The translations under genes and the position numbers were made by a program. From NCBI RefSeq assembly GCF_019711495.1, contig NZ_JAIGNM010000001.1, positions 744,001 through 808,000 of the forward strand: DNA of 64,000 nt. Direction: 5' to 3'. Shown here piece by piece: positions 1 through 64,000 of this stretch (within the stretch, counting starts at the first letter, position 1; each line of letters starts with the position of its first letter). Below the pieces are notes generated by a model. It was given only the letters and a program-made list of their open reading frames with translations, ran no database searches and was not told the DNA's origin. Source of the DNA: Qipengyuania xiamenensis (GTDB lineage Bacteria > Pseudomonadota > Alphaproteobacteria > Sphingomonadales > Sphingomonadaceae).

Positions 1-61
1 GTCTAAAAGGTCACCTGCCATTGGGCGGGCTTAGGCGCTGGAATCGAGCGCCACAAGCCGT

Positions 62-1204
62 TCAACCGTGCTTGCGCACGAAAACGGTGCCGGCCGAATA
101 GCCTGCACCGAAGCTGCAGATCAGGCCGGTGTCGCCCTCTTTCAGGTCCTCGCTGTGGAGGTGGAAGGCGATGATCGAGCCTGCGCTGGAGGTGTTGCCA
201 TAGGTATCGAGCACGGTCGGGCTTTCGTCCTCGTTCGCCTCGTGCCCCAACACGCGATGGGCGATCAGGCGGTTCATCCCTGTGTTCGCCTGGTGCAGCC
301 ACAAGCGGCGCAGGCCCTGCGGTTCGATGTCGAGACGCTCTGCCTCGTCCACGATCATCTGCGCCACCATCGGCACGACTTCCTTGAACACCTTGCGCCC
401 TTCCTGGACGAAGAGCTTGTCGGGGCCGCCGGCGTCTTCCGGATAGGCCCGGTTGAGGAAGCCGAAGTTGTTGCGGATATTGTTCGAGAAGACGGTCTTC
501 AGCTTGGTGCCGAGAATATCCCAGTGTTTTTCCGGCGCGACGGCGGCATCTTCGACCAGCACGGCAGTCGCGACATCACCGAAGATGAAATGGCTGTCAC
601 GATCGCGCCAGTTCAGGTGTCCGCTGGTGATTTCGGGGCTGACGACCAGCACGCTCTTCGCATTGCCTGCACGGATATAATCCGCCGCGGTCTGGATACC
701 GAAGGTGGCAGACGAGCACGCGACATTCATGTCGAAGCCGAAGCCGTCGATGCCGAGCGCCTGCTGGATCTCGATCGCCATGGCTGGATAGGGCCGCTCC
801 ATGTTCGAGGCTGCGCACAGCACCGCGTCGACATCTTCAGGCTTGCGCCCTGCGCGTTCCAGTGCCTGCTTTGCAGCTTTCACCCCGATTTCAGCGAGGA
901 TCGACAGCTCGTCATTCGAGCGCTGCGGCCAGCGGGGCGCCATGATGTCAGGATCGAGGATCGGCTCTTTCGCCATCACGTGGCGGGCCTTGATGCCGCT
1001 CGCCTTTTCGATGAAGCCGACCGAGCTTTCCGCCAACGGTTCCATCTCGCCTGCGGCAATCGCATCGGCGTGCTCTGCGTTGTGCCGCTGCACATACTCG
1101 TTGAAACTGGCGACGAGTTCTTCGTTCGTGATGCTTTCCTCGGGCGTGAACAGCCCGGTGGAGGAAATGACGGGGCGACCGGTCATGCTGGATGTATCGT
1201 TCAT
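62..1204 (-). CDS. Beta-ketoacyl-ACP synthase III, FabH2-like
   Basis: A 380-residue thiolase-fold condensing enzyme. The FabH triad is complete: Cys163 in the VACSSATFGI segment, His304 in LWLHQAN and Asn337 in YGNTSSAG. It is longer than housekeeping FabH (about 320 residues), and its N-terminal part, with FNEYVQRHNAEHA and ASGIKARHVM, recalls from memory the Pseudomonas PA3286 type that condenses medium-chain acyl-CoA with malonyl-ACP. That would place it in the cytoplasm, returning beta-oxidation products to fatty acid synthesis; the substrate is inference. It is the last gene of the operon, 44 bp after the oxidoreductase-hydrolase gene, which fits a lipid-related job. Confidence 0.88.
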   Translation of the reverse strand: MNDTSSMTGRPVISSTGLFTPEESITNEELVASFNEYVQRHNAEHADAIAAGEMEPLAESSVGFIEKASGIKARHVMAKEPILDPDIMAPRWPQRSNDELSILAEIGVKAAKQALERAGRKPEDVDAVLCAASNMERPYPAMAIEIQQALGIDGFGFDMNVACSSATFGIQTAADYIRAGNAKSVLVVSPEITSGHLNWRDRDSHFIFGDVATAVLVEDAAVAPEKHWDILGTKLKTVFSNNIRNNFGFLNRAYPEDAGGPDKLFVQEGRKVFKEVVPMVAQMIVDEAERLDIEPQGLRRLWLHQANTGMNRLIAHRVLGHEANEDESPTVLDTYGNTSSAGSIIAFHLHSEDLKEGDTGLICSFGAGYSAGTVFVRKHG

Positions 1205-1248
1205 GCCGCGTGCCTAATACCGCACCCGCCGCCCCGCAAGTGACTGCA

Positions 1249-4200
1249 TCACGCCGTGCGGCGTTCTCCGCATTTCTGCTTGTGAGCGTCGAGCCAGTCC
1301 AGCTGCTCGAGGATGACCGGCGTCACATCGCGATGCGCATTGTGGCCGATGAACAGGTCCATATGCCCGTAATTCGGCACAACACGCTGCTGGTAGAGCC
1401 CGTCTCCATTGTGCTCGGACAACCACGCACGGGTTCGCTGGCCGCTTTCCGGATAGAATATCTGGTTGGTCGCACCCGACAGGAAGCTGATCGGCAGCGA
1501 CAGGCGCTTCGCTGCCGTCGACGAGGTATAGATTGACGCGCCATCCGCATCGACGGCAAGGCCCTGATGCATGATGGCGCCGAGCTGATCGAAAGGCTTC
1601 AGCGAAACGCGGCTGAACATGCTGCCAAGCGCGTTGTGCGTATCGTGGCCGAGCTGGCGATGGTCCCAGCTGGGTCCGAATACGCCGAACACGCGGCGAC
1701 AGGTCGGATTCTTGCAGGCCTGCCCGTCGGGGACAGGTATCTGGTAGGCGACCGCATCGATTTCGTAGTCGGTCTCCGTACCCTGGCTGACGAAATCGAG
1801 ATGGCCATCGAGCAGCGATATCTGCGAGAGTGCGCCCGCAACCCCGATATCGGCCTTCAGGTAATTCAGCCAGTCGGTGACCGGGTGCAACGTGAGCTGC
1901 GAACTGACCAACGAGCGCACGCCAGAGACATAGCCCGCCCCGATGCCCATCAACAGACTCATCGAGCCCACGCAATGCGCCAGTGCCTGCACGCTGTCGG
2001 CGCCTGTAACCTTGCGGATTTCCGCGACCGCTGCGGGCCAGTCGTAGCGCGCGATATCGTCGATCGTGAATTCGGGCGGGCGCTCGGTGTCGTTGCCCGC
2101 ATCATTGCTGGCACGGTAATCGAAGAGCCACACGTCATAGCCTTTCGCGACGAGGCTCTCGGTAAGGTTTTCGTCCACGGTGGGCGTGGCGAAGCTCGAG
2201 GCGCGAACCGAGAACCCCGGTGCGAGCACCAACGGGCCCCGGTCGCCGCCGCGATAACGGGTCAGACCTATGTTCACTCCGTCGCCTGTCGGAACGATAT
2301 GGCGTTCGGCAGGCGGCAAACGCATCTCGCGCGGCACGTAGCCGGCCGCATCCGCCTTCGCGAAGTCGTTGAGCGTAGCCAGCATCCCGCCATAGGCCCG
2401 GAATACGGTCATCGCGAAGAAGCCTGCATATTTGGCGACGAAGACGGTTTCGATCGCCTTCTTCGCCTTCGGGATCAGGTTCACGATATGGCCGACCAGC
2501 GTGTCCGCGTCGTGAACTTCGATAGTCGTCAGCTGGCGCATGAACTCGTCGATTCCGAGCTTTAGCACCCCGCGACCGATCAGTTCACCAGTCTCGTCCT
2601 CGCCGTAGCGCAGGGTCACGAAGAGCGTGGTGAGATCGGTCCAGGGATCCGAATTCCCGCGCTGCTGCAGCGTCTTGAAACCGTGGAAGTGGATCGGCCC
2701 GTCAGGCCCTTCAAGGACCATGTCGTAGAGCATCTTCCAGCTTTCCGATTGGCCGGGATCGGCCACCAGCAGGCGGAAAGTACCTTCGCGCACCTTGAGC
2801 GGATCGGGCGAGATCGCGCTGACGACAACGCTGCCGGTGATGGCCGACCGGTGCTCGCGCTCCTCGATCATCCGGTGGAGGTTCTCCGTCGTAACGGTCA
2901 GCAGGAAGCTGCATTCACTGCCTTCGGTGCGTCCCCAGGCTGCACCGTTGGCGTAATCGTCACGAATGCGTTCGGCATGGTCACAGGGGCGATGGTGGCA
3001 ACCTTTCGCGCTGATGTGGCCCGCCATCGTCTCGGTGAACGCAAGCCCCGGGCTCATCGCCTCGGGGTGCTCCTTCACGAGCTTGCGGATGGCCTTCTTG
3101 CCTTCGTCGATTGCACCATCTTCGAAATGGCGTGCGGCAGTCTGGATGTCCCGCGACACGGGATCGATGGCGTGCCGGGAGACCCATTTCGCAACCGAAA
3201 GTTCCAGCTTTTCGGCAAGGTTCACCTTGAACGGTTCGTCGCCGATCCCGTCCTCCTCTTCGACCGGCTGGGGCAGAGGTCCTTCCGCCCCGAGCGTAAA
3301 ATCGATGCTCCAGCCGCTGCGCTGTGCCAGCTTCTCGACGGCGCGCTCGGCCACTGCGGTGATTGTCATCAGGGGATTGACCCCGACCGCGCCGGGCAGT
3401 GCAGCCCCGTCACAGACATAGAGTCCTTCGTGCACTTCGGTACCGCTTTCGCCGGAGAATACGCGGCAGGTATCGTCGACCACGCCGCTGCGCGCATCGT
3501 CGCCCATCCCGCAGCCGCCGATCGGGTGCACGGTAATCAGCTTGCGACCCATTTGCTCGTTCCACATCGGGTCGGAAAAATACTGCGCCTGGATTGCCTC
3601 TGCGGCTTCGCGCATCTTGTCGTCGTCGCGGCGGAAAGTCCGCTGTTCACCGGTTTTCGGCCAGCAGATTGCGATCCGGTCCTCTTCCAACGCAAGCCGA
3701 CCATGAGAATCATCGACGCTCATCACGAGATAGGTCTGGGTGCGCGACATCGGGCCCTTGTAGGCCCACTCACCGATGCTGCCCGGGTCGGACTGGAATG
3801 CCTCGCCCATGGCCTTTGCATCGAGCAGGCGGGGTTTGACCTGATCCATGCCGAACCGCGTGAAGCTGTCGGCAAGCGCCTCGCCGAAGAAAAAAGCCGG
3901 CGCGAGAGCCATGCCGATTATGCCGGGCGCAACGCCCTCTTCGATCACCAGCCCTTTCGTCACGTCCTTCGTGTCGCGAATGTCGATCACGCCGGTGATG
4001 CACGGGCCGGGATAGGCTTCCTGCGCCACATCATTCGCGCCCACGCCGATCGCGTAGATCGGTTCAGCGGTCAGAACGTCGCCCTGCTTCTCGGCTTTGA
4101 AATAGCTGTCGTAGGCAAAACCAAGCGCATCGCCATTGCCCGAGAAGCCTTCGCCCAGCCGCTTTGATAGCGATAGGCCCTTCTCACGTGAACGCAGCAG

Positions 4201-5049
4201 GATCTCGGTCGAACCGATGGCACCAGCGCCAAGGATCACGTGATCGGCTGAGATCGACTTCGGTCCGTGCGCCGCATCCTTGCCATTCGCTTCGAGGTGG
4301 ACGCGCCATAGGTCGCCGTCCCGTTCGATCCAGAGAACCTTCGCCTGGGTGAAGATGTCCGCGCCATGGTTTGCCGCGTCGGGCAGGTAGTTCATCAGCG
4401 TGGTATTCTTCGCGCCCACATTGCAGCCCGAAACGCAGTCGCCGCAATTGGTGCAGGCTGGCTGCGGTACGCCGAACCGGTTGGTCTTGTCCTCGAAGGT
4501 GACGTTGATCGGCGTCTTGTAGAAGCGCTCGCCCATGGCCTTGGCGGAATGCTCCAGCGCCTCCAGCTTGCCGAGCTTGGGATAGCTGTCCGGATAGGGA
4601 TTGGGCGAGAGCATCTCGCGCGCACGCTCGTAATAGGCGTCGATCTCGTGCGGGTTCTCGCGGAAGGCGGCCGGCCAGTGTTTTTCGTCGAGCAGGCGCT
4701 TGTCGAATTCGAGGGCAACATTCGCATTGATCAGCGAAGTCCCGCCAAGCCCGCAGCCGACGAGTGCGTACTGGTCATCGTTCACATGCACTTCGAATAG
4801 GGCATCCGGCTCGCCGATCCGGCCACCCTTCGCATTGAACTGCATCGCGCCCTTGGCATCGGCCAGCTTGTCCGGATACTCGCCCGGCAGGAACTCCTTG
4901 CCGCGTTCGAGCACGCAAACGTCCTGCCCTGCCCGGGCGAGACGACTTGCGGCGACACCGGCGCCGTATCCCGAACCGATCACAAGGACGGTGTAGTGCT
5001 TCTTGGCCTCGGAAAGAGGCTTGGCGATACGCTTCTGCAAGGTGGTCAT
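1249..5049 (-). CDS. GMC (cholesterol oxidase-like) oxidoreductase fused to alpha/beta hydrolase
   Basis: A 1,266-residue two-enzyme fusion. The N-terminal half (about 1-560) is a GMC flavoprotein: FAD dinucleotide loop GSGYGAG near 25-31, a cluster CTNCGDCVSGC (Cys199, 202, 205, 209), and the C-terminal HPIGGCGMG segment. After a linker domain, residues about 870-1266 form an alpha/beta hydrolase whose nucleophile elbow reads AHCVGS, so Cys1026 replaces the usual serine; His1229 lies in NYGHMDLF. Cys at this place is known from PHA synthases. The ATG at 5049 overlaps the upstream stop as ATGA, which fixes the start over a longer open frame. A substrate such as a sterol or hydroxylated lipid is likely but unproven. 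Confidence 0.88.
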   Translation of the reverse strand: MTTLQKRIAKPLSEAKKHYTVLVIGSGYGAGVAASRLARAGQDVCVLERGKEFLPGEYPDKLADAKGAMQFNAKGGRIGEPDALFEVHVNDDQYALVGCGLGGTSLINANVALEFDKRLLDEKHWPAAFRENPHEIDAYYERAREMLSPNPYPDSYPKLGKLEALEHSAKAMGERFYKTPINVTFEDKTNRFGVPQPACTNCGDCVSGCNVGAKNTTLMNYLPDAANHGADIFTQAKVLWIERDGDLWRVHLEANGKDAAHGPKSISADHVILGAGAIGSTEILLRSREKGLSLSKRLGEGFSGNGDALGFAYDSYFKAEKQGDVLTAEPIYAIGVGANDVAQEAYPGPCITGVIDIRDTKDVTKGLVIEEGVAPGIIGMALAPAFFFGEALADSFTRFGMDQVKPRLLDAKAMGEAFQSDPGSIGEWAYKGPMSRTQTYLVMSVDDSHGRLALEEDRIAICWPKTGEQRTFRRDDDKMREAAEAIQAQYFSDPMWNEQMGRKLITVHPIGGCGMGDDARSGVVDDTCRVFSGESGTEVHEGLYVCDGAALPGAVGVNPLMTITAVAERAVEKLAQRSGWSIDFTLGAEGPLPQPVEEEDGIGDEPFKVNLAEKLELSVAKWVSRHAIDPVSRDIQTAARHFEDGAIDEGKKAIRKLVKEHPEAMSPGLAFTETMAGHISAKGCHHRPCDHAERIRDDYANGAAWGRTEGSECSFLLTVTTENLHRMIEEREHRSAITGSVVVSAISPDPLKVREGTFRLLVADPGQSESWKMLYDMVLEGPDGPIHFHGFKTLQQRGNSDPWTDLTTLFVTLRYGEDETGELIGRGVLKLGIDEFMRQLTTIEVHDADTLVGHIVNLIPKAKKAIETVFVAKYAGFFAMTVFRAYGGMLATLNDFAKADAAGYVPREMRLPPAERHIVPTGDGVNIGLTRYRGGDRGPLVLAPGFSVRASSFATPTVDENLTESLVAKGYDVWLFDYRASNDAGNDTERPPEFTIDDIARYDWPAAVAEIRKVTGADSVQALAHCVGSMSLLMGIGAGYVSGVRSLVSSQLTLHPVTDWLNYLKADIGVAGALSQISLLDGHLDFVSQGTETDYEIDAVAYQIPVPDGQACKNPTCRRVFGVFGPSWDHRQLGHDTHNALGSMFSRVSLKPFDQLGAIMHQGLAVDADGASIYTSSTAAKRLSLPISFLSGATNQIFYPESGQRTRAWLSEHNGDGLYQQRVVPNYGHMDLFIGHNAHRDVTPVILEQLDWLDAHKQKCGERRTA

Positions 5050-6479
5050 TCCGCGGCCTCCCGCATGTGCTCGGAGCGGTCGAGGAATTGGCGGACGCGC
5101 TTGTCCGCCTCGCTGCGGATGCGGTGATGGACGGCGCGAGAGAAGTCCTGCCAATGGGCAGACGCTGCTTCGACCGCGGCTGAAGCTTCGCCAACGATGC
5201 GCGTCTCCCGCCCGCTTCCCTCCACGCGGACGGGCGCCATCACATCGTCGACCGGATCGTTGAACAGTCTGAGCGATGCGACTTCGAGCTCGTCGGACAC
5301 AAGCATGGCAGCGCAGCCCTGCACCGGCATGAGGCCCGGCTCGTCGAGTACCCAGCCGCCCGTGTTGAAGACGCCGACGGGCAGTTCGTAGCCGTCGACC
5401 AAGAGCTCGTCCTGGAAGGGCTTGTGCGTGTGACCGAACACGAACTGGAACTCGTGCGGGAGTGCGCCGAGCTCCTCGCGCAGCTGTGTTGCCATGGGTG
5501 TCGAGAGATACCAGCCGATATCGTCGATCTCGTCGTTGCCAAGGACACGCGAATAGCCTTCGCGCTGCTTCTCGGCCCCGCGTCCGGCCGTCAGGTCGAC
5601 GGCGGCCCGAATGAGGTTGTCGAGAGTGATGCCGTATTTGAGCTCCATCTTCGGATTGATGCCCAGTTTGGAATGCAATCCGCCCGTCACCCGGCGCGCG
5701 ATGGCTTCGGCCATGTCGTGGCTGGCCCCGGCGCTGAGCATCGTCTGGTAGAGCGTCCCTGCCTCGCCCCCGATCTTCCCCGCACTGCCGAGATCGGACC
5801 AGAGAAAGTCGATCCACGGTCCGTTCTGTTCCTCCAGCTCGCGCATCGTGGCAGGCCGCAGATTGCTGCCTTCCAGAAAGCCGCGGAAATTTGACAGCGC
5901 GCGGTACATGGAATCGAGATAATGGCCGTGATGCATGACGACCGCACGGCCACGGTCACGGTCGGCGATACCCCAGTTGGGATAGGCAATATGAACCCGC
6001 GCACCCGCAAGATGCGGCCGGTGTGCGATGAGCGATTCCATCATCCGGCAGCGATGCTTCGGTGTGCCCGTAATGGTGGTGATGTGTTCCAGATCGCCCG
6101 GAATATTGCCGTCGATCACCGAGGTAACGAAGCAATGGTCCTGCGCCATGCGCCACAAGTGATGATCGTGGTTGCCGGCGACATAGACGATCTCGCGGCT
6201 GAATATCTCGGTGCCGTCTTTCGGAAAGAAGGCATCGATCAGTTGCAGGAAGCTCTTGGACACGTCGCCGAACGGCGAAAGCCCGAGGTCGAGCGCATCG
6301 CCGAGCAGCACCAGTTGCGGCTTCTCGTCATCTTTCAGGGTTTCGCGCAGGGCATTCGCGAAGCTTGCAAGCACTTCGCTGGGCCCGTCGGCGATCTCGT
6401 CAGCGCCGTTCACATGGGTCAGCAGGCTGTCACGCGCGCCGAGGTGAAGGTCCGACAGGACAATCTGTGCAATGCTCAC
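5046..6479 (-). CDS. Calcineurin-like metallophosphoesterase
   Basis: A 477-residue protein with the metal-binding blocks of the calcineurin-like phosphoesterase fold in order: LSDLHLGARD at the N-terminus, LGDALDLG, then AGNHDHH, and near the C-terminus FGHTHKP. These supply the Asp, His and Asn ligands for a two-metal centre. No signal peptide is seen. The GTG start at 6479 overlaps the stop of the serine hydrolase gene as GTGA, and its own stop overlaps the next start as ATGA, so the three genes are translationally coupled. A longer ATG frame exists upstream but would run into the previous gene. The substrate is unknown; a phosphodiester linked to the neighbouring lipid enzymes is a guess. 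Confidence 0.85.
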   Translation of the reverse strand: MSIAQIVLSDLHLGARDSLLTHVNGADEIADGPSEVLASFANALRETLKDDEKPQLVLLGDALDLGLSPFGDVSKSFLQLIDAFFPKDGTEIFSREIVYVAGNHDHHLWRMAQDHCFVTSVIDGNIPGDLEHITTITGTPKHRCRMMESLIAHRPHLAGARVHIAYPNWGIADRDRGRAVVMHHGHYLDSMYRALSNFRGFLEGSNLRPATMRELEEQNGPWIDFLWSDLGSAGKIGGEAGTLYQTMLSAGASHDMAEAIARRVTGGLHSKLGINPKMELKYGITLDNLIRAAVDLTAGRGAEKQREGYSRVLGNDEIDDIGWYLSTPMATQLREELGALPHEFQFVFGHTHKPFQDELLVDGYELPVGVFNTGGWVLDEPGLMPVQGCAAMLVSDELEVASLRLFNDPVDDVMAPVRVEGSGRETRIVGEASAAVEAASAHWQDFSRAVHHRIRSEADKRVRQFLDRSEHMREAAE

Positions 6480-7720
6480 GAAATCGCCTCTAGGCAGCGA
6501 TAGAAGGCATCGCGCACGATCTTCTCGCGCGGATCGTCCCATTTACCGGTGCCGAGCTGGTTCGTGATCCAGGCGTAGGCGACCTCGTCGTCCGGATCGG
6601 CATAGGCCAGCGAACCGCCGACCGCGAAGCTGCCGAAGGCGCTGCGTGTCCGGGCGAACTCCCATTCGTCGAAGGGTTTCTCAAAGCCGAGCGAATAATA
6701 CATGTCGGCTGTCAGGACCTGGTCGCGAAGGCCCTTGCGCGGGTGTGCATGGCCGCGCTTGAGATAGTCCATGACCTCGGGCGTGATGCCAAGTTTGGCG
6801 CCGCCCTCGGCAAATGCCTGGTAGATCGTCGCAAGGCCGGTCGAGGTTGCAACACCACCGGCACCGCCCTGCCCGATCCGCCAGAACTGCTCGCAATCAA
6901 GCGCGCCCGGCCCTTCGAGGAGGAGCGGATTGTTGAGCGTACGGAATGCCAGCGTACCCGGCAGACACATGGCGAAAGTCAGCGGCCACGGCATGGTGGT
7001 GTGACGGATGAAAAGGTCCTGCATGTGGAAGCCCTCGACCCGCGCCAGCCGGTCGCGATCGACGCTGTCGGGCAGGCCGAGCCAGACGTCCACGCCAAGC
7101 GGGCCTGCGACTTCCTCTGCAAAGAACCGTCCGAGCCGGCGTCCCGCAGGGTCCCGTCGGTGGATGAGCTCGCTGGCAATCCAGCCGAGCGAATAGGCAT
7201 GGTTTCCGGCATGGTCGCCGGGCTTCCAGTTGGGCTTCTGTGCAGCGATGGCCGCGCAGATCGTTTCCTCGCCGCCCATATTGTCGAGCGTGAGCTTGAA
7301 ATCGATCGCCGCCAGTCCGCCCTGTTCGCTCAGCGCCTCACCGACCGTCATGCAGCCCTTCCCGTGCGCGGCGAATTCGGGCCAGATGTCCGCAACTGCC
7401 TCGTCATAGGCGAACAGGCCGCGCGAAACTGCGACGGCGGCGGCCATTCCGGTGAGGCCCTTGGTCAGCGAATAGACGAGAGCTGCGGTATCCGCGCTCC
7501 AGCAATCGGTGCGCGTTTCCTCTTTCCAGCCACCTTGAAGATCGACGACCTTCTCGCCGCGATGGAAGATCGTGCAGGCTGCGCCCAGCGCTGCCCGCGC
7601 CTGGATCGGTGCGGCAAAAGCATGGACAACCGGTTCGAAGCCGGGCGCCACGTGGCCGGTGACCCGCGACTGAACTCCGGAAAAGCTTTCGGTCACGGGT
7701 TTCAATGCTGTTTGCGACAC
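6476..7720 (-). CDS. Beta-lactamase-family serine hydrolase
   Basis: A 414-residue class C beta-lactamase-fold hydrolase. The SxxK nucleophile motif is SLTK (Ser84-Lys87); a YS pair, NHAYSLG, follows in mid-protein. Such proteins are often esterases or D-aminopeptidases, and several in this group hydrolyse acyl esters. No signal peptide is visible, so it is probably cytoplasmic. I chose the GTG at 7720 because GAGAAGG lies nine bases before it; a TTG at 7747 in the same frame lacks a ribosome site. It is the first gene of the four-gene minus-strand operon and lies next to the left end of the mobile region, so its promoter lies between 7721 and that boundary. Confidence 0.82.
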   Translation of the reverse strand: MSQTALKPVTESFSGVQSRVTGHVAPGFEPVVHAFAAPIQARAALGAACTIFHRGEKVVDLQGGWKEETRTDCWSADTAALVYSLTKGLTGMAAAVAVSRGLFAYDEAVADIWPEFAAHGKGCMTVGEALSEQGGLAAIDFKLTLDNMGGEETICAAIAAQKPNWKPGDHAGNHAYSLGWIASELIHRRDPAGRRLGRFFAEEVAGPLGVDVWLGLPDSVDRDRLARVEGFHMQDLFIRHTTMPWPLTFAMCLPGTLAFRTLNNPLLLEGPGALDCEQFWRIGQGGAGGVATSTGLATIYQAFAEGGAKLGITPEVMDYLKRGHAHPRKGLRDQVLTADMYYSLGFEKPFDEWEFARTRSAFGSFAVGGSLAYADPDDEVAYAWITNQLGTGKWDDPREKIVRDAFYRCLEAIS

Positions 7721-7867
7721 GTCGGGCAACCTTCTCTCGTCGGCCAACGCCCCCTGCGCTGACCAGTCGGATCGGTGCTATCGAATAATGGTTAACGCGG
7801 CCCTTAGGACAGACGCGAGGACGCGACTTCGGACGAACCGGAGTTCCTGCATGTCATTGAATAGGCG

Positions 7868-7886
7868 GGTGGTGGACAGGGCTGGA
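7868..7886 (+). repeat. Left attachment-site copy (orphan tRNA-Tyr 3' end)
   Basis: GGTGGTGGACAGGGCTGGA, identical to the tRNA-Tyr 3' end at 28012-28030. After three mismatches GAACCAG (7890-7896) also matches the T-loop region of the tRNA. No other part of a tRNA is present here, as expected for the attachment site left on the far side of an integrated element. Confidence 0.8.
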
Positions 7887-7948
7887 GAAGAACCAGTCCA
7901 CGAGGTTCGTTGAAAAATGGCGGTTTTCCGCAAGCTGCAGACGCCCTG

Positions 7949-7979
7949 TGTAGCAAGGTTATGTAGCAATTATGTAGCA
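7949..7979 (+). promoter_or_regulatory. Left arm-type repeats, three TGTAGCA copies
   Basis: TGTAGCA occurs at 7949-7955, 7962-7968 and 7973-7979, about 60-95 bp inside the left attachment core. Two further copies lie at a matching distance inside the right core. Such short direct repeats are usual binding sites for the arm-binding domain of tyrosine integrases or for excisionase. The rest of the gene-free stretch 7721-8047 shows no gene to me. Confidence 0.55.
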
Positions 7980-8047
7980 GACATAGCTCGGCTGGGAAGT
8001 GAAGTTAACTTCACCGTTTTGAGAGCTCAGCAAGGTGATCTCTGGGG

Positions 8048-8443
8048 TCAGGCTTCGTCTGTTGATGGGAGGTCTAGTAGCGTCGGGTCTTGTAGGTTCT
8101 CGCAACCATAAATGATTGCACCATCGCGGAACCGGTCAGTCTTTGACTCATACTCGAAGTCAACGGGATTTCCTCGGACCTCGCCAGTAGCAGCACGGTC
8201 GAAGTAGGCAGTGCCGGAAACCAAACTTCCGTCGACAGCGATTTCACCGACGCGATAGAGTATGTCTTGCCCGAAATACTGGTATCGCAACTGGCCACTG
8301 GACTGAGTTAGGTTGAGGCTCACGTAGTATCGGGATTCCCCGCTTTCACTTACGCAAAACTTCGTGATTTCCGACGGTGGAGGCGCATCTGAACAAGCGA
8401 AGGTGAAAAGGGTGGCCGATAAGAGGATAGAGGCCCTCGACAT
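8048..8443 (-). CDS. Hypothetical lipoprotein
   Basis: A 131-residue protein with a short lipoprotein signal, LFTFAC, placing the lipidated cysteine near residue 17. The mature part is small and polar, with two further cysteines (in TKFCVSE and YGCENL) that could form a disulphide, and many beta-prone stretches. I recognise no family. The ATG lies two bases past the stop of the upstream gene, so the two are translationally coupled, and it is the last of five minus-strand genes (8048-10107) that mostly encode envelope proteins. A role at the inner face of the outer membrane is inference from the signal only. Confidence 0.6.
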   Translation of the reverse strand: MSRASILLSATLFTFACSDAPPPSEITKFCVSESGESRYYVSLNLTQSSGQLRYQYFGQDILYRVGEIAVDGSLVSGTAYFDRAATGEVRGNPVDFEYESKTDRFRDGAIIYGCENLQDPTLLDLPSTDEA

Positions 8444-8444
8444 A

Positions 8445-9026
8445 CTAAAGCGCCCAACTAAGGAAGCGAACGAGAGGCACGAAGTGCCCTTCTAGGGGGT
8501 CTTTGTCGAACGATGGGTGGTCATATCCGGCAAGCTGCATTTCAATTCGGTCCTCCACTGCCATATCCGCGCAAACCTCTTCGCCTAAGGTATCCAGTTC
8601 TTCCTTCCGCATGCGAACTTGGTATGCTTGCTGAGCTTGAAGGTCGATGCGCGTCGTATAGATGACACAAGCGGGAGTCTCATTCCGCATGGTCACTGAA
8701 CCTTCTTCGAACACCGCGGGCCGCCTGTCCAAGCCGATGCTGGAAATTGTTAGTCCGTTGATCTGGTATCCAGCTTCGATGCATTCAGCGCGGCTTCGTG
8801 AGCACTCAATCCGAGTAGCGTGAGGGACCAGTTCGCCGCCGCCGTCGGTTCTTGTCCAACGCCCTTGCACCGTCACAGTGTCGCCGAAATCGAAGACCAT
8901 TTCTCGGACAAGCGGACGAGCTTCGGGCTTTGCTGAAAGCACGAAGTCTTCTCGCACCAACTCCGCGACGAGCAGGAACAAAACGAAGCCTCCAATCAAC
9001 CAAGGTCGTGAGCGCATTGACTTCAT
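8445..9026 (-). CDS. Hypothetical membrane-anchored protein
   Basis: A 193-residue protein with one N-terminal hydrophobic segment (about residues 10-22, LIGGFVLFLLVAELV) after an arginine/lysine-containing start, so the rest is probably periplasmic. The body carries cysteines in IECSRSRAECIEAG and later CVIY and VCADM, consistent with disulphides. No known domain is recognised. AAAGG just before the ATG serves as ribosome site. It lies between two other small envelope genes and ends one base before the lipoprotein gene start, which argues for joint translation and a shared function. Confidence 0.6.
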   Translation of the reverse strand: MKSMRSRPWLIGGFVLFLLVAELVREDFVLSAKPEARPLVREMVFDFGDTVTVQGRWTRTDGGGELVPHATRIECSRSRAECIEAGYQINGLTISSIGLDRRPAVFEEGSVTMRNETPACVIYTTRIDLQAQQAYQVRMRKEELDTLGEEVCADMAVEDRIEMQLAGYDHPSFDKDPLEGHFVPLVRFLSWAL

Positions 9027-9062
9027 CCTTTGCCTTTCTTGCTTGCGATCTTGAGCCGCGCG

Positions 9063-9374
9063 CTACTCAGCTCCTTTGGGCTTGAACCCTCGATAGATAA
9101 AATATGCGAACGGCCACAGGATTAAGAGGCCCAACGGAACACCTATGCCGACTTGTTCCGCTAGCTTGATCTTGGCTCTGCTTTCGGCAGCTTCATCGAT
9201 GTAATAATCGGCAGTGCGCAGGTAGGTCGCCGCATCGCCCTTTTCTAAGTTGGTCAGTTGTTCAGTCGCATACTCAAGGGACTGAGAAGCGTCATAGCCG
9301 TAGATCGACCACCCGATGGTCCACAGAAGCGCGCTCACTACTCCGAGCCTAATGAATCCAGCCTTCAGGTTCAT
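9063..9374 (-). CDS. Hypothetical two-TM protein
   Basis: A 103-residue protein with hydrophobic segments near residues 7-24 (FIRLGVVSALLWTIGW) and 72-92 (VGIGVPLGLLILWPFAYFIY), separated by a charged, probably periplasmic, loop with several tyrosines. I chose the ATG at 9374; a TTG two codons earlier is in frame. The C-terminus is short and basic (RGFKPKGAE), as for a cytoplasmic tail. Similar small two-TM proteins are common and unnamed in sphingomonads. It is the third of the five-gene minus-strand cluster; the function is not known. Confidence 0.55.
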   Translation of the reverse strand: MNLKAGFIRLGVVSALLWTIGWSIYGYDASQSLEYATEQLTNLEKGDAATYLRTADYYIDEAAESRAKIKLAEQVGIGVPLGLLILWPFAYFIYRGFKPKGAE

Positions 9375-9388
9375 CGCCAAATCCCAGT

Positions 9389-9868
9389 TTATTTGATTGC
9401 GAATTCAGCCTCAGAGCAATGTCCGTCAAAATTCAGCTTCGCCTCCCCTATAGGCAAAACCAACTGAGCCATTCCTGCAATGTTGTCATAAAACAGAGCG
9501 GGATTTGAATCCTGCGAATCTAGGCGCTCGCTGACGCCAGCCGATGCGTAGGTTGAGTTGAATTCCTCCAACGGTATTAGAGCATCCTGCCAGCGGCCTA
9601 CACTGCCATCTTCTTCAAAGTAGGTCAGAGAAAAAGAGAACCTTTGTTTCTGGTCAGCCCAGAACACAAAGTCATCGAATTGCTCGAAACGTAAGCCAAG
9701 GCGCGCGACCAATGGCTCTGAGATCGAACCATTATCGACCCGCTTTACGGTGCCGTCACAGCGCACTTCGGCAATGTCGATGCCCGTTCTCGCAATCAGG
9801 AGCAGCGCCAAAAAACCGAAAACCAAAAGGCCGAAAACGGAGCAACCGACTTTCGTAATTCTAGTCAT
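9389..9868 (-). CDS. Hypothetical membrane-anchored protein
   Basis: About 159 residues. A single N-terminal membrane segment (GCSVFGLLVFGFLALLLIA) is followed by a soluble, probably periplasmic, domain with two cysteines (VRCDGT and GHCSEA) that begin and end the domain, suggesting one disulphide closing it. I see no known family. ATG at 9868 follows a GGGGGTGAAG ribosome-like run; GTG at 9874, which overlaps the stop of the preceding gene as GTGA, is an equally possible start. The close coupling to the zinc-ribbon-like gene before it supports one transcript. Confidence 0.55.
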   Translation of the reverse strand: MTRITKVGCSVFGLLVFGFLALLLIARTGIDIAEVRCDGTVKRVDNGSISEPLVARLGLRFEQFDDFVFWADQKQRFSFSLTYFEEDGSVGRWQDALIPLEEFNSTYASAGVSERLDSQDSNPALFYDNIAGMAQLVLPIGEAKLNFDGHCSEAEFAIK

Positions 9869-9870
9869 CT

Positions 9871-10107
9871 TCACCCCCACACTTCCGGTCCATAACTAGC
9901 CGCAGTAGTAAAGCAGCGACCTCCGCAATTTGAACACTTTAGCCGTTCGTCCAGCCGGTCAAGAGACAGCGAACCGCCAGCGGTGGAAAGGCGTTGGATG
10001 AGTAGGTGTGGGTCGAGCCGCGCGTCGTGTCCGCAATCGCACGATAGCCGCAGCCAATAGCCGTTGCGGACTAGATCGGTGAGCGTTCGGATTCGTTGCG
10101 TTCCCAT
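9871..10107 (-). CDS. Small zinc-ribbon-like protein
   Basis: A 78-residue cytoplasmic protein with two cysteine pairs: LSCDCGHDARL near residue 23 and LKCSNCGGRCF near residue 57. The spacing of about 33 residues between the pairs fits a four-cysteine zinc ribbon. Arginine and aspartate are abundant (TLTDLVRNGYWLRL), which often goes with nucleic-acid binding. It is the first gene of the five-gene cluster at the left of the mobile region, with its ATG at 10107. I recognise the ribbon pattern, not a named family, so a role as a regulator or adaptor for the envelope genes behind it is only a guess. Confidence 0.55.
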   Translation of the reverse strand: MGTQRIRTLTDLVRNGYWLRLSCDCGHDARLDPHLLIQRLSTAGGSLSLDRLDERLKCSNCGGRCFTTAASYGPEVWG

Positions 10108-10436
10108 ATGTGCCGCGGATGGAACACATATGGAACAAGCGTCAAGACTTCGAGAATCTCGGAATTGCTGTAGATAAGTTTGCTGCCAGCGAACCCGAAA
10201 ATTTGCCTTACGGAAATCGTATCGGCAGAAAAGGCTCGGAACGGTGAGCGGCGCGCGCTTCCTTTTGGAAGGGAAGCTGGGACATCAACCTAGCGCTCAC
10301 CGTTCCCTACCTTCACTATGGACGCGAAGATGTTGCCTGCCAGTATTTTGGCCAGTGTCCCGCCACACTTCAAGGTAGCGGCGGTCGATTGAGTGGGGAT
10401 AAGTTGCGGGTAAATTTTCGCCCAACCAGGTGGCTC
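10108..10436. other. Gene-free stretch with a structured inverted repeat
   Basis: No credible reading frame. GGAACGGTGAGCG (10238-10250) is matched by its exact reverse complement at 10294-10306, with a smaller CTTCC-TTTT-GGAAG hairpin inside. It may be a structured RNA, an origin-like site or a protein-binding palindrome; no T-run follows, so it is not a simple terminator. Confidence 0.5.
10238..10306. repeat. 13-bp inverted repeat with inner hairpin
   Basis: GGAACGGTGAGCG and its exact reverse complement 43 bases apart, with CTTCC-TTTT-GGAAG inside. It could fold as one long stem with an extra hairpin. No protein frame crosses it. Confidence 0.6.
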
Positions 10437-11027
10437 TCAGCACCAAGGCTCGCGGCGACCCGTCCACGTTCGGGCTAGGCCTTCGCTCACCAGCATATCG
10501 CCGATGGACTGGCCCTTGCGGGTGATGACGCGCAGCTGGCGACCAAAGCGGTCGGTGTCACGGTCGCCGATGCCTTCGACGGAAAATGGACCTTCGTTGA
10601 GTAGATCGCGAAAGCGATATGTCGCTCGCATCCCAAGGTCATATTCGTAGTCGCACTGCGGACTGCTGACTTCAGGCGTATCAATGTCGGCCACTCGTAT
10701 CTTTTTGCCGTTGAGCCAGAGAGTGTCCCCGTCCACCACGCAATTGAAACGGCGGCTATCCTCGCACAACTGGAGGTAGGGCTGCTCTGGGTCGCTGTTG
10801 AATAAGTCCGATGTCGCTTCAGCCGCAGCAGCTTCCTCGGCTGTTCCGTGGCCCATCAAGGTGATCGGTTCCGCTTCGGTGGCGAGCGCAGCACTGTCGG
10901 TTTCGATTACGCTCCACAAGAATGCCGCGCCGATGCCGAGGGCGACCGCGCCACCAAGGACCAGCGGGGCGCTGAGATCGCGCTTTGGCTTGCCGAATTT
11001 CACAACTTTGGGCCGCTTGGTCTTCAT
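10437..11027 (-). CDS. Membrane-anchored thermonuclease (SNase)-like protein
   Basis: A 196-residue protein. One hydrophobic segment (about 20-42, PLVLGGAVALGIGAAFLW) anchors it, with a basic cytoplasmic tail before it (KTKRPKVVKFGKPKR). The soluble part has the staphylococcal nuclease core: VDGDTLWLNGKKIRVADIDTPE with the Ca-binding Asp residues, then the RATYRFRDLL helix, and DRFGRQL with an active-site Arg. Length is typical for bacterial SNase-like proteins. The anchor suggests action in the periplasm on DNA or RNA entering the cell or released outside. It stands alone, between gene-free stretches, with ATG at 11027. Confidence 0.82.
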   Translation of the reverse strand: MKTKRPKVVKFGKPKRDLSAPLVLGGAVALGIGAAFLWSVIETDSAALATEAEPITLMGHGTAEEAAAAEATSDLFNSDPEQPYLQLCEDSRRFNCVVDGDTLWLNGKKIRVADIDTPEVSSPQCDYEYDLGMRATYRFRDLLNEGPFSVEGIGDRDTDRFGRQLRVITRKGQSIGDMLVSEGLARTWTGRREPWC

Positions 11028-11302
11028 TCTCGTATTGCTCGCCTCTTTAGAAAGGTAAGCGCTTATGGTCAGTTAGTAGTGAAGAAGAAGTCAAGGCACT
11101 CAGCTCCTTGAGCGGCCTGTAACAATTGATCAAAGGGTTTTCGCGACGGGCGCACCTCGATCTGACCACAGAAAATTCAGATGTCGATTCAACGCCCGTC
11201 GCAACCATTATACTGGTGTCCAGGCATTCGGATACGGATGTGGCTTTGACGCGGATCCATCGCGCAGATCAAACAACTGTAAAATTCCTGGGAGAAACTT
11301 AT

Positions 11303-11389
11303 TTCCGTAATGGGGGCGTTAGCAGCCCGTCTGCTCCTGACACACTGATAGCTCGGCAAATTGGTCACGAAATGGGTGGGAAGCGGACA
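11303..11389 (+). repeat. Dispersed ~88-bp repeat, copy 0 (diverged)
   Basis: A diverged member of the repeat family: it keeps GGGCGTTAGCAG, ATAGCTCGGCAAATT and ATGGGTGGGAAGCGGACA. It ends two bases before the stop codon of the minus-strand gene at 11392. The gene-free stretch 11028-11302 to its left shows nothing else to me. Confidence 0.6.
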
Positions 11390-11391
11390 TT

Positions 11392-11730
11392 CTATTGGGG
11401 TGTATCAGGGTTGGGTTCCAAAATGGTCCACGTGTGTTCCGAGCCAGCAAATATTGTAGGCGCTTCGATCCCTCTCGCATTCGCTTCAGAGAATATGCAG
11501 TCAGCATAAGGTCGCGCTTGTTCAGGCTCGATGACAAAGTCCACCACGAAGGTCGATGGCCCGTCGAATGGCCTTTCCCGAACAGAAGCGAATTGCGTAG
11601 CTTCGCATTCGTTCACCAGTGCACCGAGATCCTGCTCGTATGTCGGTGCCGAACAGGCAACGGCTGGCAAGCAGACGATAAGAATGAATCCTCTCCAATC
11701 GAGACTACCGGACTGACACTGGCTTAGCAT
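11392..11730 (-). CDS. Hypothetical small lipoprotein
   Basis: Up to 112 residues. A lipoprotein signal is clear in FILIVCLPAVACSAP, with the lipidated Cys about 26 residues from the ATG; the mature part is about 85 residues with cysteines in NECEAT and DCIFSE and a C-terminal TWTILEP. No family is recognised. The start is uncertain: no good ribosome site precedes the ATG at 11730, and the eight residues before the hydrophobic core look too long. Its stop codon lies directly beside a copy of the dispersed repeat. Confidence 0.5.
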   Translation of the reverse strand: MLSQCQSGSLDWRGFILIVCLPAVACSAPTYEQDLGALVNECEATQFASVRERPFDGPSTFVVDFVIEPEQARPYADCIFSEANARGIEAPTIFAGSEHTWTILEPNPDTPQ

Positions 11731-11756
11731 CCAGCGGGGCTAAGCCATCCAGCAAA

Positions 11757-11844
11757 TGTCCGCAATCGGGTCGTTAGCGGAGTGACCGCTCTTGGACCAT
11801 CGCTAGCTCGATGAAACTGTCGCCAGATGGGTGGAAAGCGGACA
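11757..11844 (+). repeat. Dispersed ~88-bp repeat, copy 1
   Basis: Near-consensus copy: starts TGTCCGCAATCGGGTCGTT and ends GGGTGGAAAGCGGACA. The ends are inverted (TGTCCGC/GCGGACA). The last part overlaps the beginning of the 185-bp duplicated sequence. Confidence 0.75.
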
Positions 11845-12012
11845 ACGCGGCCGACTAAAAAAATGCCCCGCCAATGCTGGCAGGGCATTCCGGTTTGCGA
11901 ACCGAAGGGCTCCACTGGAGTTACGGACCTCGGGGGCGTGTGAGGACCAAGAATCTAGATGCAGCCGCAGATGCCATAAGCGGCAGGCCAGCATCTTGTC
12001 TAGAAATTGTAT
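11828..12012 (-). repeat. 185-bp duplicated sequence, copy A (candidate structured RNA)
   Basis: Matches 14700-14884 over the same length with about six differences (roughly 97%). Read on the minus strand it holds a GCCGC...GCGGC hairpin, a CGGTT-CG-CAAACCG hairpin and then an intrinsic terminator. It lies 78 bp after the stop of a response-regulator gene. It may be an independent small RNA or a 3' UTR element; no strong promoter is seen apart from a TACAAT-like -10. Confidence 0.6.
11857..11888 (-). terminator. Intrinsic terminator in copy A
   Basis: On the minus strand, ATGCCCTGCC pairs with GGCGGGGCAT (one wobble) around a short loop and is followed by seven T. It would end the transcript coming from the response-regulator gene or a small RNA. 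Confidence 0.75.
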
Positions 12013-12089
12013 GCAAACGCCATCGCTGACCGCCAGCGATCGGCGCTTCACTCGATGAGCGGATCAGTCACGAACTGGATGAATGGCTG

Positions 12090-12479
12090 TTATTGTTCAG
12101 GACCTTTCATGCCTGCCCGAACCGCTGCTAGTAGATCTCCATCGGCGACTGGTTTCGCCAGCATCACGCTTCGATCGATATTGGCTTCGCTCCAATCAGC
12201 AGAGCTGTCTGCTGAAACAAAGACTAAAGGTAGGTCGTCGCGTTGAGACCGCGCGTGGCGGGCCACATCCCAGCCGTCCGGTCCCTTACCAAGCCTGATG
12301 TCCGTGAGCAGAACCTCGATCCTACTCGCATGGCTGTCGATCAATGCCATCGCTGCGGATGCATCAGACGCGCCAAGCACCTCAAAGCCGGCTTCCTCAA
12401 ACAAGTCGACCAACGCGAGGCGGATCAGCGCCTCGTCTTCAACGACTAGAATGGTAGGGTTTGCGCTCAAAGAAATCAT
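12090..12479 (-). CDS. Single-domain response regulator (CheY-like receiver)
   Basis: A 129-residue stand-alone receiver domain. The acidic pair is VVEDEALIR (Glu14, Asp15), the phospho-acceptor is Asp60 in LLTDIRLG, the switch residue is in VFVSAD, and the conserved lysine is in MLAKPVADGD. No output domain follows. It is of the type common in sphingomonads that work in phosphorelays with HWE/HisKA2 kinases, but no kinase lies nearby, so its partner is elsewhere on the chromosome. Its transcript would run into the 185-bp sequence and its terminator. Confidence 0.85.
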   Translation of the reverse strand: MISLSANPTILVVEDEALIRLALVDLFEEAGFEVLGASDASAAMALIDSHASRIEVLLTDIRLGKGPDGWDVARHARSQRDDLPLVFVSADSSADWSEANIDRSVMLAKPVADGDLLAAVRAGMKGPEQ

Positions 12480-12620
12480 ACTCGCTAGTGCGACCCGCGA
12501 GTTTCTATAAGTTTCTCTCAGGCTGCTTCGTTCCCGCTTTCCTTGGATTGGTCAAAGGTGTTGCAGTTTGGTACGCACGAGCAATTACGATCTATCTCCT
12601 TCGGTACAGAAAGACGCGGT

Positions 12621-12881
12621 ATGAAAAAGGGCCTGGATGATCTGGCTGCACGTGCACGCGATGTCGCAGAAAAGGCAATCGCGGCGAAGGACGGCAAGCC
12701 AACGAGCCACGATGCTTTGCACAAAGCAATGATGGCCTACCGCGCCGCGGCGGTGAAATACATCGCGCATCCCTCGGTTGGCGACTTCGTTCGAGCCGAT
12801 GCTGCAAGATACGAAGGCGAAACCCGCGATGCTGTCGAGAAGATCGCCTCTCTGATCGATCAACTGAACGACTTAAACTGA
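12621..12881 (+). CDS. Hypothetical small helical protein
   Basis: About 86 residues from the ATG at 12621; a TTG 78 bases upstream is in frame but reads through sequence with no coding look. The product is basic at the start (MKKGLDDLAARARDVAEKA) and largely alpha-helical, with no membrane segment and no motif I know. It stands alone on the plus strand between the response regulator and a dispersed repeat. Codon use fits a real gene but the evidence is modest. Confidence 0.4.
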   Translation: MKKGLDDLAARARDVAEKAIAAKDGKPTSHDALHKAMMAYRAAAVKYIAHPSVGDFVRADAARYEGETRDAVEKIASLIDQLNDLN

Positions 12882-12986
12882 CTGATTGTCGGAAGGGTGC
12901 CGGAGGCCCGATTGGACGGGGGTCGCAATAAGCCTCCGGCTGATGCTTATATGAGGGCATCTCTTCGGTAACTGGTGGAGTCTGTA

Positions 12987-13077
12987 TCCGTTCCGAAAAC
13001 GGGGCGTTAGCGGCTGGTCCGCTCCTGGCACATCGCTAGTTCGGCAATTTGGGCGCGAACTGGATGGAAAGCGGTCC
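12987..13077 (+). repeat. Dispersed ~88-bp repeat, copy 2
   Basis: Diverged copy holding GGGGCGTTAGCGGCTGGTCC, CATCGCTAGTTCGGCAA and CTGGATGGAAAGCGGTCC. It lies directly before the CDF transporter gene, so it may carry or disturb its promoter. Confidence 0.65.
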
Positions 13078-13116
13078 TTGGTTGGACTCGAAGACGAATG
13101 GCATTATCGGCGCCAC

Positions 13117-13716
13117 ATGGCAGATTGCGGATGCGGCCCTACTGAAATCGAGACGAAAGCCCAGCAGCGGGCTCTATGGCTGGCGCTTGTCCTGAATGCC
13201 GTAATGTTCTTCGTGGAAGTTGCTTCTGGGCTCTACGCGGATTCGACCAGCCTTGTAGCGGACGGTCTGGATATGCTCACGGATGCGTCGGTCTATGCGG
13301 TCGCTTTGATGGCCATAGGACGAAGCAATGCCTTTAAGGCCCGCGCCGCAACTTTGAGCGGAGCTTTGCTACTGATTGTAGGCATAGGGGTCGTTTTCGA
13401 AGCCGTAAGGCGCGTCTTCGTTGGAGCAGAACCTGTCGGTGTCTTGATGATTATAGTCGCCCTAGTGGCACTCGCCGTGAACACCTACGTGCTCAGACTA
13501 CTGCAAAGGCAGCGCAGCGACGAAGTCCACATGCGCGCGGCTTGGATTTTCACTCGTGCCGACGTGGTCGCCAATGTTGCAGTGATTGTGTCGGGTGCGT
13601 CGGTCTTACTTACCGGCGTGATCTACTTTGATCTTCTGGTCGGTGCAGCCATTGGCCTCTTTGTCATGAGGGAAGCAATGGAAATACTGCGGGAAGCAAG
13701 ACAAGCTGACCGTTAG
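13117..13716 (+). CDS. CDF-family cation transporter
   Basis: About 199 residues with five to six membrane segments, of the short cation diffusion facilitator type without a C-terminal cytoplasmic domain. MADCGCG at the start offers two metal-binding cysteines. TM2 carries VADGLDMLTD, the expected acidic pair. In TM5 the usual HxxxD reads FTRAD, so the histidine is replaced, as in other members of this short subgroup that I recall. Expected role: export of a divalent metal across the inner membrane in exchange for protons. ATG at 13117 is preferred over a TTG at 13078 that lies inside the repeat. Confidence 0.8.
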   Translation: MADCGCGPTEIETKAQQRALWLALVLNAVMFFVEVASGLYADSTSLVADGLDMLTDASVYAVALMAIGRSNAFKARAATLSGALLLIVGIGVVFEAVRRVFVGAEPVGVLMIIVALVALAVNTYVLRLLQRQRSDEVHMRAAWIFTRADVVANVAVIVSGASVLLTGVIYFDLLVGAAIGLFVMREAMEILREARQADR

Positions 13717-13730
13717 GGCAGCTAACTTAA

Positions 13731-13818
13731 CGTCCGCAATCGGGTCGTTACCCGCCCGTCTGCTCTTGGCACGGCGCTAGCTCGGTGAAGCTGTCACGAG
13801 TTGGGTGGTCAGCGGACA
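13731..13818 (+). repeat. Dispersed ~88-bp repeat, copy 3
   Basis: CGTCCGCAATCGGGTCGTTA at the start and GGTGGTCAGCGGACA at the end. It supplies the last three codons and the stop of the minus-strand gene 13809-14186. Confidence 0.7.
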
Positions 13819-14186
13819 CCGAGGTGATCTGCGAGACTAGCCACAGCGCTCCCAAAACTCTCTCTGAAAAAATGGGCGATCTCGCCGACCTCTATTGCCT
13901 CGGCGTCTGATCCAGGCTCGAAGCGGGCACGATCTACATCACGACCGACCTTCACTTGGCTGCCACCCAAAACGTGATCTGACTGGCTTTCGATACCCAG
14001 AAAGCTAATCACAGCATCATCGGTCGATTCACCGCCTCCCACGATCCATAGGTCCAAGATTTTGCGGCAGGCTAAGATCAACTCAGCTGGTTGAAGCTCC
14101 TCACCTGCAATACGTCGCTGCAAATTGCCGACTACATCCTGCAGCTCAGCGCAGGCCGCATCACGTTGGGGCTTATTGATCGACAT
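13809..14186 (-). CDS. Hypothetical protein
   Basis: A 125-residue soluble protein with no signal or membrane segment. The first half looks helical (QRDAACAELQDVVGNLQRRI), followed by LACRKILDLWIVGGGESTDD. I recognise no family. Its final codons and TGA lie inside a copy of the dispersed repeat, so the repeat insertion may have truncated or redefined the C-terminus. It stands between the CDF transporter gene and a small membrane protein gene, with repeats on both sides, a pattern like separate cassettes. Confidence 0.5.
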   Translation of the reverse strand: MSINKPQRDAACAELQDVVGNLQRRIAGEELQPAELILACRKILDLWIVGGGESTDDAVISFLGIESQSDHVLGGSQVKVGRDVDRARFEPGSDAEAIEVGEIAHFFRESFGSAVASLADHLGVR

Positions 14187-14212
14187 GACCGGGAGATTAG
14201 CCGCAGAACTAA

Positions 14213-14300
14213 GGTCTGCAACCGGGTCGTTAGCGGCTGGTCCGCTTTTGGCGCATCGCTATCTCGGCAAGTAGGTCGCGAATTGGGTGGAAAGCAGACT
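14213..14300 (+). repeat. Dispersed ~88-bp repeat, copy 4
   Basis: GTCTGCAACCGGGTCGTTAG to AATTGGGTGGAAAGCAGACT. Both ends have changed together (GTCTGC/GCAGAC), so the inverted ends remain paired: a compensatory change that points to a selected secondary structure or a recombination end. Confidence 0.7.
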
Positions 14301-14346
14301 CCTCGAGAATAGCGGGGGCGAAGACTATGAGTTGCTAATGGCTTGA

Positions 14347-14574
14347 TCAGCCATGGTGGTGAATTCCATGCTTTTTCTTGTATCGCCACTGGTAGATACC
14401 CAGCCCGATCATAGAGAGGGCCGAGAGTTGAAAAGCGACGAAGGCTCCGAGATACAGGGTTGGGTTGCTGGTCTCATCGAGAAAGTAAACCACCGCGAAC
14501 GTAGCCAGGAATAGGAGAGCCGAAACCCGCCCCCAGAACATGATCTTATGATATTTTTCGAGCTCTGGTGTCAC
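14347..14574 (-). CDS. Small two-TM protein
   Basis: A 75-residue protein with two hydrophobic segments (about 16-31, VSALLFLATFAVVYFL, and 41-61, LGAFVAFQLSALSMIGLGIY) and a basic, histidine-rich tail (RYKKKHGIHHHG) that may bind metal and should face the cytoplasm. The start is a GTG at 14574; AGAG precedes it. No family is recognised. A repeat copy lies 46 bp beyond its stop, as for several other genes in this part of the element. Confidence 0.5.
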   Translation of the reverse strand: MTPELEKYHKIMFWGRVSALLFLATFAVVYFLDETSNPTLYLGAFVAFQLSALSMIGLGIYQWRYKKKHGIHHHG

Positions 14575-14627
14575 CGATCATCTCTTGTCTAAACGTTTGA
14601 TGACGCTGAAAATTGCAGGAATGGGTG

Positions 14628-14716
14628 GTTTCCGCAATCGGGTCGTTCTCAGCCGGGGCGCTTTTGGCACATGCCTATTTCGGAAAATCAGTCACGCACT
14701 GGGTGGAAAGCGGACA
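14628..14716 (+). repeat. Dispersed ~88-bp repeat, copy 5
   Basis: Contains TTTCCGCAATCGGGTCGTT and CACTGGGTGGAAAGCGGACA and continues directly into the second 185-bp sequence, as copy 1 does into the first. Confidence 0.7.
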
Positions 14717-14884
14717 ACGCGGCCGACTAAAAAAATGCCCCGCCATTGCTGGCAGGGCATTCCGGTTTGCGAACCGAAGGGCTCCACTGGAGTTACGGAC
14801 CTCGGGGGCGTGTGAGGACCAAGAATCTCTATGCAGCCGCAGACGCCATAAGCGGCAGACCTGCATCTTGTCTAGAAATTGTAT
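14700..14884 (-). repeat. 185-bp duplicated sequence, copy B (candidate structured RNA)
   Basis: Second copy of the sequence at 11828-12012, same length. It lies 110 bp beyond the stop of the anti-sigma gene, again 3' of a regulatory gene on the minus strand, and ends in the same terminator. The rest of the gene-free stretch 14575-14994 holds repeats only. Confidence 0.6.
14729..14760 (-). terminator. Intrinsic terminator in copy B
   Basis: Same hairpin as at 11857-11888 with the loop altered by one base and the T-run kept. It would end the sigma/anti-sigma transcript. Confidence 0.75.
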
Positions 14885-14913
14885 AAAACCGCCATTCAGG
14901 ACGGCGCTCAATT

Positions 14914-14973
14914 GATCCGCTTTTGGCGCCCCGTTCACTCCGTGAAAGCGTCGTCAAAGGGGGGAAGCGGACA
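14914..14973 (+). repeat. Dispersed repeat, partial copy 6
   Basis: Only the inner and right parts remain: GATCCGCTTTTGGCGCC and GGGGGGAAGCGGACACC. It ends 22 bp from the stop of the anti-sigma gene. Confidence 0.5.
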
Positions 14974-14994
14974 CCTTGAAGCTCGATGGGGAGC

Positions 14995-15738
14995 TCAATC
15001 CGACAACCAGCCCCCGGAGATAGTCGCAGCTTCCTCTTCCGAACTGAAAGCGTCCCCATTCATCACTTGATCTACATAGGCATTGATGAGTGCGAGGTCG
15101 GATGCCGACGCGGTCTGGTAGCCCTGCGTATCACGGGTGGTTTCCGAGCGCAGAGCGAAGTCGACGCGCCAGGCATCCGCCTCGCGGCAGGCCACCGTAT
15201 TAATGGTCCTGCCATCTCCGGTGATTTGTGCCTCGCGGCAGGGCTCACCACCTCTGTTCGTGAAGCTCAGAACGGGCCGCAATTCCGCACCGTTCTCACC
15301 AATTTCAATCCTCCCGTTACTCGGTGTCGCGTCGAAGGCGGCAAACAGTGGATCGCCCGCATAGATGCGCGATGCCAGATAGGGAGAATACGGAGTTGGT
15401 GCGGCATCGCCGCCGGTCGCCAGGAATTGCGAGCCAACCCCCAAACCTACCACCAGCGCCAGCGAAGCAGCGAGTGCGGTGGGCCAGTATGTTGAAATAC
15501 GCTGCGTGGAAAAAATCGCCCCAGTGCCGTCCAACATCGAAAGAACGGATGCCGGCACCGGTCTGTTTTCGATAACCGAAGCGGCGTGGCGAACTGTTTC
15601 GTTGGCCTGTTCGAATTCCTCCAGCCGCGCCCGAAGGGCCGGATCATTATTTAGCGCAGTTCCTATCTCGGCGGCTTGCGACGCGCCGAGTTCGCCGTCG
15701 ATATATGCCGAGAGCATTTCGTCCGTGATCTTTGTCAT
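14995..15738 (-). CDS. Anti-sigma factor, membrane-spanning
   Basis: A 247-residue protein whose first 60 residues have the look of an anti-sigma domain (DEMLSAYIDGELGASQAAEI), without the zinc HxxxCxxC motif. One membrane segment at about 84-105 (YWPTALAASLALVVGLGVGSQ) leads to a periplasmic domain of about 140 residues with two cysteines (EPCREAQ and VACREAD) that could form a disulphide. The ATG overlaps the sigma stop by four bases, so sigma and anti-sigma are made together. Expected role: hold the sigma factor at the inner membrane until a periplasmic signal releases it. Confidence 0.82.
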   Translation of the reverse strand: MTKITDEMLSAYIDGELGASQAAEIGTALNNDPALRARLEEFEQANETVRHAASVIENRPVPASVLSMLDGTGAIFSTQRISTYWPTALAASLALVVGLGVGSQFLATGGDAAPTPYSPYLASRIYAGDPLFAAFDATPSNGRIEIGENGAELRPVLSFTNRGGEPCREAQITGDGRTINTVACREADAWRVDFALRSETTRDTQGYQTASASDLALINAYVDQVMNGDAFSSEEEAATISGGWLSD

Positions 15739-16283
15739 CTCTTGCTCCTGTCGAACTGCACGACATTGTTCGTTTCGCTTTCTTGGTGACTTCCGGGGCC
15801 GGTCGCCTCATATTCAACCAGCGCCTTCCTTGCGCGGGCGAGCCGGCTCATTACCGTGCCAACCGGAACACCGATCAGGTCGGCCGCTTCCCGGTACTTC
15901 ATGCCCTCGACCGTTACGAGCATAAGGACTTCCCGGAACTCTTGCGGGAGCCTCGCGATCGCCGCTTCCGCATCGACCAACGCCATGCGCCCTTCCATCT
16001 CTCCGTCGACAGCGACGGCGTCGGGCATATCATCGATATTACCTGCAGCGCGCACTCGGCGAGACCGAACCTCGTCGACCCACCGGTTGCGACAGACCCT
16101 CAGGGCCCAGCGCAGGGTATCTGCATCCACCGGAGCTCCCCGCGTAAGAAGACGCTCCACCGTATCGTGCAGGAGGTCGTCCGCATCATAAGCATTGCCC
16201 GTCAGCGAATGGCAATAACGTCGAAGCGGCGTCAGCAACGCAGCAAGCTCAGCCTGGAGCCGGGGTGACGCTTTACCCTGCAT
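15735..16283 (-). CDS. ECF RNA polymerase sigma factor
   Basis: A 182-residue sigma-70 family factor of the ECF type: region 2 is in AYDADDLLHDTVERLL and the WALRVCRNRWVDEVRSRR helix; region 4 is in LPQEFREVLMLVTVEG and the helix-turn-helix YREAADLIGVPVGTVMSRLARA. It directs RNA polymerase to promoters with a GGAAT-type -35. A GGGAATAA/CGTC promoter stands directly before its own ATG, so it is probably autoregulated. The CGTC is only eight bases from the start codon, which would give a leaderless or nearly leaderless message. Confidence 0.9.
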   Translation of the reverse strand: MQGKASPRLQAELAALLTPLRRYCHSLTGNAYDADDLLHDTVERLLTRGAPVDADTLRWALRVCRNRWVDEVRSRRVRAAGNIDDMPDAVAVDGEMEGRMALVDAEAAIARLPQEFREVLMLVTVEGMKYREAADLIGVPVGTVMSRLARARKALVEYEATGPGSHQESETNNVVQFDRSKR

Positions 16284-16291
16284 ATTTTGGA

Positions 16292-16318
16292 GACGTGCCG
16301 ATGGACTTGTTTATTCCC
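16292..16318 (-). promoter_or_regulatory. Putative ECF-type promoter P1
   Basis: On the minus strand GGGAATAA (16318-16311), a 15-nt spacer, then CGTC (16295-16292). The same two elements with the same spacer occur before the gene at 19693. It would make the sigma/anti-sigma operon self-activating. Confidence 0.65.
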
Positions 16319-16349
16319 AAGCTCGCAAAAAAAAGTGCTCCAAGAACGC

Positions 16350-17900
16350 TCACGGACGGATCAAGCCGTACCCATAGGTATCGTCGCGCCCCTTCTCGCC
16401 TAGGTCGAGGGCGTTGCGGGCAAGGACTCTCAGTTGGCGACGGAAGTTGCCACAGCCATTGCCACCACTATCGCAGCGCAGCAGGAATGCGGCGGACACA
16501 AAAGGTGCGGCAAAGGATGTGCCGGTTTCGGAATGATACCCATCCGTGCCCGCTTGCGCGCTCATGACGTCGACGCCAGGTGCGGAAAAGTCGACATGGC
16601 TTCCACGCCCGGCCAGGCGATAGACGCGGTTCCCACGCCCGACAGCGGTGACTGCGATCACTTCCGGATAGGCAGCAGGATAGGCGGGTTCGGCTGTCGG
16701 GCCGCCGTTTCCGACAGCCGCTATGATCACCATGCCCCTGTCCTGCGCCCTTTTGATCGCTGCTCTCAGGATGGCGTTAGGCGGACCCGATAGGCTCAAG
16801 TTGGCTATGGCAACGCGGTTTTCAAGCAGCCAGTCGATCGCCTGAACCAGATCGGCTGCGGTCGTCGTCACACCCGTTTCGGGAGCCGTATTGAAGACCG
16901 ACGCTGCAAAAAGCTTGGCCTCGGGAACCAGTCCCTCGAAGCCGCTGCCTTTACCCACGAGGATAGAGGCCACAGCTGTTCCGTGACCGGTAGGCTCCGA
17001 CGCATACCTGGCAAGAAAACTGCGCGTCTCGATCTGCCTTTCGGCAAGCGCCGGGTGGGTCAGATCGAGGCCAGTATCAATGAGACCGATCCGGCTGTTC
17101 GCGACCCGGGAAGCGGTGCGACGGGGAAGAAAGGAGGCGGGACGATAGAGGCCTGTCCCGGCGCTTTCGCCACTGTTTCCGTTGGGACGGTAGATATGAT
17201 TGTTATCGGCCTCTACGTTCGAGCGCCCCATACCGAGCCGTTCGAGTTCGCTTTCGAAATCCTGGCCCGCCGTGGCGACCCGGACGAGCACCTTGCCGAG
17301 GCTCGAAAGCTCGGTTCTTTCGACGATCTTGAATCCGTTTGCCTCCAGACGATCGGCGGCATCGGGATCCACCAGTACAAGCTTTTCACCGAAACGGATT
17401 TCGCGGCCGTTCTCGTCGGTTGCGATCTCGATTTCGCGAGTATCCGATGAACCCGAGCGCTCTTCATCCCGGTCCTCATCATCGTCTTCACGCGCGTCGG
17501 CGTCATCTTCTTCGTCTTCGAAGGCTTCCTCCTCGTCTTCGAGAGCCTCCTTTTCGGCCTCGATAGCCTCCTCTTCGGCCTCGAGAGCGTCTTCCTCGAT
17601 CTCCTCGCCAGTATCGGCTGCCTCTTCTGCCAGGTCCTCGGCTTTCTCGGCAGCTTCCTCAGCAGCCTCTGCCGCATCTTCAGCCGCGTCATCGGCAGCC
17701 TCTGCGGCGGCTTCGGCAGCTTCTTCGGCAGCCTCCTCAGCTGCTTCTTCAGCCGCTTCTTCCGCCGCCTCTTCGGCCGCCTCTTCGGCAGCCTCTTCAG
17801 CCGCATCCTCGATGTCGTCGTCGAAAGCCTGAGCGGAAACCGGGGCCGCCACCAAGCATCCAAGCACCGCTGCGAAGAGGATCGGGAGAAGTGTTTTCAT
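16350..17900 (-). CDS. S8 (subtilisin-like) serine peptidase with acidic E/A-rich helix
   Basis: A 516-residue exported protease. Residues 1-24 form a signal peptide ending in PVSAQA. Residues about 31-148 are almost only Glu, Ala and Asp: a run of (EEAA) units and then EEEA/EDE segments, likely a long charged helix. The peptidase domain has Asp275 (IGLIDTGLDL), His306 (TGHGTAVASIL), oxyanion Asn398 (AAVGNGG) and Ser462 (GTSFAAPF), so it should be active. The region about 150-230 may be an inhibitor-like prodomain. MKTLL at 17900 is chosen over a frame start at 17948 because of the signal. It lies beside the sigma/anti-sigma genes. Confidence 0.9.
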   Translation of the reverse strand: MKTLLPILFAAVLGCLVAAPVSAQAFDDDIEDAAEEAAEEAAEEAAEEAAEEAAEEAAEEAAEAAAEAADDAAEDAAEAAEEAAEKAEDLAEEAADTGEEIEEDALEAEEEAIEAEKEALEDEEEAFEDEEDDADAREDDDEDRDEERSGSSDTREIEIATDENGREIRFGEKLVLVDPDAADRLEANGFKIVERTELSSLGKVLVRVATAGQDFESELERLGMGRSNVEADNNHIYRPNGNSGESAGTGLYRPASFLPRRTASRVANSRIGLIDTGLDLTHPALAERQIETRSFLARYASEPTGHGTAVASILVGKGSGFEGLVPEAKLFAASVFNTAPETGVTTTAADLVQAIDWLLENRVAIANLSLSGPPNAILRAAIKRAQDRGMVIIAAVGNGGPTAEPAYPAAYPEVIAVTAVGRGNRVYRLAGRGSHVDFSAPGVDVMSAQAGTDGYHSETGTSFAAPFVSAAFLLRCDSGGNGCGNFRRQLRVLARNALDLGEKGRDDTYGYGLIRP

Positions 17901-18038
17901 CGGTTTCACGCTTTTCAATTTTTCCGGCCCAGGCCTGTCGGCCCGCATGGGATATCACATGCCGGCCGGAAAATGTTTAAAGTCTTGCTCGCCTGACGGC
18001 GGCGAGAAGTGATCCGCACCCTGCTGTGAGGTTGCAAA

Positions 18039-18044
18039 ATTCCC
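18039..18044 (-). promoter_or_regulatory. Weak -35-like element before the protease gene
   Basis: GGGAAT on the minus strand, 139 bp before the protease ATG, resembles the -35 of P1 and P2, but no CGTC follows at 15 nt. Noted as a weak candidate only. Confidence 0.2.
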
Positions 18045-18070
18045 GCACGCCGTTTGCGAAGTAGGTCCGG

Positions 18071-18976
18071 TCAGAGTTCAAAGAGAACCCCAGCGCTCAG
18101 ACGGTGCTCGTTGTAGTCTGCCGAGGGCAGGTTCGAATTGCGATTCGTATAACGATAGCCCGTTTCGATGCTGAGACTTTCGGTAACCGGCACCGTCAGT
18201 TCGGCTTCGCCACGAAGACGCTCTTCGGTACGGATCTCGTTGATCGAAGGCGTGACCGCCTTGTAGTCGCGATCGCGATAGTCAACGCCCAGCTGAAGAC
18301 GAGTGCCGCCGCGGCCACCGGCAAGCGGAATACGCCAATCAGCTCCGATCACGAAGCCGTCGTAGTCGAGCGCAGGATCGAAAGCATCTTCATCCTCCCA
18401 GCGGCCAGCAACTGAGAAGAAGCCGGCGTTATCGTTGTAGAATTTGAAGATGCTCGCGCCCAATTGGTTGGCGGTGGCGTCACGCTCGTCGAGAGTCGAG
18501 AAGTCCTTATCGGCATACTGGTAGTATGCGCGTGCATAGAGCTCATCGGCCACAAAACCCGAGATACTCGGGGTGATGCTGTGCATGTCGAATAGGGCGT
18601 CGCCGCCGAGCCGGTAATGCGAGAACGCATAGCGCGCGCCGACACGTGGGCCGATGACGCGGGTTCCCAAATCGACACTGGCCGTATGCGACTGAAGGTC
18701 GAACTCGTCTGAATCGGTGTAGAGCGTTTGGCCGAAGCTGTAACCGAACTCCAATTCGAACGCATCGGTGTCGATCGCCTCGAATTCGGCATCGGCACCC
18801 AGCCTGAACGCAAGATCCCCTGCATCAACCTGCGTATCGATTTCATCGACAACCAGCTGGCTGTCGTAGAATGTTCCCGCTTCGAGCTCGAGCGAGAATT
18901 GATCATCTGCAAAGGCGCTGGTCGAAACCAGGATGGTCGAGCAAGCCAGGGCGCGGGCGACTGAAGATACTTTCAT
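18071..18976 (-). CDS. Outer-membrane beta-barrel protein (DUF560/Slam-barrel-like)
   Basis: A 301-residue protein with a signal peptide (about 1-23, ending STSAFA) and then alternating beta-strands to the end, with the C-terminal LSAGVLFEL typical of outer-membrane barrels. I count about 12-14 strands. The pattern recalls the barrel of surface lipoprotein assembly modulators (DUF560) but there is no TPR domain, so this is a tentative match. It lies 76 bp after the acidic coiled-coil gene in the same orientation and so may be co-transcribed from P2. Possible role: an outer-membrane conduit or anchor for the secreted acidic protein. Confidence 0.7.
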   Translation of the reverse strand: MKVSSVARALACSTILVSTSAFADDQFSLELEAGTFYDSQLVVDEIDTQVDAGDLAFRLGADAEFEAIDTDAFELEFGYSFGQTLYTDSDEFDLQSHTASVDLGTRVIGPRVGARYAFSHYRLGGDALFDMHSITPSISGFVADELYARAYYQYADKDFSTLDERDATANQLGASIFKFYNDNAGFFSVAGRWEDEDAFDPALDYDGFVIGADWRIPLAGGRGGTRLQLGVDYRDRDYKAVTPSINEIRTEERLRGEAELTVPVTESLSIETGYRYTNRNSNLPSADYNEHRLSAGVLFEL

Positions 18977-19051
18977 TGTAAAACTCCCAATATTCCAAAG
19001 GCGCGCCACATGCGAGCGGCGCGCCTCCCGGGACCAGAAACGAGCGCCGAC

Positions 19052-19693
19052 TTAGTCGTCGACTTCGTCCTCAGCTTCTTCTTCGGCAGCTTCTTCAGCA
19101 GCTTCCTCAGCTGCTTCACGAGCGGCCTCTTCAGCTTCTTCGGCTGCTTCGCGAGCTTCTTCTTCGGCTTCTTCAGCGGCCTCGCGGGCCTCTTCTTCTG
19201 CTTCCTCAGCGGTTTCGCGAGCATCTTCTTCAGCGTCGGCGAGATCGTCGTCGTAGTCTTCGTCTCGATCGTCGTCGTAGTCTTCGTCTCGATCATCGTC
19301 GTCGTAATCTTCGTCCCGATCGTCGAGATCTTCCTGCAAATCTTCTTCGATCTCTGCGAGTTCCTCGGCGAGTTCCGCTTCTGCCTCGGCAAGCTCCTCG
19401 TCTAGCTCGGCCATTTTCTCATCGAAGTCGGCCTGCGCTTCTGCAATATCCTCTGCCGACGCGGTCGCGTCATTCAGGACATCATCGAGCTCGCGCTGCG
19501 CTTCCGCACGCTCGCCTTCGATCTCCGCAACTTCCTCTTCGAATTCCGCGACAGCTTCGGCTGCATCGGCATCGTATTCGTTTTGGATTTCGGCGGATTC
19601 GTCCTCCGAACCCTGCGCGGCGAGAGGACTCGATGCCAGTCCCGCTGCAGCGACAAGCGCAAGAAGCGAGGTGCTGTTTGCGATCATTTTCAT
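19052..19693 (-). CDS. Secreted, extremely acidic coiled-coil protein
   Basis: A 213-residue protein. A signal peptide (about 1-27, LALVAAAGLASSPLAAQ) is followed by a Glu/Ala/Asp-rich helix. DRDEDYDD occurs three times at about 125-150, and a hendecad REAAEEAEEEA is repeated three to four times at about 170-203; period 11 is typical of right-handed coiled coils. The net charge is strongly negative, so metal or calcium binding, or a space-filling role in the periplasm, is possible. AAGGAACG before ATG 19693 fixes the start. The P2 promoter lies about 60 bp upstream. No known family is recognised. Confidence 0.8.
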   Translation of the reverse strand: MKMIANSTSLLALVAAAGLASSPLAAQGSEDESAEIQNEYDADAAEAVAEFEEEVAEIEGERAEAQRELDDVLNDATASAEDIAEAQADFDEKMAELDEELAEAEAELAEELAEIEEDLQEDLDDRDEDYDDDDRDEDYDDDRDEDYDDDLADAEEDARETAEEAEEEAREAAEEAEEEAREAAEEAEEAAREAAEEAAEEAAEEEAEDEVDD

Positions 19694-19752
19694 TCTTCGT
19701 TCCTTTCGTTTCCTGACACGTGATGCGCACAATTCCGCGCATTCCAGACGAA

Positions 19753-19779
19753 GACGAAAAGCTGGGGCCTATTATTCCC
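19753..19779 (-). promoter_or_regulatory. Putative ECF-type promoter P2
   Basis: GGGAATAA (19779-19772), 15-nt spacer, CGTC (19756-19753) on the minus strand: the same elements and spacing as P1. It gives a leader of about 50 nt before the acidic coiled-coil gene. Confidence 0.65.
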
Positions 19780-19851
19780 GTAAGGCCAAAAAATTTCGAA
19801 ATGAACTGACTGTTCGCCATCGAAAAGCACGAGTTCGCTTGCGTTCCCGCA

Positions 19852-19940
19852 TGTCCGCAATCGGGTCGTTAGCCGACCGACCGCTCTCGGCTGGCGTTAT
19901 GCCCCACAAATCTGTCATGAACTGGGTGGGAAGAGGACAA
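19852..19940 (+). repeat. Dispersed ~88-bp repeat, copy 7
   Basis: TGTCCGCAATCGGGTCGTTA to GAACTGGGTGGGAAGAGGACA. It ends 17 bp from the stop of the hydrolase gene at 19957 and separates it from the ECF module. Confidence 0.75.
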
Positions 19941-19956
19941 AAGGCTGATCTTCGCA

Positions 19957-21126
19957 TTATTGTCTTGCTTCGGTGTCCGGTAAGCTCATCACCTCAATCA
20001 GCCATTGCAGTGATTGTTGCGCCGGCGCGCCGCCGACGTTGAGGATTGCAAACGCCAATCTGTCCAGTGGACCCGAAAGCGCGGCATAAGCCGTGAAATC
20101 GCCGGTGCCTCCCACGTGGAAGCTGACGGGCGCCCCGTTCAGCTCCGTGACGCCCCAACCCAGCGCACTGCCGCCTTCCTTTGTCGGTCGATGCAGGCGT
20201 CGTGCTGTATCCGGGGCGATGAAGTCCGATTCCCCATTCAACGCGCACAATTGAGCCTGCAGATAGCGCGCATATGCCAGAGGGCTGAGCGAAACATTGC
20301 CGGCGGCTTCCAAGAACGGCGGTATGGGGGGATCGGCTTCTTCGTAAGCCACGACCACATCTCCCGAGACATAATGGCCCCAAGGCTGCGCTCCGGTCAT
20401 GTGGCGCGGTTCACCCAGGGAGGCGTCGAGCGCCAGCGGTTCGAACACCTCCGCTTCCAGAAGCGTCTCGAGAGGAGTGCCGGTGCCGTGCTCCAAGAGA
20501 TACCCGGCAATCACGTAGCCGGCGTTGGAGTATGAAGTTGCCTCGCCCGGTGTCGTCTCCAGCGGCTGCATCAGGAACCATTCGGCTGCGGCACGGCGAA
20601 TTTCTTGTTTGGCTCCTTCGAACGGGGGCACCCGCTCCAGATCGCTGCCTTTGTCGAACGCAGGCATGCCGCTGCTATGCGCAAAAAGCTGAGCGAGCGT
20701 AATATCTGCCTTGTCCGGATGTTTTTGAGCCGCTTCAGGCCAGATTTCCTCCACCGTCGAATCCAGCGAAAGCACGCCACGGTCATGGAGCCTTGCGGCA
20801 ACGGTCGCCAGCATCGACTTGGCATTCGAGCCGATATTGAATCGCGCCGAGGAGCCGATTTGCTGTTCGCCTCCGACTTTCCGCAGCCCGCCCATCTGCA
20901 CATCGATCGACTTGCAGCTACCCACTGCGATGGCGAAGGCCGGGACATCCGGATCCTCGCTCAGTTGCGTTGCGAAGGCGCTGGCGAGGCCCTCAGGCGT
21001 CGTTGACGGCCTTTCGACTTCGGCTGCAGGACCATTAGCGAGTGTAGCGGTGCTGGCGCACAGCATGGTCGCAGCCCCAAGCAGGAAGTATGTCGGTCGC
21101 AAGAAGGTCCCCCTCGAATGTTTCAT
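19957..21126 (-). CDS. Secreted beta-lactamase-family serine hydrolase
   Basis: A 389-residue protein with a signal peptide or anchor (about 10-30, PTYFLLGAATMLCASTATLA). It has the class C fold motifs: SNAK (Ser100-Lys103), YSN (Tyr199-Asn201) and, near the C-terminus, HVGGTGD as the third motif. Members act as D-aminopeptidases, esterases or beta-lactam hydrolases in the periplasm; which one cannot be told. ATG 21126 is preferred because the signal starts there. It is a single gene, with repeat copies on both sides, not joined to the ECF module by an operon. Confidence 0.82.
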   Translation of the reverse strand: MKHSRGTFLRPTYFLLGAATMLCASTATLANGPAAEVERPSTTPEGLASAFATQLSEDPDVPAFAIAVGSCKSIDVQMGGLRKVGGEQQIGSSARFNIGSNAKSMLATVAARLHDRGVLSLDSTVEEIWPEAAQKHPDKADITLAQLFAHSSGMPAFDKGSDLERVPPFEGAKQEIRRAAAEWFLMQPLETTPGEATSYSNAGYVIAGYLLEHGTGTPLETLLEAEVFEPLALDASLGEPRHMTGAQPWGHYVSGDVVVAYEEADPPIPPFLEAAGNVSLSPLAYARYLQAQLCALNGESDFIAPDTARRLHRPTKEGGSALGWGVTELNGAPVSFHVGGTGDFTAYAALSGPLDRLAFAILNVGGAPAQQSLQWLIEVMSLPDTEARQ

Positions 21127-21274
21127 TCGGTCGCAAAGCAAGAACCAGCTCTCCGCTCAATAACGCGCCGATCAACCGTCGATAGGCTTCGACAGTGGGA
21201 CTGGTCGAAGCATGATCGACCGATTTTCGGAGCCGAAAGGCAGTTTCTTGGCCGGGAACTCCAAGTGCAAAAAA

Positions 21275-21360
21275 GTCCGCAATCGGGTCGTTAGCTGGCG
21301 GTCCGCTCTTGGCACATCGCTAGCTCGGTGAATCTGTCGTCAGATGGGTGGATTGCGGTC
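21275..21360 (+). repeat. Dispersed ~88-bp repeat, copy 8
   Basis: GTCCGCAATCGGGTCGTTAG to AGATGGGTGGATTGCGGTC. It touches the stop codon of the minus-strand gene 21362-21793. Confidence 0.75.
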
Positions 21361-21361
21361 A

Positions 21362-21793
21362 TTAGCTCCGCCGCATTACTCTGGGAGGGCCGACGCTAAT
21401 CACATCCACAATGTGATTCAGGGTTGTCAGGCACCAGTGCTCTAGAGGGCCGGGGTATTCGTCATCCGCGAAGGTTGTCTCAGAGACGTAGCGTTGAAAG
21501 GCGGTGCCATACCGTCTGTCAAGGTGATCGCCTAAGGGCGGCTCGCCCTCCTCTGCCTTCCAATAGCTTTCATCTCTAACCGCGTAGGCCACATAGCTGG
21601 CCCACCTAATTTCGAAATGGCGGGAGGCGTCTGTAATTTCTATCGGTCGCCCTTCGCCTAGGTCGTGACCCGCAAACTCAATGGCGGTGGATTCCCCGAG
21701 CAGTCCCTCCGCCACCACTATCCGAAGTTCATTCTCTGATGGTTCGCCAATCTCTGTTACATAGAGATTGAGCGACCCCTTCGGAAATTCCAT
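21362..21793 (-). CDS. Hypothetical protein
   Basis: A 143-residue soluble protein, acidic, with no signal. GGAGGG seven bases before ATG 21793 gives a firm start. Segments such as IEITDASRHFEIRWASYVAYAVRDESYW and CLTTLNHIVDVIS suggest a small alpha/beta fold; similar proteins, as I recall, are encoded near toxin immunity or are unassigned cargo proteins, but I cannot place it. It ends next to a dispersed repeat and starts after another, so it has the look of a single-gene cassette. Confidence 0.6.
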   Translation of the reverse strand: MEFPKGSLNLYVTEIGEPSENELRIVVAEGLLGESTAIEFAGHDLGEGRPIEITDASRHFEIRWASYVAYAVRDESYWKAEEGEPPLGDHLDRRYGTAFQRYVSETTFADDEYPGPLEHWCLTTLNHIVDVISVGPPRVMRRS

Positions 21794-21845
21794 CACACAC
21801 CCTCCAAATTCGCATGAAGCCAGTTGACTAGCTGTTTGGTCTCAA

Positions 21846-21920
21846 TGTCCGCAATCGGGTCGTTAGCGGAATGACCGCTTTTCGGTGGAATGACCCATAA
21901 ACCGACTGTCCGCAATCGCT
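21846..21920 (+). repeat. Dispersed repeat, copy 9 (shortened)
   Basis: TGTCCGCAATCGGGTCGTTAG is intact; the right half is lost and replaced by a second TGTCCGCAATCG start at about 21908. It lies beyond the stop of the gene at 21992. Confidence 0.65.
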
Positions 21921-21991
21921 CCCAAAGTCCGACATAGCGGCAAAACCATTCTGGAGGAAAAGTGATGAGGGCGGTTGCCTTTCAACCGCTG

Positions 21992-23173
21992 TCAGGCGCT
22001 GACAGCGGCTCGGCGTCGGATTTCCTGTAGATTGGAGGTCAGGTCGGCGAAGGAATTGCCAATATCTGAGCCCAGGTGACGTTGTTCGAATACTTCGAGG
22101 CAAGTGGAAGTCTGATGAATATCGTCGGCTCCGCAGCCTATGACCCGTTCATCAAGAAGGCCACCCTCAAGCGCGAAAACCAAATTTCCTACGTCGCGCA
22201 CTCCCATCGACCGAACCTCCTCACCGAAGCAAAATTCAAACTCTTTGATTGCTCGGCGACCGATCCTCGTGTGCATGTCGTAGGCGAAGTAGGGATAAGA
22301 GCCGATCAGCGTTGGTCTTGGTGTCTCACCGCGAACAGTGCACAATAGGGGGTTTTGGTCGGCGAATTTTGCCAGCAATACGTAGGGTAACGCCAAGCTG
22401 TCTCGACAACGGCTGAGCCCCATCCGAACGATGTAGTGAAAGATCAGGGGTGCGCTCTGGTCGATCAGCAACCTCAGCAGCCCTCGTTGTCCTTGCCCTG
22501 CAATCGAGACCAGTTGTCGGCTGCGCAGTCGGTCAGTTCCATGGAGCAGCCAGAGCGAAACGAGTTGCCTTGTCGATCCAAAGTCCTCGCTTTGGACTAT
22601 GTTCGACAGAGCTACTGCATCGAGGCCGGAAACCCGTTCGGCAATCTTGCCGGCCTCATTGTCATATTCGACGAGGCTGAGCATTTCACATGACAGTCGG
22701 CTTTTGATGGCTCTGCTCATTTGAACAGCGAGGTGAACGGCGAGCCTTTCCTCGCCAAGAGATCGTCGGCGCAGCTTGTTGCCGAGAATGGCTAGGGTCG
22801 TAGCGATTAATTTCAGGTCGCCGAGACCCACATCTTCAAGCGCGATGATGGCAAGTCGGCGAAACGTATGGTCGGCATCAATGCGGACACCGCTGCGAAC
22901 GTATCGCTCAGCCAACTCACTATGGCCACGACGGATGCACTTTTGGAGTGCGCTCGTCGTCAACCATTTGTCTGCGGTGTAGAGTGAATCGTGCTGAAAG
23001 GGACGCACCCGGCTTTCGAAAACTGCGCTTTCGACTTCGTCCCAGAGAAGCCTATCGATCGATCTTAGAATCGAGTCTTTGACGACACCTTCGCTGTCGA
23101 TTGCTGGCTCCGTCACTGCCCTGATCAAGCACTGCTGACCTAGCTGGTGGATCGATTCCCACACGTCGAACAT
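21992..23173 (-). CDS. Unknown protein with RarA/MgsA C-domain-like segment
   Basis: A 393-residue, mostly helical, soluble protein. The segment LQKCIRRGHSELAERYVRSG followed by RRLAIIALEDVGLGDLK (about 75-120) resembles the C-terminal clamp-loader-like part of the RarA/MgsA ATPases, but there is no Walker motif and no ATPase domain. AAGGAG lies before ATG 23173. The codon use is less GC-biased than in the core. It may be a replication- or repair-linked protein of the mobile element or a defence gene; no function is assigned. Confidence 0.65.
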   Translation of the reverse strand: MFDVWESIHQLGQQCLIRAVTEPAIDSEGVVKDSILRSIDRLLWDEVESAVFESRVRPFQHDSLYTADKWLTTSALQKCIRRGHSELAERYVRSGVRIDADHTFRRLAIIALEDVGLGDLKLIATTLAILGNKLRRRSLGEERLAVHLAVQMSRAIKSRLSCEMLSLVEYDNEAGKIAERVSGLDAVALSNIVQSEDFGSTRQLVSLWLLHGTDRLRSRQLVSIAGQGQRGLLRLLIDQSAPLIFHYIVRMGLSRCRDSLALPYVLLAKFADQNPLLCTVRGETPRPTLIGSYPYFAYDMHTRIGRRAIKEFEFCFGEEVRSMGVRDVGNLVFALEGGLLDERVIGCGADDIHQTSTCLEVFEQRHLGSDIGNSFADLTSNLQEIRRRAAVSA

Positions 23174-23289
23174 ACAAATCTCCTTGTTTTATAAGGAGAA
23201 ACGTATTCATTGACTCACTGCTTGGAAGTGAAATTAATTGCACGACTCGGCAACAGCGGCAGAGATAACAAATGAGCAACTATGTCTTG

Positions 23290-23703
23290 TCAAAACCACG
23301 CAGCAGTTTCGATGAAGCGGGAACTCGCACAAAACTTGTTCCAGCCGCTCTGAAATTCAGCAGGCCCCATACTCTCTAGCGCCGCAGTTGTCGGATGTGC
23401 CACAAAACGTTCGAAGCCAACCATTCCCCCGAAACCATTTCTCGCGTTGACCTCGCCGCAAAATACCACCCCACCATCTGAGTTTGGGTGCTCATAGATT
23501 TTCACCGATCGGTAAATCGCGCTGGAAGGATCGCGTAGTCGTTCTTCGATCTTGTACTTCGACAAGGTAGCAAACTGAGCAAGTGTCGCTGGGTCACGTA
23601 AATCCGGATTAGACTCGCTATCAGGCTCTCCGCTACCGCAAGCACTCGTAAAAAGTGTGAATGTCGCCAAAAGACAGATGCGGCGGGCTTTCGTGGTGGT
23701 CAT
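23290..23703 (-). CDS. Hypothetical lipoprotein
   Basis: A 137-residue protein with a lipoprotein signal, LLATFTLFTSACGSG, cysteine near residue 22, and a mature domain with IEERLRDPSSAIYRSVKIYE and VFCGEVNARNGFGG. That sequence type (DPSSA.Y followed by a CGEVN.KN.FGGY) is frequent in small, unnamed periplasmic proteins of proteobacteria. Two more cysteines near the C-terminus (NKFCASS) may pair with VFC. GAGGGAG precedes the ATG. A separate gene, not overlapping its neighbours. Confidence 0.65.
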   Translation of the reverse strand: MTTTKARRICLLATFTLFTSACGSGEPDSESNPDLRDPATLAQFATLSKYKIEERLRDPSSAIYRSVKIYEHPNSDGGVVFCGEVNARNGFGGMVGFERFVAHPTTAALESMGPAEFQSGWNKFCASSRFIETAAWF

Positions 23704-23834
23704 ATATCAATCTCCCTCGCTAACCCCAATTCTCATCGCCACGATAACCAGCTAGCCACCGATGCATAGTCCATTTTCGACTATTCGATTTTGGCCTTTA
23801 GCTGATGTGCCCTCCAAGGAGGGACGTTCGGCCG

Positions 23835-24074
23835 ATGGCAAAATCAATGCACACAGCGGCCTGGGCAAAGCTTTTGGAGCAGCTCGTCGAAATGAGACTT
23901 ACTCGGGGTTTGACACAACAAGACCTCGCCGAAAGGATCGAACGGACCCAATCATTTATATCCAAGATCGAACGCGGAGAGCGGCGCCTCGATGTTCTTG
24001 AGTTTTGCGAGTGGATGCACGCTCTCGGCCACGATCCAGCGGACGTGATCTCGCTGCTTGCTAAAGAAGTCTAG
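23835..24074 (+). CDS. XRE-family helix-turn-helix regulator
   Basis: A 79-residue protein that is little more than a Cro/C1-type HTH: LVEMRLTRGLTQQDLAERI, then TQSFISKIERGERRLDVLEF. AAGGAGGG at 23816-23823 stands eleven bases before ATG 23835; a longer frame upstream has no function. Single-domain XRE regulators are common in mobile elements as repressors of excision or replication genes, and this one is the only plus-strand gene between the recombinase and the lipoprotein gene, so it may control the minus-strand integrase operon or its own promoter. Confidence 0.85.
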   Translation: MAKSMHTAAWAKLLEQLVEMRLTRGLTQQDLAERIERTQSFISKIERGERRLDVLEFCEWMHALGHDPADVISLLAKEV

Positions 24075-24272
24075 CTCCGGTCGCTGTTTCCATCACGCCT
24101 CATCGTGGCCAGAAGGTTGTCTAGTAGCTGGCACAAATTTCGCCGATCTAGAGCTACAGGGACACAGGATTAGGCAGCTGCGACACACCCGGCGAGTCCC
24201 CAATCATCTTCTCCGTATTATCTCGAATTTTTAGTTAAATTCTGACAACGGGCCAAACCTTGTTCGCAGGGA

Positions 24273-24914
24273 TCACAAGTCGAGGTATCGTGCCACTCTG
24301 GCCACCTGAGTGGCGGTCCATCGCGTTCCCTCTCTAGTCGGAATCTCCGACAAGTTTAGCTGCTCTGCCACAGATGTAAGCGTCCGATCCGGCGCTAAAA
24401 ACAGTGCTTCGAACTCTGGCCGGATTCCTTCGGCAAACTGGATTGCTGCGTTTCGATTCTGCCGAGCCAAGTTTTTGCCGTTTTTGCCGAGTCTCACTCC
24501 TCTGGCTTTTGCTGCGGCGAGAGCTGCTTTTGTCCTTGCTGAGATTTGCTCACGCTCGTGTTCGGCGAAAGCCGATAGGATGTGGAGCATCAGTCGATTA
24601 GCATAGGGCGCGTCGCAGGCGACGAACTCCACCCGCGTTTCCATCAGCTGCGAGATGAAAGCGACGTTACGGGCTAGGCGGTCGAGCTTCGCTATTACAA
24701 GAACCGCTTTGTTTCGTCGGCAAGCATCCAGAGCGGCATCGAGGATTGGCCGGCTGTATTTCGCGCCAGATTCGACCTCGACGAACTCCTCCAGTAGTTC
24801 TCCGGTATTTCCGGCTAGGTAGGACGCTACGGTTTGTCGTTGAGCATCGAGACCTAGGCCGGAAACACCCTGCCGGTTGGTGGAAACACGAAGGTAAGAG
24901 ACGAATTTTTGCAT
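24273..24914 (-). CDS. Serine recombinase (resolvase/invertase family)
   Basis: A 213-residue recombinase of the resolvase family. The catalytic Ser11 lies in YLRVSTNRQG, and the conserved arginines in KLDRLARN and EREQISARTKAAL follow. The C-terminal part (GTRWTATQVARVARYL) is a helix-turn-helix that should bind the target site. No transposase lies next to it, so it may resolve multimers of the excised element or invert DNA. It reads in the same direction as the int-rep pair and is 39 bp from the rep gene stop, so it may be the third gene of that operon. Confidence 0.88.
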   Translation of the reverse strand: MQKFVSYLRVSTNRQGVSGLGLDAQRQTVASYLAGNTGELLEEFVEVESGAKYSRPILDAALDACRRNKAVLVIAKLDRLARNVAFISQLMETRVEFVACDAPYANRLMLHILSAFAEHEREQISARTKAALAAAKARGVRLGKNGKNLARQNRNAAIQFAEGIRPEFEALFLAPDRTLTSVAEQLNLSEIPTREGTRWTATQVARVARYLDL

Positions 24915-24953
24915 TTAGCCCAAACAGATAAGGGTTGGATAATGCGTAAAACG

Positions 24954-26108
24954 CTATTCAAAATAGAATGACAGGGAAGAGAAATCGTCCTCGCAGGTTT
25001 GCTTGATCCAGTTTGTAAGGCCAGTCAGTGCGACCCCTTGACTCCAATCATCCCAACTTTTCGCAGAAAGAATATCAGGCTGGATGGTTTTGTAGATCGA
25101 GATAAATTTGAGACTTTGAGCAAGCGGCGGTTCGACTGGTATGTTGTCGATCCCGTAGACTATTGCTCGCTCAAGCGTTCGCCTCCAAACCGGTGTGCAA
25201 ATGAGATCGGCCCGACCAGAGTAAGCTACTTCAACACCCTCAAACGGATTTTTGATTTTGAGGATTTGCGCGAGTGACGGGCGATTGCTCTTCCACCGTC
25301 TTGAACACTCAAGCCGTGTAGCGCGTGGGGAGTTAAACAGCGGCTTTTTCGATTTCGCTTCTTGTTCTGCAACCTTGTCGTAAATTTTCAGTCTGAGGGG
25401 GCCGACCGTCTTCAACGGATTTGCCGATGGCTGCTTCGCACCGAAAAACATCTTTGTTTCTAATGCACCGCTGCTGGAGTGATACGACCCGGTTTTTCCG
25501 GCGTTCTTGATGCGCGTTATGAGATCGATGGGCTGGACACCTAAAACATCCACCGACGCATCGAGACGGGAGACTTTAGACGACTTTAAAATTCCGGCGA
25601 GGCTGAGCATACCGAACGCTAGTTCGAACAGGTGGGAAAGACGATTCATGCCGTCCATGCCGAGTTGTCTAGGGTTGAATTCTAGTCTCAGCGACCAACT
25701 TGGAAATTGATCTATGTTGGTTCGCCAGAGCTCGACCAAACCTAGGTGAACGCCAGCGAACTCAAATTGGATTATAGCTTTCGCCGGACTATGCGGGGGC
25801 CAGCAGCGGGTGAGCTTGATCCCGTCAATCGCAGGAAATGCTTTGAGATGCTCTTTCAATTCCTGATCGAGCTGATGGGCTTTTTCAAGCGGAGACTTCC
25901 AAGATTGGTCGGGGAAACATAGAGTATGTTCTGAAACTGGAGCAACTAGATCGATCATGTCGGGGAACGGATATGTGATACCGACCTTCCGATCAGTGAA
26001 GTTAATTTCACTCGCAATCCATTCATGGCTCTCAAGCTCGTAGCCCTTTGGGGGGCTTGTTAGAGGGAACGATGCTAGCTGACCCGGCTGGTTCAATTGC
26101 ACAGGCAT
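24954..26108 (-). CDS. Replication initiation protein-like (Rep_trans/rolling-circle type)
   Basis: A 384-residue protein with the marks of phage and plasmid replication initiation factors: RLDASVD (about 181-187) as the metal-binding strand, LKIYDKVAE with the candidate nicking Tyr near 244, and TRLECS after it. Such proteins nick a double-strand origin and start rolling-circle replication. ATG 26108 overlaps the integrase stop (TGATG), and AAGGAG lies seven bases before it. A GTG one codon earlier is also possible. Rep next to an integrase suggests that the excised circle may replicate; the origin has not been found. Confidence 0.6.
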   Translation of the reverse strand: MPVQLNQPGQLASFPLTSPPKGYELESHEWIASEINFTDRKVGITYPFPDMIDLVAPVSEHTLCFPDQSWKSPLEKAHQLDQELKEHLKAFPAIDGIKLTRCWPPHSPAKAIIQFEFAGVHLGLVELWRTNIDQFPSWSLRLEFNPRQLGMDGMNRLSHLFELAFGMLSLAGILKSSKVSRLDASVDVLGVQPIDLITRIKNAGKTGSYHSSSGALETKMFFGAKQPSANPLKTVGPLRLKIYDKVAEQEAKSKKPLFNSPRATRLECSRRWKSNRPSLAQILKIKNPFEGVEVAYSGRADLICTPVWRRTLERAIVYGIDNIPVEPPLAQSLKFISIYKTIQPDILSAKSWDDWSQGVALTGLTNWIKQTCEDDFSSLSFYFE

Positions 26109-27826
26109 CACTCGTCTCCTTTCGGCTTGAGAAGCGAGACAAGCGACACGGGCAATTTCATTGCTTCGACGGCTTCGACTTTGAGGGCAAGGCTTGGCCC
26201 TTCCCCGTAAGAGGCACTCACCTTTCCATCGCTGTGTCCCATGATGCTGTCGATCGTATATTGCTGAAGGTTGGCATTCCTGAAAGCGTCCTCTGCCCCA
26301 TGTCGGAAGCTGTGGAAGGTCAACGCCGGATCGGTTAGGCCCACGATGTCCAGCAGTCTGGCAAAGAATTTCGAAAACTGCGTGGACGCTTGCCCGTCAG
26401 CGCCAAGCGTGGTCTCCGAGAAAATCCGCTTGCTGGGCTTGTTCCACTTCCGGCGTTTCTCGACGAAAGCGGCGAAGCCCAATGTTAACACGTCAGGATG
26501 GATCGGCACCTTGCGGATGCCGGCGTCAGTTTTGATGTGCTTTGGATCACCTGAACCCGAATTTTCATTCAAATCGAAATGAGGCACCTCTGCGTCGATA
26601 ACAGCGTCGGAAATGTGCAACTGGACGATCTCGCCGAGACGCATCCCAGTGTAGTACCCAATGATCGGTATCCAGTATTTCGCGTCCTCGACAATCGTAT
26701 TGCCCGGCTGAAACCGGCGATATGGCGATTTCGAGCCCGTGAACAGGGGTGAGCCGAATAAGCTGGCAACTTCTTGCGCACTGAATGGTCGGCGCTTGAG
26801 AGCACACTTGCCAGTGGTCATTGACTGCCATTTGACATCTGCGGCTGGATTTTCGGCGAGAATGCCCTCTTCCTCCTTCGCCCATCGGAAGAAGGCTTTG
26901 ACAGGCTCAAATAGGATCGAAGCTGACTTGTCTGAGACGCGCGCACCGGTGTTTTCGGTCAAGCGTTCTTTGAATGTCATTTGGGTGGATCGGCCACGAT
27001 TTGACCGAAGCATCTTCAATGCATTTCGAAAATTTCGAATGTCAGCAGTGGACACCTTAGCGATGCGCATCTGCGGGCCTAAAAACTCTTGGAGATAGCC
27101 GAGCTGCTTGACCCGAGCAGTGTAGGTCTTTGCCGCCCAAACTGGCTTTTTCGCCACTAGGTAGGTGGTAACGCAGTCCTCGACTGATGGCCCAATTTCA
27201 GCTTCTTGCTGCACGAGCGTTGGCTGATTTCCCACGGGCTCGTTAAACAACGAGTCTTGCGGCTGGTATTCCGCCAACGGGTCGTGGAGACGCGCCACAA
27301 CCATATGCTGCTGCTCAATGAGGACTCGAGCGAACCCATCCAACAGCCGCGCTCGAGCTCCCGGTGCAATTAACTTCATGTCGATGCCCCGAAGCGCCAA
27401 AGCACGTTGAGCTTGGTTCGCGGTACTCTTTGAGAAAACACGCTGCTCACGCTCAAGAGTTAGCTTGGCTATCTCCTGGCCAGCGAGAAAGAGCTGCTCA
27501 TCGACTTCCATCTCAGGAAATGGTGTTTCGGGCGTGAAAGGAGGAAACGCATCAACCTTTCGGCGAATATCGGCGAAACAGGCTTGAATTAGCTCACGAG
27601 CTTCATCGGGCGATACGTTCGTAAATTCGTCTAGCATTGCAAATGTCTCCATCACCTTGGCAGAGACGGAAGCTGCGAGACGACGCGCCAATGTTGGCGA
27701 GTAGGTCTGCAGGGATTTGCTGATTTCCTGCCGGCCTAAGCGATCACGCAGACGATCTGGCACCCGCACACGCAGGTGATAGATCCCATTCCGTCGTTTG
27801 AGGTGAGGAGAACGGCTTCCGCTCAC
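26108..27826 (-). CDS. Tyrosine-type site-specific integrase
   Basis: A 572-residue integrase. The N-terminal part (SPHLKRRNGIYHLRVRVPDRL) is the DUF6538-like arm-binding module; the C-terminal catalytic part has Arg396 (TGMRLGE), His505 and Arg508 (HSFRH), His531 (MGHSD) and the nucleophile Tyr540 (SASYGEG). GGAGGG eight bases before GTG 27826 is the best start; a frame start further upstream would read through the attachment region. It is 187 bp from tRNA-Tyr, points away from it, and very likely integrates at the tRNA 3' end. Confidence 0.93.
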   Translation of the reverse strand: MSGSRSPHLKRRNGIYHLRVRVPDRLRDRLGRQEISKSLQTYSPTLARRLAASVSAKVMETFAMLDEFTNVSPDEARELIQACFADIRRKVDAFPPFTPETPFPEMEVDEQLFLAGQEIAKLTLEREQRVFSKSTANQAQRALALRGIDMKLIAPGARARLLDGFARVLIEQQHMVVARLHDPLAEYQPQDSLFNEPVGNQPTLVQQEAEIGPSVEDCVTTYLVAKKPVWAAKTYTARVKQLGYLQEFLGPQMRIAKVSTADIRNFRNALKMLRSNRGRSTQMTFKERLTENTGARVSDKSASILFEPVKAFFRWAKEEEGILAENPAADVKWQSMTTGKCALKRRPFSAQEVASLFGSPLFTGSKSPYRRFQPGNTIVEDAKYWIPIIGYYTGMRLGEIVQLHISDAVIDAEVPHFDLNENSGSGDPKHIKTDAGIRKVPIHPDVLTLGFAAFVEKRRKWNKPSKRIFSETTLGADGQASTQFSKFFARLLDIVGLTDPALTFHSFRHGAEDAFRNANLQQYTIDSIMGHSDGKVSASYGEGPSLALKVEAVEAMKLPVSLVSLLKPKGDE

Positions 27827-27929
27827 TGCGGCGCCCTCCGGTGTCGACCCCACTCTTGGGCCGTCCCCGCCGATATTGTTCCCTCGGCAGCACGGGGCCG
27901 GGTCGGAGCATAAGAATCCCGGCGGACTG

Positions 27930-27948
27930 TGTAGCAGATTATGTAGCA
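27930..27948 (+). promoter_or_regulatory. Right arm-type repeats, two TGTAGCA copies
   Basis: TGTAGCA at 27930-27936 and 27942-27948, 64 to 82 bp inside the right core. Same sequence and direction as the left set. They lie in the leader of the integrase gene, so binding there could also regulate the integrase. Confidence 0.55.
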
Positions 27949-28011
27949 AAAAGTTGGTGGCCAGCACCAGCCCTTTTTGGGAAGCCCGGAGTTCCGCCGT
28001 TTATAGGAGGC

Positions 28012-28030
28012 GGTGGTGGACAGGGCTGGA
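28012..28030 (+). repeat. Right attachment-site copy in tRNA-Tyr 3' end
   Basis: Same 19 bp as 7868-7886. It covers the CCA end, acceptor 3' strand and the start of the T-stem, the usual crossover place for tRNA-directed integrases. Confidence 0.8.
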
Positions 28031-28099
28031 TTCGAACCAGCGTACGCTTGCGCGGGCAGATTTACAGTCTGCTGCCTTTAACCACTCGGCCACCTGTCC
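28014..28099 (-). tRNA. tRNA-Tyr (GTA)
   Basis: An 86-nt gene with CCA encoded. Acceptor GGACAGG pairs with CCTGTCC, discriminator A. Anticodon loop ACTGTAAATC gives GTA, and a long variable arm (CGCGCAAGCG) marks the class II fold of tRNA-Tyr. T-arm GCTGG-TTCGAAT-CCAGC. It is the integration target of the mobile element to its left. Confidence 0.95.
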
Positions 28100-28252
28100 A
28101 CACCGGTCGCCAAATCTCTTGGAAAAGAGAAATATGCGGGGATTCGCTTGGCAATCCCCTGCCGAGAGGCGCCCCTTTGGCGAAGCGGCGCTTGCCTGTC
28201 AATGCCCTCACTGGCAGGAGCGCCACGCAATCTGGATTACAGGACAAGACAC

Positions 28253-29044
28253 ATGGCAAAAGGCGAACGCAAACGCGCACTCAGGGGTCGGGCAGGCCGC
28301 ATGAAAGGTGGCCGGGGAAGCGGCCGCGCAAGTGCAGGACAGGTGCGCCTCTGGGGACGCCACGCGGTCGAGGCCGCGTTGAAGAACCCCGAGCGCCAGC
28401 ACCGCAAGCTGTGGGCGACGCGTGAGGGAATCGCATCGCTCGACGGTGAACTGCCGGCGGATTTCCCCGTCGAATATGCCGACGTGCAGGATCTTGCCCG
28501 CCTCGTTGCCAAGGATGCTCCGCATCAGGGGCTCGTGCTCGAGTGCGCGCAGCTGGAAGACAAATTCCTCGACGAAGTCCTCGACGGCGATCCCGCGCGC
28601 CCGATCGTGGTGCTCGACCAGGTTACCGATCCACACAATGTCGGCGCGATCATGCGCTCTGCGGTCGCCTTCAATGCGGCCGCACTGGTGACGCAGGACC
28701 GCCATGCCCCGCCCGAAGGCGGCGTGATCGCCAAGTCCGCATCCGGCGCGCTCGAAACCCTGCCGTGGATCAGGGTCGTCAACCTCGCGCGCGCAATGGA
28801 AGAAATGGCAGAGGCGGGATACTGGCGCATCGGCCTGACCGGCCACACCGACACCACCTTTGCAGAAGCCCTGCCCAAGGGGCCGGTCGCAATCGTGCTT
28901 GGCGCGGAAGGCGAAGGCATGCGACACAACATCCAGACGCATTGCGATGCACTGGCGAAGCTTCCGATCTCCAGCGAAATCGAAAGCCTCAACGTGTCCA
29001 ATGCAGCAGCGATTGCGCTATACGCAGCTGCAACGCGCAACTGA
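28253..29044 (+). CDS. rlmB: 23S rRNA 2'-O-methyltransferase, RlmB-like (SpoU/TrmH family)
   Basis: A 263-residue SPOUT methyltransferase that moves a methyl group from SAM to a ribose 2'-OH, by homology G2251 in the 23S rRNA. After a basic tail (MAKGERKRALRGRAGR) and the RNA-binding WGRHAVEAALKN domain come the three family motifs: LDQVTDPHNVGAIMRSA, IVLGAEGEGMR and ISSEIESLNVSNAAAIALY. ATG 28253 follows AGGAC. It stands alone to the right of tRNA-Tyr and marks the return to core chromosome. Confidence 0.9.
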   Translation: MAKGERKRALRGRAGRMKGGRGSGRASAGQVRLWGRHAVEAALKNPERQHRKLWATREGIASLDGELPADFPVEYADVQDLARLVAKDAPHQGLVLECAQLEDKFLDEVLDGDPARPIVVLDQVTDPHNVGAIMRSAVAFNAAALVTQDRHAPPEGGVIAKSASGALETLPWIRVVNLARAMEEMAEAGYWRIGLTGHTDTTFAEALPKGPVAIVLGAEGEGMRHNIQTHCDALAKLPISSEIESLNVSNAAAIALYAAATRN

Positions 29045-29065
29045 ATTCAACCGAGGGGGAAAACA

Positions 29066-29920
29066 ATGTCGTTCATTTCAAGGCCGGTCCGTGCAGCAGC
29101 ATTGGCCGCTGCAAGTTCGTTCGCGCTGACGGGATGCCTGCTGTCGCCCGGCGCCTTCACCAGCGAGTTGCAGGTCATGCAGAACGGCACATTCACCTAT
29201 AGCTATGACGGCGAAATCCAGATGCTGGCACTCTCCAAGCTCGCGCAGATGGCGGACAAGCCTGAAGAGTTCGAGGCCGAGTGTTATGACGAGGAGTACA
29301 ACGAGCGCGAATGCACGCTGGCGGAAGTCAACGAGCAGCGCGCCGAGTGGGACGCCAAAGCCAGTGCGCGCGCAGCCAAGCAGCGCGAGGAAGCAGAGGA
29401 TATGAAGGCCTTCCTCGGCGGCGTCGATCCGTCGAACCCGGAGGCCGCCCAGGAACTGGCCGCCAAGCTCGAGCGGCAGCGCGGCTGGGAACAGGTCACC
29501 TATAAGGGTGATGGCCTGTTCGATGTCGATTTCCGCATCTCGGGCCAGCTGACCCACGACTTCGCCTTCCCGGTGATCGAGAAGATGCAGATGGGGAACA
29601 TGTTCGTGACCGTGATCCTGCGCGACGGCGGGCAGGTGCGCGTCGATGCGCCCGGCTTCGCTGCGCAGGGCGGCGGCAACCCGATGCAGGGGATGATGGC
29701 AGGAATGGCCGGCCTCGCGCAGATGTCCGAGGAGAACGAAGGCGAGGAGCCGGGCAAGATCGTCGTGCCCGAAGGTACCTTCACCATCATCACCGACGGC
29801 AGGATCCTAGCCAACAACACCGACGAGGGTCCGCAGGCAAACGCCCGCGGTCAGGCGCTCGTCTGGAACATCAGCCCGCGCACGGAGCAGGCTCCCACGG
29901 CGCTGATCGCTTTCGAATAA
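29066..29920 (+). CDS. Hypothetical lipoprotein
   Basis: A 284-residue lipoprotein: the signal is SSFALTGCLLSPG with the cysteine near residue 24. The mature part has FTYSYDGEIQML, then a charged helical stretch with ERECTLAEVNEQRAEWDAKASARAAKQREEAEDM, followed by beta-rich segments with a methionine-rich patch (NPMQGMMAGMAGLAQM). I recognise the type as a conserved sphingomonad lipoprotein without a named function. It follows rlmB by 21 bp and ends before a strong two-way terminator. Confidence 0.75.
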   Translation: MSFISRPVRAAALAAASSFALTGCLLSPGAFTSELQVMQNGTFTYSYDGEIQMLALSKLAQMADKPEEFEAECYDEEYNERECTLAEVNEQRAEWDAKASARAAKQREEAEDMKAFLGGVDPSNPEAAQELAAKLERQRGWEQVTYKGDGLFDVDFRISGQLTHDFAFPVIEKMQMGNMFVTVILRDGGQVRVDAPGFAAQGGGNPMQGMMAGMAGLAQMSEENEGEEPGKIVVPEGTFTIITDGRILANNTDEGPQANARGQALVWNISPRTEQAPTALIAFE

Positions 29921-29942
29921 GTAATTCTCTCGCAAGCAAAAA

Positions 29943-29985
29943 GAAACGCCGCAGTCACGATGGGTGACTGCGGCGTTTCGTTTTT
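29943..29985. terminator. Bidirectional intrinsic terminator
   Basis: A 16-bp perfect stem, GAAACGCCGCAGTCAC with GTGACTGCGGCGTTTC, loop of five bases, A-run on the left and TTTTT on the right. It serves the lipoprotein gene on the plus strand and hup on the minus strand. Confidence 0.92.
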
Positions 29986-30000
29986 AGCTGGAAGCGCGTC

Positions 30001-30273
30001 TTAGTTGACGGCGTCCTTGAGGCCCTTGCCGGCCTTGAACTTGGGCTGGTTCGAAGCGGGGATGTTCATCGGTTCACCGGTACGCGGGTTGCGACCCGTC
30101 GAAGCCTTGCGCTTGGCAACCGAGAAGGTGCCGAAACCGACCAGGCGAACTTCATCGCCGTTCGAAAGCGACTTGGTGATAGCATCGAAAACGCCTTCGA
30201 CCGCGCTCGAAGCATCGCTCTTCGAAAGGCCGCTTGCGTCTGCGACCGCGCTGATCAGATCGTTCTTATTCAT
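30001..30273 (-). CDS. hup: HU-family DNA-binding protein
   Basis: A 90-residue histone-like protein, normal length. The dimer core MNKNDLISAVADASGLSKSDASSAVEGV is followed by the DNA-grasping arm with GFGTFSVAKRKASTGRNPRTGEPMNIPAS; the Asn-Pro at the arm tip is present. It bends and compacts DNA. It lies 244 bp downstream of lon in the same direction, the usual lon-hup order; the gap probably holds its own promoter. Confidence 0.95.
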   Translation of the reverse strand: MNKNDLISAVADASGLSKSDASSAVEGVFDAITKSLSNGDEVRLVGFGTFSVAKRKASTGRNPRTGEPMNIPASNQPKFKAGKGLKDAVN

Positions 30274-30517
30274 TGTGTGGGAACCCCCTCAATTCGTGTT
30301 TTAAATTGCGACCGGTGAATCGCTTCACCGAGAGGCAGGGAATTGAGAGGCTTTTGTCGCATCTGTCAAAGGCAAATTCCCCCAAAATCGGCCAAATTTC
30401 GCCCACGAATTCGATTTCTGCGATGAAGTGCGCACGCCACAGACGATTACCGCACTTGCGAGCGGCAAGACGGGAGAAAAGCCTGTCACGATTCGCTGCG
30501 ATGCAGCGTAACAAATG

Positions 30518-32914
30518 TTAATGCGCGGTCGGCGGCGACACGCTTCCCGGCTGGGCATTGCCCGGCTGGCTGGCAAGGTCGTCCGCCTCGGTCCACTCGA
30601 TCGGTGAAGGCAGCGAAGTCAGCGCATGCTCGAGTACTTCGTCGACATGTGCGACGGGTACGATCTCAAGCCCTTCTTTCACGTTCTCCGGAATCTCGGC
30701 GAGGTCCTTCACGTTCTCTTCGGGGATGAGGACCTTCTTGATCCCGCCACGAAGCGCCGCGAGCAGCTTTTCCTTCAGCCCGCCAATCGGCAGGACGCGG
30801 CCACGCAGGGTGACCTCGCCGGTCATCGCTACATCTGGGCGCACCGCCACGCCCGACAGGGTCGAGACGATCGATGTGACCATGCCGATACCAGCACTCG
30901 GGCCATCCTTGGGCACCGCCCCTTCGGGAAGGTGGATGTGGATGTTCTTGCGCTGGAAGATGCTCGGCTTGATGCCGTAATGCGGGGCGCGTGCCTTCAC
31001 GAAGCTGAATGCCGCAGCGACACTTTCGTTCATCACTTCTCCGAGCTTGCCGGTGGTCTTGATCTCGCCCTTGCCCGGGGTGGTGACGCTTTCGATGGTC
31101 AGCAGTTCGCCGCCCACCTCGGTCCATGCGAGACCGGTGACTGCGCCGACCTGTGCCTCTTCCTCGCTTATGCCATGCTTGAACTTGCGCACGCCGGCGA
31201 AGTCGGAAAGGTTCTCCGGCGTGATTGTCACGCTCTCGGCCTTGCCTTCGAGGATCTTGCGCAGGGACTTGCGGGCCAGGCGCGCCAGTTCGCGTTCGAG
31301 CGTACGGACGCCCGCTTCACGGGTGTAGTAGCGGATGAGATCGCGCAGCCCGTCTTCGGTCAGCTCGAATTCGCCGTCCTTGAGGCCATGGTCCTTGACC
31401 TGCTTGGGCAGCAGGTGACGGGTCGCGATCTCGACCTTCTCGTCCTCGGTGTAGCCTTCGAGCCGGATGATCTCCATGCGGTCGAGCAGCGGCTGCGGCA
31501 GGTTGAGGCTGTTCGCCGTGGTGACGAACATGATGTCCGACAGGTCGAGGTCCAGCTCCAGGTAGTGATCCTGGAACTTGTTGTTCTGTTCAGGGTCGAG
31601 CACCTCGAGAAGCGCCGAAGCCGGATCGCCGCGGAAATCCTGGCCCAGCTTGTCGATCTCGTCGAGCAGGAAGAGCGGATTGCTCTTGCCCGCCTTCTTG
31701 AGGTTGGTGACGATCTTGCCCGGAAGCGAGCCGATATAGGTGCGGCGATGGCCGCGAATTTCGGCCTCGTCACGCACGCCGCCCAGCGACTGGCGAATGA
31801 ACTCGCGGCCCGTCGCCTTGGCAATCGACTTGCCAAGCGAGGTCTTGCCGACACCCGGAGGGCCGACGAGGCACAGGATCGGACCTTTCAGCTTATTGGT
31901 ACGCGCCTGCACGGCGAGGTATTCGATGATCCGGTCCTTGACCTTCTCCAGCGCATAGTGATCCGCATCGAGGATCTCCTGCGCCTTGCCGATGTCCCTC
32001 TTGACCTTGCTCTTCTTGCCCCAGGGCAGGCCGAGCAGCACGTCGAGATAATTGCGGATGACGGTCGCCTCGGCGCTCATCGGCTGCATGCCCTTGAGCT
32101 TCTTGAGCTCGCTTTCGGCCTTGGCCTTGGCTTCCTTCGACAGCTTGGTCTTGCCGATCTTCTCGGTCAGTTCAGCGATCTCGTTGCCGCCGTCCTCGTC
32201 GCCATCGCCCAGCTCGTTCTGGATCGCCTTCAGCTGTTCGTTGAGGTAATATTCGCGCTGGGTCTTTTCCATCTGCCGCTTTACGCGGCCACGGATGCGG
32301 CGCTCCACCTGCAGCACCGACAGTTCGCCTTCCATGAAGGACATGACCATTTCGAGGCGCTTCAAGGGGTCGGGCTCGACCAGCAGCGACTGCTTGTCCG
32401 AAACCTTGGCATTGATCGCGGCGGCAATCGTATCGGCCAGTTCGCCGGCATCGTCGATCTCGCCGAGCTGTTCGGCAGCGTCCTCGCCGATCTTCTTGTT
32501 GAGCTTCGCATACTCGCCGAACTGCGCGACCACCTGGCGCATCATCGCGCTGATCTCGGTACCCGATGCGGTCGGTTCCTCGATGATGGTAACTTCGGCT
32601 GCGACATGGTCGCTGGCATTGTGCAGCGCTTCCAGCTTGGCACGTTCCTGCCCCTCGACAAGCACGCGAACGGTGCCGTCGGGCAGCTTCAGCAGCTGCA
32701 GAACCTGCGCGATCACGCCGGTATCATAAAGGTCCGGTCCTTCCGGATCGTCACAGCCCGGGTCGAGCTGCGAAAGCAGGAAGATGTCTTTCGATCCTTC
32801 CATCGCCTTTTCGAGCGCCGCCACCGACTTGTCGCGTCCCACGAAAAGCGGGACGACCATGCCGGGGAAAACGACGATGTCGCGAAGGGGGAGGAGGGGA
32901 AAGGTCTCGGTCAT
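30518..32914 (-). CDS. lon: ATP-dependent protease Lon
   Basis: A 798-residue Lon protease of normal length. The N-terminal substrate domain begins [12 protein letters not shown]; the AAA+ domain has [13 protein letters not shown] (Walker A) and LLDEIDK (Walker B); the peptidase domain has Ser673 ([10 protein letters not shown]) and Lys716 (GGLKEKL) as catalytic dyad. The tail beyond about 775 is proline/serine-rich and unlike E. coli. It degrades misfolded and regulatory proteins in the cytoplasm. ATG 32914 gives the usual N-terminus; an ATG two codons upstream is also possible. Confidence 0.96.
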
Positions 32915-32972
32915 ATGCATTCAGTCCATCTGCGGTCCGACAAAGGACCGTGTGTTGGCACCGAATATGGGA

Positions 32973-33004
32973 ACGCCTCCCGCGCTTCGCAACGCGGGAG
33001 GCGT
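32973..33004. terminator. Hairpin between ybaB and lon
   Basis: ACGCCTCCCGCG pairs perfectly with CGCGGGAGGCGT around an eight-base loop. It lies after the ybaB stop on the minus strand. T-runs are weak, so it may be a terminator or a 3' stabilising stem. Confidence 0.65.
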
Positions 33005-33050
33005 CTAATCTTGGGGATTGGCGGTGCGTAACGCCGCCAGAGGGTCAGGA

Positions 33051-33392
33051 TCAGCCGAAACCGGGGATATTCATGCCCGGCGGCAGGCCCATACCGCCCT
33101 GGATCGCCTGCATCTCTTCGGCCGACTTGCGATCGGCCTTGTCGCGTGCATCGTTGAAAGCGGCAGTGACGAGATCTTCGGTCATCTGCTTTTCTTCCGG
33201 CTTCATCAGGCTCTCGTCGATTTCGACGCCGATGATGCGGCCACGAGCCGTAGCGCGAACCTTTACGAGGCCGCCACCTGCAGTGCCCTCGACCTCGATC
33301 GTGTCGAGCTTCGCCTGCACGTCGTTCATCTGGGTCTGGATCGTCTCGGCTGCCTTCTGCGCAGCGGCGATCATTTCTTCCATCGATTTCAT
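33051..33392 (-). CDS. YbaB/EbfC nucleoid-associated protein
   Basis: A 113-residue protein with the YbaB shape: a helical N-terminus (MEEMIAAAQKAAETIQTQMNDVQAKLD), the central TAGGGLVKVRATARGRIIGVEID strand set and a methionine- and glycine-rich tail (GGMGLPPGMNIPGFG). It binds DNA as a dimer. AAGGAAGT stands before ATG 33392; the longer frame upstream overlaps dnaX and is ignored. Directly behind dnaX (10 bp), the conserved dnaX-ybaB pair that is often followed by recR; here lon follows instead. Confidence 0.93.
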   Translation of the reverse strand: MKSMEEMIAAAQKAAETIQTQMNDVQAKLDTIEVEGTAGGGLVKVRATARGRIIGVEIDESLMKPEEKQMTEDLVTAAFNDARDKADRKSAEEMQAIQGGMGLPPGMNIPGFG

Positions 33393-33402
33393 GCGTACTT
33401 CC

Positions 33403-35253
33403 TTATGCTCTGCGGTTCCAGGGAACCTCGCGCCGCTGCGGGGGGAGTTCGGCGCCGTCTTCCAACATTTCGGCATCGGGAAAGGCGGCTTCAACCGCTT
33501 TTACCATCGGATGCTCGCGCATGGCGGATTTCGCCGCCTCGATCTTGGCCTGTGCTGCCTCCTCGATCGAGGGCACAGCCAGCGCGGGATCGCCGGTTTC
33601 AAGCTGCCAGCGCTTGCCCGAAATAGCATAGAGCGCGTCCTTGAGGATCGGCTCGATATCCTGGTCGAAGCGTTCGTCTCGCGAATAGACCAGACGTCCG
33701 TCTTCAACGGTAATCGGCCGCACCTGATAACGCATGAGATTGGCGGCCTGCATCTGTCCGGCATTGTCGACCTTCTCGACCAGCTCTTCCCAGTCGAGCG
33801 AGGCCACAGGTGCCTCGCCGCCACTCTCGCCGGAAGCAGCCGGAGCGGAGGGCGCGCGCGAAGCGAGCTCTTCCAGCTTCTTCGCCAGCTTGCCCGGATC
33901 GGGCATGCCCGATGCATGTAGTACCCGCAGGAGTGCCATGCGCGCCGAGACAAGCGGATCGGGCGCCTGCCGGACCTCGTCATGCCCCTTGAGCAGGAGC
34001 TGCCAGAGGCGGTGAACTTGCCCGACTTCGAGGCGGTTTGCCCATTCGGTCAGCTGCTCGCGTTCTTCTGCGGTCGTCCCGTCGGCCTCGCCGCCGGCAA
34101 CCTGCGCAAGGGCGATGCGGTGGGTGAGATCCATCAGCGAACGCATCAAAGCGAGCGGTTCGACGCCGAGCGCGTACTGATCGTCCACAGCGGCCAGCGC
34201 TGCCTTGGCATCGCCATCGAGAATATGCGCGAACAGGCGCCGCTGCGCCCCGCGATCGGCAAGGCCGAGCATATCGCGCACGCGTTCGGCGGTGACCTTG
34301 CCGCCCGTGTCCATGTCGGCATGGGCGATAGCCTGGTCGAGGATCGAGAGGCCGTCGCGCACCGAACCTTCGGCAGCATTGGCCACGATGTGCAGAGCTT
34401 CGCCCTCGGCCTCCACTCCTTCCTTGCGGCAGATCTCGGCAAAATGCGCTTCGAGCAGTTCGGCCGGGATGCGGCGAAGGTCGAAGCGCTGCGTCCGGCT
34501 GAGCACGGTGACCGGAAGCTTGTCGACCTCGGTCGTGGCAAAGAGGAATTTCACATGCGCGGGCGGTTCCTCCAGCGTCTTGAGCAACGCATTGAAGGCG
34601 TTGCGCGAGAGCATGTGGACCTCGTCGATGATGTAAATCTTGTAGCGCGCCGAGACCGCCGCATAGCGCACCGCCTCGATGATCTCGCGCACATCGTCGA
34701 CGCCGGTATGCGAGGCGGCGTCCATCTCGATCACGTCGATATGGCGGCCTTCCGAAATCGCCGTGCAGGGTTCGCACACGCCGCAGGGACTGATCGTCGG
34801 ACCGCCCTGCCCGTCCGGACCCACGCAGTTGAGCGCCTTGGCGATGAGCCGCGCGGTCGAAGTCTTACCGACCCCGCGAACACCGGTCATCAGGAAGGCA
34901 TGCGCCAGCCGGTCGCGCGCGATGGCATTGGCCAGCGTACGCACCATCGCATCCTGGCCGATCAGTTCGGCGAAAGTCTGCGGGCGGTACTTGCGCGCAA
35001 GCACGCGATAGGGCTGCGCGGCTTCGGTCGGTGCTGCGGCAGGCTCCACCAGACCCGCCTCCACTGCGACAGGCTCGGGTTCAGCAGGCTTTTCCGCTGC
35101 AGGAGGCGCCGGTGTCGGCTCGGAAGCGGGCTCGGGCGCATCTCCGAACATCGAATTCTGCCCCGCCGCTTCGAGTTCGGCGGCGCTCGGCGCATCGTCC
35201 TGCGCATCGGTCTCCCAGGGAAGGCCGTCGGTATTGTCCGGTGAATCACCCAT
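33403..35253 (-). CDS. dnaX: DNA polymerase III subunit gamma/tau
   Basis: A 616-residue clamp-loader ATPase. An acidic/proline-rich leader of about 80 residues comes first, then the AAA+ core: YRVLARKYRPQTFAELIGQD, GVRGVGKTSTARL (Walker A), zinc site with CGVCEPC, IIDEVHMLS (Walker B) and RTQRFDLRR (sensor 1). The C-terminal third resembles the tau part that binds the polymerase alpha subunit. It loads the sliding clamp at the replication fork. The N-terminal extension is longer than in E. coli, as is common in alphaproteobacteria. Confidence 0.96.
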   Translation of the reverse strand: MGDSPDNTDGLPWETDAQDDAPSAAELEAAGQNSMFGDAPEPASEPTPAPPAAEKPAEPEPVAVEAGLVEPAAAPTEAAQPYRVLARKYRPQTFAELIGQDAMVRTLANAIARDRLAHAFLMTGVRGVGKTSTARLIAKALNCVGPDGQGGPTISPCGVCEPCTAISEGRHIDVIEMDAASHTGVDDVREIIEAVRYAAVSARYKIYIIDEVHMLSRNAFNALLKTLEEPPAHVKFLFATTEVDKLPVTVLSRTQRFDLRRIPAELLEAHFAEICRKEGVEAEGEALHIVANAAEGSVRDGLSILDQAIAHADMDTGGKVTAERVRDMLGLADRGAQRRLFAHILDGDAKAALAAVDDQYALGVEPLALMRSLMDLTHRIALAQVAGGEADGTTAEEREQLTEWANRLEVGQVHRLWQLLLKGHDEVRQAPDPLVSARMALLRVLHASGMPDPGKLAKKLEELASRAPSAPAASGESGGEAPVASLDWEELVEKVDNAGQMQAANLMRYQVRPITVEDGRLVYSRDERFDQDIEPILKDALYAISGKRWQLETGDPALAVPSIEEAAQAKIEAAKSAMREHPMVKAVEAAFPDAEMLEDGAELPPQRREVPWNRRA

Positions 35254-35338
35254 GCCACCTGTCTAGGACAGCCTTCCGATCTTGTCGAAGCCCCCGATGG
35301 AAATTAAGCACGGAATTTCCATGGGGGTCGCAATTCTT

Positions 35339-36445
35339 ATGAAAATTCAGAATCTACTCGTCGCTGCAACCGCGTTGCTTGCCCAGCCTGCACATGCCCA
35401 ATTGTTCGCGGTCGACACCGAAACGCATCGTGTATTGGGAGCACCGCCCGAAAGCTTCAGCGCGCCGGTCCTCGGCCGGATGTGCTCGACAAACGGCGCG
35501 ATGCAGTATGAGTGGGGTCAGACCGGGGTCCCGCTCAGCAGCAGGATCATGGAAACACTCGACATGAGCTTCGTCCTGCCCGGGCGCATGGCTCCGTTCG
35601 AGGAAGCTCGCCCCCGCTCTACACCGTGGTCGGACCGAATGGCATGGATGTCCTACTGGGTCGCGGTCGGCAGGGGGGACGACGTGGAGGCCGGTTACCA
35701 CGCATTCGTCGATGGACTGGCACCCACGATCGCGGAAGAAGGCTGGCAGCCTATAACCCTCGACATGGATGAGCTGCCGATCGGTCTCATGGCCTATTAC
35801 GGCGATTATGTTTTCGAACGGGAAATCGAAACCGAGAGCGGACAGCAGCGCCAGATGCTGTCCATCTCCTATTCGATGGGCGACGTTTCACTGACCTGCG
35901 GGGTGGCGGACATTACCATGGACATGGTCGGTGAAGCCTTCGGCCAGCTGCCCGATGGAACACCGCGTCCCGAGCAGGACGAGATCCCCCTTCCGCCCCG
36001 CTTTGGCGCGCAGCAATGTGGCGATCCGAATTTCACCGCACAGATCTGGGACCAGTCCGATACCAGTCCTGCCACGACTTACCTGAGCGCGCTCTTGCGC
36101 CGGCAGGACTATTATTCGCGGCTCGTGCAATGGTTGGGCTGGAAGCTGGACGAGTCCGGTCAATTCACTCCCGAGGAAATCATCGGCCTGATGATGGGCT
36201 CGGACGGCGCAGGCGGGTTTGCGAGCGCGATGCTCGGCGCAATGGATAGCTTCGGGGAGGCGCTGGAGGTCAGCAAGGCAATGTGGGACACCCGTGAAGC
36301 AGGCGATCGCGCAGGCTTCTGCCTTGCCACCATCCGCATGCAGGACCTGATCGTAAAATTCGACGAAGCAGGTCGTCAGGGCAACAGCGCTGCAATCACG
36401 GCGCTCGAACGCGCCGCGAGAGAGAAAGGCATATCGCTGGACTAG
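35339..36445 (+). CDS. Hypothetical secreted protein
   Basis: A 368-residue protein starting with a signal peptide (MKIQNLLVAATALLAQPAHA, cut before QLF). The mature part has several cysteines (RMCSTNG, LTCGVAD, QQCGDP, GFCLAT), probably paired in the periplasm, and acidic and aromatic stretches such as YYGDYVFEREIETE. The ATG at 35339 is chosen by the signal; the frame is open for 57 more bases. It runs toward the SRP RNA gene and is read away from dnaX, so it has its own promoter. No family is recognised. Confidence 0.75.
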   Translation: MKIQNLLVAATALLAQPAHAQLFAVDTETHRVLGAPPESFSAPVLGRMCSTNGAMQYEWGQTGVPLSSRIMETLDMSFVLPGRMAPFEEARPRSTPWSDRMAWMSYWVAVGRGDDVEAGYHAFVDGLAPTIAEEGWQPITLDMDELPIGLMAYYGDYVFEREIETESGQQRQMLSISYSMGDVSLTCGVADITMDMVGEAFGQLPDGTPRPEQDEIPLPPRFGAQQCGDPNFTAQIWDQSDTSPATTYLSALLRRQDYYSRLVQWLGWKLDESGQFTPEEIIGLMMGSDGAGGFASAMLGAMDSFGEALEVSKAMWDTREAGDRAGFCLATIRMQDLIVKFDEAGRQGNSAAITALERAAREKGISLD

Positions 36446-36449
36446 TGGA

Positions 36450-36541
36450 AAAGGAGCCGAGCGACCCGCCGCAATTCACCTGGGCTGCTTCCTTCCGGAC
36501 CTGACCCGGTGAGCGAACGCAAACGTCCACCCGACTCCCGG
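36450..36541 (-). ncRNA. ffs: Signal recognition particle RNA (small bacterial type, 4.5S)
   Basis: The minus strand holds the conserved SRP tetraloop region GGTCAGGTCCGGAAGGAAGC, and the two ends pair (GGAGTCGGG with CTCGGCTCC). About 86-92 nt, so a small SRP RNA without an Alu domain. With Ffh it targets membrane proteins to the Sec translocon. A short T-run follows on the minus strand. The ends are set from base pairing and may be off by a few bases. Confidence 0.92.
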
Positions 36542-36597
36542 CGCGCCATATGGCGGCGGTTTGCCCAGATTTCAACTCCGCATTTCAAGCGAAGCGA

Positions 36598-36876
36598 TTA
36601 GCGGAAATTATCGGCGTAGGCCTGCAGCTTCAGAGTGTGCGGCGGCGTTGCGTGAACGCGGGCAGCAATGCCGTATTTTTCGGCATAGGCCTTGGCCTCT
36701 TCCTTGCTCGGGAATGTGAGCTGCACTTGGGCCTGCGTATCGCCGCTGCCGGTCCAGCCCATGAGCGGGTCTGCGCGGCGCGCTTCGGACTGTTCGAATT
36801 CGAGCATCCACTCGTCGGTGCGGGCCTTGCCCGATTGCATCGCGCTCTGCGGTCTTTGGTAGATACGTGCAGCCAT
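36598..36876 (-). CDS. ETC complex I subunit, NDUFS4 type
   Basis: A 92-residue protein matching the family of the mitochondrial NDUFS4 accessory subunit (ETC_C1_NDUFA4 family): ARIYQRPQSAMQSGKARTDEWMLEFE, then PLMGWTGSGDTQAQVQLTFPSKEEAKAYAEKYG. It occurs in alphaproteobacteria and mitochondria, where it joins the NADH dehydrogenase arm. Its presence supports an alphaproteobacterial source. It is 17 bp behind hrpB on the same strand, and so may share its transcript. Confidence 0.93.
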   Translation of the reverse strand: MAARIYQRPQSAMQSGKARTDEWMLEFEQSEARRADPLMGWTGSGDTQAQVQLTFPSKEEAKAYAEKYGIAARVHATPPHTLKLQAYADNFR

Positions 36877-36893
36877 AGTGAGCGCCCCTTAAT

Positions 36894-39320
36894 TCAGCCG
36901 CCGGATTTTGAAAAGGCGTTCTTGGTCTTCAAACTCGGCTTTTCGGCCCAAGGTTCCTCCGGCCAGCGATGCTTTGGGTACCGGCCCTTCATGTCCTTGC
37001 GAACATCGGCCCAGCTTCCACGCCAGAATCCGGGCAAGTCGCGGGTCGACTGGATCGGGCGTCCCGCCGGACTGGTGAGTTTCAGCAGGAGCGGCGTCTT
37101 GCCGACCATCGGGTGGCGTTCGAGGCCGAACAGCGCCTGCACACGGACTTCGACGCTGGGTGCATCGTCACCCGTGTAATCGATCCGGTGGGTCGTGCCT
37201 GCAGGCGAAGTGAATTCGCGCGGCGCTTCTGCATTGAGGCGCTGGCGGTCGTTCCAGTCGAGACCACCGAGAAGCGCATCGACCAGCCGCCCCTTGGGAA
37301 TGTCCAGGTCGCGCCGGCCAGCCAGCAATGGCGCGAGCCAGATATCGGCTGTTTCAGCCAGTCGTTCTTCGGAAAAACTCTCGAGGCCGATGAAAGCTGC
37401 CCGCGCGAGAAGCTCGCCCGGCAGGAGTTTTGCCAGGTTATCCAGAGCCTTGTCCACAAGCATGTCCACACCTGCCTGCGCGTCGGGCTCGGCATCCGGC
37501 CCGCTGGCAAGGGTGATTGCACCCAGCCGCCTCTCGAGCCGCGCCTCGACGCGTTCGTTCTTCCAGCGCAGCACCGATTTCCGCAAGATCTTGTCACCCA
37601 GCCACCCGGTGAGTTCACTCTCCTCCAGAGCGATCGCCGCCGTGATACGGGCGCCTTTCGCCTGCCCCTGTGCATCCCCGATCACCAGGAACTCCGCGCG
37701 TGCGAGCGGCGATGCCGGATCGAGAATGAATCCGCGCCCTCCCGACGCAATCCAGTTCTCGCCGGAAGCATCGCGGCGCTTGGCGATGAAGTCCGGGCGC
37801 CCCGCCGCGAGGAGGATCGCGGGTGGCACGTCGTCGGAGCCCTTCTCTCCTACCAGCGCCTCCGCCTGTTTCGCCCATCGCCCAGCCAGTTTCCGGCTTG
37901 CCTCCGCACGGCTGCCCCTGTCGGCATTCCAGCGCTGCAATCGCGCCTCGAGGTCTTCACCGCGTCCGCCTAGGCCCCGCTCCTGCAAGAGCAGCGCCAG
38001 CCGCGCCGCCGTCTGCGCCTCGCCCCTCTCCGCACCGAAGAGAACCATCGCGGCCGATGCCGGATCGAGCGGCAGGCTCGCGAGCTGCTTCCCACGCCCT
38101 GTGATCCGCCCGTCCTCGTCCAGAGCGCCAAGCGACCTGAGCATCTCGCGCGCAGCACTGATCGAGGCTGCAGGAGGCGTATCGAGCCATTGCAGGCTAG
38201 CCGGATCGCCGGTCCCCCACTTCGCCAGATCGAGCACGAGCGGCGCGAGGTCGGCGATCTCCATCTCGGCCGGATCGTATGCGGGACGACCGGCATGGCC
38301 GCCTTCCTCCCACAAGCGATACGCAGTGCCCGGACCCTGCCGTGCCGCACGTCCGGCCCGCTGAGCAGCAGCGGCCTGGCTGGCGCGGTGGGTGACGAGA
38401 TGGGTGGTTCCTGCAGCCCGGTCGAATTCCGCACGGCGCGATAGGCCCGCATCGACCACCACCGACACGCCGTCGAGGGTGAGCGAAGTCTCGGCAATGG
38501 CCGTGGCAAGCACGATCCGGCGGCGCCCCTCGGGATCCTTCCTGATTGCAGCGCGCTGGTCGGCTGGCTGGACCTGTCCGTGCAACGGCAGGACGAGCGC
38601 CTTCGGCAGGCGGGCTTCCACCCGCTCACGCGTGCGTTCGATCTCTCCGACCCCCGGCAGGAAGGCAAGGATGTCGCCTTCCTCCTCGCGCCAGGCGCTT
38701 GCGATGGCTGCCACCATGGCGTCTTCGATCCGCTCCTGCGGCGACGAGCCAAGCCATCGTATGTCGAGCGGATAGGCCCGACCTTCGCTTTCGATGACGG
38801 GCGTGCCCTCGCCCATGAGCGAAGCGAAGCGCGCCCCGTCGATTGTCGCCGACATGACCAGCACGCGCAGGTCCTCGCGCAGCACGCCTTGGCTTTCGAG
38901 GGCGAGAGCAAGGCCGAAATCGGTATCGAGATGCCGCTCGTGCGCCTCGTCGATCAGTACCGCCGAGACCCCTTCCAGTTCAGGATCGTCGAGGATCATG
39001 TTCACGAAGATCGCCTCGGTCACGACGAGGACGCGCGTCCTTGCCGAACGCTTCGTATCGAGACGCGTGAGGTAGCCGATCGTCTCACCGGGCTTTTCGC
39101 CGAGCATCTGGGCCATCCGCTCGGCTGCAGCCCGCGCAGCAACGCGGCGGGGCGATGTGAGGATCACCAGTCCATTGCACCAGTCCTCACCGATCAGGGC
39201 GGGTGCGACTGCCGTCGTCTTGCCGGCCCCGGGAGGCGCAACGAGCACCGCCGCAGTCGCTTCGGACATTGCAGCGAGCAGGTCGGGCAGTACGTCGTGA
39301 ATCGGCAGGCTTTCGGTCAC
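36894..39320 (-). CDS. hrpB: ATP-dependent helicase HrpB
   Basis: An 808-residue DExH-box helicase of normal length. Walker A APPGAGKTT (28-36), DEAH at 124-127, the SAT motif in VLVMSATIDG, the QRAGRAARQGPG motif VI, and the HrpB C-terminal domain. HrpB proteins are RNA helicases of poorly known function in proteobacteria. The C-terminal signature HPMVGKTPLLLKLTSPAGRPIQSTRDLPGFW is intact. Its transcript may go on to the NDUFS4-type gene. Confidence 0.94.
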   Translation of the reverse strand: MTESLPIHDVLPDLLAAMSEATAAVLVAPPGAGKTTAVAPALIGEDWCNGLVILTSPRRVAARAAAERMAQMLGEKPGETIGYLTRLDTKRSARTRVLVVTEAIFVNMILDDPELEGVSAVLIDEAHERHLDTDFGLALALESQGVLREDLRVLVMSATIDGARFASLMGEGTPVIESEGRAYPLDIRWLGSSPQERIEDAMVAAIASAWREEEGDILAFLPGVGEIERTRERVEARLPKALVLPLHGQVQPADQRAAIRKDPEGRRRIVLATAIAETSLTLDGVSVVVDAGLSRRAEFDRAAGTTHLVTHRASQAAAAQRAGRAARQGPGTAYRLWEEGGHAGRPAYDPAEMEIADLAPLVLDLAKWGTGDPASLQWLDTPPAASISAAREMLRSLGALDEDGRITGRGKQLASLPLDPASAAMVLFGAERGEAQTAARLALLLQERGLGGRGEDLEARLQRWNADRGSRAEASRKLAGRWAKQAEALVGEKGSDDVPPAILLAAGRPDFIAKRRDASGENWIASGGRGFILDPASPLARAEFLVIGDAQGQAKGARITAAIALEESELTGWLGDKILRKSVLRWKNERVEARLERRLGAITLASGPDAEPDAQAGVDMLVDKALDNLAKLLPGELLARAAFIGLESFSEERLAETADIWLAPLLAGRRDLDIPKGRLVDALLGGLDWNDRQRLNAEAPREFTSPAGTTHRIDYTGDDAPSVEVRVQALFGLERHPMVGKTPLLLKLTSPAGRPIQSTRDLPGFWRGSWADVRKDMKGRYPKHRWPEEPWAEKPSLKTKNAFSKSGG

Positions 39321-39546
39321 GGCACGCTATTCGCACAGATCGGCCACGCGCACAGCCCCATGGGGGTAACCTTTGCGCAAGCCGCTGAATTCACGTCCCG
39401 AAATCATTGCATTTGGTGAAACGCCGGAATTGCTGGTATCCAGCCGCGTCCTTGCTTCTTCATTCGGGTGGAGGGGGTGGGGTCTTTTTACCGCAGCACC
39501 GTCAATCGGCGGGCCGGTCAAGGGGCGCAAAGCAAGGGAGAAACAC

Positions 39547-40350
39547 ATGAGAAAGATGATGACTGCGCTCGCCGCAGTAACGATGTCGATGGGCATGGCC
39601 GCGTGCGGCGAAGCACCGGAAACCGAGGTCGCCGCCGAAGAAGGCGGCATTGCGGGCACCTGGAAGGTCGATCTCGACAGCGCCTCGTTCGAAAACGACA
39701 ATCGCAACTTCACGCTCGCCGACGGGCAGTTCCAGTGCGACAGCTGCACCCCGCCCTATGGCTATGCCGCCAATGGCGAGTGGCAAACGGTCGACCGGCC
39801 GGGCGTCGACAGCCAGATGATCGAAGTGGTCGACGACAACACCGTCAAATTCGCCAGCCGCCTGGGCGACAAGGACCTCGGCGGGGCGACATGGACCATC
39901 AGCGATGACGGACAGACCGCGACCGCCGAATGGACCGACCTTGGCGGCGACACGCCTGTCACCGGCAAGACGATGTACACGCGTACGGCAGCCGGTGCGG
40001 AAGGCTCGCACGCCATGTCCGGTGAATGGGCTGTAAGCGATGTGGCCGATATCAATGACGAAGGCCTTACCTTCACCTACGCCGTGGACGGCGACACGCT
40101 AACCAGCACCGGCAATGGCGACAGCTGGACGGCGACCTTTGGCGGCGATCCCGTCGCCATCGAAGGAAGCGATTCGGGTGTCATGGTGGCGGTAGAGCGT
40201 CTGTCCGACAATTCCTTCCGCGAAACCTATTCGCGCGACGGGGAAACGCTTTCGAGCACGGACATCACCATCGACGGCAACACGCTTTCCGGCGTCTCGT
40301 CCGGAGCACGCGACGGCAGCGTGGTTCGCTGGACCGCAACGCGTCAGTAA
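39547..40350 (+). CDS. Hypothetical lipoprotein
   Basis: A 267-residue lipoprotein: MRKMMTALAAVTMSMGMAACGEAPE with the lipidated Cys at about 20. The mature part is acidic and rich in Asp, Gly, Ser and Thr; it seems to hold two beta domains with repeats of the type GTWKVDLDSASF and DGQTATAEWTDLGGD, with a CDSC pair. GGGAG before ATG 39547 fixes the start. A terminator follows. Similar exported proteins in sphingomonads are unnamed. Confidence 0.78.
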   Translation: MRKMMTALAAVTMSMGMAACGEAPETEVAAEEGGIAGTWKVDLDSASFENDNRNFTLADGQFQCDSCTPPYGYAANGEWQTVDRPGVDSQMIEVVDDNTVKFASRLGDKDLGGATWTISDDGQTATAEWTDLGGDTPVTGKTMYTRTAAGAEGSHAMSGEWAVSDVADINDEGLTFTYAVDGDTLTSTGNGDSWTATFGGDPVAIEGSDSGVMVAVERLSDNSFRETYSRDGETLSSTDITIDGNTLSGVSSGARDGSVVRWTATRQ

Positions 40351-40363
40351 GCAGAAAAATGGA

Positions 40364-40396
40364 GCATCCGGCCTGCATCGCGCGGGCCGGATGTTT
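40364..40396. terminator. Intrinsic terminator between lipoprotein and prenyl synthase genes
   Basis: CATCCGGCC pairs with GGCCGGATG, loop of 11 bases, then TTT on the plus strand and an A-run before it. It separates two convergent genes. Confidence 0.75.
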
Positions 40397-40398
40397 CG

Positions 40399-41415
40399 TC
40401 AGTAGCCCCGTGAAACGGCGAAGAGCGCGGCCTGCGTCATCGCCTGGCGTGCACGGCCATCGGGGAAGATCGAAAGCGCATCGATCGCGCGCTGCGCGAA
40501 ATGGCGCGCACGCGCCTTGGTATCGGCAACCGCCTTGTGGCGATCGATCAGGCTGATGGCGTGTTCCAGATCCTCGTCCGAGGTGCGGAAGCCTGCAATC
40601 GCCGCCTTCCAGAATTCGCGCTCTTCCTCGCTGCCGCGCGCATAGGCGAGGATGACCGGCAGGGTCATCTTGCCTTCACGGAAATCGTCGCCGCGATCCT
40701 TGCCCATCTGGGCCGCGTCCGCATCGTAATCGAGCGCGTCGTCGACAAGCTGGAAGGCAACGCCGAGGTTGCGGCCGTATTCGTCCAGCGCCTTCTCTTC
40801 CTCGTCGCTGCATTCTGCGACCACCGCGGCAATGCGGCTGGCAGCTGCAAACAGGGCCGCGGTCTTGGCGCGGATGATGTGGAGGTAGCGTTCCTCGCTG
40901 GTGTCGATCTTGCGCTGGGCGGTCAGCTGGTCGACCTCGCCCTCGGCGATGATCGCGCTGGCGCCCGACAGGATCTTCAGAACCTTCAGGCTGCCGTCCT
41001 CGGTCATCAGCTCGAAACTGCGGCTGAACAGGAAATCGCCGACCAGAACGGTCGCGGGATTGCCGAAGATGATGTTCGCCGCCGCCTTGCCGCGCCTCAG
41101 GTCGCTGCCGTCGACGACATCGTCATGCAGCAGCGTGGCAGTGTGGATGAACTCGACCGCTGCGGCGAGCTTGTAGTGACGCGCACCGGTATATCCGACC
41201 AGTTCGGCACCGGCGAGCGTGAGCATGGGACGAAGGCGCTTCCCGCCGCCCGAGATCAGGTGTCCGGCCAGCGCCGGAATGAGCGGCACTTCGCTCTGCA
41301 TCCGGTCGAGGATGACCTGGTTGACCTGGTTCATGCCGTTGGCGGTCAGCGCCAGCATGGGCTCGATCGAGGGCTCTGGCCCTTTTCGCGGAAGGGGGAC
41401 GACGTCGGCAGTCAT
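40399..41415 (-). CDS. Polyprenyl diphosphate synthase (octaprenyl/decaprenyl type)
   Basis: A 338-residue trans-prenyltransferase. First aspartate-rich motif DDVVD at 98-102, second DDALD at 225-229, with GGGKRLRPML before them. It adds isopentenyl units to make the side chain of ubiquinone; in this group Q-10 is usual, so the product may be decaprenyl diphosphate, but chain length cannot be read safely. Cytoplasmic or membrane-associated. It stands alone, convergent with the lipoprotein gene, and reads away from the chorismate mutase gene. Confidence 0.92.
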   Translation of the reverse strand: MTADVVPLPRKGPEPSIEPMLALTANGMNQVNQVILDRMQSEVPLIPALAGHLISGGGKRLRPMLTLAGAELVGYTGARHYKLAAAVEFIHTATLLHDDVVDGSDLRRGKAAANIIFGNPATVLVGDFLFSRSFELMTEDGSLKVLKILSGASAIIAEGEVDQLTAQRKIDTSEERYLHIIRAKTAALFAAASRIAAVVAECSDEEEKALDEYGRNLGVAFQLVDDALDYDADAAQMGKDRGDDFREGKMTLPVILAYARGSEEEREFWKAAIAGFRTSDEDLEHAISLIDRHKAVADTKARARHFAQRAIDALSIFPDGRARQAMTQAALFAVSRGY

Positions 41416-41482
41416 TACAGCTTGGCCATGTCCTGCCTATGCTTTCTTGGCAAGTCCGGTTTTGATGATAGCTTGGCAAGCG

Positions 41483-41794
41483 ATGACGCAAGACACGCAA
41501 CACCCCGAGGGCGAAGACGGCACGCTAGCAGGCTTCCGCAAGAGCATCGACAATATCGATGCGGCACTTGTGCATATGCTTGCCGAGCGTTTTCGCATCA
41601 CGCAGGCCGTCGGCGCCTACAAGGCGAAAGCCACGCTACCGCCCGCCGATCCTGCGCGCGAAAAGGCACAGATCGCCCGTCTTCGCAGGCTCGCCGAAGA
41701 AAGCGAACTCGATCCGGAGTTTACCGAGAAGTTCCTGCGCTTCATCATCGACGAGGTGATCCGTCACCACGAACAGGCGCGCGCTGCGGACTAG
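41483..41794 (+). CDS. Chorismate mutase (AroQ class)
   Basis: A 103-residue, all-helical chorismate mutase: FRKSIDNIDAALVHMLAERFRITQAVGAYKA with the Arg and Lys that bind chorismate, then PAREKAQIARLRRLAEE and FLRFIIDEVIRHHEQAR. It turns chorismate into prephenate for phenylalanine and tyrosine synthesis. Single domain, not fused to a dehydratase. ATG 41483 is chosen by the alignment of the first helix. Its stop overlaps that of the convergent kinase gene by four bases. Confidence 0.9.
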   Translation: MTQDTQHPEGEDGTLAGFRKSIDNIDAALVHMLAERFRITQAVGAYKAKATLPPADPAREKAQIARLRRLAEESELDPEFTEKFLRFIIDEVIRHHEQARAAD

Positions 41795-43302
41795 CCCTCT
41801 TTGGCCATTCCCGAGCGCGGGAGTTTCAGCCTGACCATCAGGCCGCCGAGGTCCTCGCTTTCGTCCAGCTCGACCGTGCCGCCGTAGATTTCCGCGACAT
41901 CGCGTACGATGGCGAGGCCGAGACCGGTTCCGGGCTTGCCCGTGTCCAGCCGCGCGCCGCGGTCGAAAATGCGGATGCGCTCGGCATCGGGAATACCCTT
42001 GCCGTCATCCTCGACCCAGATGGTGCAATTGTCGAAATCGATCGGGTCTGCATCGACCGTCACGAAGACGCTGCCGCCGCCGTATTTTGCCGCGTTTTCG
42101 ATCAGGTTGCCGAGGATTTCGTCAAGGTCCTGCCGTTCGATCGCGACGGCCGCCTCGCGGTTACCATCGAGATCGAAGCGCGTGTTCTCGTAGATGCGTG
42201 TGACGGCGCGGACGACGCTTTCAGCGCTCGGCCAGACATCGGCGCGTGCGTGACCGGTCGCGCGCCGGCCCACGGCACGGGCGCGAGCCAGATGGTGCTC
42301 GACATGGCGCTGCATCGTCTTGGTCTCGCGGCAGACAAGGTCCGAAAGCTTCGGATCATGCGCGGTCGCGGCGTTGGTCAGGACGGTCAGCGGCGTCTTG
42401 AGGGCATGTGCGAGGTTGCCGGCATGAGTGCGGGCCTCCTCGGCCTGCTTCTCGCTATGCGCGAGCAGGGCGTTGATTTCCTCGACCAGCGGTTCGACCT
42501 CGAGCGGCAACGGCTCCTCGATCCGGTTCGCGCCTTCCGAACGCATCGACTGGATCGCGGCACGCACACGGCGCAGAGGTGACAGGCCGTAATAGCTCTG
42601 CAGCGCCGCCATCATCAGGAGCCCAAGGCCGAGGACCGCGAAGCTCCAGAACAGGATCGAACGGATACGCGTAATCTGGAAATCCAGCTCCTCGCGCGCC
42701 GAAGCGACCGTGAAGGTCCACTGGGTATCGCTGTCGGGCAGGATGATGTTGCGTTCGACGACACGCAGCGGCTCGTCGGCGAATTGCTCGCTGTCGTAGA
42801 AATGGGGCTCGTCGTCGACATGGCTGCCATCGACCTCGAGCGTGCGATCCCACAGGCTGCGGCTGGGATAGGGTTCCTTGTCCGGCCCGCTTATCTGCCA
42901 GTAGACGCCGCTGTTCACCTCGAGAAAGCGCTGGTCGCCGAGCGAGCGGTAGAACCGCACATCGCCCCAGTCATCGACCTCTGCCGAGGCGATCAGCGCG
43001 GTCAGGACATATTCGAGCTGGTCGTCGAAATTGCTCTGCACCTGTCGGGTGAGCGCGCGATCGAGCGCGAAACCGCCGCCCAGCAACAGGACCGAAATCC
43101 AGATACCGGCGATTACCATCATGCGCGCAGCAAGGCTGCGACGCTGGCCGGGCTTTTCGCCCATGGTTACGGGCGGCGCATCGGCAGCGGGCGCAGCATC
43201 GCCGGCTGGCAGGGAACCCGCCGCCGGACGCGCTTCGCTCGCTACATCGTCAGGATGCGCGGGGTGCGTCGGCGGGGTCGTCGAGGCTGTAACCGAGTCC
43301 AC
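41791..43302 (-). CDS. Sensor histidine kinase, PhoQ-like
   Basis: Up to 503 residues. TM1 at about 61-81 and TM2 at about 216-236 frame a periplasmic sensor domain with several acidic stretches (DGSHVDDEPHFYDSEQF), as in PhoQ. Then HAMP, phospho-acceptor His299 (LAHALKTPL), and the ATPase with NLIENAAKYG, EDDGKGIP and GTGLGLAI. The GTG start at 43302 overlaps the regulator gene by 53 bp; ATG at 43164 would be a more modest start. It probably senses divalent cations, acidity or envelope damage. Confidence 0.9.
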   Translation of the reverse strand: MDSVTASTTPPTHPAHPDDVASEARPAAGSLPAGDAAPAADAPPVTMGEKPGQRRSLAARMMVIAGIWISVLLLGGGFALDRALTRQVQSNFDDQLEYVLTALIASAEVDDWGDVRFYRSLGDQRFLEVNSGVYWQISGPDKEPYPSRSLWDRTLEVDGSHVDDEPHFYDSEQFADEPLRVVERNIILPDSDTQWTFTVASAREELDFQITRIRSILFWSFAVLGLGLLMMAALQSYYGLSPLRRVRAAIQSMRSEGANRIEEPLPLEVEPLVEEINALLAHSEKQAEEARTHAGNLAHALKTPLTVLTNAATAHDPKLSDLVCRETKTMQRHVEHHLARARAVGRRATGHARADVWPSAESVVRAVTRIYENTRFDLDGNREAAVAIERQDLDEILGNLIENAAKYGGGSVFVTVDADPIDFDNCTIWVEDDGKGIPDAERIRIFDRGARLDTGKPGTGLGLAIVRDVAEIYGGTVELDESEDLGGLMVRLKLPRSGMAKEG

Positions 43303-43930
43303 GGATGGTCGTGATCACTTCCGCACCAAGCTTCTTGCGGATGCGGGTAACGAAGACCTCGATCGTATTAGAATCGCGGTCGAAATCCTGATCGTAGATA
43401 TGTTCGATCAGTTCGGTGCGGCTGACCACCTTGCCCTTGTGGTGCATGAGGTAGCTCAGCAGCTTGTATTCCTGCGCGGTCAGCTTGACCGGCTCGCCCT
43501 TCAGCGTGACGCGGCCCGAACGCGTGTCGAGACGCACGTCGCCAGCCGTCAGTTCGCTCGAGGTATTGCCCGAAGCGCGACGGATGAGCGCACGCAGGCG
43601 GGCGATGAGTTCTTCGGTCTGGAAGGGCTTGGCAAGATAATCGTCCGCGCCCGCGTCGAGGCCGGCGACCTTGTCCGACCAGCTGTCGCGCGCGGTCAGC
43701 ACGAGGACGGGGAACTTGCGGCCTTCCTTGCGCCACATGCCGAGCACGGTGAGCCCGTCGATCTCGGGTAGGCCGAGGTCTAGGATTACTGCGTCGTAAT
43801 CTTCGGTGGAGCCGAGGAAATGCCCATCCTCGCCATCGGTCGACAGGTCGACTGCATAGCCGTTCTGTTCGAGCGTGCTCTTGAGCTGCTGGCCCAGCGT
43901 CGGCTCGTCTTCGACGATAAGGATTCTCAT
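43250..43930 (-). CDS. OmpR/PhoP-family response regulator
   Basis: A 226-residue regulator. Receiver domain with VEDEP, phospho-acceptor Asp51 (VILDLGLPE), switch Thr in VLTARD and Lys in LAKPF; C-terminal winged helix with KLTAQEYKLLSYLMHHKGKVVSRTELIEHIYD. It pairs with the histidine kinase gene that overlaps it. The order regulator-kinase and the kinase sensor type fit a PhoP-PhoQ-like pair. It likely activates genes for the outer membrane, but no target sites are seen here. Confidence 0.93.
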   Translation of the reverse strand: MRILIVEDEPTLGQQLKSTLEQNGYAVDLSTDGEDGHFLGSTEDYDAVILDLGLPEIDGLTVLGMWRKEGRKFPVLVLTARDSWSDKVAGLDAGADDYLAKPFQTEELIARLRALIRRASGNTSSELTAGDVRLDTRSGRVTLKGEPVKLTAQEYKLLSYLMHHKGKVVSRTELIEHIYDQDFDRDSNTIEVFVTRIRKKLGAEVITTIRGLGYSLDDPADAPRAS

Positions 43931-44015
43931 GAATTTCCGTCCTTGCTAATAATCTTGCGCATGTCGTTCATGTAGATGAACGCGTCAAGATGAGCGAGGT
44001 TTCTGATGACGGAAA

Positions 44016-44321
44016 TCAGCGGCTTCGGCGCAGGATGCGCCCTGTGCGCGCATCGACATCGACATAGAGCACGCGGCCGTCGCGGATGAACTTCAGGCGA
44101 TAGGCCATGGCCGTCCGGTCATAGTCAAAGCCGAGATATTCGGCCCCGCGCATGGTCGGAAGCACGCGGTTCTCGATCTCGCGCGAACTCAGGATGTTAC
44201 CCGCACGCATTTCCTTGCGCGCTTCGCCCTGGTCGGAGCGACGCTGCGCCTCTGCCGGAGTGGCAGTCAGCGGCCCGGCGACGAGGCCAAGTGCGAGCAG
44301 GGATGCGAGAAGCGGTTTCAT
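44016..44321 (-). CDS. PepSY-like periplasmic protein
   Basis: A 101-residue protein: signal peptide about 1-25 (LLASLLALGLVAGPLTATPAEA), then ILSSREIENRVLPTMRGAEYLGFDYD and YRLKFIRDGRVLYVDVDARTGRIL, which is the core of a PepSY domain. Such proteins often lie next to two-component systems and may modulate sensor kinases. It is 85 bp upstream of the regulator gene, same strand, so probably the first gene of the three-gene operon. It could feed back on the kinase from the periplasm; this is inference. Confidence 0.82.
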   Translation of the reverse strand: MKPLLASLLALGLVAGPLTATPAEAQRRSDQGEARKEMRAGNILSSREIENRVLPTMRGAEYLGFDYDRTAMAYRLKFIRDGRVLYVDVDARTGRILRRSR

Positions 44322-44382
44322 AATGCAGTCTTACTAGGCATGGAGCATTGAACAAGGTGTGAATGTTGACGTTCACACACGT

Positions 44383-45099
44383 TCAGCGAACCATTTCGTA
44401 TTTCACCGTCACATTGACCGAACTGCTCACCATGCCCGGTTGAACCGGGGCGGATTCCTCGGCGACATCCATCGTGGCGACCGCGCGCATCTGGGGAAAC
44501 GGGCCGCTGCGGCCGGTGATCGTCTCGTTCACCTCCAGCAGGCGCAGGTCGGAATAGCCGGCTAGCCGCGCATATTCGAGCGATTGCGCGCGTGCCCGCT
44601 CCATCGCCCTGCGGCGCGCCTCGGCCTTGGCCTGCGTATCGTCCTCGAGGCTGAAACGCGGTCCGTCGAGGTCCGTCGCCCCGGCCACCACCAATGCGTC
44701 GAGCACCTTGCCTGTCTCGCCCACTTCGCGCAGCTTCACGCTGACACGGTTGCTCGCCTGATATCCGCGGAATACCTGACGCTGGGTACGCTGGTCGTAA
44801 TCGTAGCGTGCATTGAGGTTGATACCGGTGGTCTGGATATCGCGCTCTGCCACGCCCAACGCCTTGAGACGGTCGATGACCTTGCGCATTTCGACCGAAT
44901 TCAGCCGGAGCGCTTCGACCGCAGTCGGCGCATCGGTCGTCACGCCCGCCCCCACCGTCACGAGGTCGGGGTCGGCCTCCACCTGTTCCATCACGGTCAG
45001 TTCGACCACCGGACCTTCGGTGGAAATCTGCACCTCGGCTGCATGCGCGTTGCCCGCAATCATGGCGAGGCCGAGCGAGGGAACAAGTAGCTGTTTCAT
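44383..45099 (-). CDS. SIMPL domain-containing (DUF541) protein
   Basis: A 238-residue periplasmic protein: signal about 1-20 (LLVPSLGLAMIAGNAHA) and the SIMPL/DUF541 fold with VELTVMEQVEADPDLVTVGAGVTTDAPTA, NSVEMRKVIDRLKALGVAERDIQTTGINL and NRVSVKLREVGETGKVLDALVVAGA. The family contains the E. coli YggE protein, linked to oxidative stress. It stands alone between the PepSY gene and a divergent amidohydrolase gene. Confidence 0.88.
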   Translation of the reverse strand: MKQLLVPSLGLAMIAGNAHAAEVQISTEGPVVELTVMEQVEADPDLVTVGAGVTTDAPTAVEALRLNSVEMRKVIDRLKALGVAERDIQTTGINLNARYDYDQRTQRQVFRGYQASNRVSVKLREVGETGKVLDALVVAGATDLDGPRFSLEDDTQAKAEARRRAMERARAQSLEYARLAGYSDLRLLEVNETITGRSGPFPQMRAVATMDVAEESAPVQPGMVSSSVNVTVKYEMVR

Positions 45100-45237
45100 A
45101 ATCTGTCTCCGTGTCGTGACGGCAAGTGTCGCTTCGCCCGCTTTACGGTTGGCTGAACAGGGTTGTTCCGCATCGCTTCGACTTCACAGCGGCCCGGATG
45201 CGCGATACGAGGCGTGGCGAAGAGGGGAACCACTGCC

Positions 45238-46794
45238 ATGAAGTTTGCGAAACTCGTCCTTGCCGCAGCAGCCATGCTCGGCGCCGGCTTGGCCAATGCC
45301 CAGTCGATGCAGCCGGTGCCGGACCGCACGGAAGGCGAAGGCCCCTATCCCACGCTGATCGTTTCGGGCGCGACCATGATCGAAGGCTCGGGCGCACCGC
45401 CGATGGGGCCGGTCGATATCGTGATCGAAGGCAACCGGATTACGGCGATCCATGGCGGCGGCGCACCTGCCGAGGTCAAAGCGGGAGCGGCGAGAATCCT
45501 CGATGCCAAGGGCATGACCGTGATGCCGGGCTTCGTCGATACGCACGGGCACAACGGCGATCCGTCGAAGGCTGCCCAGCCCTCCTACGGCTACAAGCTG
45601 TGGCTGGCCCATGGCGTCACCAGCGTTCGCGGTGTGTCCTTCTATTTCGGTCCCGGGCAGCCGGATCTCAGCGATGCGCAGCGTAGCCGCAGCAACACGA
45701 TCACCGCCCCGCGCCTTTTCCCCTACGCCGTATTCGGCGACAAGTGGGACGGCGGCGCGATCGACAGCGAGGCCAAGGCGCGCGAGTGGGTCCGCTGGGC
45801 GAAGTCGCGCGGTTTCTGGGGCATCAAGTTCTTCAACTCGCATGGTGCCGACATCCTCGGCGCAGCGCTCGACGAAGCCGAGAAACAGGGGCTCGGCACC
45901 GTCTCGCACCTCGCCCAGCCGGGAGTACAGCGCGTCAACGCGGCTAAGGCGGTCGAACTGGGCATGGATGGCATCACCCATTTCTACGGCCACTTCGAAA
46001 GCCTGCTCGATGAGAATGCCTTGCCCCGCTATCCCAAGGGCTACAATTACTTCGACGAACAATCGCGCTTCGGCTGGGTCGCACGGCTGGCCGACCAGGT
46101 GGTCGAGCCGGGTAACGAGCAGTGGGACGCCTATATCGATCACCTGCTCGACAGCGGAGTGACGCTCAGCCCCACCTTCAACATCTATTCCGCCAGCCGC
46201 GACGTGATGGCGGCCAAGAACCGTGACTGGCACGCACGCTATACGCTGCCGAGCCTGATGGATTTCTACGCGCCCAGCGCAACCAATCACGGCAGCTATT
46301 ACAAGGACTGGAGCACCGAGGACGAAGTCGCATGGCGCAAGTTCTACCGCTACTGGTTCGACCTGACGAAGGAGTTCCACCGCCGCGGCGGGCGCGTCAC
46401 CGTGGGCAGCGATCCGGGATATATCTACCAGACCTGGGGCTTCGCCTATGTCGGCGAGCTTGAGATGCTGCGCGAAGCCGGCCTCGAACCGCTCGAAGTG
46501 ATCCGTGCCGCTACCGTTTCGGGTGCGCAGGAAATCTACGATCCGCGCGGAGAGACTGCGCCGATGGGCACGATCCAGGTCGGCAAGCTGGCCGATCTCG
46601 TCATCGTGCCGGGCAATCCGCTCGACAACCTCAAGCTGCTCTACGGCACGGGCCACACGAGGCTGAATTACGAGACGGGCGAGATCGAGCAGGTCGGCGG
46701 TGTGCGCTGGACCATCAAGGACGGCATTGTCTACGACGCGCCCGCCCTGCTTGAAGATGTGGCAAGGATGGTAGAGGAACAGCGGGCAAACTAG
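45238..46794 (+). CDS. Secreted amidohydrolase-family metalloenzyme
   Basis: A 518-residue protein: signal peptide about 1-21 (LVLAAAAMLGAGLANA), and an amidohydrolase fold with the HxH metal motif in PGFVDTHGHNGD, further His in LAQPGVQRV and ITHFYGHF, and Asp in VTVGSDPGYI. A beta-sandwich domain closes with IQVGKLADLVIVPGNPL. Members hydrolyse peptides, imides or cyclic amides. Substrate not known. It reads away from the SIMPL gene; ATG 45238 is set by the signal. Confidence 0.88.
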   Translation: MKFAKLVLAAAAMLGAGLANAQSMQPVPDRTEGEGPYPTLIVSGATMIEGSGAPPMGPVDIVIEGNRITAIHGGGAPAEVKAGAARILDAKGMTVMPGFVDTHGHNGDPSKAAQPSYGYKLWLAHGVTSVRGVSFYFGPGQPDLSDAQRSRSNTITAPRLFPYAVFGDKWDGGAIDSEAKAREWVRWAKSRGFWGIKFFNSHGADILGAALDEAEKQGLGTVSHLAQPGVQRVNAAKAVELGMDGITHFYGHFESLLDENALPRYPKGYNYFDEQSRFGWVARLADQVVEPGNEQWDAYIDHLLDSGVTLSPTFNIYSASRDVMAAKNRDWHARYTLPSLMDFYAPSATNHGSYYKDWSTEDEVAWRKFYRYWFDLTKEFHRRGGRVTVGSDPGYIYQTWGFAYVGELEMLREAGLEPLEVIRAATVSGAQEIYDPRGETAPMGTIQVGKLADLVIVPGNPLDNLKLLYGTGHTRLNYETGEIEQVGGVRWTIKDGIVYDAPALLEDVARMVEEQRAN

Positions 46795-46818
46795 GGGCGC
46801 GGAAAAGGGGGATTTTCT

Positions 46819-47133
46819 ATGAAGTTCGGAAAGACACTTGCCGTTGCGGCCATGACGCTGTCGGCGGGGATAGCGTCCACGCCGGCTTCGGCACAGGACC
46901 GCTATCTCGCGGAAGTCGTCCTCGTGGGGCAGAATTTCTGCCCTAGGGGCACCTTGCCTGCTGACGGGAAGCTTCTTCCGATTGCGCGGAATGCAGCGCT
47001 CTTTTCACTGCTCGGTACGACCTATGGTGGCGACGGACGCACCACCTTCGCCCTGCCCGATCTGCGCGGCGATGCACCAGCTGGCATGCGGTATTGCGTG
47101 GTAACCCAAGGCATCTATCCCAGCCGCAGCTAG
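46819..47133 (+). CDS. Secreted tail-collar-domain protein
   Basis: A 104-residue protein: signal peptide about 1-25 (ending STPASAQ) and one phage tail collar-like domain with FCPRGTLPADGKLLPIARNAALFSLLGTTYGGDGRTTFALPDLRG. The domain is found in tail fibres and in bacterial microcystin-dependent proteins. Two cysteines (NFC and RYC) may pair. It is unusual that a collar domain carries a Sec signal and stands alone; no phage genes lie near. It follows the amidohydrolase gene by 24 bp and may share its transcript. Confidence 0.82.
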   Translation: MKFGKTLAVAAMTLSAGIASTPASAQDRYLAEVVLVGQNFCPRGTLPADGKLLPIARNAALFSLLGTTYGGDGRTTFALPDLRGDAPAGMRYCVVTQGIYPSRS

Positions 47134-47181
47134 GCCCTTTCCCTTGCGGGGCGAACCGCGCTCGATTAAGCGGCGCCCCCT

Positions 47182-48987
47182 ATGGCACAGCCCCCAATCC
47201 TCAGCCTTGAAGGCATGGCCCTGCAGCAGGGCGGCAAATGGCTGTTCGGTGGGCCGGAAAACGAGCCGCTCGACCTGCATATCGGCCCGCGCGACCGGCT
47301 TGCGCTGATCGGCCGCAATGGCGTGGGCAAGACCACGCTGTTCCGCATGATCGACGGGCAGATCGAAACCGATGCGGGTACGCGCAAGCTCAAGCCGCAT
47401 GCCAAGATCGTGCTGCTCGAACAGGACCCTGATCTCACCGGCCATGCCACGCTCATGGACTGGGCACTGTCCGGCGACCACGCGCCTCAGGAACACGAAG
47501 TCGAGGCCATTGCCGGTCAGCTCGGCATCGACATGAGCCGCGAGACCAAGGGCGCGAGCGGGGGCGAGAAGCGCCGCGCGGCGATTGCCCGCGCGCTGGC
47601 GCAGGACCCGGATCTGCTGCTCATGGACGAGCCGACCAATCACCTCGACCTTGGCGCGATCGACTGGCTGGAAGGCTGGCTCGACCGCTATCGCGGTGCC
47701 TTCGTAGTCATCAGCCATGACCGGACCTTCCTTAAGCGCCTGACCCGCGCGACCATCTGGCTCGACCGCGGCAATCTGCGCCGCAAGGAGGTCGGCTTCG
47801 GCGGCTACGAGGCTTGGGAAGAACAGGTCTATGCCGAGGAAGCCCGAGCGGCAGAGAAGCTCGATGCCAAGCTCAAGCTCGAGGCGCACTGGCTCGAGCG
47901 CGGCGTAACCGCGCGGCGCAAGCGCAACCAGGGACGGCTCGAGAAGCTGTGGCAGATGCGCGCGCAGCGTGCCTCGATGATTTCCGCCGCCGGCACCGCC
48001 AAGCTCAAGCTGGCGACCGAGGAGGAGTTCAAGTCCAAGTCGGTCATCGTCGCGGACAAGATCACGAAATCCTATGGCGACCGCACGATCATCAAGCCCT
48101 TCTCGCTGCGCATCCAGCGCGGTGACCGGATCGGTATCGTCGGCGCCAATGGCGCGGGCAAGACGACGCTCTTGAAGATGCTCACCGGCGAGCTCGAACC
48201 CGACAGCGGCACGGTCGATATCGCCAAGACGCTGACCGGCGTGATGATCGACCAGCAGCGCCAGCTCCTCACCGCCGACAAGACCGTGCGGCAGGTGCTG
48301 GCAGAGGGCGGCGACTGGATCGACGTGCGGGGCAACCGCAAGCATGTGCAGGCTTACCTGAAGGACTTCCTCTTCGATCCCAAGATCGTCGACATGAAGG
48401 TCGCGGTCCTGTCGGGCGGCGAGCGCTCGCGCCTGTTGCTGGCCCGCGAGTTCGCCAAGGCCTCCAACCTCCTCGTCCTCGACGAACCGACCAACGACCT
48501 GGACCTCGAAACGCTCGACCTGCTGCAGGAAGTCATCGCCGACTACGAAGGCACCGTGCTGATCGTCAGCCATGACCGCGACTTCCTCGACCGCACGGTG
48601 ACTATCACACTGGGCCTCGACGGCACGGGCAAAGTCGACGTCGTCGCTGGCGGCTATGAGGACTGGGAGAAGAAGCGCCAGAAGCCTGTGGTCGGCAAAG
48701 CGAAGACCGAAAAGCAGGCCGACAAGCCTGCGCCGGCGCCTGCTGCGTCCAAGCCGACCAAGCTCTCCTACAAGGACCAGCGCGATTACGAGCTGCTGCC
48801 CGCGCGCATCGAGGAGTTGGAAGCAGCCATCACGCGCGGCGAAGCAATCCTCGCCGATCCCGATCTCTACACCTCAGATCCGCAGAAGTTCGCCAATGTC
48901 TCGAAGGGCATCGAAAATGCGCGAAACGAGAAGGACGCTGCGGAAGAACGCTGGCTGATGCTGGCCGAGCAGGTCGAGGCGCTTTGA
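47182..48987 (+). CDS. ABC-F ATPase, Uup-like
   Basis: A 601-residue protein with two ABC ATPase halves and no membrane part. First Walker A IGRNGVGKTT and signature ASGGEKRR, second Walker A VGANGAGKTT and signature LSGGERSRL, with LLMDEPTNHLDL and LVLDEPTNDLDL as Walker B. The linker is charged and the C-terminal coiled coil (about 535-601) is like that of Uup, which binds DNA or ribosomes. It acts on translating ribosomes or on replication intermediates. Its stop overlaps the start of the uracil-DNA glycosylase family gene. Confidence 0.92.
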   Translation: MAQPPILSLEGMALQQGGKWLFGGPENEPLDLHIGPRDRLALIGRNGVGKTTLFRMIDGQIETDAGTRKLKPHAKIVLLEQDPDLTGHATLMDWALSGDHAPQEHEVEAIAGQLGIDMSRETKGASGGEKRRAAIARALAQDPDLLLMDEPTNHLDLGAIDWLEGWLDRYRGAFVVISHDRTFLKRLTRATIWLDRGNLRRKEVGFGGYEAWEEQVYAEEARAAEKLDAKLKLEAHWLERGVTARRKRNQGRLEKLWQMRAQRASMISAAGTAKLKLATEEEFKSKSVIVADKITKSYGDRTIIKPFSLRIQRGDRIGIVGANGAGKTTLLKMLTGELEPDSGTVDIAKTLTGVMIDQQRQLLTADKTVRQVLAEGGDWIDVRGNRKHVQAYLKDFLFDPKIVDMKVAVLSGGERSRLLLAREFAKASNLLVLDEPTNDLDLETLDLLQEVIADYEGTVLIVSHDRDFLDRTVTITLGLDGTGKVDVVAGGYEDWEKKRQKPVVGKAKTEKQADKPAPAPAASKPTKLSYKDQRDYELLPARIEELEAAITRGEAILADPDLYTSDPQKFANVSKGIENARNEKDAAEERWLMLAEQVEAL

Positions 48988-49559
48988 GCGCGGCCGATCT
49001 CGCCACCGAGATCGCAGGTTGCCGCACCTGTGCCGCCCACCTCCCCCACGGTGTTCGTCCGGTCACCAGTTTCTCACCGACCGCCCGGTTGCTGATCATC
49101 GGTCAGGCTCCCGGATCGATCGTCCACGAGACCGGCATCCCGTGGGACGACAAGAGCGGCGACCGGCTTCGCGAGTGGACCGGCCTCTCCAAGGAGCAGA
49201 TGTACGAACCCGCGCGCGTCGCGCTCGTCCCGATGGGGTTCTGCTATCCCGGGAAGGCGAGCGGAGGCGACAAGCCCCCGCGCCCCGAATGTGCGCCGCA
49301 ATGGCATGACCGGATACTCGACATCCTGCCCGAAGGCCGCCTGACGCTGCTCGTCGGCACTTATGCGCAGGCGCACTACCTTCCCGAAGCGCGCAAGCTT
49401 TCGATGACCGAGCGGGTGCGCGCTTTTCGCGACTACCTCCCGCGTTTCCTCCCGTTGCCCCACCCTGCATGGCGCAGTGCGATCTGGATGAAGCAGAACC
49501 CCTGGTTCGAGGCAGAGGTGCTGCCAGTCCTGCGCGAGGCGGTTGTTGGACATATTTAG
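48984..49559 (+). CDS. Uracil-DNA glycosylase family protein
   Basis: A 191-residue protein of the UDG superfamily. Motif 1 is LLIIGQAPGSIVHETGIPWDDKSGDRLREW, and motif 2 is LPLPHPAWRS. An N-terminal CRTCAAH pair hints at a metal site, as in family 4 enzymes, but the further cysteines are not all there; GQAPG with a Ser rather than Glu may mean altered activity. The start is a TTG at 48984 that overlaps the ABC-F stop (TTGA), so translation is coupled. Confidence 0.85.
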   Translation: MSAADLATEIAGCRTCAAHLPHGVRPVTSFSPTARLLIIGQAPGSIVHETGIPWDDKSGDRLREWTGLSKEQMYEPARVALVPMGFCYPGKASGGDKPPRPECAPQWHDRILDILPEGRLTLLVGTYAQAHYLPEARKLSMTERVRAFRDYLPRFLPLPHPAWRSAIWMKQNPWFEAEVLPVLREAVVGHI

Positions 49560-49626
49560 GATTGCCGCCCGTGTAGTCCCAAAGGCTGGAACACATGGAA
49601 CACGGTCCTAGGATAGAACTCCCCAC

Positions 49627-50103
49627 TCACCTGATCCGGTAGAAGTCGGCCACCCGGTCGAGCGCCAGTTTCAATACCAGTTTGCCGCTACGCGCAGGCC
49701 AGCCGAGCCCCTTTTCCGCCTCGGGCAGCCCTTCGCAGCCGCAGGCCACGCGCCAGAGGATATCCTTCAGCCCTGCGCCTGCCTCGGCCATCGCCCCGTC
49801 AAAGCGCGCTTTCGCAGCCAATTGCCGCTCCGATGACGTCAAGCCGTCACCACCTCCGCCTCCGTCCACGCGCACCGGGTCCCAGCGCATCGTGACAGAG
49901 GGCGACAATTGCGCCCGCTCGTAATCGGCGCGCAGCCGCTCACCCGCATCGAACTGGCGATCATCGAGGTGGCCTCGCGAATGCAGCCATGTGAGCGGGC
50001 TTTCGCCCAAGTTCATCGTGACGCTGCGCGTCTTGCGCGTCGGAGAGCCTGCGCGCCGCGGCCCGACTTCGGTGAGTTCCCGTTCTACCAGTTCCCTGCG
50101 CAT
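49627..50103 (-). CDS. DUF6456 domain protein
   Basis: A 158-residue protein with the DUF6456 pattern of alphaproteobacteria: ESPLTWLHSRGHLDDRQFDAGERLRADYERAQLSPSVTMRWD, later KDILWRVACGCEGLPEAEKGLGWPARSGKLVLKLALDRVADFY. Family members are thought to be linked to replication or DNA binding, without proof. The poly-Gly stretch (GGGGGDG) marks a loop. ATG 50103. It is read away from the XRE gene with a 100-bp spacer, so each has its own promoter. Confidence 0.85.
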   Translation of the reverse strand: MRRELVERELTEVGPRRAGSPTRKTRSVTMNLGESPLTWLHSRGHLDDRQFDAGERLRADYERAQLSPSVTMRWDPVRVDGGGGGDGLTSSERQLAAKARFDGAMAEAGAGLKDILWRVACGCEGLPEAEKGLGWPARSGKLVLKLALDRVADFYRIR

Positions 50104-50203
50104 ATTGCCGTCTCCTCGCTGTCAGTGGACGACGGGCTTGCAAACATCCGGTTAGTGTAGGAAAGAGAAAACACCGATTTGGTTAGAAGGATTTGTCAGC
50201 GTC

Positions 50204-50776
50204 ATGATCAACCGCATCCGCGATATCCGCAAGCAAAAGGGCATGACGCTGGCCGATCTCGCCGAAGCATGCGTCCCGCCCACTACTCCGCAAACGGTCG
50301 GGCGGCTCGAAACGGGCATGCGCAACCTCTCGCTCAAATGGATGGAGCGGATCGGTGCCGCCTTGGGCGTCGAGCCAGAAGTACTGGTCCGTTCCGAAAA
50401 GGCCGATCACCCGCAGGTGGTGGCGACGTTAGGCCAGGCCGGCCCCGAGGCATTGACCGAAACGCGCGATGCGATCCTCGCCACCGACCTCGGCAGCGAG
50501 GGTGCATTGGTGGTCCTGACGATCGACTATCCCCACGGCGAATACCGCCCCGGCGACCAGCTGTGGCTGCGCCAGCTCGCTCCTGAGGATGCGGGGCGTG
50601 CGGTCAATCGCGATGTGCTGGTGCCCAAGAGCGGCGGGCGCTTCGCCTTCGGCCGCCTGATCGACCGGCAGGGCAACCTCGTCGGACTGCTTCCGCCGGG
50701 TCACGGCGAAAAGCAGCAGGTCGTGGACAACCCTGCGTGGATCGGTGTGGCAGAGATGCTGGTCCGCCGCCTCTAG
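50204..50776 (+). CDS. XRE-type regulator with degenerate S24-like domain
   Basis: A 190-residue protein with an HTH in the first 60 residues (IRKQKGMTLADLAEACVPPTTPQTVGRLETG) and a C-terminal domain that looks like the LexA/C1 S24 fold (YPHGEYRPGDQLWLRQL, FGRLIDRQGNLVGLLPPG), yet with no clear Ser-Lys dyad. It is thus probably a non-cleavable regulator whose C-domain serves dimerisation or sensing. Position between the DUF6456 gene and the secF end gives no hint of the target. Confidence 0.78.
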   Translation: MINRIRDIRKQKGMTLADLAEACVPPTTPQTVGRLETGMRNLSLKWMERIGAALGVEPEVLVRSEKADHPQVVATLGQAGPEALTETRDAILATDLGSEGALVVLTIDYPHGEYRPGDQLWLRQLAPEDAGRAVNRDVLVPKSGGRFAFGRLIDRQGNLVGLLPPGHGEKQQVVDNPAWIGVAEMLVRRL

Positions 50777-50795
50777 AGGCAGCGGACACCAGCGA

Positions 50796-51773
50796 TCAGA
50801 CTTCGCCGCGCAGTTTCTTTTCCTGCTTGTCGGCGATGGTTTCTTCCGGAACGAAGCTGTCCGAATTGACCCCCATCCACACCAGCAGCGGCGAAGCCAT
50901 GTAGACCGAGGAATAGGTACCGACGAACAGGCCCCAGGTGATGCCGACCGTAAGGCCGAACAGGCTGGCCGGACCGAAGAACAGCAGCGGCAGGAGCGCC
51001 ACGAGCAGGGTCAGCGAGGTCATCACCGTTCGGGCGAGCGTTTCGTTGACCGAGAGGTCGAGCAGCTCGGGCAGTTCCATCTTGCGGTACTTCTTCAGGT
51101 TCTCGCGGATGCGGTCGTAAACGACGATCGTATCGTTGAGCGAATAACCGATGATCGCAAGGATCGCGGCGATGATCTGCAGGCTGAACTCGATCTGGAA
51201 CAGCGAGAACAGCCCCAATGTCAGCGAGACGTCGTGGAACAGCGCGAACAGCGCGCCCACGCCGAATTGCCATTCGAAGCGGATCCAGATGTAGAGCGCA
51301 ACGGCCAGCATCGCGTAGATCAAGGCCAGCGTGGCGTCGGTGCGGAACTCACCTGAAACCTTGCCCGACACGTTGTCGTTGCCGTCGATCCGGATGTCCG
51401 GATGATTGGCCTGCAAATCCGCGATCACCGCGGAAGCCGCGGCCTGTGCGGCTTCCTTGTCGCTCGACACTTCGTCCGTCAGGCGAACGCGGATCGAAAC
51501 CTGGTTGTCCTCGCCAAAGCGCTGGACGACCGGCTCTCCATAACCAAGTTCGGCGATCTCCGACCGGAGCTGCACGACAGGTGCCTGTTCGCTCTGTTCG
51601 AACGTCGCCCGCACTTCGAGGCCGCCGGCGAAATCGACGCCGTAGTTGAGACCCTTGGTCAGCACGAGCGCCCAGCTCGCCGCGATCAGAAGGATGCTGA
51701 CCACGAAGAAAGGCACGCGCCATTTCAGGAATTTGATGTTGGTGTCGTCGGGGACGAGCTTGAGCAGTTTCAT
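50796..51773 (-). CDS. secF: Protein translocase subunit SecF
   Basis: A 325-residue inner-membrane protein of normal length with six membrane segments and one periplasmic domain (about 60-140). FRTDATLALIYAMLAVALYIWIRFEW and YSLNDTIVVYDRIREN are the conserved blocks; LNYGVDFAGGLEVRATFE starts the periplasmic domain. With SecD and YajC it uses the proton gradient to pull proteins through SecYEG. It is 12 bp after secD. Confidence 0.96.
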   Translation of the reverse strand: MKLLKLVPDDTNIKFLKWRVPFFVVSILLIAASWALVLTKGLNYGVDFAGGLEVRATFEQSEQAPVVQLRSEIAELGYGEPVVQRFGEDNQVSIRVRLTDEVSSDKEAAQAAASAVIADLQANHPDIRIDGNDNVSGKVSGEFRTDATLALIYAMLAVALYIWIRFEWQFGVGALFALFHDVSLTLGLFSLFQIEFSLQIIAAILAIIGYSLNDTIVVYDRIRENLKKYRKMELPELLDLSVNETLARTVMTSLTLLVALLPLLFFGPASLFGLTVGITWGLFVGTYSSVYMASPLLVWMGVNSDSFVPEETIADKQEKKLRGEV

Positions 51774-51785
51774 TGTTCGTCCTCC

Positions 51786-53381
51786 TTAAAGGTTGATGTC
51801 CGTGGGCCGCGTCTTGCGGAGCCATCCGGCCACCCACATCCGGGTCAGCGGCACAGCGGTAAAGACCGAGGTGAACAGGCCCACTACGAGAACCACGGCG
51901 AAGCCCTTGATCGGGCCGGAACCGAAGTTGAACAGCAGCACGCCTGCGATGAAGTTGGTGATGTTCGCATCGTAGATGGCGCGGCTGGCTTCTTTGTAGC
52001 CATTCTCGACAGCTGCCATCACGCGGCGCCCTCGTTTCCGCTCTTCACGGATACGCTCGTTGATCAGCACGTTGGCGTCGACCGCGGCACCGATGGTCAG
52101 CACGAAGCCCGCGATACCCGGCAGGGTTAGTGTGGCATTGAGCGCCGCCATGATGCCCAGCAGCATCAGCACGTTGATGACGAGCGCGACGGTCGAATAG
52201 ATACCGAAGCGACCGTAGGTGACGATCATCAACAGCATGACCAGCAGCGTGCCGATGCCCATGGCAAGCATCCCCTGCTTGATCGAATCGGCGCCGAGGT
52301 CGGGCCCGACAGTGCGTTCCTCGACCACTGCAAGATCGACCGGCAGCGCACCCGAACGAAGCTGGATGGCGAGATTGTTGGCACTCTCCACCGTGAAGCT
52401 GCCCGAGATCTGCGACTGGCCGTTGACGATCGGCTCCTGCATGACCGGGGCCGAAATGACTTCATCATCGAGGATGATCGCGAATTGCCGTTTCGTGTAC
52501 TGGGTCGTCATGACGCGGAATTTGTTGCCGCCTTCGGGGTTGAAGGCGATCGACACGACCGGCTCGTTGGTGCGGCTGTCGAAGCTCTGCTGCGCGCTGG
52601 TCAGCGTTTCGCCGCTGATCCCGCCGAGACGTTCCACGACGACACCGAAGCCCTGGCCGCGCGCGTCTGCCGCATAGGGAACGACTTCACCGCCGGAGAC
52701 GAAGCCGCGTTCGACCTCTTCCTGCGTTGCCTGGCGCTGGACCAGCTTGAATTCGAGCTGTGCGGTCTTGCCGAGCAGTTCCTTGAGCTGTTCGGGATCC
52801 TGCAGGCCGGGCACCTGGACCACGATGCGGGTGTCGCCCTGGCGCAGGATCGTCGGCTCGCGCGTGCCGAGGCCGTCGATACGGATGCCGACGGTGCGCA
52901 GCGCGCCTTCCATCGCTTCATCCACGGCATTCTCGAGGCCGGCAGCGGTCTGCGTCAGCACGAAGCGCTGGCCGTCTACCACCTGCAGGTCCCATTCGCG
53001 GACCGGGCCGGTGCCGTTGATCAGCCCTTCGATTTCTGCGCGTGCGCGGTCGATATCCGCAGCATCGCTGAGCAGGAAGCTGAGCTGGCCACCTTCGGTC
53101 GATACATCGCCGATGCGGATGCGCGGGTCGGCACGGCGCATGGCGTTGCGAACGCCTTCTTCCATGTCTTCGAGGCGCGACGCCTCGACCTGCGCCGGAT
53201 CGGCTTCGAGTAGGATGTGGCTACCGCCGGCAAGGTCGAGCCCGAGGTTGACCGTCGGGTTCGGCAGCTGCTCGGGCCAGGCAGTGTTGGTGAGCGAGAA
53301 GATCGAAGGCAGTGCGGCGAGCGCACCGAGCAGGGCGATGCCCCACAACATTACCTTCTTCCATGTCGGAAATTCGAGCAT
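51786..53381 (-). CDS. secD: Protein translocase subunit SecD
   Basis: A 531-residue membrane protein. N-terminal segment (VMLWGIALLGALAALPSIF), a large periplasmic domain starting with VNLGLDLAGGSHILLE, and five further segments with GTLLVMLLMIVTYGRFGI and GAAVDANVLINERIREE as conserved blocks. It is shorter than the 600+ residues of E. coli, as usual in alphaproteobacteria. It sits in the yajC-secD-secF operon. Confidence 0.96.
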   Translation of the reverse strand: MLEFPTWKKVMLWGIALLGALAALPSIFSLTNTAWPEQLPNPTVNLGLDLAGGSHILLEADPAQVEASRLEDMEEGVRNAMRRADPRIRIGDVSTEGGQLSFLLSDAADIDRARAEIEGLINGTGPVREWDLQVVDGQRFVLTQTAAGLENAVDEAMEGALRTVGIRIDGLGTREPTILRQGDTRIVVQVPGLQDPEQLKELLGKTAQLEFKLVQRQATQEEVERGFVSGGEVVPYAADARGQGFGVVVERLGGISGETLTSAQQSFDSRTNEPVVSIAFNPEGGNKFRVMTTQYTKRQFAIILDDEVISAPVMQEPIVNGQSQISGSFTVESANNLAIQLRSGALPVDLAVVEERTVGPDLGADSIKQGMLAMGIGTLLVMLLMIVTYGRFGIYSTVALVINVLMLLGIMAALNATLTLPGIAGFVLTIGAAVDANVLINERIREERKRGRRVMAAVENGYKEASRAIYDANITNFIAGVLLFNFGSGPIKGFAVVLVVGLFTSVFTAVPLTRMWVAGWLRKTRPTDINL

Positions 53382-53419
53382 TGTGGCGGTCTACCCCTTA
53401 GCCTTCCTTGAGGGCCGGA

Positions 53420-53746
53420 TCAGTCGTTGGCCGGTTTGGCGGGCTTGGCGTTCAGCACGTCGCCAATGGTGTGCTTCACTGCGCGCACCTTTATGCCCTT
53501 GGCCAGTTCCAGTTCGACGAACTGCTCTTCGACCTTGGTGATCTTGCCGACGAGACCGCCTGCAGTGACCACCTCGTCACCCTTCTTCAGGCCTTCGACC
53601 TTTTCGCGGTGCGCCTTCTGCTGGCGCAGCTGCGGGCGGATCATCAGGAACCAGAAAACCGCGAAGATCGCGATCCAGGGCAGGATCTGCAGCCATACCG
53701 GCGGCTGGTCTGCGGCAGTGCCGGCGGAGGCGAGGATATCGAGCAT
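53420..53746 (-). CDS. yajC: Preprotein translocase subunit YajC
   Basis: A 108-residue protein with one membrane segment (WLQILPWIAIFAVFWFLMI) and the conserved block RPQLRQQKAHREKVEGLKKGDEVVTAGGLVGKI. It forms a small partner of SecDF. First gene of yajC-secD-secF; 38 bp separate it from secD. The frame can be opened further but ATG 53746 gives the usual length. Confidence 0.95.
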   Translation of the reverse strand: MLDILASAGTAADQPPVWLQILPWIAIFAVFWFLMIRPQLRQQKAHREKVEGLKKGDEVVTAGGLVGKITKVEEQFVELELAKGIKVRAVKHTIGDVLNAKPAKPAND

Positions 53747-53949
53747 GTGTGGTCGGACCTGTTATTAAGTTCGTGTCTGGTGCGAAAGCGAAGTGGGTGA
53801 CGCACATGCGGGCTTCAAGCCCTCTTGCGATCCCCCTTCCACATTGGTGGCGGGCGGTTAGCAGCAATGGATGGAACTCGCAACGAATTGAGCGCCACAA
53901 GGCTTGCATCGCCGAAATGCCGAGCCTATAGGGCCGCCTCCACTGGTTT

Positions 53950-54026
53950 CGGGATGTAGCGCAGCCTGGTAGCGCACCATACTGGGGGTGTGGGGGTCGC
54001 TGGTTCGAATCCAGTCATCCCGACCA
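53950..54026 (+). tRNA. tRNA-Pro (GGG)
   Basis: A 77-nt gene with CCA. Acceptor CGGGATG/CATCCCG, a C at position 1 as in tRNA-Pro, anticodon loop CTGGGGG gives GGG. T-arm GCTGG-TTCGAAT-CCAGT. It lies after a plus-strand spacer, with no phage integrase near it. Confidence 0.93.
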
Positions 54027-54090
54027 GTGGTATTCCCCAAAATTCGAAGATTGTGATCGCAGCCGGATTGCGGCTCGCGATGCCGGCGAC

Positions 54091-54525
54091 TTAGCCGGGG
54101 CTCTGCGAATTCTCGCCGCCGCTGGCCGCGATGAGCGCGGTCGCGAAGAAACCGACGACGAGGCCGATTGCCGTCGAACCACCGAAGGCGCCGCCCGAAT
54201 TCTCGGCGGTGCCGCCGTCGAGATAGGCGCCGGCAAGGCAGCCGTTCTCGTCCGACCAGTCGAGCCAGTCTTCCCAGGTGTAGAGATCACCGTCCGACAC
54301 TGCGCGGTAGCGTTTGCCGGCGAATCGCCACGTATCGGGCGAATTGCCCTGATCGATCCACTTCCGCCATTCTTCCTCATAGCGGCCGCAGTCCCATTCC
54401 TCGGGCGCCTCGAGCGCGCCGACGCTGTCCGAAGCGATCGGCGCCGCATCGGCCTGCGCAATGGCAGTATTCGCCGCAAGCGATGCTGCGGCGGCCATCA
54501 GCGTGATCGGTAGGATTTTGCGCAT
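54091..54525 (-). CDS. Hypothetical exported protein with C-terminal hydrophobic segment
   Basis: A 144-residue protein: signal peptide about 1-24 (LMAAAASLAANTAIAQ), a tryptophan-rich acidic middle with EEWDCGRYEEEWRKWIDQG and YTWEDWLDWSDENGC (two cysteines), and a glycine-rich membrane stretch near the end (GGAFGGSTAIGLVVGFFATALIAASGG). The layout suggests a protein held in the inner membrane with its W-rich part in the periplasm. No family known to me. It is read toward tRNA-Pro and stands alone. Confidence 0.7.
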   Translation of the reverse strand: MRKILPITLMAAAASLAANTAIAQADAAPIASDSVGALEAPEEWDCGRYEEEWRKWIDQGNSPDTWRFAGKRYRAVSDGDLYTWEDWLDWSDENGCLAGAYLDGGTAENSGGAFGGSTAIGLVVGFFATALIAASGGENSQSPG

Positions 54526-54679
54526 TGCGTCAGGGTTCCGGCGAAGTGTTCTTCGCGCACTTCAATACCCGCAATGCGTGAATTTTCAATGACCGTTCGC
54601 ATATTCGATTCGCAATTGGATAATCCACTTTCCTACTTGAACCGATTTGGCGATCTTCCTGCGTGACAGGAGAAGAATA

Positions 54680-55093
54680 ATGGCCCTCGTAGAATCGCTC
54701 ATCGGTCCGATCGCTTCGATCATCGACAAGATCATCCCCGACAAACAGGCGCGCGCAAAAGCCAAGCTGGAGCTTCTCGCGCTCGAAGGCACGCACGAAA
54801 TGAAACAGATCGAAGCACGCCTCTCGGCAATCGTGGCTGAGGCGCGATCCGCGGACCCGTGGACCAGCCGGGCGCGCCCCAGCTTCCTCTATGTCATGTA
54901 TGCCATGATCCTCTTCGCCCTGCCGATGGGAGTGCTGGCGGCATTCTCCCCCCAGGCGGCGGAGGATATCGGCAGCGGGATCACGACTTACCTCAGAGGC
55001 CTCCCCGAGGAGCTGTACGCACTCTTCGGCACCGGCTACCTCGGCTACACCGCTGCGAGGCAGTGGGGAAAAGTGAAGGGGGTCGCGGGCTAA
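54680..55093 (+). CDS. 3TM holin-like protein (GTA_holin_3TM family)
   Basis: A 137-residue protein: a helical amphipathic start (ESLIGPIASIIDKIIPDKQARAKAKLELLALEG), then about two hydrophobic segments (FLYVMYAMILFALPMGVLAAF and LYALFGTGYLGYTAARQWG). It fits the alphaproteobacterial holin family tied to gene transfer agents and prophages. AGGAGAAGA precedes ATG 54680. No other phage or GTA gene lies next to it, so either it is a stand-alone remnant or it serves a GTA cluster elsewhere. Confidence 0.82.
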   Translation: MALVESLIGPIASIIDKIIPDKQARAKAKLELLALEGTHEMKQIEARLSAIVAEARSADPWTSRARPSFLYVMYAMILFALPMGVLAAFSPQAAEDIGSGITTYLRGLPEELYALFGTGYLGYTAARQWGKVKGVAG

Positions 55094-55182
55094 AGCGCCC
55101 TCCTGAATGAAAAGCTAGTTTTGCATATTGACAAGTATACTTGGCATTCATACCTGCTGGAGGAGACTTCAGGAGATGAACC

Positions 55183-55629
55183 ATGTCGAACAAGAGCAAA
55201 CGGACCGGCAGCTTTCTCGATCTTGCACTGGTCGCGGGACTTGTCGGCTTCTGCATTACACTGGTTTCCACCGGCACAGGGCGCGGTCTTCTCGTCACCG
55301 CGTTATTGATCGGCATGGCTTTGCTCATCACCGGCATCGGCATCTGGCGTGAAGCCTATCGCGAAAGCCAGCTGGACGAAGTGGAGATGGCAGGAAACAG
55401 CTTCGGAGCCCTCTGGGGCATCTGCGCTGTAATTCTGCTGACGCTGCTGTCGGTTTTCCTCACCCCGCTGCAGGGACTGATTACGGGTTTCGCGCAAAGC
55501 TTCGATCCAGTCTCGTCGCCTTTCCCGATCGAGGTCCGCCTGTTCGTGCTCGGCCTGATCTGCGCACTTGCCCTGCAACTCATGACCAAGACTGTGGTCA
55601 GCGCCATCTGGCACCGCCTGAAAAGCTGA
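55183..55629 (+). CDS. Four-TM membrane protein
   Basis: A 148-residue protein with four hydrophobic segments (LDLALVAGLVGFCITLVSTG, LLVTALLIGMALLITGIGIW, ALWGICAVILLTLLSVFLTP and LFVLGLICALALQLM). I recognise no exact family, but a small membrane protein of this type is often followed by an XRE regulator gene as here (7 bp gap). The pair may be a sensor-regulator couple or a stress response unit. AGGAGA precedes ATG 55183. Confidence 0.75.
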   Translation: MSNKSKRTGSFLDLALVAGLVGFCITLVSTGTGRGLLVTALLIGMALLITGIGIWREAYRESQLDEVEMAGNSFGALWGICAVILLTLLSVFLTPLQGLITGFAQSFDPVSSPFPIEVRLFVLGLICALALQLMTKTVVSAIWHRLKS

Positions 55630-55636
55630 GCGGCCC

Positions 55637-55852
55637 GTGGACAACCGCATACGCATCTTGCGCGCCGAGAAGCGCTGGAGCCAGGCCGAATTGGCCGAAA
55701 AGGTCGGGGTTTCGCGAAATTCGATCAACTCGGTCGAGAACGGGAAATTCGATCCCTCGCTTACGCTGGCCTTTCGCATCGCTCATGTCTTCGGCGAGTC
55801 GGTAGATTCGATCTTCGACAAGACAGAAGCAGTCGCAGACCTGGACCAATAG
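55637..55852 (+). CDS. Small XRE-family regulator (YgzD-like)
   Basis: A 71-residue HTH protein: NRIRILRAEKRWSQAELAEKVGVSRNSINSVENGKFDPSLTLAFRIAHVFGESVDSIF. It is of the type named YgzD/YtzE-like with a clear two-helix DNA reader. Start GTG 55637. The four-TM gene lies directly before it, so both are one unit; the membrane partner may keep the regulator inactive. Confidence 0.88.
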   Translation: MDNRIRILRAEKRWSQAELAEKVGVSRNSINSVENGKFDPSLTLAFRIAHVFGESVDSIFDKTEAVADLDQ

Positions 55853-55908
55853 ATCTTTCGTCGCTCTTCCCGCTTTGAGAGCGCTACAACCGAAGCTATG
55901 CCCACCTC

Positions 55909-56343
55909 ATGACCGACACTGTCTTCGTCCTCAACGGACCCAACCTCAACCTGCTCGGCACGCGCGAGCCGGAGATCTACGGCAGCGCAACGCTTGCCGA
56001 TATCGAGGCGGACCTTCGCGGGCAGGCCGATACCCTCGGGCTTGCGATCGACTTTCGCCAGACCAATCACGAAGGCGAACTGGTCGACTGGCTCCACGAG
56101 GCGCAGCGCGAAGGCGCGAAGGCGGTCCTGCTTAATGCTGCGGCCTATACCCACACCTCGATCGCACTGCTCGATGCTTGTCGGGCGATCACGGTTCCGG
56201 TCATCGAAGTCCACCTCTCCGACCCCACCACCCGCGAGGATTTCCGCCATGTTTCCTATGTCGGCATGGCGGCCGCCGATTGCGTGCAGGGCTTGGGCGC
56301 GCGCAGCTATGCCGTAGCGTTGGACAAGGCGGCGGCTCTCTAA
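55909..56343 (+). CDS. aroQ: 3-dehydroquinate dehydratase, type II
   Basis: A 144-residue type II dehydroquinase of normal length. FVLNGPNLNLLGTREPEIYG with the catalytic Arg and Tyr, then NAAAYTHTSIALLDA and VIEVHLSDP; the catalytic His is in EVHLS. It catalyses the third step of the shikimate pathway in a dodecamer. It precedes accB and accC in the order usual for alphaproteobacteria, 74 bp away. Confidence 0.95.
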   Translation: MTDTVFVLNGPNLNLLGTREPEIYGSATLADIEADLRGQADTLGLAIDFRQTNHEGELVDWLHEAQREGAKAVLLNAAAYTHTSIALLDACRAITVPVIEVHLSDPTTREDFRHVSYVGMAAADCVQGLGARSYAVALDKAAAL

Positions 56344-56417
56344 AAGCGTCCCCTCCCCCTTGTCTTGGCGCGCCAGCCAGAGCATAGGCGCCTGCAATAA
56401 CTGACAAGGGACCATTC

Positions 56418-56909
56418 ATGGCCGAACGTAAAGGTAGCGCCGGTAAATCCGGTATGAACGTCGACACCTCGCTCGTGCGCGAGCTGGCAGAGATGCTTGG
56501 CGACACAGGGCTAACCGAAATCGAAGTCGAGGACGGCGAACGCAAGATCCGCGTTTCGCGCGGTGGTGGCGTGGCAATGGCCGCAGCGCCCGCACCGATG
56601 GCAGCTCCCGCTCCGGCAGCTGCGGCGCCTGCGGCAGCACCCGCAGCCGAAAGCGCTCCGGCAGAGGCCGATACCGCAGGTGCGATCAAGTCGCCGATGG
56701 TCGGCACCGTCTACCTCGCCCCTGAACCGGGTGCGTCGGACTTCGTGAAGGTCGGCGACAGCGTGAAGGAAGGCCAGACCCTCCTGATCGTCGAAGCCAT
56801 GAAGGTGATGAACCCGATCGCCGCCGACAAGGCAGGTACGGTCAAGTCGATCCTGGTCGAGAACGCCCAGCCGGTCGAATTCGACCAGCCGCTCGTCGTC
56901 ATCGGGTAA
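56418..56909 (+). CDS. accB: Biotin carboxyl carrier protein of acetyl-CoA carboxylase
   Basis: A 163-residue protein. Helical N-terminus ([29 protein letters not shown]), an Ala/Pro linker (about 53-88), and the biotinyl domain with Lys129 in IVEAMKVMN. It carries the carboxylated biotin between AccC and AccA/AccD for malonyl-CoA synthesis. accC starts three bases after its stop, so both are made together. Confidence 0.96.
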
Positions 56910-56912
56910 GCC

Positions 56913-58262
56913 ATGACGATTTCGCGTATCCTCATCGCCAACCGCGGCGAAATCGCGCTGCGTATCCACCGAGCAGCCCATGAAATGGGCATCGAAACGG
57001 TAGCGGTGCACTCCACCGCCGATGCCGACGCGATGCACGTCCGCCTTGCAGACCACGCCGTCTGCATCGGCCCGCCGGCTGCGGCTGACAGCTATCTCAA
57101 CATCGCCAACATCATCTCGGCTGCCGAAGTCAGCCATGCCGATGCGATCCACCCGGGCTATGGCTTCCTTTCGGAAAACGCCAAGTTCGCCGAGATCGTG
57201 GAAGCGCACGACATCAAGTGGATCGGCCCCAAGCCCGAACATATCCGCACGATGGGCGACAAGGTTGAGGCCAAGAAAACCGCGGGCGCACTGGGCCTGC
57301 CGCTCGTCCCCGGCTCGGACGGTGCGGTAAACACGGTCGAGGAAGCTCGGGCGATTGCTGACGAGATCGGCTATCCGGTCATCATCAAGGCAGCCAGCGG
57401 CGGCGGTGGTCGCGGGATGAAGGTCTGCGAAAGCGAAGACCAGCTCGAAACGCTGATGAAGCAGGCCGGCAGCGAGGCGAAGGCCGCTTTCGGCGATGCC
57501 ACCGTCTATATCGAGAAATATCTCGGCGATCCGCGCCACATCGAATTTCAGGTCTTCGGCGACGGTGAAGGCAATGCCATCCACCTCGGCGAACGCGACT
57601 GCTCGCTCCAGCGCCGCCACCAGAAGGTGCTCGAGGAAGCGCCCTCCCCGGTTCTGGGCGAGGAAGACCGCATGCGCATGGGCGAAGTCTGCGCCAAGGC
57701 GATGCGCGACATGGCCTATCGCGGTGCGGGCACGATCGAGTTCCTGTGGGAAAACGGCGAGTTCTACTTCATCGAAATGAACACCCGCCTGCAGGTCGAA
57801 CACCCGGTCACCGAAGCCATCACCGGCGTCGACCTGGTGCGCGAACAGATCCGCATTGCGGCGGGCCACCCGCTGTCGGTCGCGCAGGAAGACATCGAGT
57901 TCAAGGGCCACGCGATCGAGTGCCGCATCAATGCGGAAGACCCGTTCACTTTCGCGCCGAGTCCCGGCAAGATCACGCATTACCATCCCGCGGGCGGCAT
58001 GCATGTGCGCGTCGATAGCGGGCTTTATGCCGGCTATTCGATCCCGCCCTATTACGACAGCATGATCGCCAAGCTGATCGTCTATGGCCGCAACCGCGAA
58101 GGCTGCATGATGCGCCTCAAGCGCGCACTGGAGGAAATGGTGGTCGAAGGCGTGAAGACTTCGATCCCGCTGCATCAAGCGCTGCTGGAGCAGGACGACG
58201 TGAAGAGCGGCGACTATTCAATCAAGTGGCTCGAAGAGTGGCTGAAGACGCGCGAGGGGTGA
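56913..58262 (+). CDS. accC: Biotin carboxylase subunit of acetyl-CoA carboxylase
   Basis: A 449-residue ATP-grasp enzyme of normal length. N-terminal [19 protein letters not shown], glycine loop [14 protein letters not shown], the [18 protein letters not shown] segment and [16 protein letters not shown], which holds ATP/Mg and the active-site Arg. It carboxylates the biotin on AccB using bicarbonate and ATP. Last gene of the aroQ-accB-accC row. Confidence 0.97.
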
Positions 58263-58322
58263 GGCTCGTTCTTGCTCATGTCGCTGACCTCAATGTGTGG
58301 GTGAACGACTGACACCGATCGC

Positions 58323-60245
58323 CTAGTCGATCGTCCACGAACCATTGGAACCGTCTGTTCCGGGATCGGGCCGCGCGAGGTCCGGCCACCCGTATTTCTG
58401 CCAAGCCGCAACCAGCCCGATCTTTTCTGCGAAGTCCTTGAAGCCCGGGTGCATGCGGAATTCCCGTGCACGATTCCACGGCATCCAGGCTTCGCTAACC
58501 AGTGATATCCAGTTGGCGGGTGATCTATGTTCGAGGTAGAGCCGGAAATAGCTTTCGGCGCTCCTTTCACACACCAGCCCGGACAACATTGGATAGTTGA
58601 TTGGTTGGGACTTGGTGCGCGCGGCATTCAGGATGAATGTCTCGACCAAATCCTGAGCTTGCGGATCGTCAAAGTATCTGGCTCGAAAGAGGACTTCCCA
58701 TTGTTCCTTTGACCTCAATTGCGAGGCAAACCTTTCGCCAACCGCCTCGTAATTTTGCATGATCATATTAAACGCCAAATCTGGCTCGCCCTGCATCGCC
58801 TTTATTTCTGCCGAATAGAAAACACTCCCTGCGAACCCGGCCTCTTGCGCCCGGTGAAACATCGCTTCAGCCAATTCAAACTCGGAAAGGCCGAGATAGC
58901 ATTGGCCTGCGCAATAGGAGATTCGACCAGACAGCGGTTCAAGATCAAGGGCATCCAGAACATGCGGCAATCCAGCAGAGAACCTGCCAATTGCCATGCT
59001 CTTGTAAGCCTTCGCGAATACGGACTCGGGATTGCTCTCTATCGTTTCGCTCGTCTTCTCATAGTAGCCGACGAAATCTGTCCCATCCCACTGGGAATAG
59101 GCGATAACATGTTTTGCAGTCAGTGATTGAGGATCGATTTCAAGGGCGCGAGTGGCTGCCCTTGCTGCAGCTTCGTAATATCCGTGTTCATCGGGCACAG
59201 TGATGATCTGTGGCACCTGCGCCTGGGCAAAGGCCGTCAATTCCCACGCCTTCAGGAAGCCGGGGTCGAGCTCCACTGCAGCTTGCAAAAGCTCGAGCGC
59301 GCGCGACACCGTATCGTCACCCCAATACTTGTTCAGAAGTGCGCGAGCTCGGAGGAAAAGGTCATAAGCCTCCTTGTTGTCCGTCAGCTTCTCGGCGAGG
59401 CGCTGATCCGTGCCCCGGCCGAGCAGGGTTTCCAGCTTGCCGACAATCGCCAGGGAGATCTGGTCCTGCAGATCGAAAACATCGTCGAGCGTTCCATCAT
59501 ATTTTTCCGACCAGAGGTGAAAGCCGTCCGAGGCGCGAACGAGCTGCGCGGTTATGCGGACCCTCTCGCCCTGCTTGCGGACGGAACCTTCGAGGACATT
59601 GCCAACATTCAGTACCCTGCCGATTTCGCGAATATCTACGTTCTTGCCCTTGAACGCGAAAGATGAGGTCCTTCCCGCCACGAGGAGGCCCGGCACGTTG
59701 GCCAGAGCATTGAGAACCTCTTCCGCCATTCCATCGGAGAAATATTCCTGCTCGGGGTCGGAGGACATATTTGCAAAGGGAAGAACCGCAATCGAAGCTG
59801 AAGTCGGACTAACCTGCCGGACAGAAGCTGCGCCATTCGGGACCGATCGCGAGCCGCCGATCGATGAGGCCAGTTCGTCGATCGCGCGATGGGAAGGACC
59901 ACCATCCCATCCGTGAAAGTTCACCGCGTGAATTTGCCGGAACCCCAGCGGCGGAAGCGAGCCGTCGAGCGACAAGGGCAAGAGCTTTCCCTGTCCGCGT
60001 GCAAAATCCGCTTCATCTCGAACCCAGTGCGACCCGAGCGAACGTTCGGACCACGCTACGACGACAACATCGGCAGCCTGCAATTCTTGCTCGATCACCA
60101 TGCTGAATTCCGACCCGGCAGCAATCTCTCGATCCCACCAAACCGAATAGCCTCTAGCTTCTAGAGCGCCCGCAAGTTTCTCGATCGTGTCGCGGTCGCC
60201 GTGAGCGTATGATATGAAGATATCGGCCAAGGACCCTCCAAACAT
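58323..60245 (-). CDS. TIR domain, TolB-like domain and TPR protein
   Basis: A 640-residue cytoplasmic protein with three parts. Residues about 7-130 form a TIR domain: DIFISYAHGDRD, VVAWSERSLGSHWVRDEADF with a candidate NAD-cleaving Glu78. Residues about 150-270 hold the TolB/FlgO-like domain seen in adenylate-cyclase-type regulators: SIAVLPFANMSSDPEQEYFSDGMAEE. The rest is a TPR-like helical array. No cyclase domain is present. The start is ATG 60245; a TTG at about 60230, with GGAGGG before it, could also be used. Similar proteins are common in sphingomonads; function unknown. Confidence 0.82.
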   Translation of the reverse strand: MFGGSLADIFISYAHGDRDTIEKLAGALEARGYSVWWDREIAAGSEFSMVIEQELQAADVVVVAWSERSLGSHWVRDEADFARGQGKLLPLSLDGSLPPLGFRQIHAVNFHGWDGGPSHRAIDELASSIGGSRSVPNGAASVRQVSPTSASIAVLPFANMSSDPEQEYFSDGMAEEVLNALANVPGLLVAGRTSSFAFKGKNVDIREIGRVLNVGNVLEGSVRKQGERVRITAQLVRASDGFHLWSEKYDGTLDDVFDLQDQISLAIVGKLETLLGRGTDQRLAEKLTDNKEAYDLFLRARALLNKYWGDDTVSRALELLQAAVELDPGFLKAWELTAFAQAQVPQIITVPDEHGYYEAAARAATRALEIDPQSLTAKHVIAYSQWDGTDFVGYYEKTSETIESNPESVFAKAYKSMAIGRFSAGLPHVLDALDLEPLSGRISYCAGQCYLGLSEFELAEAMFHRAQEAGFAGSVFYSAEIKAMQGEPDLAFNMIMQNYEAVGERFASQLRSKEQWEVLFRARYFDDPQAQDLVETFILNAARTKSQPINYPMLSGLVCERSAESYFRLYLEHRSPANWISLVSEAWMPWNRAREFRMHPGFKDFAEKIGLVAAWQKYGWPDLARPDPGTDGSNGSWTID

Positions 60246-60433
60246 GCGACGCGGCAATCGTTAACACGTTGGATGGATTTGTGCAGCAGATTAGTACTTT
60301 GCTTCACGGTGTCGGGTTTGCACAGCGATCATGGGCTCGGTCGAACTCAAACTCCGCAGCTTTTGCCTGCGCGATTACCTCTTTCCTGGTTTCTTGCCGA
60401 TGATCTCTGCCCGAGCGACACCAGTCAGTCCGC

Positions 60434-60895
60434 TCAGAGCGGGACGCCCGGCTCATTCTTGCTGGTGCGGATAGTCAGCGAGGTCTTCACGCTGGCCACA
60501 TTGGGCGCAGGCGTGAGCTTGCTGGTGAGGAATTCCTGGAAGCTCTGCAGGTCGCGGCTGACGATCTTGATGATGAAGTCGATCTCGCCGTTAAGCATGT
60601 GAACTTCGCGCACTTCGGGAAGGTCGCGCATCGCATCTTCGAATTCGCGCAGCGCGTCTTCTGCCTGGCTCTTGAGGCTCACCATGGCGAAAACGGTGAT
60701 CGAGAAGCCCAGCTTCGACGGATCGAGTTCGGCATGATAGCCGCGAATGACGCCCTCTTCTTCGAGCGCGCGCACACGGCGCAGGCACGGGGGTGCAGTC
60801 AGCCCGACGCGATGCGCCAGTTCGACGTTGGTAATCCTGCCTTCGTCCTGCAATTCGCCGAGCAGGCGACGATCGATATCGTCGAGATTGGCCAT
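60434..60895 (-). CDS. Lrp/AsnC-family transcriptional regulator
   Basis: A 153-residue regulator. HTH in IDRRLLGELQDEGRITNVELAHRVGLTAPPCLRRVRALEEEGVI, and the RAM effector domain after it with VREVHMLNGEIDFIIKIVSRDL. It likely senses an amino acid and forms octamers. GAGGAAG precedes ATG 60895; the longer open frame is rejected. It stands alone; the target is probably its own or a distant gene. Confidence 0.93.
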   Translation of the reverse strand: MANLDDIDRRLLGELQDEGRITNVELAHRVGLTAPPCLRRVRALEEEGVIRGYHAELDPSKLGFSITVFAMVSLKSQAEDALREFEDAMRDLPEVREVHMLNGEIDFIIKIVSRDLQSFQEFLTSKLTPAPNVASVKTSLTIRTSKNEPGVPL

Positions 60896-61149
60896 CGTTG
60901 TGTCTTCCTCATAAACGCGCGTAATCGCGCGATGGGCCAAGGCTTGCGGTGCGCACATATGAAATGTTGAAAAGGCGCAACCAACCGATTGGCTAACATT
61001 ATTATCTTTGCCAGCAATTGTCCCACATTGCAACGCAGCAGAATCCAGCGATGGTCAATGCGCACTTAACCATGCTCATTGTCCAAGGGTGAATGTGCCT
61101 GTGGCATGCCTGATTCTGCGAATTTCCGCCCTTGAAGGACTAATTACGA

Positions 61150-62841
61150 ATGCACTTCGACGACCGCCTCGCCACGGTGCTGCGCATCCGCGCAGCCAGC
61201 GAGCGTGCCGCGAAGACACAGTTCCGCCAGCTCATCGACCTGTTGGGCGAGCGTCCGCAGGCCGGCGACAAGGCGCTGAAAGCAGCCTCCTACCTTCGCC
61301 TGATCGCGCTGGGCGAGATGATTTCGGTCGTCGACAGGGCGAAGATGGTCGGCGAAAGCGGCTGGCGCTTCCGCAATCCCGAACTTGTGAAATGGTTCGG
61401 TGAGGCGCATCCGCAGATTGCCGCAGCCGCGCTTTACCGTGCACAGCTGACCGCGGCGGAATGGGAAGAGATCATTCCCAAGCTGCCGATCCGGGCACGC
61501 GGCTTCCTGCGCCACCGCAAGGACCTGCCGGTGGAGGCCGAACGCATTCTCGACCGCTTGGGCGTAAGCGACCGCGCCCTGCCCGAACCCGAACCTTTCG
61601 AGCTGATCGACGAAATCGCGCCGCCCGAACCGGAGGCAGAAACACCCGAGCCCGACGCCGAGCCCGCGGTAGAAGCCGAACCGGCCGAGCCTGCACCGCG
61701 CACTGCCCCCGGCAAGGATGACGTACGCGCGCTGGTCGACCGGATCGAGACCTTCCGCAAGGCCCGCAGCGGTGAGACATCGCGAACAGAGGCACCGCGC
61801 CTGCCGCTTGGAGAGGCTGTCGACGAGGAAGCGAAAGAGCCGCTCGGCCACTTCCTCTTCGCCGCCGATTCGGAAGGCCGGGTAAACTGGGCCGAAGAAC
61901 GGATCGCATCGATGGTGGTCGGCATCGATCTCGCCGCGCTGGGCTCGGACACGATCGCAGCGGCCATCCAGCGCCGCCAGCCGCTCGACGCTTCGCGCGT
62001 CACCCTGCGCGGGGCGACACGGATCGAAGGCGACTGGATAGTCGATGCCGCACCGCGCTTCACCCGCGGCGAAGGCCGGTTCTTCGGCTATGTCGGCCGC
62101 TTTCGCCGCGCCGTCAGCGACGAGGCCGACCGGCGCGAGGCGGAAGCCGACCGCCTGCGCCAGCTGCTTCACGAGCTGCGCACGCCGGTCAACGCGATGC
62201 AGGGTTATGCCGAGATCATCCAGCAGCAGATGATCGGCCCCGTCCCGCACGAATACCGCTCGCTGGCCGCGACCATTGCGGGGGATTCCGCACATATCCT
62301 CGCCGGCTTCGACGAGCTCGACCGCCTCGCAAAGCTGGAAGTCGGCGCGCTAGATCTCGAGAGCGGCGAGGCCGATTTTGCGGCCATCGTTCGCAAGCAG
62401 GTCAGCCAGCTCCAGACCGTCCTTAGTCCTCGTGTCGCGCGCTTCGACGCAAAGCTCGGCGAAGGCCGCGCACCGCTCGCCCTCGCCCAGTCGGAAGCGG
62501 AAATGCTGTGCTGGCGCCTGCTCGCCACGATTGCAGGCGCAGTCGCTGCCGGAGAGACAGTGGCGCTCCAGCTGGTCACGGAAGGCGACCAGGTCGAACT
62601 CGCCACGAGCCTGCCCGCATCCTTGCGCGAAGCAGAGAACATCTTCGCGGTCGAGACCCGGCCCGCCGGCGGTGCGCTGAGCGCTGGCATTTTCGGCGCC
62701 GGCTTCTCGCTGCGCCTTGCCCGGGCCGAGGCACGGGTTGCAGGCGGTGAACTCGTGCGCGTGGGCGACCGGCTGGTGCTCTCGCTGCCGCTTCTCACCG
62801 CCCAGGACGCCGCTTTCAGCCCGGAAAACGCATCAGGCTGA
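61150..62841 (+). CDS. HisKA histidine kinase with decayed ATPase domain
   Basis: A 563-residue soluble protein. The middle has an acidic linker (EPEPFELIDEIAPPEPEAETPEPDAEP), then a PAS-like part (HFLFAADSEGRVNWAEERI), then the HisKA helix with His341 in LLHELRTPVNAMQGYAEII. In the C-terminal domain the N-box Asn is missing (LCWRLLATIAGAVAAGE), and only the second glycine box, FGAGFSLRLARAEA, is recognisable. It should not bind ATP normally, so it may accept phosphate or act as a scaffold. No regulator gene is next to it. Confidence 0.82.
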   Translation: MHFDDRLATVLRIRAASERAAKTQFRQLIDLLGERPQAGDKALKAASYLRLIALGEMISVVDRAKMVGESGWRFRNPELVKWFGEAHPQIAAAALYRAQLTAAEWEEIIPKLPIRARGFLRHRKDLPVEAERILDRLGVSDRALPEPEPFELIDEIAPPEPEAETPEPDAEPAVEAEPAEPAPRTAPGKDDVRALVDRIETFRKARSGETSRTEAPRLPLGEAVDEEAKEPLGHFLFAADSEGRVNWAEERIASMVVGIDLAALGSDTIAAAIQRRQPLDASRVTLRGATRIEGDWIVDAAPRFTRGEGRFFGYVGRFRRAVSDEADRREAEADRLRQLLHELRTPVNAMQGYAEIIQQQMIGPVPHEYRSLAATIAGDSAHILAGFDELDRLAKLEVGALDLESGEADFAAIVRKQVSQLQTVLSPRVARFDAKLGEGRAPLALAQSEAEMLCWRLLATIAGAVAAGETVALQLVTEGDQVELATSLPASLREAENIFAVETRPAGGALSAGIFGAGFSLRLARAEARVAGGELVRVGDRLVLSLPLLTAQDAAFSPENASG

Positions 62842-62914
62842 GCAATGCGGCATCTCGCCGCTTGCCCTCGCGCCATGGCGAGGCTAGGCGGCAGCTTCGC
62901 CGGACGGATGGCGG

Positions 62915-62991
62915 GGGCCCGTAGCTCAGTTGGTTAGAGCTGGCCGCTCATAACGGCTAGGTCGCGGGTTCGAGTCCTGCCGGGCCTACCA
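62915..62991 (+). tRNA. tRNA with CAT anticodon (Met elongator or Ile2)
   Basis: A 77-nt gene with CCA; acceptor GGGCCCG pairs with CGGGCCT, anticodon loop CTCATAA gives CAT. C at positions 4 and 5 of the acceptor recalls tRNA-Ile2, in which lysidine changes the reading to AUA; it could equally be elongator tRNA-Met. The sequence alone does not decide. Confidence 0.9.
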
Positions 62992-63024
62992 ACCGTCGGG
63001 TCCGGTAATATATCGACGTCAAGT

Positions 63025-63101
63025 CGGGGAGTGGCGCAGCCTGGTAGCGCACCTGTTTTGGGTACAGGGGGTCGCTGGTTCGAATCCAGTCTCCCCGACC
63101 A
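63025..63101 (+). tRNA. tRNA-Pro (TGG)
   Basis: A 77-nt gene with CCA. Acceptor CGGGGAG/CTCCCCG, C at position 1, anticodon loop TTTTGGG gives TGG. The D-arm is identical to that of the tRNA-Pro (GGG) at 53950. Confidence 0.93.
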
Positions 63102-63128
63102 CGTCGATATTAGTGTGAGGAGCAAGAC

Positions 63129-64000
63129 CTGACCTCCACGGCCAATCCCGCAGCAATCGACAAGCGCGCAATATGGGCGATCGCCCTGCCCGCAATGGTC
63201 ACCAACGTCGCCACGGCTATGATCGGCATAGGCGACATGTGGATCGTCGGCCAGCTTGGCGATGCGCCGACGCAGGGCGCGGTCGACGTGGGCGCGAGGC
63301 TTTTCGCCGTGCTGTTCACCGTCATGAACTTCCTCAAGACCGGCACCACGGGGCTGGTCGCGCAGGCCGGCACTCGCAGCGGTTTGTCCGAGCAGGCCGC
63401 CGTGCTGCTGCGCGGATTGCTGGTCGGACTGGCAATCGCCGCCCTGCTCATCCTTGCCAAGCCGGTCCTGCTGCCGCTGCTGCTCGATGCGCTGGGTGCC
63501 GAGGGCGAGGTGCGCAGCGCTGCAGGTGTCTACGCGGATATCCGCTACTGGAGCGCGCCGGCCGTCATGGCGAATTTTGCCGCCATCGGTTTCCTCGTCG
63601 GGCAGCGGCGAATGAAGACCGTGCTGGTGATCGAGGTCGCTTACAACCTCCTCAATGTCGGGCTTGGCCTGTGGTTCGTCCTCGGCCTCGACTGGGGTAT
63701 CGCGGGGATCGGCTGGTCGAGCTTCATCGCCGAGTACGCCAAGCTTGTCGCCGTGGCAGCGCTGCTTCTAGGCGGTGTTTCCGGCAAGGCGCTGGTGGAC
63801 CGCGCGCGGCAGGGCGGCATTGCCCGCTTCTCCGAATTGCGCCCCTTCCTCTCGGTCAATCGCGACCTCTTCCTGCGCACGGTAATCCTGATGATCGCGC
63901 TGGCCGGGCTCACACGCCTTTCGGCAGAACGCGGAGCAGTGGTGCTCGCGGCGAACGGGATCATCTACCAGCTGTTCGTCTTCACCGCGCTGCTGCTCGA
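63129..64000 (+). CDS. MATE-family efflux transporter (cut by the window end)
   Basis: An open frame of at least 290 codons running off the right edge. Membrane segments are regular: IWAIALPAMVTNVATAMIGIGD, GLLVGLAIAALLILAKPVLLPLLL, VLVIEVAYNLLNVGLGLWFVLG. The order and ALPAMVTNVATAMIGIGDMWIVGQLG match MATE exporters (Na+ or H+ driven, drugs or dyes). No ATG, GTG or TTG fits the front: CTG 63129 after GAGGAG (63117-63122) is the best start, and it lies 28 bp after tRNA-Pro. Confidence 0.88.
   Translation, partial: MTSTANPAAIDKRAIWAIALPAMVTNVATAMIGIGDMWIVGQLGDAPTQGAVDVGARLFAVLFTVMNFLKTGTTGLVAQAGTRSGLSEQAAVLLRGLLVGLAIAALLILAKPVLLPLLLDALGAEGEVRSAAGVYADIRYWSAPAVMANFAAIGFLVGQRRMKTVLVIEVAYNLLNVGLGLWFVLGLDWGIAGIGWSSFIAEYAKLVAVAALLLGGVSGKALVDRARQGGIARFSELRPFLSVNRDLFLRTVILMIALAGLTRLSAERGAVVLAANGIIYQLFVFTALLL

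Follow-up and report, generated by a model that had tools for sequence, protein, structure and literature searches.

The question raised by this locus is whether two matched promoter-like sites, one before a sigma factor gene and one before a gene for an acidic protein, mark a single self-regulated unit, and if so to which known systems that unit belongs and what its output might be. A stretch of 64,000 nucleotides from Qipengyuania xiamenensis, here called the window, was analysed; the features on which the argument rests are as follows.

7868 to 28011, no strand: genomic island carrying the module, 20,144 bp (direct repeat, empty sites, GC shift)
14995 to 15738, minus strand: membrane anti-sigma factor, overlapping the sigma gene by 4 nt, periplasmic part with Cys167/Cys184
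15735 to 16283, minus strand: ECF sigma factor (profile matches), ECF26-like, leaderless mRNA predicted
16292 to 16318, minus strand: predicted ECF26-type promoter of the sigma gene (motif match), 8 nt ahead of the sigma ATG
16350 to 17900, minus strand: subtilase (S8; Pfam PF00082, 9.5e-35) with signal peptide and acidic (EEAA)n segment
18071 to 18976, minus strand: 14-strand outer-membrane beta-barrel, OmpG/CymA-like (PF13505, PF10082; AlphaFold2 model)
19052 to 19693, minus strand: protein of 213 aa with an acidic 11-residue repeat, a net charge of -85 and an export-signal-like N-terminus
19753 to 19779, minus strand: predicted ECF26-type promoter of the acidic-protein operon, GGGAATAA-N15-CGTC, with an equivalent before the acidic gene in L058, L059, L060, L061 and L063
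26108 to 27967, minus strand: tyrosine integrase of the island (PF00589, 3.8e-10)
28014 to 28099, minus strand: tRNA-Tyr, island attachment site (ARAGORN)

Promoter sites, module and island

The two sites lie exactly where the sequence-only reading had placed them, on the minus strand at 16318-16292 and 19779-19753, and represent the sole matches to GGGAATAA-N15-CGTC in the window, where shuffling gave an expectation of 0.05 sites and none of 100 shuffles yielded two. Between them, again as that reading had it, are found a subtilase with an (EEAA)n segment and an outer-membrane barrel, with which the Pfam matches agree. A search of the whole genome (2,796,236 bases) with spacers of 13-17 nt returned the same two sites only, the reversed control also giving two, and exact GGAATAA-N15-CGTC occurs at two sites versus none in the control. 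This exact form was found at 5 scattered sites in the five genomes searched that have no sigma orthologue, and the reversed control gave 4 over the ten genomes searched. Judged from these sites, the sigma regulon appears to be private, two-site and local, comprising the sigma factor itself and three neighbours (subtilase, barrel and acidic protein).

Genes for sigma factor, anti-sigma factor, subtilase and barrel were found together in 20 modules (L153 and L154 did not pass as modules and are excluded). These come from 19 genomes and span seven families, of which one falls outside the order; Erythrobacter vulgaris and Sphingomicrobium astaxanthinifaciens are carriers of the module. The expectation that relatives would keep both the gene set and its motif was borne out. 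The families share GGAATA-N16-CGTY as -35/-10 form, and it stands in its strict form just upstream of the sigma start in 19 of the 20 modules, the exception, L101, having CGTG before its sigma gene. Six close modules (the window, L058, L059, L060, L061 and L063) have all five genes in the same order, each with GGAATAA-N15-CGTC at both sites. In 45 fetched loci (660,143 nt), 38 of 40 GGAATA-N16-CGTY sites precede a module gene (16 before sigma, 14 before the acidic gene and 8 before a divergent subtilase), as compared to 1 site in the reversed control; chance promoter matches were rejected on this distribution, the window shuffles and the genome counts. The subtilase adjoins the sigma gene in all 20 modules and is divergent in 14, eight of which have a site of its own; in the remaining six (L101, L102, L104, L107, L151 and L152) none precedes it, L104 and L107 having the sigma site alone, and L151 and L152 having their second site before a response regulator and not directly before the acidic gene.

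Gene association and promoter conservation therefore support the proposed self-activating sigma factor driving its neighbours, but not a fixed unit. Scattering of the genes in relatives can be rejected for the sigma-bearing modules, yet in 19 of the 36 barrel loci the stretch read contains no sigma gene, some being cut by contig ends (the 36 exclude the window itself, L151 and L152, and L118, with subtilase pieces at a contig end and no sigma seen, is counted as sigma-less), and the subtilase sites are patchy. No site was found before the acidic gene or barrel in these 19 loci, and the effector pair can therefore occur without this sigma factor. Orthologues of the sigma factor are likewise patchy, being present in 3 of 60 genomes of the genus. 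As the signal and the gene set recur in distant bacteria, the link between the switch and its gene set is very likely real; gene association, promoter conservation, the two-site local regulon and island carriage are established by sequence comparison. A beta-lactamase-family gene (19957-21141) adjoins the module and was left out of it because no counterpart was found in the fetched stretches of L058, L059, L060, L061 and L063, of which L058 and L059 are short contigs.

The module resides, with other cargo, on an island delimited by a direct repeat (7868-7896 / 28012-28040), for which two relatives, G013 and G037, have a contiguous empty site, and whose GC content is 0.557 versus 0.626 to its left and 0.628 to its right. 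Plasmid carriage was considered and dropped, since each of the 693 plasmid records matched by the sigma factor at E 1e-10 shows <60% identity and no barrel match was obtained among plasmids at E 1e-5.

A probable ECF26-type switch

The sequence-only reading could match the locus to no named system; this view has to be revised, as the system matches the ECF26 sigma factors, which, as quoted in PMC6180224, have the promoter consensus -35 GGAATA / -10 GT and for which GGAATA promoters and a neighbouring serine protease are published in the case of Sinorhizobium RpoE6. That consensus is present before the sigma gene in 19 of the 20 modules, its recognition by the sigma factor being putative, and the serine protease characteristic of the RpoE6 branch is a neighbour in every module. 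The alignments also show a co-directional membrane anti-sigma factor with an N-terminal domain, a transmembrane segment (its hydrophobicity judged by eye) and a periplasmic C-terminal domain. In NCBIfam the best match of the sigma factor, PRK12511, falls below its cut-off (126.5 vs 185), and among the matches listed generic sigma70-ECF alone passes.

The distance from CGTC to the sigma ATG is exactly 8 nt in six of six close modules, as compared to 7-9 nt from CGTY to the mapped start in four cases of S. meliloti ECF26 promoters (PMC6180224), and a leaderless sigma mRNA, starting on the AUG or no more than a few bases from it, is therefore predicted. This is not a general property of ECF26, since the mapped start of S. 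meliloti rpoE6 is well upstream of the gene, and the promoter there is not ECF26-like. The acidic gene is preceded by a Shine-Dalgarno-like AAAGGA.

The anti-sigma factor gives RseA_N and zf-HC2 Pfam matches just below the gathering cut-offs, and its N-terminal 60 residues resemble ChrR weakly (Z 4.8, rmsd 3.0 over 58 residues). Its periplasmic part had no PDB match at E<=0.001, and the top VIA-align row, at Z 5.3 and rmsd 5.0 over 98 residues, is too weak a likeness for use. This part, with a cysteine pair that is invariant across the alignments, is likely the sensor. RpoE1/RpoE4 respond to sulfite according to PMC3511301, in which the words 'disulfide' and 'disulphide' do not occur; by analogy, sulfite sensing by the cysteine pair is a lead only.

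We consider it probable (about 0.72) that the module represents a self-contained ECF26-type envelope-response cassette, the envelope being suggested by the export signals, the barrel and the membrane-type anti-sigma factor. At rest the membrane anti-sigma factor would hold the sigma factor; a signal, likely perceived through the periplasmic part and its cysteine pair, would lead to release of the sigma factor, presumably by proteolysis. The released sigma factor would then act at GGAATA-N16-CGTY promoters, yielding its own and the anti-sigma mRNA, with leaderless translation of the former, and, in the window genome, an operon for the acidic repeat protein, the barrel and probably the subtilase.

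The effectors and what they may do

The subtilase reading frame opens at 17948, its start likely being the second ATG at 17900, and the Asp-His-Ser triad of peptidase family S8 is present within PF00082, Asp291, His322 and Ser478 (reading-frame numbering) being invariant in 18 aligned sequences, the window included. The acidic protein had been described as a coiled coil; its acidity is confirmed, but it is not a plain heptad coiled coil, as it repeats mainly every 11 residues with period 4 close behind. Eleven residues is also the period of highest self-identity in 17 of the 19 acidic partners tested (acidic genes of L099, L102, L151 and L152 and RTX proteins were excluded), which, with apolipoprotein-type Pfam matches below cut-off in 2 of the 6 non-RTX acidic partners scanned and the overlap of 27 of 40 S. 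meliloti RpoE6 targets with the general stress regulon (PMC6180224), would speak for an exported LEA-like hydrophilin acting in desiccation, osmotic stress or stationary phase, beside a housekeeping subtilase. We regard such a stress protectant as doubtful, given that Pfam gave no LEA match for the window protein or the partners scanned, the window protein having no apolipoprotein-type match at E 0.1 either and the best relative reaching 35.6 bits against a gathering cut-off of 90, that an RTX-type protein replaces the acidic partner in L112, L114 and L116 (Pfam being run on L114 and L116), and that a two-site regulon is unlike a general stress regulon.

In 16 of the 20 modules the barrel lies next to an acidic gene, and in L112, L114 and L116 it lies next to an acidic-rich subtilase (30-47% Asp+Glu). 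Such an arrangement would suit a barrel that lets the acidic protein or the subtilase out through the outer membrane, as a split counterpart of subtilase autotransporters. The AlphaFold2 model (pLDDT 91.7) makes this unlikely: it predicts a 14-strand barrel that spans the mature protein with no extra folded domain, and its best structural matches are the diffusion porins CymA (Z 21.9) and OmpG (Z 20.9) over about 260 residues, the autotransporters EstA and NalP ranking lower in Foldseek (TM 0.37-0.38). That the genes merely hitch-hike on an island, their two promoters being chance matches, accords with the 20-kb island, its other cargo and a gene set found in 3 of 60 genomes of the genus, but is highly improbable when other genera, too, have this order and these sites at different locations, and when 38 of 40 sites across families precede module genes.

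For the envelope-response cassette that we prefer, our leading idea of the effector role is a guess. At the envelope, the exported polyanion may bind cations or proteins that are cationic or misfolded; the bound material may be trimmed or digested by the subtilase, and the barrel may pass small products. A bolder version, quite unlikely in our view, is a mobile island on which a thiol-sensing ECF26 pair with a leaderless sigma mRNA would control an exported polyanion bait and a polyanion-tagged subtilase that trap and degrade attackers of cationic nature, for example antimicrobial peptides, while a porin removes the fragments; were it true, the switch would be translated by an initiation route different from that of its effectors. 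In the literature searched, which left most subscription papers outside, no paper on acidic-protein/barrel partners was found.

Comparison with known systems

The closest described counterpart is S. meliloti RpoE6-EcfR6 (PMC6180224), which likewise comprises a sigma factor, a membrane anti-sigma factor and an adjoining S8 protease, SMa0142, which is targeted by the sigma factor and has a GGAATA/CGTY promoter; the Cys-Cys-Trp pattern of the anti-sigma factor is shared with S. medicae and Shinella relatives. The window differs in its co-directional subtilase, that of the RpoE6 type being divergent, in the predicted leaderless sigma mRNA, and in its acidic repeat protein and barrel, neither of which was found in 20 kb around rpoE6. 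On pSymA, ecfR6 is followed by an (SSSN)n reading frame, which was rejected as an equivalent exported repeat protein, the annotated S. medicae gene at the like position being on the opposite strand. With the ECF26 factors RpoE1/RpoE4, whose subgroup is named in PMC3511301, the window shares an anti-sigma gene adjoining that of the sigma factor and, by prediction, self-activation, but no gene for sulfite oxidation, their output, was found in the window cassette.

Within the same genome, a subtilase-sigma-anti-sigma trio (L125) and eight counterparts in the genus consist of three homologous genes with a divergent subtilase, followed in 9 of 9 by a G/S/A-rich exported-looking protein; unlike the module they have no barrel and no acidic repeat protein, and no GGAATA-N16-CGTY was found near their genes. 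GGATGA-N16-CGTT upstream of the trio was dropped as a promoter, as by eye it seems to be coding sequence. The barrel is like the monomeric 14-strand porins OmpG and CymA in predicted fold, at 12% identity. In subtilase autotransporters a single polypeptide contains both the passenger and the translocator barrel, for which the window has separate genes.

According to PMC6180224, ECF26 systems of the RpoE6 type that include a serine protease are widely conserved, and microarrays have defined no role for RpoE6; a private regulon of few genes names effectors and could thereby assign a function to such a system. As compared to known ECF26 systems, the candidate novelties are a dedicated output of acidic repeat protein and predicted 14-strand OmpG/CymA-like barrel; the CGTC-to-ATG distance of 8 nt in six modules, which is conserved and cleanly predicts that the regulator mRNA is leaderless; the invariant cysteine pair of the putative anti-sigma sensor; and carriage on an island at tRNA-Tyr, for which two relatives have empty sites, an illustration of how a whole signal-response unit can move between bacteria together with its promoters.

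Module genes and their paired predicted promoters

The module comprises five genes, all on the minus strand, with families assigned by domain search, as follows.

19693-19052, minus: acidic protein
18976-18071, minus: barrel
17948-16350, minus: subtilase ORF, likely start 17900
16283-15735, minus: sigma factor
15738-14995, minus: anti-sigma factor

The sigma and anti-sigma genes overlap by 4 bases. The acidic protein has a net charge of -85 over 213 residues, and a period of 11 gave the strongest self-identity in 17 of the 19 acidic partners tested, the exceptions being those of L094 (4) and L098 (8). The predicted structure of the barrel (pLDDT 91.7, 31-row alignment) has 14 long strands and matches both CymA (Z 21.9, rmsd 3.4, 265 residues, 12% identity) and OmpG (Z 20.9, rmsd 3.6, 259 residues, 12% identity). 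Asp291, His322 and Ser478 of the subtilase are invariant among 18 aligned sequences, as are Cys167, Cys184 and Trp190 of the anti-sigma in two alignments of 15 sequences each, the first of which takes in S. medicae and Shinella relatives; the anti-sigma model is moderate (pLDDT 78.4), with weak fold matches only.

The sequence-only reading had placed one promoter-like element, GGGAATAA-N15-CGTC, before both the sigma and the acidic gene, and the two sites were confirmed at 16318-16292 and 19779-19753 of the minus strand. No third match occurs in the window (0.05 expected), and the 2,796,236-base genome holds the same two sites only, with two also in the reversed control. Genome-wide, exact GGAATAA-N15-CGTC gave 2 sites against 0 reversed, and the looser GGAATA-N16-CGTY gave 8, these two included, against 2.

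Gene association and promoter-motif conservation in relatives

Thirty-six barrel loci were examined (L058, L059, L060, L061, L063 and L094-L124, L118 being truncated by a contig end); within the stretches read, 17 hold sigma and anti-sigma and 18 a subtilase. Together with the window, L151 and L152, the 17 make 20 modules in 19 genomes of seven families. Six close modules (window, L058, L059, L060, L061, L063) share an identical order with all five genes on a single strand, and the remaining 14 have a subtilase gene transcribed divergently from sigma. The acidic gene adjoins the barrel in ten of these 14 (L101, L102, L103, L107, L111, L113, L119, L120, L151, L152), and in three the acidic helix protein is replaced, after the anti-sigma gene, by an RTX-repeat protein with long Asp/Glu stretches:

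L114, 2610-4007: RTX-type protein, PF00353
L116, 12238-13767: RTX-type protein, PF00353
L112, 13371-15464: RTX-type protein

No acidic partner was seen in L104, a 4.5-kb contig. No sigma was seen in the stretches read of the other 19 barrel loci, seven of which keep an adjoining acidic gene (L094, L095, L098, L099, L106, L110, L117), so that the acidic-protein/barrel pair exists also without this sigma.

The motif is likewise kept. Both sites read GGAATAA-N15-CGTC in all six close modules, the third G being absent at the sigma site of L060 and L061, and strict GGAATA-N16-CGTY precedes sigma in 19 of the 20 modules, window counted; L101, with CGTG, is the sole exception. Across 45 loci (660,143 nt; the 36 barrel loci and nine trio loci, each with a subtilase/sigma/anti-sigma set) this pattern gave 40 sites against 1 for its reverse, of which 16 precede sigma, 14 the acidic or RTX gene (by up to 170 nt) and 8 a divergent subtilase, with two (L097, L131) preceding no module gene. 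L151 and L152, from a family outside the order, each add one sigma site and one site before a response-regulator-like gene; the acidic gene follows both this gene and a histidine-kinase-like one, each recognized by eye (L151 4278-6893, L152 6826-9414). Among ten genomes searched for GGAATAA-N15-CGTC, the five with the module had 14 sites, 12 of them within modules, and the five without a sigma orthologue had 5; the reversed control gave 4 across all ten.

Distribution and carriage on a genomic island

Some ECF sigma match occurs in 60 of 60 genus genomes, and the orthologue (62-88% identity; next best ~43%) in three: the window's own, G058 and G033 (twice). G033 carries two module copies (L058, L059) on short contigs, with both promoters in each. 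The orthologue was found in 2 of 397 sampled family genomes, own included (E 1e-45), and 3 of 396 sampled order genomes, own and G359 included (E 1e-40). A named-genome scan returned 24 sigma loci, two orthologous over full length, in Erythrobacter vulgaris (L033) and Sphingomicrobium astaxanthinifaciens (L034). Barrel relatives are broader, occurring in 31 of the 396 order genomes, the window's own among them, and in 17 of 84 genera. A barrel profile search matched 12 of 337 class genomes, with strong matches besides own in G874 and G771 (E 1e-96, 1e-93), of a family outside the order, and the remainder at E 1e-22 or weaker.

7868-28011: genomic island at tRNA-Tyr, 20,144 bp, whose genes include an integrase, a resolvase and nuclease-like ones
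7868-7896: 29-nt repeat of the tRNA-Tyr end, 26/29 matching
28014-28099: tRNA-Tyr
11299-11389, 11754-11844, 12987-13077, 13728-13818, 14210-14300, 14626-14716, 19849-19939, 21271-21361: copies of a 91-nt repeat

The island is recognized by the tRNA-Tyr gene and its end repeat, the integrase gene adjoining that tRNA, and a GC content of 0.557 between the repeats against 0.626 and 0.628 in the flanks. The left flank match stops at 719205 in G013 and at 3863 in G037, and the right starts at 719206 and 3864; the flanks are thus contiguous there and the 20,144-bp insert is absent. In the Sphingomicrobium locus L034 the acidic gene is preceded, at a distance of ~0.5 kb, by a gene for a tyrosine recombinase. 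All eight copies of the 91-nt repeat in the searched 36 kb fall within the island. In the reference copy one end carries GCGGACA, and TGTCCGC stands close to the opposite end; the repeat may be a MITE-like element. The island also holds a 265-nt direct repeat (11759-12023 and 14631-14895, 87% identical).

Predicted leaderless sigma mRNA and relation to ECF26

In six of six close modules exactly 8 nt separate CGTC from the sigma ATG, and no Shine-Dalgarno sequence was visible before sigma on inspection; the acidic gene has a leader with AAAGGA. The spacing elsewhere is 10 nt in L102, L104, L151 and L152, 11 nt in L103, L111, L113, L119 and L120, 12 nt to a GTG in L107, 18 nt in L112, and 6 or 18 nt in L114 and L116. 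In Table 1 of PMC6180224 the last letter of each promoter was taken as the mapped start, the bold mark being absent from the text used, though the lower-case letters, for starts that two methods confirmed, come at the end. The start then lies 7-9 nt on in four ECF26 promoters (SMc01022 7, SMa0142 8, rpoE4 8, sorT 9; PMC6180224). Given these spacings, transcription in the close modules should start at the A of AUG, ±1 base, by analogy, and the sigma would be translated from a truly leaderless mRNA. The window's order includes Zymomonas mobilis. Leaderless mRNAs are reported for that species, with 119 mRNAs having leaders of <=5 nt (PMC7566282). The trait is not general to ECF26, since the rpoE6 start maps well upstream of the gene (PMC6180224).

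The sequence-only reading matched the module to no named system; it can now be matched to a named kind, ECF26. PMC6180224 places S. meliloti RpoE6 in ECF26 and gives the promoter as -35 GGAATA and -10 GT. It describes wide conservation, across that group, of a divergent serine protease, SMa0142, which it counts among the most prominent RpoE6 targets, and RpoE6 is left there without a defined role. The sigma-protease-promoter core is of the ECF26 kind by every feature that could be tested. An activating signal would release the sigma, the subtilase is probably co-transcribed with the first operon, and our guess at the effector job is that the acidic polyanion and the protease might act together.

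The second trio of the same genome (L125; G000:C1 ~1,029,461-1,031,949) differs in having a sigma 39% identical, no barrel and no site. All nine trios (L125-L133) have, after the subtilase gene, a conserved protein that is rich in G/S/A, looks exported and bears SGSxNAQL-like motifs. Compared with RpoE6 and ECF26, the window module adds a barrel and an acidic-repeat output, while in the close modules the subtilase is co-directional and the sigma mRNA is predicted to be leaderless.
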